Made by a program: the position numbers and the translations under genes. A stretch of DNA of 47,158 nt from Paraglaciecola sp. (GTDB taxonomy: Bacteria > Pseudomonadota > Gammaproteobacteria > Enterobacterales > Alteromonadaceae), in assembly GCA_009993955.1 (NCBI GenBank), contig JAACSL010000029.1, positions 1 to 47,158 of the forward strand, written 5' to 3'. The notes below the pieces were generated by a model. It did not search any database. It was not told the DNA's origin and worked only from the letters and a program-made list of their open reading frames with translations. Positions 1 through 47,158 of the stretch are shown here, piece after piece. The number at the start of each line of letters is the position of its first letter. Position 1 is the stretch's first letter.

Positions 1-1
1 C

Positions 2-91
2 TGTTCCTCTGTTGGTTCCCACTTTCTTGGTCGAAAGATCGGATCTTGGAACAGGCATTTAGTTCAATTTCTTAAACAGGATTGGGGTTAA
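2..91 (+). CDS. 3' end of an unidentified gene (partial, runs off the left edge)
   Basis: An open frame enters from the window edge and stops at TAA (89-91). It encodes about 29 residues ending SHFLGRKIGSWNRHLVQFL followed by KQDWG. The composition (aromatic and basic residues, normal codons) looks like a real amphipathic C-terminus, but the piece is too short to recognise. The complementary strand also has an open frame here, starting with an ATG at 58, but that ATG has no Shine-Dalgarno sequence. The stop codon runs into the left arm of an inverted repeat that could end this transcript. Confidence 0.35.
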   Translation, partial: CSSVGSHFLGRKIGSWNRHLVQFLKQDWG

Positions 92-169
92 CTAAAACAT
101 GAAGCTACACCAAATACCAAATAACTCCGTGAGGATTTTTCCACGTAGCTTACTTCTGGTGTTTTAGTT
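90..169. repeat. Imperfect long inverted repeat (possible 3' stem-loop)
   Basis: AACTAAAAC (90-98) is complementary to GTTTTAGTT (161-169). Inside it, AAGCTAC (102-108) is complementary to GTAGCTT (145-151). The intervening DNA is AT-rich. It lies just after the stop of the partial + strand frame, so it may be a 3' processing or termination structure. It lacks a clean U-tract. Confidence 0.35.
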
Positions 170-224
170 TGTCGCTGAAGGAGCACTAACACGACTCATT
201 GCTCGTCGATGGCCAGTGTTGTTT

Positions 225-247
225 AATCCCGCTGAGACAGCGGGATT
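225..247. terminator. Perfect 10-bp hairpin downstream of der, no U-tract
   Basis: AATCCCGCTG (225-234), loop AGA, CAGCGGGATT (238-247). It is the only strong hairpin after the der stop and the likely 3' end structure of the der transcript. Neither side carries a run of T, so it may be a processing or stability hairpin instead of an intrinsic terminator. The rest of 92-315 shows no convincing gene. Confidence 0.35.
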
Positions 248-315
248 GTCAATGCATCGATACTTTTATTGTGCCGATCCATGAGGGCAAAGTGCACTGC
301 GCTCATGCACACCAA

Positions 316-1770
316 CTAAGACTTATGCGCTTTTTTATGCATGCGTATTAACAGTGCCCGTTTGCGGCGCTGTGAATCGTTAATCACCTTGGTTTTATCT
401 TCATAAGGATTGGCACCTTCGCGGAATTCCACCTTGATGGGTGTGCCCATGATCTTCAGCGATTTACGGAAGTAATTGATCATGTATTTTTTGTAGGCAT
501 CAGGAAGGTCGTTAACCTGATTACCGTGCACAACAATCAAAGGCGGATTGTAACCACCGGCGTGAGCATACTTCATTTTTACGCGGCGTCCACGCACCAT
601 GGGCGGTTGATGATCGGCTTGTGCCATTTCCATAATGCGGGTCAGCATGGCGGTATTAATTCGTTTGGTAGCAGACTGATAGGCTTCCTGTACCGAAGCA
701 AACAAGTTACCAACACCGGTGCCGTGCAGGGCCGAAATGAAATGAATGCGGGCAAAATCAATGAAGCCTAAACGCCGATCCATTTCTCGTTTGATTTCTT
801 CTTTGAGATCGTTTTTTAAGCCATCCCATTTGTTCACCGCCACGACCAATGAACGTCCGGCATTAAGCACAAAACCCAAAAGGCTTAGGTCTTGATCGGT
901 TAATCCTTCTTGAGCGTCAATCACCAGCAACACCACGTTAGCTTCTTCAATGGCTTGCAACGTTTTAACGATGGAGAACTTTTCTACGGCTTCCGATATC
1001 TTTTTACGTTTTCTTACCCCAGCCGTGTCAATCAGCACATACTCGCGTCCATCACGCTCCATGGGAATAAAAATACTGTCACGAGTGGTGCCGGGTTCGT
1101 CATAAACTACCACCCTTTCCTCACCTAAAATGCGATTTGTGAGGGTGGATTTACCCACATTGGGTTTGCCTACTAGGGCGAGTTTAATGGGTAAGTTTTG
1201 TAATTTTTCGAGTTGCGCATCGGCATCCAATTCTTCAGGATTTGTTTCCTCTTCAGGAATACGCATATCTGGAAAATCTTTTTCCAGCGGATCAAGTACC
1301 AGAGACAACAAGTGGGAAATTCCGCGCCCATGAGCCGCTGCAATTTGATTAACGTTACCCAAACCTAGGGTATAGAAATCAGCGCTTTCGCTGTCGCCAT
1401 CAATGCCATCCACTTTATTGGCCACCACATACACCGGCTTTTCTTGTTTGCGTAGATGATTAGCAATGCCGATGTCGGCAGACGTTAACCCACTGCGCGC
1501 ATCCACTAAAAACAACACTAAATCGGCTTCGACAATGGCTAACAAACTTTGCTCAGCCATGGCCATGTCGATGCCCTGTTCGTTGCCGCTTATGCCACCC
1601 GTATCCACCACAATAAATTGCAGACCTTCATATTTGGCTTGACCATATTTGCGATCACGAGTTAAGCCCGGAAAATCTGCCACTAGGGCATCTCGGGTGC
1701 GCGTTAAACGGTTAAATAAGGTGGACTTTCCCACATTCGGGCGACCAACCAAGGCAACAACGGGCAACAT
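316..1770 (-). CDS. der: Ribosome assembly GTPase Der (EngA)
   Basis: This is a 484-residue essential GTPase that acts in 50S ribosomal subunit maturation. It has the tandem GTPase architecture unique to Der. The first P-loop is GRPNVGKS (residues 9-16) with DTGG and NKVDG motifs, and the second is GKPNVGKS near residue 203 with DTAGV and NKWDG. A KH-like domain and a basic tail (KKAHKS) follow. The start is supported by an AGGA Shine-Dalgarno sequence 8-9 bases upstream. It follows bamB in the conserved hisS-yfgM-bamB-der order, but a strong terminator lies between bamB and der, so der probably has its own promoter or depends on read-through. Confidence 0.98.
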
Positions 1771-1789
1771 AAATCACTATCCTATAGAC

Positions 1790-1818
1790 AAAAAGGGCTT
1801 AGGCACATTGCCTAAGCC
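1790..1818 (-). terminator. Intrinsic terminator between bamB and der
   Basis: On the minus strand GGCTTAGGCA, loop ATG, TGCCTAAGCC (1818-1796) is followed by CTTTTTG. This 10-bp perfect stem plus U-tract lies downstream of bamB and directly upstream of the der start, splitting the usual yfgM-bamB-der unit. Confidence 0.85.
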
Positions 1819-1869
1819 GATAAAAAACTAACAGCTATTTGCCACCAACTCTGTTGGTGTTAAGCAGCG

Positions 1870-3093
1870 CTATGGCGTTTGAATCGCCACCAGCTTGCCA
1901 TCACGCGTTTGAGTATACAGCACTTTTCCGTCTACTACTGGCGCGGCATAAATGCTTTCATCTTCATCGTCGCCACCTACTTCCATACGCGCAACAATTT
2001 TACCATCACTTTGATTAAACCAATGTAAAAAGCCGTATTTATCGCCGGCAACTAAATACTCACCCACTGGCACGGCCGCCGTCAAAGTACGTTGTTTCAA
2101 CTTACCCTGGCTCCATAATTCCACGCCGTTACGGCTATCGAGGGCATAGACGTTACTGTTTACGTCAACAAGAAACAGGGTACTGCCGGCCATCGTGAGA
2201 CGGCTATAAGACTTGTATTCCCGTTTCCAGATAACACGACCACTGCGCAGTTCTACTGCAGCCAAAGAGCCGTCGTAAGTGATTACATAGATGATGCCAG
2301 CCGAGACCAGTGGTTGGCTGTCAATATCGACAATCCGCTCTAATTCGGTGACACCACTGGCAGAGGTAATCACTTGTTCCCAAGCGGTTTGCCCGGTTCC
2401 CAGGATGTTGACCACTAACTTACCTGTGGCGGTACCAATAATGGCTCCACCATTTACCGCAGCTGGAGCTGATACACCGCGCAATGACAGCGGTGGCACT
2501 TCAGATTCATAGGTCCATATTTCAGCACCGGTTGCGGCGTCCAGCGCAAACACCATGCCTGAACCTGTATTGAGCACCACTACACCTTCGTCGATAGCAG
2601 GCGAGGAAATGATCTCGCCTTTTACCATCACACGCCATTTCACCTCACCAGAGGCGGCATCTAGGGCAATGACTTCACCGTTTTCCGTGCCCACATATAC
2701 CGTGTCGTAAGCCACACTCACTCCACCCGCTAATTTAGCAGGTGTACCATATGACCATAATTTTTTGAGGCCAGAAAACATGCCTTTATCTTCAAAAACA
2801 GCAAAGTTCTGCTTCCACACTCGCTTCCCTGTTTTTTGGTCAAAGGCAGACACCAAACCTTGTCGATTGGCCGCATACACTTTGCCATAGGCTAAAGCTG
2901 GTTCAAGGCGCGAATAATAGTAGGAGACACCTTTGCCAAGGTCTTGTTCCCACAATTCAGTAGGCTTGAATTGCGCTTCAATGGGCTGTAAACGACGAAT
3001 GGCAATTTCTTCATCATCGGCAAACCAATCGCTCACGGTAGAGCAGCTGGATAACAAAATAGCGCCAGTTAGGGCGATGAGGTAAACACGCAT
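1870..3093 (-). CDS. bamB: Outer membrane assembly lipoprotein BamB
   Basis: BamB is the beta-propeller scaffold lipoprotein of the BAM complex, which folds beta-barrel proteins into the outer membrane. It has a lipoprotein signal peptide ending in lipobox LSSC, then repeated PQQ-like blades with recurring AL-D--G--W motifs along the whole protein (for example ALDAASGEVKW and ALDSRNGVELW). The start is uncertain. A GTG at 3108, a TTG at 3097-3099 and the ATG at 3093 are all in frame, and the AAGG sequence upstream is best spaced for the TTG. I give the ATG (407 residues, lipidated Cys17). It lies immediately after yfgM, consistent with co-transcription. Confidence 0.95.
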   Translation of the reverse strand: MRVYLIALTGAILLSSCSTVSDWFADDEEIAIRRLQPIEAQFKPTELWEQDLGKGVSYYYSRLEPALAYGKVYAANRQGLVSAFDQKTGKRVWKQNFAVFEDKGMFSGLKKLWSYGTPAKLAGGVSVAYDTVYVGTENGEVIALDAASGEVKWRVMVKGEIISSPAIDEGVVVLNTGSGMVFALDAATGAEIWTYESEVPPLSLRGVSAPAAVNGGAIIGTATGKLVVNILGTGQTAWEQVITSASGVTELERIVDIDSQPLVSAGIIYVITYDGSLAAVELRSGRVIWKREYKSYSRLTMAGSTLFLVDVNSNVYALDSRNGVELWSQGKLKQRTLTAAVPVGEYLVAGDKYGFLHWFNQSDGKIVARMEVGGDDEDESIYAAPVVDGKVLYTQTRDGKLVAIQTP

Positions 3094-3109
3094 TTTCAAA
3101 GTATTCACC

Positions 3110-3745
3110 TTAACTATTGGCTGCAGCTGCAGAACGGTTGGCCAAGTTATCCATTTTCATTTTCAGCGTAGAGTCGTTGCTATTTTTTTCAAGGGCAGCA
3201 CTATAGGCCGCACGGGCTTTATCGAATAAAGATTGCGCCACATAAACATCGCCTTTAATTTCTTGGGTTTGGCCACTGAAGGCTTCATCCGTCACCAATT
3301 CGGCGGTTGCTAAGGCTTCATCTAGTTTACCTTGTTCAAGTTGCACTCTGGCTAAACGTAACTGAGCAATGGCTTTCACCGCCATCATGTCGGCCGTGCC
3401 ACTGACAAAACTCAATTGTTTCTCTGCTTCACTTAAATCTTTACGCTCTATGGCTTGTTGTGCCAATTCAAATGCCATTAATTGCGCATAACCAGAGTCG
3501 TTGTTAGCGCTGATATAGGCTTGCGCCTGACTAAAACCACCGTCATCTTTCAGTAATTGTTGCTCTGCTTGTTCGTAGGCTACAGACGCCTGCTCTTGGG
3601 CGGCTTTTTGATTATCGTTATACCAACGCCAAGCGTACAAACCACTCAGACCCAAAACAGCGCCTATGACCATGGCCATGCCATTTTCTTTCCAGAAACG
3701 CTTAATGGCTTCAACTTGTTGTTCTTCGGTTTCGTAACGTTCCAT
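3110..3745 (-). CDS. yfgM: YfgM family periplasmic chaperone / SecYEG ancillary subunit
   Basis: This 211-residue protein has a short cytoplasmic N-terminus, one membrane anchor at about residues 22-40 (MAMVIGAVLGLSGLYAWRW), and an alanine- and glutamine-rich periplasmic TPR-like helical region. The N-terminal EEQQVEAIKRFWKENG is characteristic of the YfgM family. The E. coli homologue associates with SecYEG and PpiD and hands proteins to periplasmic chaperones; ppiD is also in this window. It sits between hisS and bamB, as in many gammaproteobacteria. Confidence 0.93.
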   Translation of the reverse strand: MERYETEEQQVEAIKRFWKENGMAMVIGAVLGLSGLYAWRWYNDNQKAAQEQASVAYEQAEQQLLKDDGGFSQAQAYISANNDSGYAQLMAFELAQQAIERKDLSEAEKQLSFVSGTADMMAVKAIAQLRLARVQLEQGKLDEALATAELVTDEAFSGQTQEIKGDVYVAQSLFDKARAAYSAALEKNSNDSTLKMKMDNLANRSAAAANS

Positions 3746-3820
3746 TTATTCTTCCTCTTACTACTCAAAGCGCTACTGAGAGCGTGTTATTTTAATTTAA
3801 TTGTTTTTAAGGGCTTAAGC

Positions 3821-5104
3821 TCAGTTGCCTGGCAACTGAGTTTGCACAAACGTCACAAGATCTTGATTCGCCACGGTGATTTGTTCTTGCTGTTCACGCA
3901 AAAATTTAACTGTCACGTACTGACCTTGAAGTTCACTCTGCCCCAGTAAAAAGGCCAGTTTTGCACCACTGGCATCGGCTTTTTTCATTTGTTTTTTTAC
4001 ATTGCCACCGCCACAGTGCGTTTGGGTTCTTACCCACGGTAGCTGTTCTCTTAACTGCTCTGCCACTTGCCATATTGCGTCTTGCGCTTCGTCATCCACG
4101 GCAGTGACATAGATGTCCACCGCTGGCGCAACATAGGTATCCGGCGCAAGGGTTTGCAGCAATAACACCAAACGTTCTAAACCGATGGCAAACCCTACCC
4201 CTTGGGTTGCTTTGCCACCTAATTGTTCCACTAAGCCATCATAACGGCCACCAGCACACACGGTGCCTTGTGCCCCTAAACTCTCCGTCACCCATTCAAA
4301 CACCGTGCGGTTGTAATAATCTAAGCCGCGTACCAGCGCTGAATTAACCCGGTATTGGATGCCTAACTTGTCTAATCGTTCACACAGTGCCTGAAAATGT
4401 TGCTGGGATTGTGCATCAAGGCAATCAATCAACTTGGGGGCATCTTTAACCACTGCTTGAACCTGAGGATTTTTGCTGTCTAATACCCGCAGAGGATTGC
4501 TGTCTAAACGCCGTAAACTGTCTTCGTCTAGTTCACTTTGGCGTGATTGCAAATAAGCCACTAACTGCTCTTTGTAAGCGCTCCGTGCTTCATTTGATCC
4601 TAAAGAATTGATTTCCAACGACACGTGTTGCTGAATACCAAAACGCTGCCATAATCTGCTGCTGAGTAAAATGACTTCGGCATCAATATCAGGCCCAGCA
4701 AAACCAAAGGCTTCAATCCCAAATTGATGAAATTGACGATAACGTCCTTTTTGCGGACGCTCGTGGCGAAACATGGGCCCCATGTACCACAAACGCTGCT
4801 GTTGGTTATATAACAAACCGTGTTCATTACCCGCGCGGACCACGCTAGCGGTGCCTTCAGGGCGCAAGGTCAAGCTATCATTGTTGCGGTCGTTGAAGGT
4901 GTACATTTCTTTTTCAACGATATCGGTGACTTCACCAATAGAGCGTTTGAACAGATCGGTGCTTTCCACAATGGGCGTGCGGATCTCTTGATAACCATAG
5001 CTGGCAACAACTTGTCGTATCACGCCTTCGACATATTGCCATAAGCCGCTTTGTACTGGCAGGCAGTCATTCATGCCGCGGATAGCTTGGATTTGTTTTG
5101 ACAC
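3821..5104 (-). CDS. hisS: Histidyl-tRNA synthetase
   Basis: This 427-residue class II aminoacyl-tRNA synthetase charges tRNA-His. Visible signatures include motif 2 ([18 protein letters not shown]), the histidine-binding motifs [15 protein letters not shown] and AGGRYDGL, motif 3 ([11 protein letters not shown]) and a C-terminal anticodon-binding domain. The start codon is GTG at 5104, reading [12 protein letters not shown], the normal N-terminus of the family. Its -10 box appears to lie in the loop of the preceding terminator. The cognate tRNA-His gene is also in this window (19493-19568). Confidence 0.98.
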
Positions 5105-5126
5105 TGATCTTACTCTTGAACTGTTT

Positions 5127-5154
5127 TAAAAAAGCCCCGCATTATAGGGGCTTT
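5127..5154 (-). terminator. Intrinsic terminator between ispG and hisS
   Basis: On the minus strand AAAGCCCC (5154-5147), loop TATAATGC, GGGGCTTT (5138-5131) runs into TTTAAAAC. The 8-bp stem and U-tract end the upstream rlmN-pilW-rodZ-ispG unit about 70 bases after the ispG stop. Confidence 0.8.
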
Positions 5155-5169
5155 GTGCTTAAACGTAAA
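5141..5169 (-). promoter_or_regulatory. Probable hisS promoter embedded in a terminator hairpin
   Basis: On the minus strand TTTACG (5169-5164), a 17-bp spacer, then a perfect TATAAT (5146-5141). The -10 hexamer occupies the loop of the upstream terminator. Transcription would begin close to the U-tract and give a leader of roughly 30 bases before the hisS GTG. Confidence 0.5.
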
Positions 5170-5222
5170 ACCTTGCAGACGAAAAAGCGGTGCTTATTCC
5201 ATTAATCAGCGAGGTTATAGAA

Positions 5223-6341
5223 TTAACTGAGGTCTTTGATGGCGATTTTGTTCTTTTCTTCCATTAATGCCGCTTTTGCGCGGATGCGTTTTTCGAGCTG
5301 ATCAACTAATTCATCATTGGATAGTCGTTCTTTTTGGCGTTTGCCATCCACATAATAGCCACTCATGTTGCGCGCCCCGGTTAAGCCTAAATCTGACACT
5401 TCCGCTTCACCCGGCCCATTCACCACACAGCCAATAATGGAGACATCCATGGGCGTTAACAAATCTTCTAAACGTTGTTCTAGAGCATTTACGGTGCTTA
5501 TCACATCGAATTCTTGGCGTGAGCAACTTGGACAAGCAATAAAGTTAATACCACGAGCACGAATGCGCAGAGATTTGAGAATGTCGAAGCCGACTTTAAT
5601 TTCTTCAACAGGATCAGCAGCGAGAGAAATACGAATAGTATCCCCTATGCCTTCCGCTAATAACATGCCTAAACCCACTGAGCTTTTCACTGCACCGGCA
5701 CGCAGTCCACCGGCTTCAGTAATACCAAGATGCAGTGGCTGGTCGATACGTTTTGCTAGCTCGCGATACGCGCCCACCGCTAAAAAAACGTCTGAGGCTT
5801 TTACGCTGACTTTAAACTGAGCAAAATTGAGTTTGTCGAGAATATCTACATGGCGCATGGCAGATTCAACTAAGGCAGCAGGGGTAGGTTCGCCATATTT
5901 TTCTTGCAGATCTTTTTCAAGGGATCCACCGTTGACACCAATCCGAATAGGGATGCCTTTGTCGCGTGCGCAATCCACCACCGATCTAACCCGATCCATA
6001 CTGCCAATATTCCCGGGGTTGATGCGCAAACAGTCAACGCCATACTCCGCCACTTTGAGGGCGATACGATAATCAAAGTGAATGTCGGCAATCAGCGGAA
6101 TAGACACTTGTTGCTTAATTAATTTGAACGCTTCAGCCGCTTCCATGGTGGGAATAGAGACACGCACCAACTCCCCTCCTACCCCTTGAATGCGTTTAAT
6201 TTGTGCCACAGTCGCCGCAACATCAGTGGTTAAGGTATTGGTCATGGATTGCACCGCTATCGGTGCTCCATCACCAATGGGCACAGAGCCAACATAGATG
6301 CGGGTGGATTTGCGGCGAATAATGGGAGATTCAGCAAACAT
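5223..6341 (-). CDS. ispG: 4-hydroxy-3-methylbut-2-en-1-yl diphosphate synthase (IspG/GcpE)
   Basis: This enzyme of the MEP isoprenoid pathway converts MEcPP to HMBPP with a [4Fe-4S] cluster. It has 372 residues, the usual bacterial length. The TIM-barrel part begins at residue 10 ([14 protein letters not shown], then [10 protein letters not shown]). The cluster ligands are all present: Cys270 and Cys273 ([11 protein letters not shown]), Cys305 ([10 protein letters not shown]) and Glu312. The ATG opens a normal [13 protein letters not shown]-terminus. It follows rodZ by 47 bases in the conserved rodZ-ispG-hisS order. Confidence 0.98.
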
Positions 6342-6388
6342 AATTACGCTATTACACCTCTTAAATGATTTTTTTCGCTCTGCCCAGC

Positions 6389-7312
6389 CTATTCACTGAA
6401 TGGCAAGGTAAACTTAGCGGTACTATTCGTTCTAAAGCCAGATAAATCCACTCGTTGGCCGTCATAATCAATTTGCACGACTTCGGGGGCACACAAGATG
6501 ACTGAAAATGGTGGCTCTCCTTCAACACTCATGACCCTGCCCTGCTTCTTCGTTCCATAAGCAATGTCATCACCCGTTGCATCGGTCAGTTTCATCCAGC
6601 AGTCACTGGTGAAAGTAAAAACTAAAGGCACGGACTGCACGCCAGGCTGCGCAGCGCTCGTGGTCGTTGCAATGGTGTAGGAAGGCGAACTATTAAGCTC
6701 TGAAAGCTCTGTGTTGTTCATCTCGGTATTGGTACTGTCAAGTGATAACACCCTCGACTCATCCAATGCTGCACTTGACTCACTGTTTGTAGTGCCCAGT
6801 TCATAGGCTGCCACCACATTCGATTCGTTGGTTAAAGGTTCGGTATCGCTAGTCGTAACAGTTGTGTCAGCTGACTGAGGCAGGTCTACAACGTTAGCGA
6901 CGGATGTCGAAGAACTCTGCTGAAACCACCACATGACGGCAAGGGCTATAACGACAGCCACAATCAAGTACGTTACTAACATGAGTTTGTCGTCATGGGC
7001 CTGGGTGGCAAGGCGTTTAGAAAAACTTTGTAGTTTTGCTGGTTCTTTTTTCTGAGTATTTAAACTATCAAAAGCCGCGATCACTTCTGCTTCACTGACA
7101 CCAACTTCCCTTGCGTATAATTTAAGGTAGCCTTTTAGAAACGTTAGCGAAATATTGTAATCGTAGTTATCGGCTTCAATGTCTTGAATGAGGCTATTTT
7201 TAAGGCGGACTTTATCGGCAACGTCTTGCGTACTCAAGTTACGAGCCTGTCGAGCGGCTTGTAATATAAGACCAGGGCTAACCGGTGGCAGCGCTTGCTG
7301 TTCTTCGATCAT
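6389..7312 (-). CDS. rodZ: Cytoskeletal protein RodZ
   Basis: RodZ is a bitopic inner-membrane protein that links MreB filaments to the cell-wall elongation machinery and sets rod shape. This 307-residue protein has a cytoplasmic HTH domain at about residues 12-75 ([20 protein letters not shown]), one transmembrane helix at about 109-131, a Ser/Thr/Asn-rich periplasmic linker and a C-terminal DUF4115-type beta domain ([17 protein letters not shown]). It lies 9 bases after pilW and before ispG, the classic arrangement. Confidence 0.95.
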
Positions 7313-7321
7313 AGTTAGTTG

Positions 7322-8632
7322 TTACTCTTGTTCACTGGCTGGTTCTGGAGAAGTAATGCGCAACTTCTTACCTGCATAGATATCTGCAGCATCACTCAAT
7401 TTGTTCCATTCTATCAGACGCTGCATCCTGATATTGTAACGTAACGAGATACGATACAAATTTTCTCCTTTCTGCACAACATGATACGCCACTTCATCAC
7501 TCTGAGGAGGCTCATTCACCAAGGGTTTTTCAGGGTTTTCACCCATAGCAGGAGCCCCTGCTGAGGTATTATCCCTGGGCACAATTTCGCTAGGATTAGT
7601 TTCGTTAGCCTTAGTTTCGTCAGAGTCAGTTTCATTAGACACCATTTCGTTCGATACCGTTTCCTTCGATGCTGCCTCGTTTTTGCTCTGTGCTACCTTT
7701 TCACTGGCTGGCTCGGTCGCCCTCGCCATTGTTGTGTCAGTCTGCGCTGCGGGCTGCTCTGTGCTTAGTGCACTTTCTGAGGCTTCGCTAAGAGGTTCTT
7801 CTGGGGCGCTGGGTATGCTCGGTGTTTGTTTGTTTGATTTACGCACTACCGGTTGTGGCACCGTGGCTTTTTGCAGCAGCGATGTTCGATAGGTAGCACT
7901 CGCCGCTGAATCTGGGTAGATTTTCAATAACATGGCACCATAAGATTGTGCCGAGGCAATATTACCCAAGGCAGATTCAATTTGACTGGACAGCAACAAA
8001 CTATCTGCACTGATCTGCGCGACCTTTTCATATTTTTTGAGTACGTCCTTTGCTTCCAGCCAGCGCTGCTCTTTTACTAAACTTTGGGTCAGCAAAAATA
8101 AACTTCTTGACCGCCCTGGTTGATGATTGACGGCGCTGCGCAAATACTCTGTGGCCTCGCTTTGATAACCTTGACTTTGGCTACACAACGCTAAATTCTC
8201 ATAGGTTTCGGCACTCGAAATATAATTGTTACTGTTAACTGCCTTGAGAAAATAACTTTTCGCTTGGGCATACTTACCTTGCCCACACATAAAGGCACCA
8301 TAACTATTGGCAATGTCCGGATTATTCGGGGCAAGCTCCATAGCGGTTTGATAGGATTTTTCTGCAGCGATGATTTCATCAACCGCCTGATAGTAATAAG
8401 CCATGGCGTAATGAGCATCAGCCGAGCGCGGAGCAAACTCTAAGGCTTTGTCTAGATTAAACTTAGCTTGGCTAAAATTGCCATTTTTTAAATACGTTAA
8501 ACCGAGAGAAACGCGGGATTTGGCAGCTTTTTGTTGATCAAAGTCCTCACCAATGCCAGGACGACTGGTTTGGCTAGTACAGCCAACAACACCAAGTAAG
8601 AGACAACAAAATAACAGACTTTTAAAATTCAT
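7322..8632 (-). CDS. pilW: Type IV pilus biogenesis lipoprotein PilW/PilF with C-terminal LysM domain
   Basis: PilW/PilF is the TPR pilotin needed to assemble the type IV pilus secretin. The signal peptide ends at lipobox LGVVGC (Cys18), and TPR helices fill about residues 35-250. Unlike the compact pilotin, this 436-residue protein continues into a Glu/Ser/Thr-rich linker and a LysM domain at about 384-430 (YHVVQKGENLYRISLRYN), which should bind peptidoglycan. The linker contains a five-residue tandem repeat (about 320-349) encoded by 15-bp DNA repeats. It lies between rlmN and rodZ as in other gammaproteobacteria. Function by family is firm; the effect of the LysM extension is inferred. Confidence 0.9.
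   Translation of the reverse strand: MNFKSLLFCCLLLGVVGCTSQTSRPGIGEDFDQQKAAKSRVSLGLTYLKNGNFSQAKFNLDKALEFAPRSADAHYAMAYYYQAVDEIIAAEKSYQTAMELAPNNPDIANSYGAFMCGQGKYAQAKSYFLKAVNSNNYISSAETYENLALCSQSQGYQSEATEYLRSAVNHQPGRSRSLFLLTQSLVKEQRWLEAKDVLKKYEKVAQISADSLLLSSQIESALGNIASAQSYGAMLLKIYPDSAASATYRTSLLQKATVPQPVVRKSNKQTPSIPSAPEEPLSEASESALSTEQPAAQTDTTMARATEPASEKVAQSKNEAASKETVSNEMVSNETDSDETKANETNPSEIVPRDNTSAGAPAMGENPEKPLVNEPPQSDEVAYHVVQKGENLYRISLRYNIRMQRLIEWNKLSDAADIYAGKKLRITSPEPASEQE
7584..7673 (-). repeat. Six in-frame 15-bp tandem repeats in the pilW linker
   Basis: Six degenerate units of 15 bp sit head to tail, with + strand units such as GTTTCGTTAGCCTTA, GTTTCGTCAGAGTCA and GTTTCATTAGACACC. In the protein they give pentapeptides KETVS, NEMVS, NETDS, DETKA, NETNP, SEIVP. 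Unit gain or loss would keep the frame and only change linker length. Confidence 0.8.
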
Positions 8633-8658
8633 TACGTTTGTTCACCGCTGAAAAAAAC

Positions 8659-9804
8659 CTATTGTGCCATTTTTACCGAAATATTCTCGCCCTTAAGTTG
8701 TTTTTTCAACATTCTTTTTGTGCGATCAACCACATCGCCTACTAATTGACCACATGCAGCGTCAATATCGTCACCTCGGGTACGCCTTACCACCACCACT
8801 AAACCATAGGTCATGAGTACCTTGGCGAAGCGGTCAATACGGGAATTACTCGAACAGGTATAGGGAGAACCTGGATAAGGGTTAAAGGGAATGAGGTTGA
8901 TTTTACAGGGTGTATCAGTCAGTACTTTTGCCAAGGCATGAGCCTGATCAGTGCTGTCATTGATGCCATTGAGCATGACATATTCCACGGTAACCTTGCC
9001 TTGATTTGCATTCGACTTACCCAAATAACGGCGAACGGCAGCTAAAAATACCTCAATGGGATACTTTTTGTTAATGGGTACAATTTCGTTACGCAGTGCA
9101 TCATCTGGGGCATGTAATGAAATGGCTAAGGCCACATCAATTTGGTCACCCAGTAAATCGAGCGCCGGCACGACGCCAGAGGTACTCAAGGTAACGCGGC
9201 GTTTTGACAAACCAAAAGCCAAGTCATCCATCATCAGTTCCATGGCGGGAACGACATTTTTCAAATTAAGTAGCGGCTCACCCATGCCCATCATAACTAC
9301 GTTGGTGATGGGGCGACGCGCTGAATCATTACTCAAGCCAATCGTGGTAGCTACACGCCATACCTGGCCAATGATTTCTGATACTTTTAGGTTGCGATTA
9401 AACCCTTGCTGCGCCGTGGAGCAAAATGTGCACTCTAGGGCACAACCCACTTGCGAAGAGACACACAGAGTGGCACGGTCCCCATCAGGGATCCAAACGG
9501 TTTCGACTTCTTGCCCACCATCGAGGCGTAGCGCAAATTTAATCGTGCCGTCAGAGGCATTCTGTTGATAAGCGATCTCAGGTGCACGGACTTCACATTG
9601 ATCGATTAACTTAGCACGTAAGACCTTATTAAGATTGGTCATCTGTTCAAAGTCAGCCACACCTTGCTGATAAATCCATTTCATGACTTGATCAGCACGG
9701 AAGGGCTTTTCCCCTAACTCGCTAAAAAATGCACGTAGTCCCGCACGATTAAAATCGAGCAGATTAACTTTGGTGGATTTTACTGGCTGTATTTGTGCTG
9801 ACAT
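8659..9804 (-). CDS. rlmN: Dual-specificity 23S rRNA/tRNA adenine-C2 methyltransferase RlmN
   Basis: This radical-SAM enzyme makes m2A2503 in 23S rRNA and m2A37 in some tRNAs. I place the start at the ATG at 9804, which has a GAGG Shine-Dalgarno sequence about 7 bases upstream, not at the GTG at 9828. That gives 381 residues. The CxxxCxxC cluster motif is Cys121, Cys125, Cys128 ([16 protein letters not shown]). The catalytic C-terminal Cys is about residue 351 ([14 protein letters not shown]). It is the first gene of the rlmN-pilW-rodZ-ispG run and is separated from ndk by a terminator. Confidence 0.97.
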
Positions 9805-9889
9805 GACTAACCTCGACTCAGTGGTCACTTAACTGAAACAATTATACCAACAAGCGCGCCTAAGTGAGACACCCTGCGGCAAATAACAC

Positions 9890-9913
9890 AAAAGGGAGCC
9901 AAGGCTCCCTTTT
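9890..9913 (-). terminator. Terminator downstream of ndk
   Basis: AAAAGGGAGC (9890-9899), loop CAAG, GCTCCCTTTT (9904-9913). On the minus strand the stem ends in TTTTGTG, 20 bases after the ndk stop. The flanking A and T runs make it potentially bidirectional, but only minus-strand genes flank it. Confidence 0.85.
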
Positions 9914-9932
9914 GCTTGTTAACTTTTTTTGC

Positions 9933-10364
9933 TTAACGAGTGCGTGGGCACAACTCTTCATCACTGAAGAAATACGCGATTTCACGCGCAGCTGATTCTG
10001 GTGCATCAGACCCGTGACAGGCATTTTCATCAATAGATGCAGCGAAATCAGCGCGTAACGTACCGGCTAGCGCTTGAGCAGGGTTAGTTGCACCCATGAT
10101 TTCACGATTTTTTAATACGGCATTTTCGCCTTCTAATACTTGAATCATCACTGGACCAGAGGTCATGAAGCTAACCAATGCACCAAAGAAAGGACGTGCA
10201 CTGTGCTCAGCATAGAAACCTTCGGCTTGCTCTTTGCTCAAGTGCAACATTTTAGCCGCCACGATTCTTAGGCCAGCCGTTTCAAAACGGTTGTAGATTG
10301 CGCCAATTACGTTTTTTGCAACAGCGTCGGGTTTAATGATTGAGAAAGTGCGCTCTAAAGCCAT
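9933..10364 (-). CDS. ndk: Nucleoside diphosphate kinase
   Basis: This enzyme transfers the gamma phosphate from ATP to NDPs through a phosphohistidine. It has 143 residues, the standard length. The N-terminus is [12 protein letters not shown], and the active-site signature NACHGSD carries His117. It stands alone as a single gene with a -10 element upstream and a terminator downstream. Confidence 0.98.
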
Positions 10365-10420
10365 TTCTGAACTCCGTAGTAATTTATGTAAAGAAAAAGG
10401 TGCTAAAAAAATTCGCGCGG

Positions 10421-10426
10421 ATTATA
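10421..10426 (-). promoter_or_regulatory. Probable ndk -10 box with GC-rich discriminator
   Basis: A perfect TATAAT on the minus strand (10426-10421) is followed directly by CCGCGCG. No good -35 hexamer is visible 16-18 bases upstream. The same TATAAT plus CCGCGCG arrangement precedes ppiD at 12549-12554. Confidence 0.45.
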
Positions 10427-10512
10427 TGCAAAATGCGGCCAATTACCTAATTATTCGCGGCTATTTTTGCTAACTCGCTCATTCTTATTGCAATTTAGTT
10501 GCTGTGTTACAA

Positions 10513-10539
10513 AAAAAGGAGCGGTATTCGCTCCTTTTT
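10513..10539 (-). terminator. Terminator downstream of ppiD
   Basis: AAAAAGGAGCG (10513-10523), loop GTATT, CGCTCCTTTTT (10529-10539). On the minus strand the 11-bp stem is followed by two more T residues, 20 bases after the ppiD stop. Confidence 0.88.
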
Positions 10540-10560
10540 CAAATCAATAAAACAGTGAAA

Positions 10561-12453
10561 CTAGTTTAATTGATGAATTTCAATGTCGGCACTGGCTTTC
10601 AGTGAGGCCAATAAATCACCATACACCAGTTGTGCGCGGCTTGAGGCTAAGCGTTGTTGCAAGTTTTGCAATTGATTGGTTTCAGGTGATGGCGCCGGAT
10701 TAATCTTGGTCAATTGCACAAGGGCGACGTCGCCGGAGAGTAAATCCACTACCGATGCATTATTTTGCTCATCGCCAGACAATTTAAACAACGCGGTGAG
10801 TAAGTTTTGCCCCAGTGCTGCATCGTTCCGGCCAACCTGTTGTTGCTCAACCCATGTCACACTCTTGCTTGCCAATTGTTCAGTAATGTCTTCACCCGCT
10901 TGCAGTTGACTTAAACGTTGCTGTGTCCAATCACGCGCTGCGGCTTGTGCCGCCTGGGTGGTGAGTTGCTGTTTAATCTCAGCACTGACTTCTTCTAAGG
11001 CTTTGGTACGCTCAGCTTCATTTTGAACTACACGCAACACCATCAAACGGTTGTCGCCCAGGTCGATCACATCGCTGTTTAATGCCTGTTCAATTAAGTC
11101 GTCATTAAAAACCGCGTTTAAAGCACGGGCATCCGCTAATGCTTCAGGTGGATTATTGCGGGTAAACATCTGTGTGGTGACGATTGATTTGCCAGCAACG
11201 GCAGCCACTTCGTCTAAATTATCAGGATTTTCAAAGGCGACTTCAGCCAAACGTTGTTGCAAGGCATACAGTTCTTCTTCCGCTTTTTGGGTTTTGATTT
11301 TACCCATTACATCATCCATAACCTCAGCCAAAGTGGAAACTTGCTCAGGTTTAAGGTCATTTAATTTAATGATGTGAAAACCAAATTCACTTTTCACTAC
11401 AGCACTGGTATCGCCCACAGCAGCTAAACCGAAAGCGGCGTCGTCAAATGCGGGATCCATCATGCCCTTGGTCAGCCACTCTAGATCACCACCTTTTTCA
11501 GCGCTGAAGGTATCTGCCGAATATTCTTTTGCCAATGCGGCAAAATCTTCACCGGCTTGTACTTTCGCTAACACCGATTCTGCCTTGGCTAAACTGGCGG
11601 ATTCATCATCACCAAATTCAAATAAAATATGCGCCACACGACGTTCTTCATTTTTTTTGTAGTTAGCAATGTTCGCTTGATAGAACTCTTCTAACTCTTG
11701 TTCACTGGGCTGAATTTTGGGTAAAAGATCATCTAAGCTTAATTCTACATAGGCAACGCTGACCTTTTGCTCTGTGTCAAAACGCGTGATGTTGGCTTGG
11801 TAATAGGCTTCAATCTCAGCATCTGCAACTGTCACTTCACTTTCAAACGATTTTGCATCCACAGTAAAATATTTAATGTCACGCGTTTGTTGCTGCAAAG
11901 CAAAAGCTTGTTGAGCTTCGCTGGTAAGGGCAAATTCAGAGCCAATCAAGGCTTTAGACAGTTGGCGGCGCACCATGTCATTACGCATGTAGTCACGAAA
12001 TCCACTGGCTTGGAAGCCTGCTTGACGTAAAACTAACAAGTAGCGGTCATTGTCGAATTTGCCATCGATTTGGAATTCTTGCATTTGCACAATCGCTTGT
12101 TTGATTTGTGCATCACTGACACGTAATCCCAATTCACGTGCCGCTTGATCAATTAATTTTTCGCTGATCAATCTATCAAGTACGCCTCGTTTGAATTCGT
12201 TTAAATAATTGGTATCACTTGCCAATGCAGCAAACGCTTCACCATATTGTGATTCCATACGCGCCCGCTCATTTTGGTAAGCTTTTTCAAGCGCGTCACG
12301 GCTAATGTCTTGGCCATTAACACTGGCAGCAGCAGAATTGATTGACGAATTGACGTAGCTACCGATTCCAGCAAAAGCGAAACTCAGTATGACCAATCCT
12401 AAAATTACCGTGGCCCAAGTGCCCTGCGACCCTTCTCTAATTCTTTCCAACAT
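10561..12453 (-). CDS. ppiD: Periplasmic folding chaperone PpiD (SurA_N/parvulin family)
   Basis: PpiD is a membrane-anchored periplasmic chaperone at the Sec translocon. The open frame extends 20 codons further upstream, but the conserved N-terminus MLERIREGSQG begins at 12453 with an AGGAG about 13 bases before it. This gives 630 residues. It has one transmembrane helix at about 13-34, a SurA_N-like helical chaperone region, and a parvulin domain near 245-340 (RRVAHILFEF ... KGGDLEWLTKG ... SEFGFHIIKL). It is adjacent to hupB and lon as in E. coli and may act with YfgM, also encoded here. Confidence 0.95.
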   Translation of the reverse strand: MLERIREGSQGTWATVILGLVILSFAFAGIGSYVNSSINSAAASVNGQDISRDALEKAYQNERARMESQYGEAFAALASDTNYLNEFKRGVLDRLISEKLIDQAARELGLRVSDAQIKQAIVQMQEFQIDGKFDNDRYLLVLRQAGFQASGFRDYMRNDMVRRQLSKALIGSEFALTSEAQQAFALQQQTRDIKYFTVDAKSFESEVTVADAEIEAYYQANITRFDTEQKVSVAYVELSLDDLLPKIQPSEQELEEFYQANIANYKKNEERRVAHILFEFGDDESASLAKAESVLAKVQAGEDFAALAKEYSADTFSAEKGGDLEWLTKGMMDPAFDDAAFGLAAVGDTSAVVKSEFGFHIIKLNDLKPEQVSTLAEVMDDVMGKIKTQKAEEELYALQQRLAEVAFENPDNLDEVAAVAGKSIVTTQMFTRNNPPEALADARALNAVFNDDLIEQALNSDVIDLGDNRLMVLRVVQNEAERTKALEEVSAEIKQQLTTQAAQAAARDWTQQRLSQLQAGEDITEQLASKSVTWVEQQQVGRNDAALGQNLLTALFKLSGDEQNNASVVDLLSGDVALVQLTKINPAPSPETNQLQNLQQRLASSRAQLVYGDLLASLKASADIEIHQLN

Positions 12454-12548
12454 AATACGTTCAAAACTCCTGATGAGTGGTAATGGCTTTGCTTGACAAC
12501 TGTATCTGCACAATCGTTTCAGGCAGCGCGGTAAGCTAATCGCGCGGG

Positions 12549-12554
12549 ATTATA
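12549..12554 (-). promoter_or_regulatory. Probable ppiD -10 box with GC-rich discriminator
   Basis: Perfect TATAAT on the minus strand (12554-12549) followed by CCCGCGCG, about 95 bases upstream of the ppiD ATG. The -35 region is weak. The arrangement resembles the one upstream of ndk. Confidence 0.45.
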
Positions 12555-12641
12555 TATCAATCACTTGGATTTATTAACACAGGAATCTGCCTGTCAGGCA
12601 TAAAATAGGCGGTAAATATCACCAAAGCGCAGAAAAACAAA

Positions 12642-12663
12642 AGGCGATGACTGAGCATCGCCT
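12642..12663 (-). terminator. Terminator downstream of hupB
   Basis: AGGCGATG (12642-12649), loop ACTGAG, CATCGCCT (12656-12663). On the minus strand the stem is followed by TTTGTTTTTC, 22 bases after the hupB stop. Confidence 0.85.
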
Positions 12664-12684
12664 CTTTTTACATTTTTTAGATGC

Positions 12685-12957
12685 TTAGTTACAAGCGTCT
12701 TTCAATGCTTTACCAGCTTTGAAAGAAGGTACTTTAGCCGCTGAAATTTGGATAGTTTGGCCAGTTTGCGGGTTACGACCGCTACGAGCAGCGCGCTCAC
12801 GCACAGCAAACGTACCGAAACCAACTAGTGCAACTTGGTCACCATCTTTAAGTGCAGATGTAATTGCATCAGTTAATGCATCCAGTGCACGGCCTGCTGC
12901 TGCTTTAGAAATGTCTGCGCTGGCAGCGATAGAATCGATAAGTTGAGACTTATTCAC
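12685..12957 (-). CDS. hupB: DNA-binding protein HU-beta
   Basis: This nucleoid-associated protein bends and compacts DNA as a dimer. The open frame could start at 13050, but homology begins at [18 protein letters not shown], whose first codon is GTG at 12957. An AAGGGG Shine-Dalgarno sequence sits 8 bases upstream. The product is then 90 residues, the exact HU length. The DNA-binding arm ([28 protein letters not shown]) is intact. Two candidate promoters and a terminator make it a monocistronic unit between lon and ppiD. Confidence 0.97.
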
Positions 12958-12979
12958 AATATGAACCCCTTCATTTGTT

Positions 12980-12985
12980 ATTATA
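12980..12985 (-). promoter_or_regulatory. Second possible hupB -10 box
   Basis: Perfect TATAAT on the minus strand (12985-12980), 22 bases before the hupB GTG. No good -35 hexamer lies at the expected distance, so it would be a weak or activator-dependent start. Confidence 0.35.
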
Positions 12986-13015
12986 CTGTTGGCTCGCAAC
13001 ATGCGATGCCGAAGT

Positions 13016-13044
13016 GTTATAGCAAGCCTGAATTCTAACTTCAA
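13016..13044 (-). promoter_or_regulatory. hupB sigma-70-type promoter
   Basis: On the minus strand TTGAAG (13044-13039), a 17-bp spacer, then TATAAC (13021-13016). The expected leader is about 50 bases. It matches the housekeeping consensus at 4/6 and 5/6 positions. Confidence 0.6.
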
Positions 13045-13208
13045 GCACATCTTTACAAATATTTAACTTCTATGAATCGTCTCCATCCCTTTTGTGACAA
13101 GGCCTAAAGCGAATCTGCTGGAAAGGCTACCATAACTATTTACATAGTGAAGCCCTAAAAACCAAAAAAACTAAAAAAATTTGCGTTTAATGCTGTTTTT
13201 TTCACCAA

Positions 13209-15560
13209 TCACGCCGTGACTGGTGAAAACTTCTCCGGATTTTCAGCCAAGGCTAACAACAACACTTCATCAATCCAACGTACTGGATGAATAGCCAGAT
13301 CCCGTTTTACGTTCTCTGGGATTTCTTCCAAGTCACGTTCGTTTTCATGGGGAATGATAACGGTTTTGATGCCACCACGATGCGCTGCCAATAATTTTTC
13401 TTTCAATCCGCCGATGGCCAACACTTCACCACGCAAGGTAATTTCCCCAGTCATGGCCACGTCACAACGCACTGGATTACCCGTCAAAGTAGAAACCAAG
13501 GCTGTACACATGGCAATACCGGCACTGGGTCCATCTTTGGGCGTCGCGCCCTCTGGCACGTGAACGTGGATATCACGTTTTTCATGAAAATCATTGTTGA
13601 TACGCAGTTTTTCAGCGCGACTACGCACCACTGTCATCGCTGTTTGAATGGATTCTTGCATCACCTCGCCCAATGAGCCGGTAAAGGTAGTTTTGCCTTT
13701 ACCCACCACAGAAGTGGCTTCTATCGTCAGCAAATCACCACCGACTTGTGTCCATGCCAGCCCCGTTACTTGGCCAACTTGATTTTCTTTGTCGGCTTTA
13801 CCGTAATCGAAACGTTGCACGCCGAGGAACTGATTCAGGTTTTTCTGATTAACCACCACTTGCTTGATGCTTTTATCGAGTAAAATCTTCTTCACTGCTT
13901 TACGGCAGATTTTTGATATTTCCCGTTCTAAACTGCGCACGCCTGCCTCGCGTGTGTAATAACGAATAATGCCAACAATGGCGTCTTCTTCAATCACCAA
14001 CTCTGAGGCAGTAAGACCGTTGCGTGATATCTGTTTATCGATTAAGTGCCCTTTTGCAATATTTAACTTCTCATCTTCGGTATACCCAGATAAACGGATG
14101 ACTTCCATCCTGTCGAGTAAGGGACCGGGAATGTCCATACTGTTAGAGGTCGCCACAAACATCACGTCAGATAAATCATAATCCACCTCTAAATAGTGGT
14201 CGCTGAAACTGCTGTTTTGTTCTGGATCGAGGACTTCCAATAAAGCAGACGAGGGGTCGCCACGCATATCCGAAGACATTTTGTCGATTTCATCCAACAA
14301 AAAAAGCGGGTTTTTAACCCCTACCTTGGCCATCTTCTGGATCATTTTACCCGGCATTGAACCAATGTAAGTGCGACGATGCCCCCGAATTTCAGCTTCA
14401 TCACGCACGCCTCCCAAGGCCATGCGCACATATTTGCGGCCGGTGGCTTTGGCGATGGATTGTCCTAATGAGGTTTTACCCACCCCTGGTGGACCAACTA
14501 AACATAAAATCGGGCCTTTGAGCTTCTTAACTCGTTGCTGAACAGCCAAATACTCGAGGATACGCTCTTTGACTTTGTCCAAACCATAATGGTCAGCATT
14601 AAGAATGTCATCGGCTAAGGCGAGGTCTTTTTTGACAACACTGCGTTTAACCCAAGGCACATTGATTAACCAATCGATATAACTTCTGACCACCGTTGCC
14701 TCTGCCGACATTGGCGACATCATCTTCAGCTTATTTAATTCAGTGGTGGCTTTTTTCTTCGCCTCTTCAGGCATTTTGGCATCGTTAATTTTCTGGCTGA
14801 GGGTTTCAAACTCATCCGGTGCATCTTCTAATTCGCCAAGTTCTTTTTGAATGGCTTTCATTTGCTCATTCAAATAATACTCACGCTGACTTTTCTCCAT
14901 CTGCTTTTTAACCCGCGTACGGATTTTTCGTTCCACTTGCAGCAGATCGATTTCACTTTCCATTAATGCCATCAAGTATTCTAAACGCTCTGTAACGCTG
15001 AGCATTTCCAATACTTTTTGTTTTTCCGCAAGCTTGAGGGGCATGTGCGCCGCCATGGTATCTGCGAGCCGCGCTGCTTGTTCAATACCACTTAAGGAAG
15101 TCAGCACTTCAGGTGGGATCTTTTTATTGAGTTTTACATAACCTTCAAACTGCGAAATAGCCGAACGTACCAAGACTTCTTGTTCGTTTTCGGCCAATTC
15201 TTCATCGGTTTTGCTATTAATTTCAGCGACAAAATAGTCTTCGGTATGGGTAAAGCGTGAAATTTCACCACGTAAGTTACCTTCAACTAATACCTTCACT
15301 GTACCGTCAGGCAACTTCAATAACTGCAGGATGGTGGCAATTGTACCGACGCTATACATGTCTTTGCTGCTTGGCTCATCGACACCCGCATCTTTTTGTG
15401 CCACCAAAAAAATCTGTTTGTCTTTTTCCATGGCTGCCTCTAAACAGCGAATGGATTTTTCACGGCCGACAAAGAGGGGAATTACCATGTGGGGGTACAC
15501 CACCACATCGCGCAGTGCTAATACCGGCATCTCAAGGCGATTTTCTCGCGATTTAGTCAT
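13209..15560 (-). CDS. lon: ATP-dependent protease Lon
   Basis: Lon is an AAA+ serine protease that degrades misfolded and regulatory proteins in the cytoplasm. At 783 residues it is the length of E. coli Lon. The N-terminal LAN domain starts [15 protein letters not shown]. Walker A is GPPGVGKTS near residue 356, followed by FLLDEIDKM. The Ser-Lys catalytic dyad lies in PKDGPSAG (Ser about 678) and [14 protein letters not shown] (Lys about 721). A sigma-32-type promoter lies 44 bases upstream. It sits in the conserved tig-clpP-clpX-lon-hupB order. Confidence 0.99.
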
Positions 15561-15603
15561 ATTGAATCTCGACCTAATTTTGATTAATAAATAATTGCAG
15601 TGT

Positions 15604-15631
15604 ATATGGGGATGCGCGCTTAAAGTTCAAA
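15604..15631 (-). promoter_or_regulatory. Heat-shock (sigma-32-type) promoter of lon
   Basis: On the minus strand TTTGAA (15631-15626), a 14-bp spacer, then CCCCATAT (15611-15604). It fits the sigma-32 consensus CTTGAAA / CCCCATnT closely. lon is an established heat-shock gene in gammaproteobacteria. Confidence 0.75.
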
Positions 15632-15659
15632 TAAAAATCTAAACTAAAAGCCCGTTGCT

Positions 15660-15690
15660 AAAAAAAAGATCCCGTAGGGGACCTTTTTTT
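15660..15690 (-). terminator. Terminator downstream of clpX
   Basis: On the minus strand AAAAAAAGGTCCCC, loop TACG, GGATCTTTTTTTT. The stem has one mismatch and a long U-tract, about 26 bases after the clpX stop. It separates clpX from lon. Confidence 0.8.
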
Positions 15691-15715
15691 GCACAATAAA
15701 CAAAGCCACTAGACC

Positions 15716-16993
<1,278 letters not shown>

Positions 16994-17093
16994 TTCTTGG
17001 GTTTTCCTATTTCAAGACAGTTCAGCGACTCACTACGTGTACAAACTAGTACAGTGCACAGCGTCAATCGCAAACTGTTAGCAAGAATACTGT

Positions 17094-17738
17094 TTACTTG
17101 TCTGTTTCTTTTGCGCTTTTTTGGGTGTCTGGTCTGCTGGTTAACACTTGATCAACCAAACCATACTCCATGGCTTCAGTGGCAGATAAGAAATTATCAC
17201 GATCGGTATCTCTCGCCACTTTCTCATAATCTTGCCCAGTGTGTTTAGCCATTAAACGATTCATTTTCTCTTTAATAGACAGAATTTCTCGTGCATGGAT
17301 TTCAAAATCTGATGCTTGGCCTTGGAAACCACCTAAAGGCTGATGGATCATGACCCGAGAATTACTCAAACAATAACGCTTACCCTTTGCGCCACCAGAC
17401 AACAAAAACGCGCCCATACTGGCAGCTTGCCCTACACATACTGTGCTCACGTCGGGTTTGATGAAGTTCATGGTATCGTAAATAGCCATACCAGCGGTAA
17501 CCGAACCACCGGGTGAATTAATATATAAAAATATATCTTTTTCTGGATTTTCAGCTTCTAAAAATAGTAATTGAGCCACAATCAAGTTAGCCATATGGTC
17601 TTCAACCTGGCCTACCAAGAAGATGACATTTTCTTTGAGCAAACGTGAGTAGATGTCATAAGAGCGCTCACCTTTGGCCGTTTGTTCAACCACCATGGGT
17701 ACAAGAGCGTTACTGGGTACTGCTGGATTTATCATCAT
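17094..17738 (-). CDS. clpP: ClpP protease subunit
   Basis: ClpP is the tetradecameric serine peptidase core of ClpXP and ClpAP. It has 214 residues. The catalytic residues are Ser107 ([11 protein letters not shown]), His132 ([10 protein letters not shown]) and an Asp about residue 181 (RDTDRDNF). The N-terminus includes a short propeptide-like segment before [17 protein letters not shown], which starts the mature fold. It follows tig, with a tig terminator in the 90-base gap. Confidence 0.98.
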
Positions 17739-17761
17739 AAATTAGATTTCTTCACAAATAA

Positions 17762-17787
17762 AAATGCTCGGGGATTACCGAGCATTT
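17762..17787 (-). terminator. Terminator between tig and clpP
   Basis: AAATGCTCGG (17762-17771), loop GGATTA, CCGAGCATTT (17778-17787). On the minus strand the 10-bp stem is followed by TTATTTG, directly upstream of the clpP leader, so it limits tig read-through into clpPX. Confidence 0.8.
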
Positions 17788-17828
17788 AAGCAGTTGCAGA
17801 CTAGTCAAGTCAATTAACAAAAAGCAAA

Positions 17829-19139
17829 TTACGCCTGTTTGTTCATGATCTCGTCAAAAGCTTTCTTCACTTCTTTTACTTTTGCTTGAGTTAACAAGAA
17901 CTCTACTGCTTGTTCTTCCAAGGCAACATTTTGCATTTGCTGGAATAACTCTTTGTTCGACTTGTAGTATTCCACTACTTCCTGCGGATCTTCATAGGCA
18001 GATGCGGCAGATTCGATCAATGCATCGACCTTAGCATTATCTACTTTCATCGCGTTGGTTTTGATCACTTCGCCCAACAACAAACCGATAGTTACACGTT
18101 TTTTGGCGTTTTCGGCAAATAAGTCAGCAGGTAATTCAGGCATGTTGCTTACATTACCGCCTTGCTGCTGAGCAAAACGTTGTTTCGCTTGTTCACGTAA
18201 TGCGTTGATTTCTTGGTCAACTAAGGCAGAAGGTAAATCAATACTGTTATGTTCTACTAAACCATTGATGACCTGTTCTTTTACTCTGGCTTTCAATGTT
18301 TGGTCTAATTCACGTTGCATGTTTTTGCGAACTTCTGCATGCAATGCTTCGATGCTGCCGTCTTCAATGCCAAATAATTTAGCAAATTCAGCGTCAACTT
18401 TTGGTAAATCCAATTGCTCAACTTTTTTCACGTTTACCTTGAATTGAGCGGCTTTACCTTTTAATTTTTCAGCATGGTAATCTTCAGGGAAAGTGACATC
18501 AACAAGCACTTCGTCACCTGTCTTAGCACCAACCAAGGGTTTTTCAAAACCTGGGATCATGCGGTCTTTGCCCATTTCCAGTACGAAGTTTTCAGCTTTA
18601 CCGCCTTCAAACTCAACACCGTCAATTGTGCCAACAAAGTCCATGGTCATGCGGTCGTCTTTTTTAGCTTTACGCTTCACTTCTTTGTAGCTAGCGTGTT
18701 GCTTACGAAGGGTATCCATCATGTTGTCGAGATCTTTATCAGAGATTTCGACCACTGGTTTCTCAACCTTGATCTTGCTCACGTCTTTCACTTCTATCTC
18801 AGGATAGATTTCAAATGCCGCAACAAACTCAAGATCCTTGCCAACCACGTCAGTTTTTAATTCGAAACTTGGCGCACCCGCTGGTGTGATTTTTTCTTGG
18901 GTAATGGCTTGGTAAAAGCTGCGTTGCATGACATCACTGGCGATCTCTTGACGAACGGCTTGACCGTAACGTTTTTGTATAACGTTTACCGGTACTTTAC
19001 CTGGACGAAACCCATTGATGCGTTGTGTTTTAGCTAATTGTTGTAAGCGTGATTTTACCGCCGCATCAATAGACGTTGCTGGTACGGTGATGGTAAGACG
19101 GCGTGCTAGACCAGTAGTCGTCTCAACGGAAACTTGCAT
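17829..19139 (-). CDS. tig: Trigger factor, ribosome-associated chaperone
   Basis: Trigger factor is the peptidyl-prolyl isomerase and chaperone that meets nascent chains at the ribosome exit. It has 436 residues. The ribosome-docking signature GFRPGKVP is at 43-50. An FKBP-type PPIase domain lies near 150-240 ([20 protein letters not shown]), and the long helical C-terminal cradle follows. The ATG at 19139 opens [20 protein letters not shown], the family N-terminus. The upstream candidate promoter implies a leader of about 160 bases. Confidence 0.98.
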
Positions 19140-19492
19140 TCTTATACCTCAATTTGGCGCTTACAAGCGCACACATATTATTAATCATGGGGTTTTTATC
19201 GGCTGGGGTGCGGGCAGCGATCTATGCGCCACATCTGCAGGTGCATCCAAACATTCACTGATAATGTGCGTTTAGCGAGAACCGACCAGATAAAAAAGAC
19301 GCAGTAGTATAGCGATAGCTTAATTGCAAGTCGAGGCGAAATATTAAAAAAGGCTAGGCAATTGTTACTTTAACGTGTAATCAATCTGGATACTGGGCCC
19401 AACCATGCATATCGGTGGGCATATCGTTGATTTACAGTACCCAAAATCAAGGGTGCTTTGCTTGCAGATGCGACTTGCTTTTTAAGGGGGAA
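19140..19492. other. 353-base non-coding gap: tig leader and tRNA trailer
   Basis: There is no convincing gene here. The part nearest tig holds a candidate promoter (19306-19334) and a long tig leader. The part nearest the tRNA genes would be the 3' trailer of the tRNA-His transcript; I see no clean U-tract terminator in it. Short open frames on the + strand are shadows of tRNA sequence. Confidence 0.5.
19306..19334 (-). promoter_or_regulatory. Candidate tig promoter
   Basis: On the minus strand TCGACT (19334-19329), a 17-bp spacer, then TATACT (19311-19306). The transcript would have a leader of about 160 bases before the tig ATG. Confidence 0.5.
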
Positions 19493-19568
19493 TGGGGTGG
19501 ACGATGGGGCTCGAACCCACGACAACCGGAATCACAATCCGGGGCTCTACCAACTGAGCTACGCCCAC
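19493..19568 (-). tRNA. tRNA-His (anticodon GTG)
   Basis: Full cloverleaf read on the minus strand. The acceptor arm GTGGGCG pairs with CGTCCAC. The D-arm is AGCTCAGTTGGTAGAGC, the anticodon loop is ATTGTGATT, the T-loop is GGTTCGAGCC, and C73 and CCA are encoded. The G at 19569 is the histidine-specific G-1. It is the third gene of the tRNA operon. Confidence 0.97.
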
Positions 19569-19630
19569 CACAGAAACTGGGGTGTATTGACTACTTATTG
19601 CCTCAGACGCTTTGGTCCTTCCGAATCGCG

Positions 19631-19707
<77 letters not shown>

Positions 19708-19737
19708 TTGGCGAATCTTTAAGCAATAACTAGAGAG

Positions 19738-19814
19738 TGGTCGGTGAGATAGGATTCGAACCTACGACCCCTTGGACCCAAACCAAGTGCGCTACCAAAC
19801 TGCGCTACTCACCG
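19738..19814 (-). tRNA. tRNA-Pro (anticodon TGG)
   Basis: Cloverleaf on the minus strand. The acceptor CGGTGAG pairs with CTCACCG, the D-arm is AGCGCAGTTTGGTAGCGC, the anticodon loop is TTTGGGT (TGG), the T-arm is GTAGGTTCGAATCCTAT, and CCA is encoded. It is the first gene of the operon, about 35-40 bases after the predicted transcription start. Confidence 0.97.
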
Positions 19815-19855
19815 ACTCTGACCGTAACAATATTCTCTCTCGTTACGGGGGGCGC

Positions 19856-19884
19856 ATGTTACCGAGTTGCCCCTACCTCGTCAA
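19856..19884 (-). promoter_or_regulatory. tRNA operon promoter with GC-rich discriminator
   Basis: On the minus strand TTGACG (19884-19879), a 17-bp spacer, then TAACAT (19861-19856), followed at once by GCGCCCCCC. The near-consensus -35 and a GC discriminator are the hallmarks of stringently controlled stable-RNA promoters. Confidence 0.75.
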
Positions 19885-20001
19885 ACACTTTTTAGAACAA
19901 AAATTTCACTTGCTGTTTTTTAATTCAAAATGATTATTTTTAACACAATTAGCCCCCTTAACAAGGCCATATGGTGAAGCCTTTTCATCATAAATATCGA
20001 C

Positions 20002-20628
20002 TCAACCGTCATACGTCCAACGGCCATTTTTCTTTGGACTGAGTCCTACTTTGCTCAAATATTGTTCGTGTTCAACACTGTCGGCCAATGCCACCACCTG
20101 TTCAAAGCCAAATTTCTTTTTAAGTTCTTGTCCGTGGCCAAGGGTAAAATGCCCAAGACGGCAGTCGCGATAAGCGGGAATGACAAAATCAAAATCAACA
20201 ACAAATACACCAGGCTCTTGTAGATAACCCGACAACATGCCCACCACTTCTGTGCGCTCAGTTAAAAAAAAGTAGTCTCGATGCTCGCCAGCGGCACTGC
20301 GCATAAAGCGGGGAAATAGGTGTTTGATTTCGCCTTGGTGGTATTCAAGAAAAAAATCGACATAGTTAGACGGACGCGCCACTTTTAAGATGGAAAACTG
20401 TTGTTCGGTGTGCAACAACAAACGACGCAGAAAAAATACGTTAGTTAGGGCAATGAAACCATTGAGGATTGCAACTGGATAGGCGTGAATAATGATCCCG
20501 TACAGGCAAAACGACGACGCGCCAAATAGATTGAACCAACGTAATTTGACTAATGAGCTACGAGTCAGCGAATACGCGATGACCGCAGATGCACAATAGC
20601 CAAAAATTTCGACGGCACTGAATTGCAT
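20002..20628 (-). CDS. YgjV-like membrane domain fused to a GNAT-like domain
   Basis: This 208-residue protein has no firmly known function. The N-terminal 72 residues form three hydrophobic helices (about 6-22, 29-47, 50-71) that resemble the YgjV family of small inner-membrane proteins. The rest is soluble, about residues 78-208, and resembles an acetyltransferase (GNAT) fold. There is a beta-rich stretch (DYFFLTERTEVVGMLSGYL, VVDFDFVIPAYRD), then a putative acetyl-CoA loop (CRLGHFTLG) and a helix, and near the C-terminus YLSKVGLSPKKNGRW as in GNAT ends. It is monocistronic between the tRNA operon and divergent folD. The domain assignment is my inference from pattern alone. Confidence 0.7.
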   Translation of the reverse strand: MQFSAVEIFGYCASAVIAYSLTRSSLVKLRWFNLFGASSFCLYGIIIHAYPVAILNGFIALTNVFFLRRLLLHTEQQFSILKVARPSNYVDFFLEYHQGEIKHLFPRFMRSAAGEHRDYFFLTERTEVVGMLSGYLQEPGVFVVDFDFVIPAYRDCRLGHFTLGHGQELKKKFGFEQVVALADSVEHEQYLSKVGLSPKKNGRWTYDG

Positions 20629-20778
20629 ATGATTTTCCTAGAATATGAATGAATCTGTTGAGGCGTGGTGGGCATCACGCGAAGTCTGACTATTTTCAAT
20701 TTTTAACGCAAGTTAATTGCTTGATTCCAATGGTTTATGTGACAATACCGACATCGTTTCTTAGGGTTTTTCCTGTCT

Positions 20779-21633
20779 ATGCCTGCACAAATTATTGATG
20801 GCGCACTTATCGCCAAACACATCCGCCAACATGTTGCCACGCAAGTGGATGCCATCAAAGCAGCAGGAAAACGCCCACCGGGTCTAGCCGTTGTCTTGGT
20901 GGGTAGCGATGCCGCATCCCATGTCTACGTGAACAATAAACGTAAAGCCTGTGAAGAAGTGGGTTTTCTATCAAAATCCTTCGACCTACCGGCAAGTACT
21001 AGCCAACAAGAACTGTTACACATCATTGAGCAACTTAATCATGATCCTGAAATTGACGGTATTTTGGTGCAGTTGCCCTTACCCGCTGGTTTAGATAAAG
21101 AACAAATTCTTGAGCATATTCACCCGCATAAAGACGTTGATGGTTTTCACCCCTACAACATTGGTCGTTTGGCTCAGCGCATACCGGCGTTGCGCCCATG
21201 TACACCAAAAGGCATTATGAGTTTAATAGAGTCCACCAAACGCCCCGTCAAAGGTCTTGATGCCGTGATTGTTGGCGCATCAAACATTGTTGGGCGCCCT
21301 ATGTTCATGGAGCTGTTACTGGCAGGTTGTACGGTAACCTGTTGCCATAAATTCACCCGAAATTTGCAAGCGCATGTTGAACGTGCCGATTTATTGGTGG
21401 TGGCGGTCGGTAAAGCGGAATTCATTCCCGGCAGCTGGATCAAACCTGGTGCCATCGTGATTGATGTAGGCATCAATCGTCAAAATGATGGCAGCCTTGG
21501 TGGCGATGTAGAATTCAAAAGTGCTGTGCAACATGCGGGTTGGATTACGCCGGTGCCAGGTGGCGTTGGGCCGATGACGGTGGCTAGTTTAATTGAAAAC
21601 ACTTTAGAGGCCTATGTTAAGTATCATTCTTAA
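20779..21633 (+). CDS. folD: Bifunctional methylenetetrahydrofolate dehydrogenase/cyclohydrolase FolD
   Basis: This cytoplasmic enzyme interconverts 5,10-methylene-THF, methenyl-THF and 10-formyl-THF using NADP. It has 284 residues, the standard length. Signatures include [15 protein letters not shown] with the catalytic Lys, [22 protein letters not shown], the nucleotide-binding [13 protein letters not shown], and [14 protein letters not shown]. The ATG opens [16 protein letters not shown], the normal start. It is followed 11 bases later by the DUF1415 gene, probably in the same transcript. Confidence 0.98.
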
Positions 21634-21644
21634 CCTGTAACGGC

Positions 21645-22190
21645 ATGATGTCAGACGACGTAAAACATGGGCAAGTGATCAGCCGCGTTAAACAGTGGCT
21701 GCACGATGTGGTGATTGGCTTAAATTTTTGTCCTTTTGCCAAAAAGGAATTTGAGCGCAACAGCATTCGCTTTCATGTTGAGGCGGGGCTCAATGAAAAA
21801 CACTCCTTAGCCACACTCTTAGACGAACTAACAGCGCTTGATGCCGATCCTAACATCGAGACTACGTTGATCATTTATCCAAACAGTTACCAAGATTTTC
21901 ACCGCTATTTGGATTGGCTGGATATGGCCATGGCCATTGTTGAAAATGGCGCCTACCGTGGTATCTATCAAATAGCCAGTTTTCATCCTGACTATTGTTT
22001 TGCTGATAGCTGCGCAGATGACCCCGCTAATTTTACTAACCGCTCGCCTTTTCCGATGTTACACATTTTACGCGAGTCGAGCCTTAGTCGGGTACTTGAG
22101 CACTTCCCTAATCCAGAACAGATCCCTGAGCGCAATATTCTCAAAGCAAGAAACATGGGCCTCGACGCACTGCAAGCCATACTCAAATAA
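21645..22190 (+). CDS. DUF1415 family protein
   Basis: This 181-residue protein belongs to the conserved but uncharacterised DUF1415 family. It is recognisable from VIGLNFCPFAKKEFERNSIRF near residues 24-44, with a fixed Cys, and from the later FHPDYCFADS and NRSPFPMLHILRESSLSR blocks. It is soluble with no signal peptide. Two adjacent ATG codons (21645 and 21648) could serve as the start. It follows folD by 11 bases and ends at a bidirectional terminator. I cannot assign a reaction. Confidence 0.85.
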   Translation: MMSDDVKHGQVISRVKQWLHDVVIGLNFCPFAKKEFERNSIRFHVEAGLNEKHSLATLLDELTALDADPNIETTLIIYPNSYQDFHRYLDWLDMAMAIVENGAYRGIYQIASFHPDYCFADSCADDPANFTNRSPFPMLHILRESSLSRVLEHFPNPEQIPERNILKARNMGLDALQAILK

Positions 22191-22213
22191 AAAAGTTGCC
22201 GAAGCAACTTTTT
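22190..22213. terminator. Bidirectional terminator between convergent units
   Basis: AAAAAGTTGC (22190-22199), loop CGAA, GCAACTTTTT (22204-22213). The T-runs on both strands serve folD-DUF1415 (+) and the Gld-type ABC operon (-). The A that starts the stem is the last base of the DUF1415 stop codon. Confidence 0.9.
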
Positions 22214-22241
22214 GAATTCACCTACACCAACAAACTAGGTG

Positions 22242-23270
22242 TTAATTTGGCGCTTCGCCTTCTTCTACCTCATCACCTGCTTTTTTTAGGGGCTCAGCAG
22301 GCTTCATTTCAACTAAGAAATCTTCAAGATTTTTTGCTAGTTGTTGTGCATTAAAACTGCTTATTTGATAAGTCCACTGTGACCAATATGCGTTGTGCTG
22401 TTCACTGGCAAATTGCACATAATACTCAGTTTCCCGTTGTTTGATTTGTGCACTAAGCGTGCTGCCATCATTGAGGCTCACCAGTAACTTCGCCATGGCG
22501 TTTGCATTGAGCCACACACTCTCATCGCGGGCTAGCAGTGCATCAAAATCCAAATCTACCAAGCTAGTGACCACACTATCGACGATACCGGGGTAACGCA
22601 ATTCACGACCCTTGGGTAAAGTTTTGAGAACAAATTGCGCGTTTTCACTTTTTTCCACAACCCACGTTTTACCATCGATTCGCTTCAAGGCAGCAATGTC
22701 CGCGCTCTTAAACGGTAATATGGGGCGTTGCAACCAACTGTATTTATCACTCGGCAAGCTTATGGCTTGGTCAATCTTCCAACTTTGTGCCGCTTGAGGT
22801 AAACGCACGTAATTACCCGTGCCGGTCGTCACACTGTTACCCACCAAGACTTGCCAATCATTGTTTGCTTGTTTGCCTGATAACGTGACCAAGGTTGCCA
22901 AACTATCAACATTGTCGATACTTTCTACGCCTAAATGGTGGTAGTTGTCGGCCTTACTGGTTTTTGCTTCCACTAGTTTCGCTTGGGTAAGCGCATTGAG
23001 AAAATCCGCTAATTTAGTTTTGTCTAAGGGATAAGGTGGTGCATTTTCCTCTACCTTCGCTAACCACGTCTCGCCGTCTAGCTCCGCCTGTAACAATGCT
23101 CCTTGGCTTGTATGGAAGCTAATGGCTTGCAGCTCTTGCACCTGTTGTCTCCCCTCTGGAAACAACATCTGCACGGATTGATCATACGTTTGCTGGTTGC
23201 TGTTCAACCAAATACCGCCTGCTACCGCAACCACTGCCAACAAGAAAAGGCCAATTAATCGAGTGTTCAT
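22242..23270 (-). CDS. DUF4340 domain-containing protein of the Gld-type ABC system
   Basis: This 342-residue protein has an N-terminal signal anchor (about residues 5-22, LIGLFLLAVVAVAGGIW) and a periplasmic region with the repeated beta pattern of DUF4340 (GETWLAKVEENAPPYPLDKTKL, then WQVLVGNSV). The C-terminus is acidic and proline-rich. It shares one base with the end of the gldG-like gene, so translation is probably coupled. It is the last gene of the four-gene ABC operon. DUF4340 proteins commonly accompany GldG-type genes, but their role is unknown. Confidence 0.85.
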   Translation of the reverse strand: MNTRLIGLFLLAVVAVAGGIWLNSNQQTYDQSVQMLFPEGRQQVQELQAISFHTSQGALLQAELDGETWLAKVEENAPPYPLDKTKLADFLNALTQAKLVEAKTSKADNYHHLGVESIDNVDSLATLVTLSGKQANNDWQVLVGNSVTTGTGNYVRLPQAAQSWKIDQAISLPSDKYSWLQRPILPFKSADIAALKRIDGKTWVVEKSENAQFVLKTLPKGRELRYPGIVDSVVTSLVDLDFDALLARDESVWLNANAMAKLLVSLNDGSTLSAQIKQRETEYYVQFASEQHNAYWSQWTYQISSFNAQQLAKNLEDFLVEMKPAEPLKKAGDEVEEGEAPN

Positions 23271-25135
23271 TAGGCCTCCTTACTAACGCTGCGCTGCGCT
23301 GCGGTTGATTTGGTCCTCAGCAAACTGCCCAACAACCATAACAACAACATAAGCACAATGGGGGCAATGGCAATATTGATAAATTTCAACCAGTTGCCTA
23401 AAGCTTCAATGTCTTTGTCTAGTTGATGACGCACTTCACGTAAGGCTTTACGGATCTGCACTTTTTTGTTCAAAAACGCTTCAACCGCTTGTTGTTGCTC
23501 ACCCGACAACACCAAGCCGCTGCCTTCACCTTGCTGATTTTGTAATTGCAACAATTGTTGCTCTGTTTCATCCAATTGTTGTTGCAACAATTGCTCTTGT
23601 TCACGGAATTTTTGCTCAGCACTGACGGTAAGTTCGTCCACCTTGGCAAAAGGTCGAGCAAACGTGCCCCGACTGCGAACACTGATCAAAGCATCGCTGC
23701 CACTGAGGTTTTCCACCGCATTGGTGACAAAATCGCCATTATTGGCAAAGGGGGTAAACACCGTTTGCCCAAAAAAGTTGGCTTGTTGTACCCAAAAGCG
23801 ATCGGCTAATAAGTCAGTATCACCCACAACGATGACATTTAGCTTATCTGTTGAGCTAACCAGATCTGTAGCGGGCAGTCCTTCTGGCACCGCTGCAAAA
23901 GCAGAATTAGCTTGGCCAGTAATTCTTGCAGCCAAGGTATAGAGCTTACCTTTGTTGCTGTATTGTCGTGCTAACTCGTCTGGATCACGAATAGCCGCGT
24001 AAGTATTTACATCCATGAGGTCGCTGTTAGTGGTGGAACTCATGATAGGCAACCATTGGGTTGTTGCATCCTCAGCATGGGTGAAGGTACCAAAAGACGC
24101 GCCATTGATAATTTCTAGATTTGCAGTGGTGATATCATTGCGATCAAGTTGCTCAGGCCCTAATCCAACAAAGCCAAAATGCCGCGTTACACCACCCGAT
24201 TGCGTGCGAATGTCTAAGCCAGCCATAGCATCAAGTAATACGTGTTGGCTGTCGAACTGCACGCCCCATTGGTTGAGTAGTTTGTCGAGATTTGAGCCAT
24301 TAGCCCCCATGCCTCCTGCCATCATCGCCATTTGATCCGATTCATTATGGGGATCAATAAACGCCAGAACTTTGCCACCTTTTAAAGCGTACTGGTCTAT
24401 GGCAAATAGCAGGGCGTCACTGAGGTTTTTTGGATGCACCAGCACCAATAAATCCGTTTCACTTGGCAACGTTGTGATATTGCTAGCAACTTGCTCAACT
24501 TGATAAAGTTGCTGTAACTGGCTGTAAAAGGTCCAAGGTGGATCCATTTGCCCAGTCATGGGGTTTTGTCCACCCACTAAGTTTAAGTCACTGATTAAGG
24601 TGACTTTCACTTGGCTTGAATCACTTAATTGGTGAATCAGCTTACTGATTTCATATTCCAAAAAGCTCTCTTGTTTGGGATCAAAAAAGGCAATGATTTT
24701 TTCTTCACCAATGGCATTGGTTGCCGCCAAACCTAAATAAATGGATTCACCAGCCGCACCGATAGTTGCGCCGGTCAAACCGAATTGATTGGCTTGATCT
24801 TCTTGTTCAGAGAAAGGTTGAGGATCGATGATCTGTAATTTCAATTTGCCTTTGGCAAGTTTTTCGTACTCCAATAACAAGCTTTCCACACGGTTGGCAT
24901 AATTGCGCAGACTTGTCATGTTTTTCGAGGCTTTGTCTGAGTAGAAAAAATACACATTGATGGGCTCATCAATCGCTGCCAGTACTTGTTCACTGCCTTT
25001 TGATAAGGAATAAACTTGATTTTCAGTTAAGTCGAGGCGCAGGGGCGCTAGTACTTGGTTGTTCAGAAGTACCAGTGCAAAAAACACCACGGCGGTTAAT
25101 ACTAAACTGAGAGACGTGTTTAGTTTATGTTGCAT
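23270..25135 (-). CDS. GldG-like ABC transporter auxiliary protein
   Basis: This 621-residue membrane protein has an N-terminal helix (about 9-31), a large periplasmic part and a C-terminal helix (about 588-608, INIAIAPIVLMLLLWLLG). The extracytoplasmic region starts with LRLDLTENQVYSLSKGSEQVL and contains IDPQPFSEQEDQANQFG and LAFIDPHNESD, typical of the Gld auxiliary transport family (IFT52/GldG-like). A glutamine-rich coiled coil (about 510-545) precedes the last helix. It overlaps the DUF4340 gene and lies 2 bases after the permease. The transported substrate is unknown. Confidence 0.88.
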   Translation of the reverse strand: MQHKLNTSLSLVLTAVVFFALVLLNNQVLAPLRLDLTENQVYSLSKGSEQVLAAIDEPINVYFFYSDKASKNMTSLRNYANRVESLLLEYEKLAKGKLKLQIIDPQPFSEQEDQANQFGLTGATIGAAGESIYLGLAATNAIGEEKIIAFFDPKQESFLEYEISKLIHQLSDSSQVKVTLISDLNLVGGQNPMTGQMDPPWTFYSQLQQLYQVEQVASNITTLPSETDLLVLVHPKNLSDALLFAIDQYALKGGKVLAFIDPHNESDQMAMMAGGMGANGSNLDKLLNQWGVQFDSQHVLLDAMAGLDIRTQSGGVTRHFGFVGLGPEQLDRNDITTANLEIINGASFGTFTHAEDATTQWLPIMSSTTNSDLMDVNTYAAIRDPDELARQYSNKGKLYTLAARITGQANSAFAAVPEGLPATDLVSSTDKLNVIVVGDTDLLADRFWVQQANFFGQTVFTPFANNGDFVTNAVENLSGSDALISVRSRGTFARPFAKVDELTVSAEQKFREQEQLLQQQLDETEQQLLQLQNQQGEGSGLVLSGEQQQAVEAFLNKKVQIRKALREVRHQLDKDIEALGNWLKFINIAIAPIVLMLLLWLLGSLLRTKSTAAQRSVSKEA

Positions 25136-25137
25136 AG

Positions 25138-25872
25138 TTAGTCAGCCTTCTTCTGATCAATAATCACTAAACCGGCAAATAACCAACTCAGTGTAACCAA
25201 TAAAAAATAACCCAAGTCATTCAGCGCAATAACACCTTTGGCCATGGCCTCAAAGTGGCTGAGGAAACTAAAAGACGCCACCGTATCGATTACCAAGGTG
25301 GGTGCCCAGCTTTTAAAGGCATCCAATACGATATTGCTACCGCTGACCACAAATAGGAAACACACCACCACCGCCAAGATGAAAGCGATCACTTGTTTTT
25401 TTGTCAAAGCTGACATACAGATACCGATGGCTAAAAATGCGCCAGCCATGAACCAACTACCTAAGTAGGCGGCAATGATGATGCCGTTATCGGGTGAACC
25501 CAGATAGTTGACGGTCAACCACAACGGAAAGGTTAATATCAACGCCAGGCCCAAGACCAACCAGGCCGCTAAGTGTTTGGCTACCATGGCTTGCCATGTA
25601 CTAATCGGCAGAGTCATCAGCAATTCGATACTGCCGCTCTTGCGTTCCTCCGACCAACTGCGCATCGCAATAGCAGGCACTAAAAATAGGTATAACCAAG
25701 GGTGGAAGTTAAAAAAGGGCAACAGGTCTGCCTGCCCGCGTTCGTAAAAGCTGCCAATAAAAAACGCAAACACCGCAGAGAGGGTTAAAAATATACCAAT
25801 AAACACATAGGCCACGGGGGTAGCAAAAAAGCTCGCAAACTCCCGCTTTAATAAAATCATTATATTGCTCAT
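25138..25872 (-). CDS. ABC transporter permease, GldF/ABC-2 type
   Basis: This 244-residue polytopic protein has about six hydrophobic segments. The N-terminus ILLKREFASFFATPVAYVF and the motif SWSEERKSGSIELLMTLPIS are diagnostic of ABC-2 permeases of the NatB/GldF type. Its ATG overlaps the ATPase stop codon by one base (TAATG), so translation is coupled. It should form the membrane channel with the upstream ATPase and the GldG-like partner. Confidence 0.92.
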   Translation of the reverse strand: MSNIMILLKREFASFFATPVAYVFIGIFLTLSAVFAFFIGSFYERGQADLLPFFNFHPWLYLFLVPAIAMRSWSEERKSGSIELLMTLPISTWQAMVAKHLAAWLVLGLALILTFPLWLTVNYLGSPDNGIIIAAYLGSWFMAGAFLAIGICMSALTKKQVIAFILAVVVCFLFVVSGSNIVLDAFKSWAPTLVIDTVASFSFLSHFEAMAKGVIALNDLGYFLLVTLSWLFAGLVIIDQKKAD

Positions 25873-26795
25873 TACTTGGCCTCCCTTTGAGTAATATTTC
25901 TAAACACTTCATCCAGTCGGCCCTGTTCCACCACAAGGGTATCAACAGGCAGTTTACACCGTTGCACATGGGCAGTAACAAGATGCAGAATTTGACTGTC
26001 TACTTCAGGGAACAAGGTCACCGCGCCGCTTTCTTCATCCACCTGCATTTCAGCTACACCGTCTAGTTCAGCCAAGCCCGATATGTCAGCGCGATAACTG
26101 AAATGAAGGGTGATGGCACCGAAATATTTTGACTGACGGTTAAGTTCGTTGGGTGTGCCGTCAAACTGCAACTGACCTTTTGCGATAATCATCACCCGAT
26201 TACACACCGCAGTAACCTCTTCGAGAATATGCGTAGAAATAATCACAATCTTATCTTTCGCAAGATTTTTGATCAGCTCGCGTACTTGGTGTTTTTGATT
26301 GGGATCAAGACCATCAGTGGGTTCATCTAAAATCAGGATTTGTGGGTCATGTAATAAAGCTTGGGCAAGTCCTACTCGGCGCTTAAACCCTTTTGATAAA
26401 TTGTCGATGGGTTTGTCTAGCACTTCTTGCAGTTCAATTTGGCGAATAACTTGTTGAATACGCTCATTTTTTTCGCGGCCTTTATAGCCGCGTACTTGAG
26501 CAATAAATGACAAAAATTGTAGAGGCGTCATGTCGCCATAAGCTGGTGCGCCTTCTGGCAGGTAGCCAATTTTTTGTTTGATTGCCAAAGGTGAGTCGGT
26601 GAGATTTAGATCAAACACAGAAATCTCACCTGAACTAGGTTCTAAAAACCCAGTTAACATTTTCATTGTGGTAGATTTACCCGCCCCGTTAGGCCCCAAA
26701 AATCCCACCACCTCACCAGGTCGAATGTCGAAGCTAAGATCATCTACCGCAACAACACCAGAGAAAGACTTTTTTAAATTTTTTACTGAGATCAT
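25872..26795 (-). CDS. ABC transporter ATP-binding protein (Gld/ABC-2 type)
   Basis: This is the ATPase of the four-gene operon. The open frame runs up to a GTG at 26861, but the family N-terminus MISVKNLKKSFSG begins at ATG 26795 with an AGGA about 6 bases upstream, giving 307 residues. Walker A is GPNGAGKST, the signature is LSKGFKRR, and Walker B with the D-loop is ILILDEPTDGLDP. The H-loop is ISTHILEE. The C-terminal 80 residues form the regulatory extension usual in this family. A sigma-32-like promoter lies about 35 bases upstream. Confidence 0.95.
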   Translation of the reverse strand: MISVKNLKKSFSGVVAVDDLSFDIRPGEVVGFLGPNGAGKSTTMKMLTGFLEPSSGEISVFDLNLTDSPLAIKQKIGYLPEGAPAYGDMTPLQFLSFIAQVRGYKGREKNERIQQVIRQIELQEVLDKPIDNLSKGFKRRVGLAQALLHDPQILILDEPTDGLDPNQKHQVRELIKNLAKDKIVIISTHILEEVTAVCNRVMIIAKGQLQFDGTPNELNRQSKYFGAITLHFSYRADISGLAELDGVAEMQVDEESGAVTLFPEVDSQILHLVTAHVQRCKLPVDTLVVEQGRLDEVFRNITQREAK

Positions 26796-26830
26796 AGCCA
26801 TCCTAAAATGATCGAAATTACCCAGCCTAG

Positions 26831-26858
26831 ATATAGGGTTAGACCTGCTGATTTCAAG
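26831..26858 (-). promoter_or_regulatory. Sigma-32-like (or sigma-70) promoter of the Gld-type ABC operon
   Basis: On the minus strand CTTGAAA (26858-26852), a 13-bp spacer, then CCCTATAT (26838-26831). It matches the heat-shock consensus with one change in CCCCAT. The same bases also read as TTGAAA-16 bp-TATATC for sigma-70. Confidence 0.5.
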
Positions 26859-27086
26859 CACAAATTAATTTTAATCAGCGCCAGATTGCCGAGCCTCAAT
26901 GCTAAGCAAACTGCTTTGATTGCAACGTCGATATCGACTTAATTAGGCAACGATGGTTCCCTAATGCCCCACTAGATACATCTTTTGTTACAAATACCAA
27001 GCTACATCTTAATGCCTTGGCGTGGCAGTTTTCAGTTGCCTAAAACATACCTTGGCAAAAACAAGCAAATCTTTTATTGTTCGCCG

Positions 27087-27701
27087 ATGAATCTGAGCAA
27101 AACCACCTTTAGCCTACCGCAACTGGACAGACCCAGTAACTACTCTATTATCAAACGCTTGGTTAATTTAGCGTTGGTCATTATGGGTATCGTGATCTGC
27201 GTGAATTTATGGCTGGCGCATAGTCGTCAAGCGCAGCAGTGGTATCAAGTGCAAGCCAATCAGCTTGGGCAAAGTTTGAGTCAGTTGTCTGCCCAGTTGC
27301 TCAGCCAAGCACTTATGGAAGACAACAAGGTGCTGTTGACTCAACATCTGACGTATCTGCGACAGGATGCCAATGTACTTGCGGTGGCCTTGTACAATCA
27401 AAAAGGCCAACTCCTTGAAGAGCAAGACGACAAACTGTCGATACTGGCCCGGGTGCAACAAGAAGACCAACCTAGCCTAGTATTTATTCAAGCTATTCGT
27501 GCTGAAGATAAAATTATTGGTTATCTGCGCCTAGTCCTCGACGAAGAAAAAGTGATGGAACATCACTTTACTTATCAACAACAACTGTTTGAACAAGTTG
27601 AGGTATTAATGGCCTTAGCGGCTTTGATCGGTCTTATCTTGACCCGTGCTTTTTATACCTTGCGTTACCGGCAGTATCGGCAAAAGCAATCGTTAGATTA
27701 A
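27087..27701 (+). CDS. AhpA/YtjB family membrane protein (SMP_2 domain)
   Basis: The open frame begins at 26985, but I favour the ATG at 27087 (MNLSKTTFSLPQLDRPSNYS), giving 204 residues. There are two transmembrane helices, about residues 26-46 and 174-194 of this version. They enclose a periplasmic glutamine-rich helical region and a sensor-like PAS/Cache-type core (NVLAVALYNQKGQLLEEQDDK). This matches the YtjB/Smp family found near serB in E. coli. There is no strong Shine-Dalgarno sequence, so the start is uncertain. Its stop overlaps that of the convergent tatD gene in TTAA. Confidence 0.75.
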   Translation: MNLSKTTFSLPQLDRPSNYSIIKRLVNLALVIMGIVICVNLWLAHSRQAQQWYQVQANQLGQSLSQLSAQLLSQALMEDNKVLLTQHLTYLRQDANVLAVALYNQKGQLLEEQDDKLSILARVQQEDQPSLVFIQAIRAEDKIIGYLRLVLDEEKVMEHHFTYQQQLFEQVEVLMALAALIGLILTRAFYTLRYRQYRQKQSLD

Positions 27702-28471
27702 CGCGGCATATTTGCCAATGCTGAGCAAACATTGCGCCTGCATTGTTGAATGATTTCTGCTTCACTTTCTTGGCGCAAGGCCACCAAGGCTTTTAATACA
27801 AGGGGTAAATTTAGCGGACTATTTCGCAGGCCTTGTAATCCACTTGGTGGCATGTCGGGGGCGTCCGTTTCTAAAACTAGACTATCAAGGGGCACCTGAC
27901 TCACCACGTCTCTGGTTTTCACCGCACGCTGATAGGTGATGGTAGCGCCAATGCCTAGCTTAAAACCAAGATCGATATAATTTTGCGCTTCTTGGAGGCT
28001 GCCAGAAAATGCGTGAATAATGCCGCCGAAATTAAAACGCTTGTGTTTAAGGAGCCGAATTAAGTCGTTGTGCGAGTGACGATGGTGCAGGATCACCGGC
28101 AACGCAAATGTGCTGGCCAATTCAAGTTGTTGACTAAATACCTCAAGCTGTCGAGCATAATTGTGGCTAAGGCTGCCATCTAGGCCAATTTCACCAACAG
28201 CGACAATCCGCTGCCGATGGGTGGCAATTAAATCACTGAGTAACAGAAGGTCGCCTGCTTGAAATGCATCCAAAAAATAGGGGTGGATACCCAAAGCCAC
28301 ATGGATAGCAGGATAGGCATCGCTAAGCGCAAGCAAATTCGCCCAACTCGCGGCTTGTGTACCCGGTACCACCAGTGTATTGATGGACAATTGTTGGCAT
28401 TCTGCAATCACTGTTGCCCGATCAGCATCAAAATCGGCAAAGTCTATGTGGCAGTGACTGTCAATCAACAA
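27698..28471 (-). CDS. TatD family metal-dependent deoxyribonuclease (YjjV-like)
   Basis: This 257-residue TIM-barrel amidohydrolase-fold protein carries the TatD metal ligands: DSHCHIDFADFD at the N-terminus, VGEIGLDGSLSH, VILHHRHSHND, GIIHAFSGS and LETDAPDMPP. Family members hydrolyse DNA 3' to 5' and D-aminoacyl-tRNA-type or oxidised substrates. The YjjV branch is suggested by length and by SHCHIDF. It is convergent with the AhpA-like gene and upstream of it on the opposite strand is pdxH. Confidence 0.93.
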   Translation of the reverse strand: MLIDSHCHIDFADFDADRATVIAECQQLSINTLVVPGTQAASWANLLALSDAYPAIHVALGIHPYFLDAFQAGDLLLLSDLIATHRQRIVAVGEIGLDGSLSHNYARQLEVFSQQLELASTFALPVILHHRHSHNDLIRLLKHKRFNFGGIIHAFSGSLQEAQNYIDLGFKLGIGATITYQRAVKTRDVVSQVPLDSLVLETDAPDMPPSGLQGLRNSPLNLPLVLKALVALRQESEAEIIQQCRRNVCSALANMPR

Positions 28472-28537
28472 ATCAAATGTCGCTTAGCATGGCGCATCGC
28501 CTAACCGTAGCATTTACCCGAGTGTGGCTCATGGCAG

Positions 28538-29179
28538 TTAGGGCATTAATCGTTGGTAATGCCACTGTGACTCAGTGTCTCGACGGTATAAAAAGCGATC
28601 ATGTATACGATGTTCACCCCCTTGCCAAAATTCGATCTCGTGGGGGATCACACGATAACCACCCCAAAAACTCGGCAGAGGCACTTCCCCTTGCAGAAAT
28701 TTTTGTTTGGCTTCATTAAATTTGGCCATGAGTAATTGTTTGGTGTCTATAGGATGGCTTTGTTTCGATACCCACGCCGCTATCTGACTGGGCTTAGGAC
28801 GTGATACAAAATAAGCAGCAACTTCAGTGACACTGAGCTGCTGTGCGACCCCACAAACTTTGACCTGGCGGTCAAGCATATGCCAAGGAAAGTGCAGGGA
28901 TATTTTGTTATTGCTTTGTATATCTTGCGCTTTTTTGCTGCCAAGGTTGGTATAAAAAACAAAACCACCCTTATTAATATCTTTGAGCAACACGATACGT
29001 TGCGAAGGCTGGCCTGTGGGATCCACGGTGGCGACTGTCATGGCCGTGGGATCATCAAGTTTTGCATCTACGGCGTTTTGCAACCAACGTTCAAACAAGA
29101 CCATGGGATCAGCCGTTAAACTATCGGTGTCTAAATCGGCTTTGGTGTAATCTCGTCGGATATCACTGATGGACTGCAT
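28538..29179 (-). CDS. pdxH: Pyridoxamine 5'-phosphate oxidase
   Basis: This FMN enzyme oxidises PNP and PMP to pyridoxal 5'-phosphate, the last step of vitamin B6 synthesis and salvage. It has 213 residues. It shows the family blocks [35 protein letters not shown], and the C-terminal [17 protein letters not shown] with the substrate-binding RxH. It lies 24 bases downstream of era and may be the end of the lepA-lepB-rnc-era transcript. Confidence 0.97.
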
Positions 29180-29203
29180 CGCCCCTTCCTATATTAAATT
29201 AAG

Positions 29204-30106
29204 CTAATTATCTAAACCATAGCCCAAACTGCGTAACGCCCGCTCATCGTCGGCCCACCCGGATTTCACTTTGACCCACAGTTCCAGAAACACCTTGCTT
29301 TCAAAAAGTTTTTCCATGTCTTTGCGCGCTTCCGCGCCAATGGTTTTTAGGCGTTGCCCATTTTTACCGATAACCATACTCTTCTGACTGTCACGTTCGA
29401 CCAAAATTAAGCCATTGATCCTGAGCAGTCCATTTTCGCTTTGTAAAAATTGTTCAATCTCGACGGTCACCGAATAGGGCAACTCATCGCCAGTAAAACG
29501 CATCAACTTTTCGCGAATAATTTCTGCCGCCATAAACCGACTGGAACGGTCGGTGATGTAATCTTCAGGAAAATAAAATTCACTTTCCGGTAGTTGCTGT
29601 TGCACAAGTTTGCGCAGCTCTTCAACATTTTTACCGGTTTTTGCTGATATCGGCATGATACGGTCAAAATTGTGCTGCTCACCCAACCATCTGAGATGGG
29701 GCAGCATGGTTTCTTTGTCTTTTACGTTGTCAGATTTATTGACGATCAACCAACAAGGCACATTATTTTGTTGGATTTTAGTGAGCACCATCTGATCGTC
29801 TTCTGTCCACTTTGTACCCTCAACCAAAAAAAGCACTAAACCTACATCCCCGATTGAACTGGCGGCCGCACGATTCATCAAGCGGTTGATGGCGCGTTTT
29901 TCCTCGATATGCAGTCCTGGAGTATCGACGTACACCGCTTGGTACGGTTCTTCTGTATCGATACCCATGATCCGATGGCGAGTGGTTTGTGGTTTACGCG
30001 AGGTAATACTGACCTTTTGGCCAAGTAAACTGTTTAACAAGGTAGATTTGCCAACATTTGGCCGCCCAACAATGGCGATCATGCCGCAATAGGTATTAGT
30101 TGACAT
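29204..30106 (-). CDS. era: Ribosome assembly GTPase Era
   Basis: Era binds the 3' end of 16S rRNA and helps mature the 30S subunit. It has 300 residues. The P-loop is GRPNVGKST, with DTPGLH and NKSDNVKD for G3 and G4. A C-terminal type-II KH domain starts near residue 205 ([10 protein letters not shown]) and contains [13 protein letters not shown]. It overlaps rnc by 11 bases, the classic coupling of RNase III and Era. Confidence 0.98.
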
Positions 30107-30782
30107 GGGTGAGTTTCTCGTAAGCCAGTCTAGCGGCTTTCTGTTCAGCTTTTCGGCGGCTGTTGCCCTTGCCGACTGTGCTTTGTTCTAAACCACTGAC
30201 TTGACATGCCACAAAAAACATTTGGTCATGAGACTGGCCAGTAATATCCACCACATCATATTGTGGTAAAGGTAATTTTTTCGCCTGCAAATACTCTTGC
30301 AAACGCGTTTTGTCGTCTTTTATTACGGCCAAAGGATCAAGTTCAGTGATCCGCTCTGCAAACCAGTAAAGCACGATGCGTTCACATTGCTCAAAGCCTG
30401 CTTCAAGGTAGATCGCCCCAATGATGGCTTCAAAGGCATCGGCCAAAATCGATTCGCGGCGAAAACCACCACTTTTTAATTCTCCAGGCCCGAGTTGCAG
30501 TAAATCGCCTAGGGCAAACTCTTTGGCCATGGCCGCTAAGGTGACGCCTTTCACTAGGCTGGCACGCATGCGCGTTAGCTTCCCTTCTGGTTGAGCGGGA
30601 AAACGCTGGAACAGGGCCTTGGCGATGATCATACCAAGGATGGCATCACCCAAAAATTCTAAGCGTTCATTGTGATTTTTATTGGCACTGCGATGTGTTA
30701 ACGCGAGGGTCAAATTAGCTGGCTCGGCAAACTGGTAACCGAGCTTTTTATATAAACCGATGTAAGGATCGATCGCTGGCAT
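30096..30782 (-). CDS. rnc: Ribonuclease III
   Basis: RNase III cleaves double-stranded RNA, processing rRNA precursors and regulating mRNAs. It has 228 residues. The catalytic signature [13 protein letters not shown] lies near residues 38-50, with the second acidic motif [16 protein letters not shown] dsRNA-binding domain fills the C-terminus ([11 protein letters not shown] ... [14 protein letters not shown]). It begins one base after lepB ends and overlaps era. Confidence 0.98.
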
Positions 30783-31691
30783 TTATTGAATGCCACCTAC
30801 TCTGGAAAAACGCACATCAGTTGGGATCCAACCAGGTACCCAGCTACTCGGTGCACGGTCAAATTCAAAACTTATCCAAATGGCCACGGCCTTACCAACC
30901 AAGTTTTCTTCAGGCACAAATCCCCAAAAACGACCGTCTAAACTGTTGTCACGATTATCGCCCATCACAAAGTAATGTCCCTCGGGCACAAGCCACTCGT
31001 CAACCTGTGTCCCAGGCTGTTGATAGTATTCATTAGAGCGGGTTAGATGGCTTTTGGTACGATAAATATTGTGGCTCACCTCACCTAACTGTTCAGTGTA
31101 TTTTTCCAAAGGTGCAAAATTTTGAAATTCTTCGCCTTCGTTGACAAAGGTCAAAGCCATGGTTTGTATTTCAGGACATGCGGTTGCGCTATCACAAGCG
31201 GGTTTAACTTGAATTTGCTTATTGCGGTAAATCACACGATCACCAGGCAGACCAACCACGCGCTTGATGTAGTCTAGGTTTGGGTCAACGGGGTATTTGA
31301 ATACCACCACATCACCACGTTTTGGCTCACCGATTTCGACAAACTTCTTGCGCATGACAGGATCTTTGAGGCCGTAAGAGAATTTCTCCACTAAAATAAA
31401 ATCCCCCACTAACAAGGTTGGCATCATTGACCCAGACGGGATTTGAAACGGTTCATACAAAAATGAACGCAGCACTAATACAAAGGCAATAACCGGGAAA
31501 ATCTGTTGAGCGGTGTCAGTTAACCAAGGCAACTGTTCGTCTGGCTTGAGCAAGGAAGTTTGGCCGTTTGCGCTGTTTGCTAAGGCCATGCGTTCCCGAC
31601 GCTTAGGCGCAAAAACCAAGCTATCAATCAACCAAATAAGGCCGGAGGCGAAGGTTAAAACAACCAGGAAAATTGAAAAGTAATTAGCCAT
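30783..31691 (-). CDS. lepB: Signal peptidase I
   Basis: Signal peptidase I removes signal peptides from secreted proteins at the outer face of the inner membrane. It has 302 residues with two N-terminal transmembrane helices (about 4-26 and 62-78). The catalytic dyad is Ser88 in IPSGSMMPTL and Lys143 in DYIKRVVGLPGD. The box GDNRDNSLDGRFWGFV is intact. It overlaps lepA by one base and abuts rnc. Confidence 0.98.
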   Translation of the reverse strand: MANYFSIFLVVLTFASGLIWLIDSLVFAPKRRERMALANSANGQTSLLKPDEQLPWLTDTAQQIFPVIAFVLVLRSFLYEPFQIPSGSMMPTLLVGDFILVEKFSYGLKDPVMRKKFVEIGEPKRGDVVVFKYPVDPNLDYIKRVVGLPGDRVIYRNKQIQVKPACDSATACPEIQTMALTFVNEGEEFQNFAPLEKYTEQLGEVSHNIYRTKSHLTRSNEYYQQPGTQVDEWLVPEGHYFVMGDNRDNSLDGRFWGFVPEENLVGKAVAIWISFEFDRAPSSWVPGWIPTDVRFSRVGGIQ

Positions 31692-33487
31692 TATTTGCCC
31701 ACCTTAAGGATCGCTAAGAATGCTTCCTGCGGCAGTTCTACGTTACCCACTTGTTTCATGCGTTTCTTACCTTCTTTTTGCTTCTGTAACAGTTTCTTCT
31801 TACGACTCACGTCACCACCATAACATTTTGCGATCACGTTTTTGCGTAACTGTTTGATGGTACTTCTAGCAATGATTTGATTACCAATCGCGGCTTGAAT
31901 AGCAATATCAAACATCTGTCGTGGAATTAATTCACGCAGTTTTTCAACCAATTCACGACCACGTGTGGCAGCGTTGTCTCGGTGAGTAATCATGGCTAAA
32001 GCATCAACTTTTTCACCATTAATCAGAATATCTAGGCGCACCATGTTGGCAGACTGAAAACGCTTGAAGTTATAGTCTAAGGAAGCAAATCCCCGACTTG
32101 TTGACTTCAAGCGGTCGAAGAAGTCCATCACCACTTCAGCCATGGGTATGTCATAACTGATGGCGACTTGTTTGCCGTGGTAAGTCATATTGTTCTGACT
32201 CCCGCGTTTTTCCACACACAGGGTAATGACATTGCCTAAAAACTCTTGCGGCACCAATATGTTGGCTTCAACAATAGGTTCACGAATTTCCGCGATGTTG
32301 TTTACCGGCGGTAATTTAGAGGGGTTGTCAACATAGATAATGTTCCCAGTGGTATCCACCACTTCATACACTACCGTCGGTGCAGTGGTGATGAGATCCA
32401 AGTCGTACTCACGCTCCAAACGCTCTTGGATGATTTCCATGTGTAACATGCCCAAGAATCCGATACGGAAACCGAAACCTAAGGCGCCCGAACTTTCTGG
32501 TTCATAAAATAATGACGCATCATTTAGGCTTAATTTTGACAAGGCATCACGGAAGTCTTCGTAATCGTCAGAACTTACCGGGAATAAACCAGCATAAACT
32601 TGTGGTTTGATTTTTTTAAAGCCAGGTAGAGCAGTTGCCGCCGGATCTTTGGCTAAGGTGATGGTGTCACCCACAGGAGCGCCGTGAATTTCTTTAATAC
32701 CAGCAATGACAAATCCCACTTCACCCGCACTGAGTACACCGGTATCGGTGGCTTTAGGCGTGAAAATACCGACTTTATCAACTTGGTGAACCGTGCCATT
32801 CGACATGATCTTCATCTTGTCATTTTTGCGTAATTGGCCGTCAATAATACGTACCAATGAGACAACCCCTTGATAATTATCAAACCAAGAGTCGACAATC
32901 AGGGCCTTTAAAGGTTTGTTTGGATCACCTTCTGGTGGTGGAACTTGATTGACGATAACTTCCAGTACGTCTTCGATGCCCACGCCAGTTTTGGCGGAAC
33001 AACGCACTGCATTCATGGCATCAATGCCCACAATGTCTTCAATTTCAGCCGCCACGCGGTCTGGCTCAGCTTGTGGTAAATCTATTTTATTGATGATGGG
33101 CACCACTTCCATCTCAAGTTCGATGGCGGTGTAGCAGTTAGCCAAGGTTTGGGCTTCAACGCCCTGCCCTGCATCGACCACCAGCAACGCCCCTTCACAG
33201 GCGGCAAGTGAACGTGAAACTTCATAGGTAAAATCGACATGTCCTGGGGTATCAATGAAGTTCAGCTGATAAGTCGCACCATCTTTTGCGGTATAAGCAA
33301 GGGTCACGCTCTGTGCTTTTATGGTAATACCACGCTCTTTCTCGATATCCATAGAATCGAGAACTTGCTCAGACATTTCCCTGGCGGCTAAACCACCACA
33401 ATGCTGAATTAATCTGTCTGAAAGTGTCGATTTGCCGTGGTCGATATGGGCAATAATGGAAAAGTTTCGTATGTGCTTCTGTTGCAT
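31691..33487 (-). CDS. lepA: Elongation factor 4 (LepA)
   Basis: LepA is a ribosome-dependent GTPase involved in translation initiation and back-translocation under stress. It has 598 residues. The GTP-binding motifs are AHIDHGKST (13-21), DTPGHVDF and NKIDLP. The C-terminal unique domain ends [21 protein letters not shown], as in the family. It is the first gene of lepA-lepB-rnc-era(-pdxH). Confidence 0.99.
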
Positions 33488-33600
33488 AGAGATTTAGATT
33501 ACTACCTAGTAGATGTTGCTTGCCCCAAGTGCTCGGTTGAACAATAGAGACTGCTCAGGCGAAAAGGGTCGTCTTATTTAAAATTGAGCTGGATTTTACC

Positions 33601-33628
33601 TGTATATGCGGCACTTTGCGACAGTCAA
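33601..33628 (-). promoter_or_regulatory. Candidate lepA operon promoter
   Basis: On the minus strand TTGACT (33628-33623), a 16-bp spacer, then TATACA (33606-33601), in the 179-base gap between rseC and lepA. The expected leader is about 105 bases. Confidence 0.5.
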
Positions 33629-33666
33629 GTGTCGATTAGTTCAGGAACATGAGGCAGATGATGAGA

Positions 33667-34182
33667 CTATTCGATGGCTTTAAACAAGATTGCTTCGTGG
33701 GATAAAGGCAAGACCTCAATAATCTGCGGACAATAATGCGAACTCGTACTGGTATTGATGTAATTTTTAACTGCCATAAACGTCAGGATCGCCGACGCAA
33801 AGGCACTGAGCACCACCCATAATTCACCGTTGATAGCAAGTTGAGTCAGTAGAATTTGCATCAAACTTGCGCCAACGATCAGCGCTAAGATGGGTAATCC
33901 GTACACCAAGAGTGATGCCGTTAACAACCGTTCTTCAGCAATCCCCAATTTCACTTTTTGTCCCACCACTACATCGTCATTGCAAGGCAAGCTAAACTGT
34001 TGTGTTTGGCGAGTAAATGCTTTAGCAACCACACTCGTACCGCAGTTTTGTTGCGCATGACAACTGGAGCACGTACTTTTGATGGTGGTTTCAATCAATA
34101 CCATACGTTTTGTCTGCTGATCATGACCATGTCCGTCACTCAACGTTTCGATGGCCACCACTGTGCCTAACTCTTCAATCAT
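33667..34182 (-). CDS. rseC: SoxR-reducing/sigma-E regulator protein RseC
   Basis: RseC is an inner-membrane protein at the end of the rpoE operon that mildly modulates sigma-E and, in other bacteria, links to SoxR reduction. It has 171 residues. The cytoplasmic N-terminus holds a cysteine cluster (Cys38, Cys41, Cys47 in CSSCHAQQNCG). Two transmembrane helices follow at about 87-107 and 112-133 (LLVYGLPILALIVGASL). It lies 3 bases after rseB. Confidence 0.93.
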   Translation of the reverse strand: MIEELGTVVAIETLSDGHGHDQQTKRMVLIETTIKSTCSSCHAQQNCGTSVVAKAFTRQTQQFSLPCNDDVVVGQKVKLGIAEERLLTASLLVYGLPILALIVGASLMQILLTQLAINGELWVVLSAFASAILTFMAVKNYINTSTSSHYCPQIIEVLPLSHEAILFKAIE

Positions 34183-34185
34183 ACT

Positions 34186-35247
34186 TTACTGGATAAACTG
34201 GATAGATTTAACGATTGCATCTGCGGTTGCTGGAGGCACTTTACCCACAACGGTTGCACTGAAGTCACCCAACTGGCGAGTGAGTATGGTGTTTGACTCA
34301 TGACGCCCCAATAAATCTTGGTTCGCTTTGCCATTATTTTGAGGTTGTAAGTAGATGGATACATCCACTAAGCCGTCCGACACCAATAAATAATCAACAA
34401 GCTCACTGGTCAAAGGTAAACGATGAGTGTCTTGTTTGGCGACGTACATGCCAATGGGTAGGTAGTTAATTTGCCAGCGCGGCGCCATCTCCGGTGTACT
34501 TTGCATCACCAGTACATCGGGTAACATTGGCAACGCAATACGACTGAAAAACGGATCGGGTTGTTGATTGACTTCCAATCCGGTGACTTGGATCTGCTCC
34601 AATAACTGCCCCTCTAAATTGATCATGTTCATTTTCAACAACAAACCACTTTCTTGATCTAACCAAAGATTAAAACCAAAGCGTGTTTGGTCTTTACTGA
34701 TCACCCTAATTTGTTGGGCCGCACGCCCCGATACTCGGCTGCGACCTACTAAAACAAACTCATAACCTTCTTGAAGTTTGTCTGGATGATAAAAGAGTTC
34801 ACTGGGAAACGGACCATTAATGGTGGTCGATTGCAAGGTGTAGGGAGGAACATTGGGTTCAAAATAACTGACCTTGTCACCGATCCTGACCATCTCTCTA
34901 CCTGGACCATTCAATAAATTCAGTTGCTCCATTTCAATGCCGTCTTCATTCACCGCGTGACGCCATAGGTAGGGCTGAGAGTCCACGCCGGGTTTAAGCA
35001 CAATGAAGGAAATATTAAAATTAAGTGTTTTGACGGCCGAAGCCATTTTTACCAGCCAAGCTTCAGCAGTATCACTTGGATAGCTTGTTTGTACAGTGCT
35101 TTCGCTGGCTTCGTCTTGATTATTCGTTTGGGCAGATAAGCCGTGGGGTAACCATAAACCCAGCACAAGGATTGGCAAACGAGCCAATCCTATGATGTGA
35201 CTAAGGCGTTTCGTCAGTGACGTCAGATTGTATTTCACTCGTTTCAA
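34186..35247 (-). CDS. rseB: Sigma-E negative regulator RseB
   Basis: RseB is the periplasmic sensor that binds RseA and senses LPS intermediates, protecting RseA from cleavage. This 353-residue version has a long N-terminal extension, then a signal peptide ending LPHGLSAQ. The MucB/RseB N-terminal domain (AEAWLVKMASAVKTLNFNISF) and C-terminal domain (LPIGMYVAKQDTHRLPLTSELVDYLLVSDG) follow. The chosen ATG overlaps rseA by 47 bases; a TTG at residue 21 would shorten the signal peptide and remove the overlap. Confidence 0.94.
   Translation of the reverse strand: MKRVKYNLTSLTKRLSHIIGLARLPILVLGLWLPHGLSAQTNNQDEASESTVQTSYPSDTAEAWLVKMASAVKTLNFNISFIVLKPGVDSQPYLWRHAVNEDGIEMEQLNLLNGPGREMVRIGDKVSYFEPNVPPYTLQSTTINGPFPSELFYHPDKLQEGYEFVLVGRSRVSGRAAQQIRVISKDQTRFGFNLWLDQESGLLLKMNMINLEGQLLEQIQVTGLEVNQQPDPFFSRIALPMLPDVLVMQSTPEMAPRWQINYLPIGMYVAKQDTHRLPLTSELVDYLLVSDGLVDVSIYLQPQNNGKANQDLLGRHESNTILTRQLGDFSATVVGKVPPATADAIVKSIQFIQ
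35168..35191. other. Perfect hairpin at the rseA/rseB junction
   Basis: AGGATTGGC (35168-35176), loop AAACGA, GCCAATCCT (35183-35191). The 9-bp stem lies inside the rseB signal-peptide coding region just after the rseA stop. It has no U-tract and may modulate translation coupling or mRNA decay. Confidence 0.55.
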
Positions 35248-35830
35248 GAGACTGCACCGGAGTTGAAGTAGGATTGTCAGCTAATTTTATCGTTTTCAGC
35301 CGCATTTGTTGTTGGTGATCGGCAAGGTAAGCATTTATTTTACGACGTTGCTCCACCTCATTATTTTGTGGAACCGCATAGCTTTGTTCAAAACTCACCG
35401 GCGACAAACCACCTGGTACACCTAAAATAGGCGCAGCAGAATTGAATGGCTTATCGATTTCTGGGCTGTTGTTAACTTGTTGAACACCGACAATTACCGC
35501 CACGGCAACTGAAGCAGCGATAGCTAATTGACCACCTTGACGGATAAACGGGAGTACCGCGGCCACCACAGGCAAATCTCTAAAACCTTTTTTAGGGGCT
35601 AAGATAGTTGGTTCTGCTGCTAGGGCTAGTGCCACATTCGCCGCAATGTCTATATGCAGATTAGTTGGCAACTCTTTGCGCAAGCCATAACGAATAAGAT
35701 GGTAATTATGCCACTTTTGCAACATCTCGCTGTCTTGTTGCAGCGCATTGATGCTGTTTATGGCATGGCCATCAGTTTGACTTATTTCACCGTCAACTAG
35801 CGCAGATAAATTTTCAAGCTTTTGTGACAT
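35201..35830 (-). CDS. rseA: Anti-sigma-E factor RseA
   Basis: RseA is a single-pass inner-membrane protein that holds sigma-E inactive until DegS and RseP cleave it. The frame is open up to 35893, but the family N-terminus MSQKLENLSALVDGEIS begins at 35830, giving 209 residues. The N-terminal domain binds RpoE, the transmembrane helix is about residues 113-130 (LAIAASVAVAVIVGV), and the periplasmic C-terminus is low-complexity. It follows rpoE with a gap of about 55 bases. Confidence 0.93.
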   Translation of the reverse strand: MSQKLENLSALVDGEISQTDGHAINSINALQQDSEMLQKWHNYHLIRYGLRKELPTNLHIDIAANVALALAAEPTILAPKKGFRDLPVVAAVLPFIRQGGQLAIAASVAVAVIVGVQQVNNSPEIDKPFNSAAPILGVPGGLSPVSFEQSYAVPQNNEVEQRRKINAYLADHQQQMRLKTIKLADNPTSTPVQSLETSEIQSDVTDETP

Positions 35831-35885
35831 ACATACTGGTTCCCGCTTAACGCTTTCTGAAACTTTATTTAATTCACCACACAAC

Positions 35886-36467
35886 TTAATCATTCATAAG
35901 CAGCGGTTGAATCACTTTGTCTAAGGCTTCCCTAGCTCTAAATATTCTTGATCTGACTGTGCCTACCGGACAATCCATCACATTAGCAATGTCTTCGTAA
36001 CTCATTCCGTCTAATTCACGTAAGCTGATTGCCATTCGCAAGTCTTCAGGTAACTGTTCCAAAGTGGTAAACAGGGCCTTTTCCATTTGTGCCGACATTA
36101 AACTTTTTTCTGGCGAATTATTCTCTTTTAACGCATCGCTACCATCATAAAAATCTGCTTCTTCAGCGTCAACATCATTTGCCGGAGGCTTTCTGCCTTG
36201 TGACACCAAATAATTTTTAGCGCTGTTTACCGCAATTCTATAGAGCCATGTATAAAACGCACTTTCCCCCCTGAAGCTAGGTAAGGCGCGGTACGCTTTA
36301 ATGAACGCTTCTTGCGCTACATCAGCTACATCACCAGAGTTTTTAACGTACCTAGAAACCAAATAAGCCACCTTGTGCTGGTATTTGACCACCAATAAAC
36401 CAAAGGCGTTTTTGTCTCCATTTTGCACTTTTTCAACTATTTGTTGATCTGTGAATTGCTCGCTCAT
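35886..36467 (-). CDS. rpoE: Extracytoplasmic stress sigma factor RpoE (sigma-E)
   Basis: This ECF sigma factor directs the outer-membrane stress response. It has 193 residues. Region 2 is visible as YQHKVAYLVSRYVKNSGDVADVAQEAFIKAY-type sequence (about 27-60) and FYTWLYRIAVNSAKNYL. Region 4 is LPEDLRMAISLRELDGMSYEDIANVM with GTVRSRIFRAREAL. AGGAG lies about 12 bases upstream of the ATG. A sigma-E-type promoter immediately upstream indicates autoregulation of rpoE-rseA-rseB-rseC. Confidence 0.98.
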   Translation of the reverse strand: MSEQFTDQQIVEKVQNGDKNAFGLLVVKYQHKVAYLVSRYVKNSGDVADVAQEAFIKAYRALPSFRGESAFYTWLYRIAVNSAKNYLVSQGRKPPANDVDAEEADFYDGSDALKENNSPEKSLMSAQMEKALFTTLEQLPEDLRMAISLRELDGMSYEDIANVMDCPVGTVRSRIFRAREALDKVIQPLLMND

Positions 36468-36519
36468 TCGAGCCCTTACTCCTTGAAGAATTAATACTGC
36501 GACTCATGCAAGCAATACT

Positions 36520-36547
36520 ATTGACTATGCACCATCACAAAAGTTCG
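36520..36547 (-). promoter_or_regulatory. Sigma-E-type autoregulatory promoter of rpoE
   Basis: On the minus strand CGAACTT (36547-36541), a 16-bp spacer, then TCAAT (36524-36520). It fits the sigma-E consensus GGAACTT-16-TCtAA with two changes, with the TT following the -35 box. The leader would be about 45 bases. Confidence 0.7.
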
Positions 36548-36712
36548 TTAAAACATAATATTTAACGTCATTAATTTGTAATTTGATAAAAATTAGCTAA
36601 TCCACTCCCGTTTATGGGGATTTCTTTGGCAAATTGCCAGCCAATCATTGTATTTTTTAAGTCATTATTTACTATGACGGCAACTTAATGCTTTAAACGA
36701 GTTGCGTAGTGT

Positions 36713-38323
36713 ATGCAGGCTAGTGTGGAACATCAATGCGATGTGTTGATTATTGGTAGTGGAGCGGCTGGATTAAGCCTGGCATTGAAGCTCGCCGATC
36801 ATTGCCAAGTTATTGTATTGAGCAAAAGTGATATTTCTGAGGGCTCAACCAAATATGCCCAAGGTGGTATTGCCGCCGTATTTGACGAAGAAGACTCCAT
36901 TGAAAGCCATGTTGAAGATACCTTGTTAGCAGGGGCGGGGCTATGTAATCGAGAAGCGGTTGAATTTACTGCGTCACGTGCAAAAACTTGCATGGAATGG
37001 CTCATCAAGTTTGGCATGCCCTTTGATCAATTAAATAGCTCATCGTCTGCAGACGTCAGCCATGAAACACGTTTTCACCTTACTCGAGAAGGCGGTCATA
37101 GCCATCGACGTATTTTACATGCAGCCGATGCAACAGGGGCTGCTGTACAACTCACCTTAGTAGAAGCAGTAAAACACCATCCCAATATTCATTTATTTCA
37201 ACGATATAACGCTGTCGACTTAATTAAGAGCAGCACTAATCAAAAAAGCATTATTGGTGCTTACGTGTGGAACCGCAAACGAGAAGTGGTAGAAGTGATC
37301 CGCAGCCGCTTTGTTGCCTTGGCAACGGGTGGCGCCAGCAAGGTTTACCAGTACACCTCAAACCCAGACGTATCCAGTGGTGATGGTATTGCTATGGCCT
37401 GGCGTGCTGGCTGCCGGGTGGCAAATATGGAATTTAATCAGTTTCATCCAACCTGCTTATATCACCCAGAAGCCCACAACTTTTTGGTCACGGAAGCATT
37501 ACGTGGAGAAGGCGCTATTTTATGCCACCCGGATGGCACACCGTTTATGCAGCGCTTCGATGAACGGGGTGATTTAGCCCCACGTGATATTGTTGCTCGA
37601 GCGATAGATTTTGAAATGAAACGCCTGGGTGCGGATTGTATGTACTTAGATATCAGTCATAAACCCAGTGACTTTATCGTTAAACACTTCCCTAATATTT
37701 ACCGTAAATGCCGTTCATTGGGCATTGATATAACACAACAAGCTATTCCTGTGGTGCCAGCAGCACATTACAGTTGTGGCGGAGTGGTCACCGATTTTAA
37801 TGCCCGTACTGACTTAGATAATCTTTATGCGGTGGGCGAAGTGGCGTACACCGGTTTGCACGGCGCAAATCGAATGGCCAGCAACTCACTATTGGAGTGT
37901 ATTGTGTTTGCTCATGCCGCGGCCGACCATATCACTCAACGTTTAGCTGAAACGAGTATCGCCGAACCGATCCGCACTTGGGATGAAAGCCAGGTCAGTA
38001 ACTCTGATGAAGAAGTTATTATTCAACATAACTGGCATGAGCTGCGCCTGTTTATGTGGGACTACGTGGGTATTGTTCGCTCGAATAAACGCTTAGAACG
38101 GGCGCAACATCGTATTGCATTGCTCAAACAAGAAGTGGACGAATACTATTCACATTTTAGAGTCAGCAATAACTTATTGGAGCTACGTAACTTGCTGACG
38201 GTCGCAGATTTAATTGTGCGCTGCGCACAATCTCGTCAAGAGAGCCGCGGTTTACATTATAACTTGGATTATCCTGATTTATTAGCCAATCCGCAGCCGA
38301 CTATTTTACCCGGTAAAACCTAG
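36713..38323 (+). CDS. nadB: L-aspartate oxidase
   Basis: This FAD enzyme oxidises L-aspartate to iminoaspartate, the first step of de novo NAD synthesis. It has 536 residues. It shows the dinucleotide fold [15 protein letters not shown], the FAD-binding [20 protein letters not shown], the catalytic [15 protein letters not shown], the [11 protein letters not shown] motif and the C-terminal helical domain. It is divergent from rpoE, as in E. coli, and its stop codon overlaps that of the convergent maoC-like gene. Confidence 0.98.
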
Positions 38324-39240
38324 AAAATAATACTCAATGAACCCTCGATGTGCGCAATAAGCTGCCCTGCTGAATCACTACTGAGAGCGAAATGGTAAGC
38401 ACGATTGGCTTGTACAGATCGGTGGTGAAAATCTACTGAGTTAGGTAAAAATAGGGGTTTCTTAAAGATGAACTCACAATGGTAGGCCCCTTGTAATACA
38501 GCAGGGTACAGTTGGGCAAATGCCGATAAGATCCGAGATTTCATACACATCCCGTGAGCAATGGGCTGCTTAAACCCCAGCAGTTTCGCACTCCATGGAT
38601 ATAAGTGAATAGGATTATAGTCACCTGAGCAACGGGCGTATTGGCGTCCCATGTCCTGCTGTAACTGCCACGTTTGACTCAACTGAGTATCTTCACCTTG
38701 AAATATTGATACATGCTCTGTGTTTGAACGATAAGTTTTGCCTGCCTCTATGCCCTGATTCTCTAGCTTTACCTTACGCAAATAGCTATGGCTGGCTCGA
38801 TATACTAATTGTTCAGCCGCATAGATTTCTGTTACTAATTCCAGTAAATAGCCACGGGGATGAGGCTGCAATTCAGTAAAAAAGCACTGTATCGTAAGTG
38901 GCTCGTCAATGTGAACACTGCGCCATTGGCTGACTGAATTACTCACATGTATTAAGCCCAACAGCGGGAAAGGCACGGATTTGTTTAATAACAAGAGTAA
39001 TTGAAGGGGAAAGCTGAGGATGTGTAAGTAGCCAGGTGCTACCGAATCCAAAGGCCAGTGCAATAATTTATCGTATTCTGCTTTGTGTTGAAGATTGATT
39101 GGCACGTTAGGCAAGACAAGACGATTACTGGGTAACGTTAGGGTACCAGGTGTGGATTTAAACAAAGAGCGCACCAAGGCTGGCACTAAACGACGATAAC
39201 TCGGCGTGTTCGGCAGTAAAGTATGGCTGACATCTACCAT
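38320..39240 (-). CDS. MaoC-like hotdog-fold dehydratase
   Basis: This 306-residue protein has a C-terminal MaoC/hydratase-2 motif ([31 protein letters not shown], about residues 205-235) with the catalytic Asp-His pair. The N-terminal half is a second hotdog domain ([37 protein letters not shown]). Members dehydrate 3-hydroxyacyl thioesters in fatty-acid-like metabolism. No other fatty-acid or polyketide gene is nearby, so its pathway is unclear. It lies 7 bases after ygfX. Confidence 0.85.
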
Positions 39241-39246
39241 AGGAAA

Positions 39247-39714
39247 CTAAACATGTTCTTGCTGGACAAACAATACCGCGCGACACAAACGACGGTAATC
39301 GGCCGGATTTAACTGATCATAAAATACCATGCACCAATGGCTTTGCTTGGGGTCAATCACCGAGCGCAAATGCAACCAAATGAGCCATTCAGTGACTCGC
39401 GATTTTGCACTTATTCGCCATTGCCCCGCGAGTTTATCTTCCGCTTCAGCCGTATGGTAATCCCACTCACCTTGCGGGCTAAATGTGGCACTCACTTCTG
39501 CTTGTGCCATTTCGTGACGGATGTGCCGCAAAGCCGCGATGAAGATCACGACACTCAACACCGTTTGCACCAGCCATTGATAAGCAAATATTGGCGTCTT
39601 CCAAAGCCATAGAGAAATAAAGAACAAAGCCCACAGCGCAAGATGCAGCGCCATTTTTAGACTGGAGCGTGACAGCTCAATTCTATACTTTGACACGATG
39701 CAAGATGTGCTCAA
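39247..39714 (-). CDS. ygfX: YgfX (CptA) family membrane protein
   Basis: This 155-residue protein has two adjacent transmembrane helices (about 24-40 and 46-64). The N-terminus SKYRIELSRSSLKMALHL and the C-terminus LNPADYRRLCRAVLF are typical of the YgfX family, first reported as an inner-membrane toxin partner of SdhE/CptB. The toxin role is disputed. Its start overlaps the end of sdhE by 32 bases, the standard arrangement. Confidence 0.85.
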   Translation of the reverse strand: MSTSCIVSKYRIELSRSSLKMALHLALWALFFISLWLWKTPIFAYQWLVQTVLSVVIFIAALRHIRHEMAQAEVSATFSPQGEWDYHTAEAEDKLAGQWRISAKSRVTEWLIWLHLRSVIDPKQSHWCMVFYDQLNPADYRRLCRAVLFVQQEHV

Positions 39715-39934
39715 TCATGCCTTTTATTTCACTGTCATGGCAGGCTTGATGCCCCATAAACCAGGCATAGAGATCGGGGTCATCGAAGGTTAATAAGCGT
39801 TCGAAGATGAGTTGTTGTTCTGGGGCAAGTTCGTCAAACCCTTGCTCAACAAAAGGCATAAATAATACATCTAGCTCTAACATTCCGCGGCGACAAGCCC
39901 ATTTCAATCGGCCCAGTCGTTGTTTATCAAACAT
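39683..39934 (-). CDS. sdhE: FAD assembly factor SdhE
   Basis: SdhE promotes covalent flavinylation of succinate dehydrogenase and fumarate reductase. This 83-residue protein carries the RGxxE flavinylation motif (RRGMLELD, residues 15-22) and the pattern LTFDDPDLYAWFMG. It is translationally coupled to ygfX and divergent from ygfZ, as in E. coli. Confidence 0.95.
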   Translation of the reverse strand: MFDKQRLGRLKWACRRGMLELDVLFMPFVEQGFDELAPEQQLIFERLLTFDDPDLYAWFMGHQACHDSEIKGMIEHILHRVKV

Positions 39935-40083
39935 GCTTTTCCCACTCTTGTTAATATATTTTTTATTTCATTGCGTATTCAGGCACATGATACCATCAAT
40001 ACTACGCTAAGGCGTTAGCCAGCGATCACCCGCTGTGACTTGATTTAAACTGCAACTTTACCCTGAGTAAACTAGAGAATCCT

Positions 40084-41010
40084 ATGACACCGACTGATTA
40101 TTATGCCCTGTTAACAAATAAAGGCCTTATACAACTAAGTGGTGAGGAAAAACAAAAATACCTGCAAGGGCAGATTACCGCCGATGTCGCACAACTAAAT
40201 GATGATAACGCCCTGCTCGCTTGTCACTGCGACTTTAAGGGTAAAACGTGGAGTGTTAGTTACCTAATGAGTTGGCAAGATTCATTACTATTACTCACGC
40301 ACAGTTCTGTATTGGAAAAATCTTTAGCTGAACTAAAAAAATACGGTGTATTTGCCAAAGTCAGTATTGCTGACGTATCCCCTGGCTGGCAGATTTCTGC
40401 AGGCTTTGGTCACGCTATTGAAGCGGAAATTACCCATGTGTTTGGCAAGTTGCCTGAGCAACACATGCACCTTGTTAAACACACTAACGGCATAGTCTTG
40501 GCAATTAATACGAATATACCGCGTTATCTTATTTTGCAGCCTCAGGATGCCGCACAAAAAATCAGTGTGGATGCCAGCAAATCATCAGATGACTATTGGG
40601 AAATTGAGGATATCAAAGCGGGCATTGCAGAAGTTCAAGCCCCCACTTGCAATGAATTTGTGCCACAAATGATGAACCTACAGCAACTCGATGCCATCAG
40701 TTTTACCAAAGGCTGTTACATGGGCCAAGAAGTTGTGGCGCGCACCAAGTACCTCGGTAAAAATAAACGCGCCGCGTTTCGCTTATTTAGCGATACCCCG
40801 CAAACGGTTGCCGTTGGTGACAACCTAGAGTACCAAATCGGTGAAAATTGGCGCCCTGCAGGCACAATATTACGAGTGGGCAACAGCCATAATCAATGTT
40901 GGTTATTAGCTGTTTTGGCTTCTGATACAGAAATTGGTACAATCATGCGGGTTAAACAACACCCTCAAGCCAGTTTTACTGTGCTACCTCAACCCTACGA
41001 ATTAACCTAA
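40084..41010 (+). CDS. ygfZ: Folate-binding iron-sulfur repair protein YgfZ
   Basis: YgfZ uses tetrahydrofolate in the assembly or repair of certain [4Fe-4S] enzymes such as MiaB. It has 308 residues. The diagnostic motif KGCYMGQEVVAR starts at Lys209 and contains the reactive Cys. The N-terminal IQLSGEEKQKYLQGQITADV is the GcvT-like fold start. It is divergent from sdhE, and slyD follows downstream. Confidence 0.96.
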   Translation: MTPTDYYALLTNKGLIQLSGEEKQKYLQGQITADVAQLNDDNALLACHCDFKGKTWSVSYLMSWQDSLLLLTHSSVLEKSLAELKKYGVFAKVSIADVSPGWQISAGFGHAIEAEITHVFGKLPEQHMHLVKHTNGIVLAINTNIPRYLILQPQDAAQKISVDASKSSDDYWEIEDIKAGIAEVQAPTCNEFVPQMMNLQQLDAISFTKGCYMGQEVVARTKYLGKNKRAAFRLFSDTPQTVAVGDNLEYQIGENWRPAGTILRVGNSHNQCWLLAVLASDTEIGTIMRVKQHPQASFTVLPQPYELT

Positions 41011-41021
41011 GCTATCGAAAG

Positions 41022-41035
41022 ATGAGTTCGCTCAT
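41022..41035 (+). other. Small hairpin between ygfZ and slyD
   Basis: ATGAG, loop TTCG, CTCAT (41022-41035), with an AT-rich stretch after it. The five-base stem with a UUCG-like loop could be a weak terminator for ygfZ or part of the slyD leader. Confidence 0.35.
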
Positions 41036-41063
41036 ATCGGTTTATTATTGATTTTGGATAATT

Positions 41064-41549
41064 ATGAACATCACTCAACACAGCGTCGCCACGATTCATT
41101 TTACAGTTTGCACGGCAGATGGAACACAAATCGACACCTCGCGCAACGGTAAACCGATGGAGTACCTACAAGGTAGCCACTACCTGATCCAAGGTTTAGA
41201 AAATGAGTTGGAAGGTAAACAGGCCGGCGATGTTTTTAACATCGACGTATCACCAGAGTTGGCTTACGGTGAACGTCACGAAACCTTGGTACAAGTAGTG
41301 CCTAAGGAAATGTTTGGGGATATGGATGTGAATCCTGGCATGACATTTCGTGCGACAACTGATGACGGTGAACAATCAGTGATGATTATTGACGTCACAG
41401 ATGATGAAGTAGTGGTAGACGGCAACCACCCACTATCAGGATTGACCTTAAATTTTGATGTAGAAGTCTTGGCCGTTAGACCTGCAACGTCTGAAGAAAT
41501 TGCCCATGGCCATCCCCACTCTGCAGAAGGTTGCGGACACGACCATTAA
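41064..41549 (+). CDS. slyD: FKBP-type peptidyl-prolyl isomerase SlyD
   Basis: SlyD is a cytoplasmic prolyl isomerase, chaperone and nickel-binding protein involved in hydrogenase maturation. It has 161 residues. The FKBP domain has ADGTQIDTSRNGKPMEYLQG and LEGKQAGDVFNIDV. The insert-in-flap chaperone loop follows near residues 70-120. The tail is short and histidine-rich (HGHPHSAEGCGHDH), less extensive than in E. coli SlyD, so nickel binding may be weaker. Confidence 0.95.
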   Translation: MNITQHSVATIHFTVCTADGTQIDTSRNGKPMEYLQGSHYLIQGLENELEGKQAGDVFNIDVSPELAYGERHETLVQVVPKEMFGDMDVNPGMTFRATTDDGEQSVMIIDVTDDEVVVDGNHPLSGLTLNFDVEVLAVRPATSEEIAHGHPHSAEGCGHDH

Positions 41550-41638
41550 TCACTGGGTCCGGGACGCTGAGCTTTTTGTCATACACCGCTTATCCATGCA
41601 TTTAAGTTTTTAGCTCCTTTGACTTAAATAACAGAAGA

Positions 41639-41659
41639 TTCAATATCTTAGATATTGAA
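41639..41659. promoter_or_regulatory. 21-bp palindrome upstream of imuA
   Basis: TTCAATATCT (41639-41648), T, AGATATTGAA (41650-41659): perfect dyad with an odd centre. It lies about 30 bases before the LexA palindrome. It may be a second operator or the end structure of slyD. It does not match the LexA consensus. Confidence 0.5.
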
Positions 41660-41685
41660 TTAAGATTCTGGCTTGCATCTTTTTA

Positions 41686-41727
41686 AAGCACAAATATACT
41701 GTACATAAATACAGTATATTTGTGCTT
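41686..41727. promoter_or_regulatory. LexA (SOS) box inside a 42-bp palindrome before imuA
   Basis: The core CTGT-8 bp-ACAG (41699-41714) matches the gammaproteobacterial LexA box. It is nested in 18-base perfect arms, AAGCACAAATATACTGTA (41686-41703) and its complement (41710-41727), with a 6-base centre. The palindrome contains TATACT (41695-41700), a likely -10 box, and ends one base before the imuA ATG. Confidence 0.9.
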
Positions 41728-42417
41728 ATGAATCCTATTCTCGAACATCTAAAAAATAAAAACCTCTTGTGGCAAGGGCAACAGCGCATCCTGCAAAGCG
41801 ATGCCAACAGCACTGGTTTCAGTGACTTAGACGAGCAACTACAAGGGGGTTTTCCTGATCAGGGAGTCGTTGACATCCATAGCCCTTTCGGGATAGGTGA
41901 GCTACGTCTGTTGTGCCCCACATTAGTACTCAGACAACAACGATACGATGAAAGCCTACTTATTTTTATTGCCCCACCTTTGACGATTAATAGTGAAATG
42001 CTCGGTGAATTTGGTCTTAATTTAGAGCATACCGTGGTTATCCAAACAAGCTCTGTACATGAGGTGTTATGGAGCACTGAGCAGTGTTTGAAAAGTGGCT
42101 GCTGTCATACCGTACTTGTCTGGCAACAAGATCTTGAAATCGCCCAGGTGAAACGTCTTCAACTGGCCGCTGAAAAAGGTCAATGTGTTTTGTTTATGTT
42201 ACGCCAGAGTAAAGCAGACAGCCTACCCTTACCCGTGACGCTAGCACTTAAATTAACTCCCCATACGCGTGGACTGAATAGTCAAATTACCAAGCGTAAA
42301 GGTGGCTGGCCAAGTGGTCCATTTATAATCCCAATGCAACAATACTGGCCTGAACTGAGCATTGCAGACAGCGCACAAATATTGCATTTTGAACACCCAC
42401 ATAGCCATGTAGGATAG
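41728..42417 (+). CDS. imuA: ImuA (SulA/RecA-like) accessory protein of SOS mutagenesis
   Basis: ImuA is the RecA-like first member of the imuA-imuB-dnaE2 translesion cassette; databases often label it a SulA-type protein. The start is set at the ATG at 41728; a GTG at 41722 is in frame but lies inside the operator palindrome. It has 229 residues. It resembles a RecA core, but the Walker A position reads SPFGIGELRLL (residues 52-62), lacking the Lys and Ser/Thr, so ATP binding is probably lost. The LexA box directly upstream implies SOS induction. It lies 12 bases before imuB. Confidence 0.9.
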   Translation: MNPILEHLKNKNLLWQGQQRILQSDANSTGFSDLDEQLQGGFPDQGVVDIHSPFGIGELRLLCPTLVLRQQRYDESLLIFIAPPLTINSEMLGEFGLNLEHTVVIQTSSVHEVLWSTEQCLKSGCCHTVLVWQQDLEIAQVKRLQLAAEKGQCVLFMLRQSKADSLPLPVTLALKLTPHTRGLNSQITKRKGGWPSGPFIIPMQQYWPELSIADSAQILHFEHPHSHVG

Positions 42418-42429
42418 TGACTGAGCGCA

Positions 42430-43848
42430 ATGCAAAGTTTATGGCTGTACCTTTATTTTCCTAGCCTGCAATTGGACACATTATTAGAGCAGATGCGAGG
42501 CCAAGGTGTTGAAGAACGTGCCTATGTGGTGGTTGATCAACAAGCAAATAGAGTATGCCAACTTAATGCTTTTGCTTATTCAGCCGGTATCCGTTTAGGT
42601 ATGGGACTGGCGAGCGCAGCCTTATTACATCGCGACCTGCAAGTCATCGCTTATCAAGATGATGTCACTCAAGGACGTTTGGAAGACATTGCCAATAGCT
42701 TGTATTTGATCACCAGCGATATTTGTTTTTTTAAACCCCATGGATTACTGCTGCGTGTTCATCATATGTTGGGTTTGTATGGTGGTTTAAAGGCTTATTG
42801 GCAAGTGCTCAAAAATCAATTGGCTGAGCAGCACGTCCATTACCACTATGCCACTGGCTACTCTCCCTTGGCTGCTGAAATGCTTGCTAGAGTGGGTAAA
42901 AATTGTGTTAGCGATGATCAATCATGGCTCCATAAACAAGTCTTAAACTGCGTTTTAGAAGACTGCCAATTAGATAACAACGTGACCAATAAACTGTCTC
43001 GTGTCGGGATTAAAACAGTGGCCGATTTATTGGCTATCTCCCTGCATGACCTAGCGCAACGCTTTGATAATAACCTTGCTACTTACATAGGAAGACTCAC
43101 CGCCAGTCTTGCTCACCCTATGGTATTTTATCATCCGCCAGAATACTTCAGTCGTTATTTAGAATTACTCTATGAAATTGAAAACACTCAGTTTTTATTA
43201 AATCCCTTACAACAACTTTTCAGAACCTTAGAAACGTTTTTACGCACTCGTGATTTAATCACTCATGCGGTGCAGTTGCGTTTTTATCAGCGTGATCATC
43301 CCCCTTTGGAATGTCAAATTGGCTCACAGCAGGGTGAATATAAAATGGCGGTTTGGCTTAGTTTAAGTCGTTTAAAACTAGAGTCATTACAGCTAAACAG
43401 TCCCATTTATGCCCTGAATTTAAGTACCAATAATACTCAAGTCAGAAGCCCTGAAAGACCCGATTTTTTTACTGGTAAACAAGGCACGGTATCGCGTTTA
43501 AAGTTACTTTCTCTACTCCAAGCGAAGTTAGGGGAACAAGCGCTATATCAGCCTCGATTAGTGGATGACTTTCGCCCAGAACTTGCCGTGCAAGCAGCTA
43601 AATTAGCTAAGCAAGGCAACATAACCATGCCCTTATATGCTTTAAGACCGAGTTTTTTATTGCCTCAGCCTTGCCCTTTGCAAAAAAAAGTAAGGCTTAT
43701 TCATGGCCCCGAGCGCTTAAACACCGGCTGGTGGGATCATCATCCTGTGATACGCGATTATTTTATTGCTAGAACACCTCAAGGACAGTGGTGGTGGGTT
43801 TTTAAAAGCCCTGAGCAGCACTGGTACTTACACGGCATTTTTAGCTGA
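42430..43848 (+). CDS. imuB: ImuB, Y-family polymerase-like mutagenesis protein
   Basis: ImuB is the inactive Y-family polymerase homologue that acts as the hub joining DnaE2 and the sliding clamp in other bacteria. It has 472 residues. The N-terminal LWLYLYFPSLQLDTLL occupies the position of the first Y-family acidic motif but lacks its aspartates, and HGLLLRVHHMLGLYGG replaces the SIDEA motif, so catalysis is not expected. The C-terminus has MPLYALRPSFLLPQP, a candidate clamp-binding area, and ends RTPQGQWWWVFK ... WYLHGIFS as in the family. It is the middle gene of the cassette. Confidence 0.93.
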   Translation: MQSLWLYLYFPSLQLDTLLEQMRGQGVEERAYVVVDQQANRVCQLNAFAYSAGIRLGMGLASAALLHRDLQVIAYQDDVTQGRLEDIANSLYLITSDICFFKPHGLLLRVHHMLGLYGGLKAYWQVLKNQLAEQHVHYHYATGYSPLAAEMLARVGKNCVSDDQSWLHKQVLNCVLEDCQLDNNVTNKLSRVGIKTVADLLAISLHDLAQRFDNNLATYIGRLTASLAHPMVFYHPPEYFSRYLELLYEIENTQFLLNPLQQLFRTLETFLRTRDLITHAVQLRFYQRDHPPLECQIGSQQGEYKMAVWLSLSRLKLESLQLNSPIYALNLSTNNTQVRSPERPDFFTGKQGTVSRLKLLSLLQAKLGEQALYQPRLVDDFRPELAVQAAKLAKQGNITMPLYALRPSFLLPQPCPLQKKVRLIHGPERLNTGWWDHHPVIRDYFIARTPQGQWWWVFKSPEQHWYLHGIFS

Positions 43849-43872
43849 GTGGAGTAGCACCAAGAGGACCTT

Positions 43873-46800
43873 ATGCACACACAGTATGCGGAGTTATTTT
43901 GCCAGAGTAATTTCAGTTTTTTATGGGGAGCCTCACACCCTGAGGAGTTGGTCAAACAAGCTGATTTTTTAGGTTATCAAGCCTTAGCAATTACCGATGA
44001 ATGCTCAGTAGCAGGGGTAGTTAGAGCGTATACTGCCATCCGTGATCAAGGCCTATCCCTTAAACTGATCATTGGTAGCCTGTTTAACTATAAGGATGAG
44101 CTACAACTTGTTTTACTTTGCCCCGACCGCCAAGCTTATGCTGAACTATGTCGAGTGATCACCAATGCTAGAAAACGCGCGGTTAAGGGGCAGTATCAAC
44201 TGGATAAATGGGATCTGCGTTCAGTTCAACATTGCTTAGTTTTATGGCTACCGACAGGTCAGAGTAAGCATGATGATCATTGGGCAATTTGGCTGAAAAA
44301 ACATTATAAAGATCGTTTATGGCTAGGTTATCCCCGCTATTTACAAGCAAATGAGCAACGCTATTTACGCACCATAGAAAAATTAGCCCAAGAGCATCAT
44401 TTGCCTATTACCGCTTGTGGCGGCGTATTGATGCATGTAGCCGAGCGTTTACCTTTACAGCACGTATTGTGTGCCATCAAACAAGGACAGGCCGTGCATG
44501 ATTTGGGACGACAGTTACTGCCAAATAGCGAACGCTGTTTACGTCCTCTGACTAAGCTCGCTAGCTTATATACCCCAGCAATGCTCAGAGAATCACTGAG
44601 TATTGCTAAGCGTTGTTGTTTTGATTTATCCCAACTGCGCTATGAATACCCTAGCGAAATAATTCCGCCAGGACAAAATGCTTCTGATTATTTACGTTAC
44701 TTGGTGCTTAAAGGTATGCAATTGCGTTTTGGCGCAGATGGTCGATTGAGTTTTGCCATCAAACGCATTATTGCTAAAGAATTAAAATTAATTAAAGAGT
44801 TGGGTTACGAATACTTTTTTCTGACTATTTACGACGTTGTGCAATTTGCCAAGCAGCAACATATTCTGTATCAAGGCAGAGGTTCAGCAGCCAACTCCGT
44901 GGTATGTTACTGCTTGGAAATTACGGCCGTCGATCCACGTCAAATCTCCGTATTATTCGAACGTTTTATTTCCAAGGAGCGTAAAGAAGAGCCTGATATT
45001 GACGTTGATTTTGAACATCATCGACGTGAAGAAGTTATTCAATACGTGTATAAAAAATATGGACGTGAACGTACGGCCATTGCCGCCACCGTTTGCACTT
45101 ACCGGCATAAAAGTGCAATCCGTGAAGTGGGCAAAGCATTGGGTATCAACCTCACTCAGCTCGATTTTTTCATAAAAAATATCAATCATCGTGACCAAGA
45201 GATGGGCTGGCAGAGGCAGATTAATGAATTAGGGCTAGTCAGTGATAGCCCCAAAGGCCAACAATTCATTGCCTTAGTGAATCAAATCAAAGGCTTTCCT
45301 CGCCATTTGTCTCAGCATGTAGGGGGCTTTGTGATCTCAGAAGGACCGCTTTATCAGTTGGTGCCTATTGAGAATGCGGCCATGCCAGATAGGAGTGTTA
45401 TTCAATGGGATAAAGACGACTTGGAAAGTTTGGGTTTACTCAAAGTGGACATTCTAGCCTTAGGCATGCTGAATGCTATTCACAAATCGTTTGATCTTAT
45501 TCAACAACATCAACAGCGCCAGTTGAGCATTGCGCAAATCACCAAAATGGGGGATGACCCTGCGGTGTTTAATATGATCCAGCAAGCTGATACGGTGGGG
45601 GTGTTTCAAATTGAATCGCGGGCTCAAATGAGTATGTTACCGCGTTTAAAACCAAGCACATTTTACGACTTGGTCATTCAAATAGCGATAGTCAGGCCTG
45701 GGCCGATTCAAGGCGGCATGGTGCATCCATTTTTACAGAACCGGCAAAATCCAAGCAACATAAGCTACCCAAGCAAAGCCTTAGAAGATGTGCTTGGCCG
45801 CACTTGTGGTGTACCTATTTTTCAAGAACAAGTGATTAAACTAGCGATGGTCGCCGCAGGTTTTAGCGGCGGAGAAGCAGATCAATTACGCCGCGCCATG
45901 GGTAGCTGGAAAAAAACCGGTGAATTATTGGGTTTTCAACAAAAACTTATTAACGGCATGATGCAAAGAGGCTATTCCGTCGAGTTTGCCGAACGCATAT
46001 TTAATCAAATAAAAGGCTTTGGCGAATACGGTTTCCCCGAATCGCATTCCGCTTCTTTTGCCGTTCTCGCTTATGTTTCGTCATGGCTAAAATACTATTA
46101 TCCCGTGGCATTTTATGTGGGTTTACTTAACAGTTGGCCTATGGGATTTTACGCACCTGCTCAGTTAATCCAGGATGCGCTACGCCACAATATTGAAGTA
46201 TTGCCTATATGCATTAATGCTTCTGATTATGACCACAGTATGGAATGGTCAAATAATACTTGGGCATTGCGTTTAGGCATGCGTTTGGTTAAATCCTTAT
46301 CGCAAAGTGTGTGTGAAACCCTGATTCAACATCGTCCATCACAAGGGTATACACATTTCAATCAACTCAAGCAGTTGGGTATTTCCACCTCACAACTAGA
46401 CGCCCTGGCCAGTGCTAATGCCTTTCATCGTTTAGAGACTAACCGCTATGCGGTACGCTGGAGATTGATGAATAGGGAAGCAGATTTACCTCTACTACAG
46501 TCTCAAAGCGAACAAACTCATACTCAAATCAAGCCTTTGATGGTAGCGGAGCAACTCACCGAAGACTATATAGCCACAGGCTTAAGCTTGCAAAAACACC
46601 CTATTCAATTGTTAAGAGAAGCAAAGCTTATTACCAGTTACACAGCTGCCAACAAACTGCACACATGCGAACATAAAAAACCTGTCAGTGTTGTAGGATT
46701 AGTGACCGGAAGACAGCGACCTGGCACATCCAATGGGGTGACATTTATGACCTTAGAAGATGAAACTGGCAATATTAATGTGATTGTTTGGCAAGCCACG

Positions 46801-46962
46801 GCCCGCGCCCAAAAACAAGCCTTTCTCAAATCTTCTATCGTCAGAGTCAACGGTATATTGGAAAGGGGAGATGCTGGTGTCACGCATATTATTGCAGGTA
46901 AAATTCATAATCTCAGTCATCTACTCGCAGAACTTCATGCACATTCGCGAGACTTTCATTGA
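43873..46962 (+). CDS. dnaE2: Error-prone DNA polymerase DnaE2 (ImuC)
   Basis: DnaE2 is the C-family alpha-subunit-like polymerase that carries out damage-induced mutagenesis. It has 1029 residues. The PHP domain begins YAELFCQSNFSFLWGASHPEELV. The palm aspartates Asp375, Asp377 and Asp379 lie in PDIDVDFEHHRR. A further conserved acid lies in LLKVDILALGML. The thumb and finger region shows FGEYGFPESHSASFAVLAY. A C-terminal OB fold starts near KPVSVVGLVTGRQRPG. It lies 25 bases after imuB and should be SOS-induced from the imuA promoter. Confidence 0.97.
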   Translation: MHTQYAELFCQSNFSFLWGASHPEELVKQADFLGYQALAITDECSVAGVVRAYTAIRDQGLSLKLIIGSLFNYKDELQLVLLCPDRQAYAELCRVITNARKRAVKGQYQLDKWDLRSVQHCLVLWLPTGQSKHDDHWAIWLKKHYKDRLWLGYPRYLQANEQRYLRTIEKLAQEHHLPITACGGVLMHVAERLPLQHVLCAIKQGQAVHDLGRQLLPNSERCLRPLTKLASLYTPAMLRESLSIAKRCCFDLSQLRYEYPSEIIPPGQNASDYLRYLVLKGMQLRFGADGRLSFAIKRIIAKELKLIKELGYEYFFLTIYDVVQFAKQQHILYQGRGSAANSVVCYCLEITAVDPRQISVLFERFISKERKEEPDIDVDFEHHRREEVIQYVYKKYGRERTAIAATVCTYRHKSAIREVGKALGINLTQLDFFIKNINHRDQEMGWQRQINELGLVSDSPKGQQFIALVNQIKGFPRHLSQHVGGFVISEGPLYQLVPIENAAMPDRSVIQWDKDDLESLGLLKVDILALGMLNAIHKSFDLIQQHQQRQLSIAQITKMGDDPAVFNMIQQADTVGVFQIESRAQMSMLPRLKPSTFYDLVIQIAIVRPGPIQGGMVHPFLQNRQNPSNISYPSKALEDVLGRTCGVPIFQEQVIKLAMVAAGFSGGEADQLRRAMGSWKKTGELLGFQQKLINGMMQRGYSVEFAERIFNQIKGFGEYGFPESHSASFAVLAYVSSWLKYYYPVAFYVGLLNSWPMGFYAPAQLIQDALRHNIEVLPICINASDYDHSMEWSNNTWALRLGMRLVKSLSQSVCETLIQHRPSQGYTHFNQLKQLGISTSQLDALASANAFHRLETNRYAVRWRLMNREADLPLLQSQSEQTHTQIKPLMVAEQLTEDYIATGLSLQKHPIQLLREAKLITSYTAANKLHTCEHKKPVSVVGLVTGRQRPGTSNGVTFMTLEDETGNINVIVWQATARAQKQAFLKSSIVRVNGILERGDAGVTHIIAGKIHNLSHLLAELHAHSRDFH

Positions 46963-47115
46963 GGATTTGAACTAGCGCTCAAGTATCTTACGCACATGAC
47001 TTAGTATGGTCAGGCTGGGTAGTTCACCTGGGAAGGGTAAGGCTGGTATGTTTAGCCACACAGTTGCCCCAGCCGCGCGACACGCCAAGGAAGGCGTGGC
47101 TGGGTGACCGTCATC
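46963..47115. other. Non-coding GC-rich, structured DNA at the right edge
   Basis: No convincing gene is visible between the dnaE2 stop and the window end. AGGCTGG is repeated at 47012-47018 and 47040-47046. Around 47060-47111 I count about 70% G+C, far above the neighbouring genes. The strongest structure is the hairpin at 47068-47104. Confidence 0.45.
47068..47104. repeat. Two-part GC-rich hairpin
   Basis: CACGCC (47081-47086), loop AAGGAA, GGCGTG (47093-47098), extended by CCCAGC (47068-47073) pairing with GCTGGG (47099-47104) across a 7-base bulge. No U-tract follows on either strand, so it is not a standard terminator. Confidence 0.6.
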
Positions 47116-47158
47116 ATGGACCTGTTAATGACGCTGTCTGAACATCCTTGCTGGACGA
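47116..47158 (+). CDS. Possible start of an unidentified gene (runs off the right edge)
   Basis: ATG at 47116 with a GGGTGA about 9 bases upstream opens a frame reading MDLLMTLSEHPCWT to the window end. The stretch is too short to identify. It could be the start of a transposase or of any other gene; nothing in the window decides this. Confidence 0.25.
   Translation, partial: MDLLMTLSEHPCWT

Follow-up and report, generated by a model that had tools for sequence, protein, structure and literature searches.

A LexA operator palindrome as a candidate RNA-level lock on the imuA mutasome cassette of Paraglaciecola sp. and its relatives

The window, the whole stretch of 47,158 nucleotides analysed here (Paraglaciecola sp., contig JAACSL010000029.1), carries a run of genes on the + strand in the order ygfZ, slyD-like, imuA, imuB-like and dnaE2. 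The slyD-like open reading frame (41064–41549) encodes an FKBP peptidyl-prolyl isomerase that matched NCBIfam model NF008008 with an E value of 2.5e-43, below the model cut-off. Matches over cut-off were obtained for imuA (41728–42417, a translesion-synthesis accessory protein, NF033429) and for dnaE2/imuC (43873–46962, an error-prone DNA polymerase, NF004225). The gene between them (42430–43848) had no NCBIfam match at E 0.001 and was assigned as imuB-like from its position in the cassette. With ImuA and DnaE2 in order by NCBIfam and imuB placed by position only, the run was identified as a probably LexA-regulated imuA-imuB-dnaE2 cassette, the gene order and persistent LexA control of which have been described (PMC3323433). 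A LexA box is present at the imuA promoter, and the source genome contains a LexA gene (G000:C6:9019, over cut-off) with CTGT-N8-ACAG boxes directly upstream at C6:8975 and C6:8996; exact sites of this form number 51 in that genome. The same box, and binding of LexA at imuA of V. parahaemolyticus, have been reported, and in the excerpted part of that report LexA control alone is described, with no RNA layer (PMC3323433). The slyD-like gene, being co-oriented with imuA, is the presumed source of read-through RNA. Among close relatives (L005–L021) the genes next to the imuA cassette differ, and slyD, a response-regulator-like gene and an EVE-domain-like gene were named there by eye; because the upstream neighbours differ among close relatives, the cassette seems to move often.

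Between slyD and imuA lies a 42-bp palindrome (41686–41727; AAGCACAAATATACTGTA-CATAAA-TACAGTATATTTGTGCTT), which carries the LexA box and ends, as the original prediction had it, immediately before the imuA ATG at 41728. Its 18-nt arms are 100% complementary and are separated by a 6-nt loop (41704–41709). The left arm (41686–41703, + strand) starts within the spacer of the promoter and is expected in read-through RNA only, and the right arm (41710–41727, + strand) forms the end of the untranslated leader and adjoins the start codon. The LexA box (CTGT-N8-ACAG, 41699–41714, no strand assigned), a 16-bp core of sequence CTGTACATAAATACAG, occupies the center of the palindrome, and the arms exceed it by 13 extra pairs on each side, which agrees with the earlier statement that they are far longer than the LexA site. 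No other perfect inverted repeat of the window has arms longer than 12 nt, and the longest arms in 100 first-order Markov simulations of the window composition were 13 nt. Eighteen further LexA-like sites in the source genome were read, and none had the same palindrome or more than 5 consecutive pairs outside the core; these sites were 17 of the other 50 exact CTGT-N8-ACAG sites plus one near-match, and some are probably no true LexA sites. No Shine-Dalgarno sequence was visible before the imuA ATG, and translation of imuA might alternatively begin at the in-frame GTG at 41722. The palindrome was also considered as an intrinsic terminator of the upstream gene; no terminator was found in 41500–41900, and the stem is followed by AUGAAUCC, with no U-tract. 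A second, separate AT-rich inverted repeat with perfect 11-nt arms (41638–41660, + strand) lies in the gap between slyD and the promoter. In the predicted fold it is prolonged outward as an imperfect stem, and the terminator scans used gave no terminator call for it.

The position of the promoter determines which part of the palindrome would enter each transcript. The likely -10 element TATACT that had been claimed to lie inside the palindrome was located there, at 41695–41700 on the + strand, and occurs at the same place in 163 of the 191 box-bearing loci, window included, that were used as the conservation sample. A -35 element, TTGCAT, was assigned at 41673–41678 (+ strand) with a 16-nt spacer, TTG being found at this spacing in 135 of the 191 loci. 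The assignment relies on this conservation; a consensus promoter scan reported 0 promoters at imuA because TTGCAT fits TTGACA at only three of six places. A start about 7 bases past the -10 element, as predicted from the conserved elements, would fall in the loop near 41707, which would make the left arm part of the promoter spacer and the right arm part of the leader. The real SOS start is thus predicted to lie inside the LexA box, in the loop of the palindrome. A start upstream of the whole palindrome in SOS-induced cells, the second outcome named beforehand as contrary to the idea, was addressed through these conserved elements. The idea that the palindrome acts as a promoter for both strands was dropped, since by eye the mirrored position has no -35 element. 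In predicted folds of several relatives (e.g. G021, G002, G020, G162 and G650) the stem is lengthened by pairing between TTGCAT and the start-codon sequence AUGCA.

The two transcripts expected at the locus were predicted to fold very differently. The read-through RNA gave a predicted fold of -24.6 kcal/mol (z -8.5 against shuffles), whereas the SOS leader starting at 41707 gave -1.8 kcal/mol and had little structure, and the predicted cost of opening the start site was 22.5 kcal/mol in the read-through RNA vs 3.2 kcal/mol in the SOS RNA. The long transcript is thus predicted to have its ribosome site paired, as in locks of the phage T4 type. The hairpin over the imuA AUG that the original prediction had envisaged was therefore reproduced by the fold and the opening cost; that it blocks translation we infer from these values. 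Predicted start-site hairpins of the PvuII system had no effect on testing (PMC2997769), and such hairpins can accordingly be idle.

Pairing of the arms was examined in a clade of eight members, made up of the window and its eight best same-genus ImuA matches minus G004, the contig of which breaks off within the box. The arms were predicted to co-vary in relatives, and indeed 83.6% of cells were paired across the clade, a value equalled in 0 of 500 shuffles. The covariation score was as high in 2 of 500 shuffles, and the corresponding number for pair changes on both sides was 20 of 500. Arms varying without compensation, the outcome named beforehand as contrary to the idea, were not observed. 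One outer pair appeared as C-G, A-U, G-C and U-A in different species of the clade. Five members had 13, 12, 15, 11 and 10 outer pairs and the remaining three had 6, 3 and 3, and these three, which lack extended arms, all lie behind a divergent gene. Extended arms (≥10 outer pairs) were thus kept by all four members with a co-oriented upstream gene and by one of the four with a divergent gene (G020). Seven other members of the genus (L014–L020) had GGTG ahead of the start codon and 0–7 outer pairs. The leaders of these seven have GGTG-type ribosome sites, and in one, G010, a shifted, weaker pairing between spacer and start codon takes the place of the palindrome.

Outside the genus, at least 10 outer pairs were found with quite different letters at G136, G075, G301, G032, G067, G160, G388, G025, G146 and G413; the first three belong to one genus, and their arms differ at several paired positions. 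Altogether, 15 of 185 imuA loci in 9 of 41 genera had ≥10 outer pairs, with different letters and intact pairing, so that compensation was seen to preserve pairing both within the clade and across genera. In the first set the count was 13 of 121 family loci (7 of 31 genera) vs 0.035 expected when arms were swapped between genera, an early count for which 17 loci were scored from a position other than the start codon. The family loci came from 150 imuA loci read in 266 family genomes with a match, many of the remaining matches being weak. Searching the genera of G136, G032 and G025 added no imuA locus to the sample. A preliminary set of 80 loci kept from 160 relatives, five with ≥10 outer pairs and three without a box, overlaps the main set and was used in no test. 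In the window (G000), G160, G067 and G413 the arm runs right up to the start codon, and in the remaining eleven long palindromes it falls 1–9 nt short.

Covarying arms would be expected even without selection if template switching at replication (quasi-palindrome correction) had lengthened the palindromic operator and copied changes from arm to arm. Such a functionless, mutational origin would also account for the four long palindromes that lie behind divergent genes (G413, G067, G160 and G020). It should, however, have affected other LexA boxes, and 0 of the 18 examined in the source genome and 1 of 48 usable dinB loci had a comparable palindrome; it predicts no dependence on the orientation of the neighboring gene, and it would not yield stems that are off-register or contain G-U pairs. 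We regard this origin as very unlikely.

Stems of the latter kinds were predicted at several loci. The stem of G121 is off-register, uses sequence beside the LexA box and pairs with the AUG itself, and that of G098 is long, off-register and contains five G-U pairs. At one position a U-G pair in G165 corresponds to C-G in its congener G146, and G079 has a U-G within a stretch of 12 pairs. Interior single mismatches, taken as a test for G-U pairing, comprised two G-U, no A-C and one other, too few to decide. Off-register and G-U hairpins would fit RNA better than DNA symmetry. At the DNA level, the longer symmetry might help LexA to bind, provide a site for a second dimeric regulator or allow a cruciform to form at the promoter. 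Such a function would suit the centering of all 15 long palindromes on the LexA box, which follows from the counting method, and the first AT-rich flank pairs, which are shared widely among the loci. The outer letters vary between and within genera while the pairing stays, which argues against one common, specific protein site; moreover, neither off-register RNA stems nor the dependence on orientation described below would be expected from it. Of the alternatives weighed here, a DNA-level function appears the least probable.

If the palindrome guards against read-through, it should occur where the upstream gene is co-oriented. Each locus was scored by what it would cost to open the start site in its read-through RNA, both with the native 40-nt left flank and with flanks taken from other genera. 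The upstream gene was the nearest open reading frame by rule (≥70 aa at first, 80 aa later), the families of these neighbors being mostly unchecked and homolog support for them in other genera too sparse to use. The first set comprised 130 loci, of which 121 had the exact box (122 under a looser rule) and 117 were used. The held-out set, fetched after the first test, comprised 81 loci, 20 from the family of the first set and 61 from other families, 22 of the latter belonging to one Vibrio-like genus; 69 had the box and 68 were used, with swap flanks drawn from both sets.

In the first set the 54 co-oriented loci had a mean percentile of 0.79 against swapped spacers, 20 of them at ≥0.95, vs 0.56 and 10 for the 63 divergent loci, scores that include the 17 loci taken from non-start-codon positions. 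The difference recurred in the held-out set, in which 37 co-oriented loci had a mean of 0.79 (19 at ≥0.95) and 31 divergent loci a mean of 0.43 (2 at ≥0.95; p 2.6e-6). In the pooled test of 185 loci, which was scored from true starts, took 55 co-oriented and 62 divergent loci from the first set and used same-orientation swaps, ≥0.95 was reached by 27 of 92 co-oriented and 12 of 93 divergent loci (p 2e-8 for the difference). With these swaps divergent loci of the first set also slightly exceeded their controls (p 0.016). Relatedness was handled by genus-plus-neighbor clusters and by permutation within genera. Across 82 such clusters the orientation difference had a p of 0.0066; the divergent clusters likewise exceeded zero (p 0.006), and permutation within the 13 mixed genera gave a p of 0.0002. 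The effect was moderate after cluster collapse.

The orientation effect persisted when the long palindromes were left out (p 9e-8), with wider and narrower windows, without the Vibrio-like genus (p 2e-6) and when only neighbor open reading frames of ≥150 aa were accepted (80 vs 73 loci, p 1e-8). A control window in the coding sequence gave no excess of complementarity. Relaxed constraint, in which a divergent promoter would occupy the left arm, was rejected as the cause, as loci with divergent genes ≥150 nt off still had no clear excess (44 loci, p 0.10); these loci differed from co-oriented ones with a p of 3.5e-5. Other measures were weaker. The raw difference between read-through and SOS opening costs, with no swap control, had medians of 5.8 vs 4.2 kcal/mol (p 0.006), and the shares of raw opening costs above 10 kcal/mol, among the same early-scored first-set loci, did not differ (10 of 54 co-oriented, 8 of 63 divergent). 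Long palindromes occurred behind divergent genes in 4 of 15 cases (G020, G160, G067 and G413), and their presence against orientation alone gave a p of 0.049 only.

The same analysis was applied to dinB, another LexA-controlled polymerase gene, for which 116 genomes had a match, 70 loci were read, 60 had a box and 47 were used. Neither the 28 co-oriented loci (mean percentile 0.48, four at ≥0.95, p 0.55) nor the 19 divergent loci (one at ≥0.95, p 0.55) showed an excess. A palindrome was present at 1 of 48 usable dinB loci. At this locus, G114 (L372), which lies behind a co-oriented gene, the LexA box is extended by 10 pairs; by eye, the extension resumes past a two-base bulge to end beside a presumed GTG start, much as in the imuA loci, and the device is therefore not confined to imuA.

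Termination upstream of the cassette did not behave as expected from the simplest form of the read-through lock. In a permissive scan for terminator-like structures between the genes, the signal was not lower at the 46 loci with such a structure than at the 46 without, and tended to be higher, a result contrary to that form of the idea. As the signal was undiminished by terminators, the lock would have to act as a second line behind imperfect terminators, unless another cause is involved. A rival reading is that the hairpin serves the upstream gene by stabilizing or ending the 3′ ends of slyD-type mRNAs, and that the start of imuA is covered only because the LexA palindrome was a convenient seed. 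This would likewise predict a link with co-oriented neighbors, and it is not weakened by the terminator result. On the other hand, the stem in the window has no following U-tract; the signal sits at the start site and is absent in the coding window; dinB loci that combine a co-oriented neighbor with a start-proximal LexA box lack an excess when taken together (4 of 28 at ≥0.95); and the off-register stems of G121 and G098 still reach or cover the start codon. A role for the upstream gene is thus unlikely, if the most plausible of the alternatives.

The reading preferred here, to which we give a probability of about 0.7 on the basis of sequence comparison and modelling, is that the palindrome combines a LexA operator with an RNA lock formed by extension of its flanks, the lock being gained and lost with the orientation of the neighboring gene. 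LexA would shut the promoter on the DNA. Once LexA is cleaved, transcription would start in the middle of the palindrome and yield an mRNA with the right arm only and an open start site, while a polymerase arriving from slyD would make an RNA with both arms, the hairpin of which would cover the ribosome entry site. Because the hairpin would hide this site, the error-prone polymerase cassette is proposed to remain untranslated without DNA damage. The two-layer lock of the original prediction, with LexA acting on DNA and a hairpin on unscheduled RNA, is supported by the covariation within the clade, by the dependence on orientation and by the off-register and G-U hairpins, the block itself being the step that is deduced from the fold. 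Gain or loss of the lock would follow the placing of the cassette behind a co-oriented or a divergent gene, and the comparisons suggest that evolution favors a second lock where stray RNA can enter from an upstream gene.

Read-through RNA that folds an inverted repeat over a start site is known from the protection of the IS10 and IS50 transposases against outside promoters and from the lac operator hairpin. There, as proposed for imuA, the proper transcript begins inside the inverted repeat, but the settings are mobile elements or a sugar operon, unlike that of imuA. A close likeness is with I-TevI of phage T4, for which transcripts from upstream promoters mask the ribosome site, part of the hairpin is missing from late transcripts, and the I-TevI protein binds an operator over its own late promoter (PMC2988022). 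For I-TevI, and as proposed for imuA, the promoter is placed such that short transcripts lose the 5′ strand of the hairpin, and a repressor over that promoter makes up a second layer. I-TevI is, however, a phage intron homing endonuclease with a late promoter and autorepression, whereas imuA lies in an SOS operon of the chromosome that LexA controls, its palindrome including the operator itself, and the I-TevI lock was tested experimentally (PMC2988022), whereas the imuA lock is proposed here from sequence and prediction. In T4 gene e (lysozyme) the long transcripts made early bury the start site in a fold, with a 100-fold reduction, late transcripts without the 5′ part are translated, and soc was named as similar (PMC3014915). 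The gene e hairpin follows the timing of the phage cycle and is described, in the part of the source available, without a repressor operator, whereas the imuA hairpin carries one (PMC3014915). LexA boxes also lie over the -10 elements of the ISCR transposase and integron integrase promoters (PMC13393415, PMC8876359). These resemble imuA in that the repressor box overlaps the -10 element of a gene with a harmful leak, and differ in that no read-through hairpin is described in the excerpts of these reports (PMC13393415, PMC8876359). Among the open-access papers listed in literature searches, none dealt, by its title or the opening of its abstract, with an RNA-level lock at imuA or on a LexA operator, a negative that carries little weight. 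The principle is known from I-TevI and gene e, and what appears to be new is its placement on the LexA operator of an SOS mutasome, with repeated gain and loss linked to gene context.

More broadly, the findings lean toward SOS mutasome promoters of this bacterial order carrying a safety device at the RNA level, in which the LexA operator would seed a hairpin that silences imuA RNA not started by the SOS promoter; this device would have arisen repeatedly from unrelated sequences and been kept or lost according to whether the neighbor is co-oriented. SOS control is usually told as LexA acting on DNA. If the proposal is correct, a repeated, context-dependent lock would mean that even very low leakage of error-prone polymerase is selected against, and if locks were selected on the mutasome operon and not on dinB as a group, leak from the uninduced cassette would therefore be costly enough to shape promoters. 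The cost of basal mutagenesis would then become testable, and the arrangement would provide a search rule for other repressed operons, namely a co-oriented gene upstream and an operator lengthened in the direction of the start codon.
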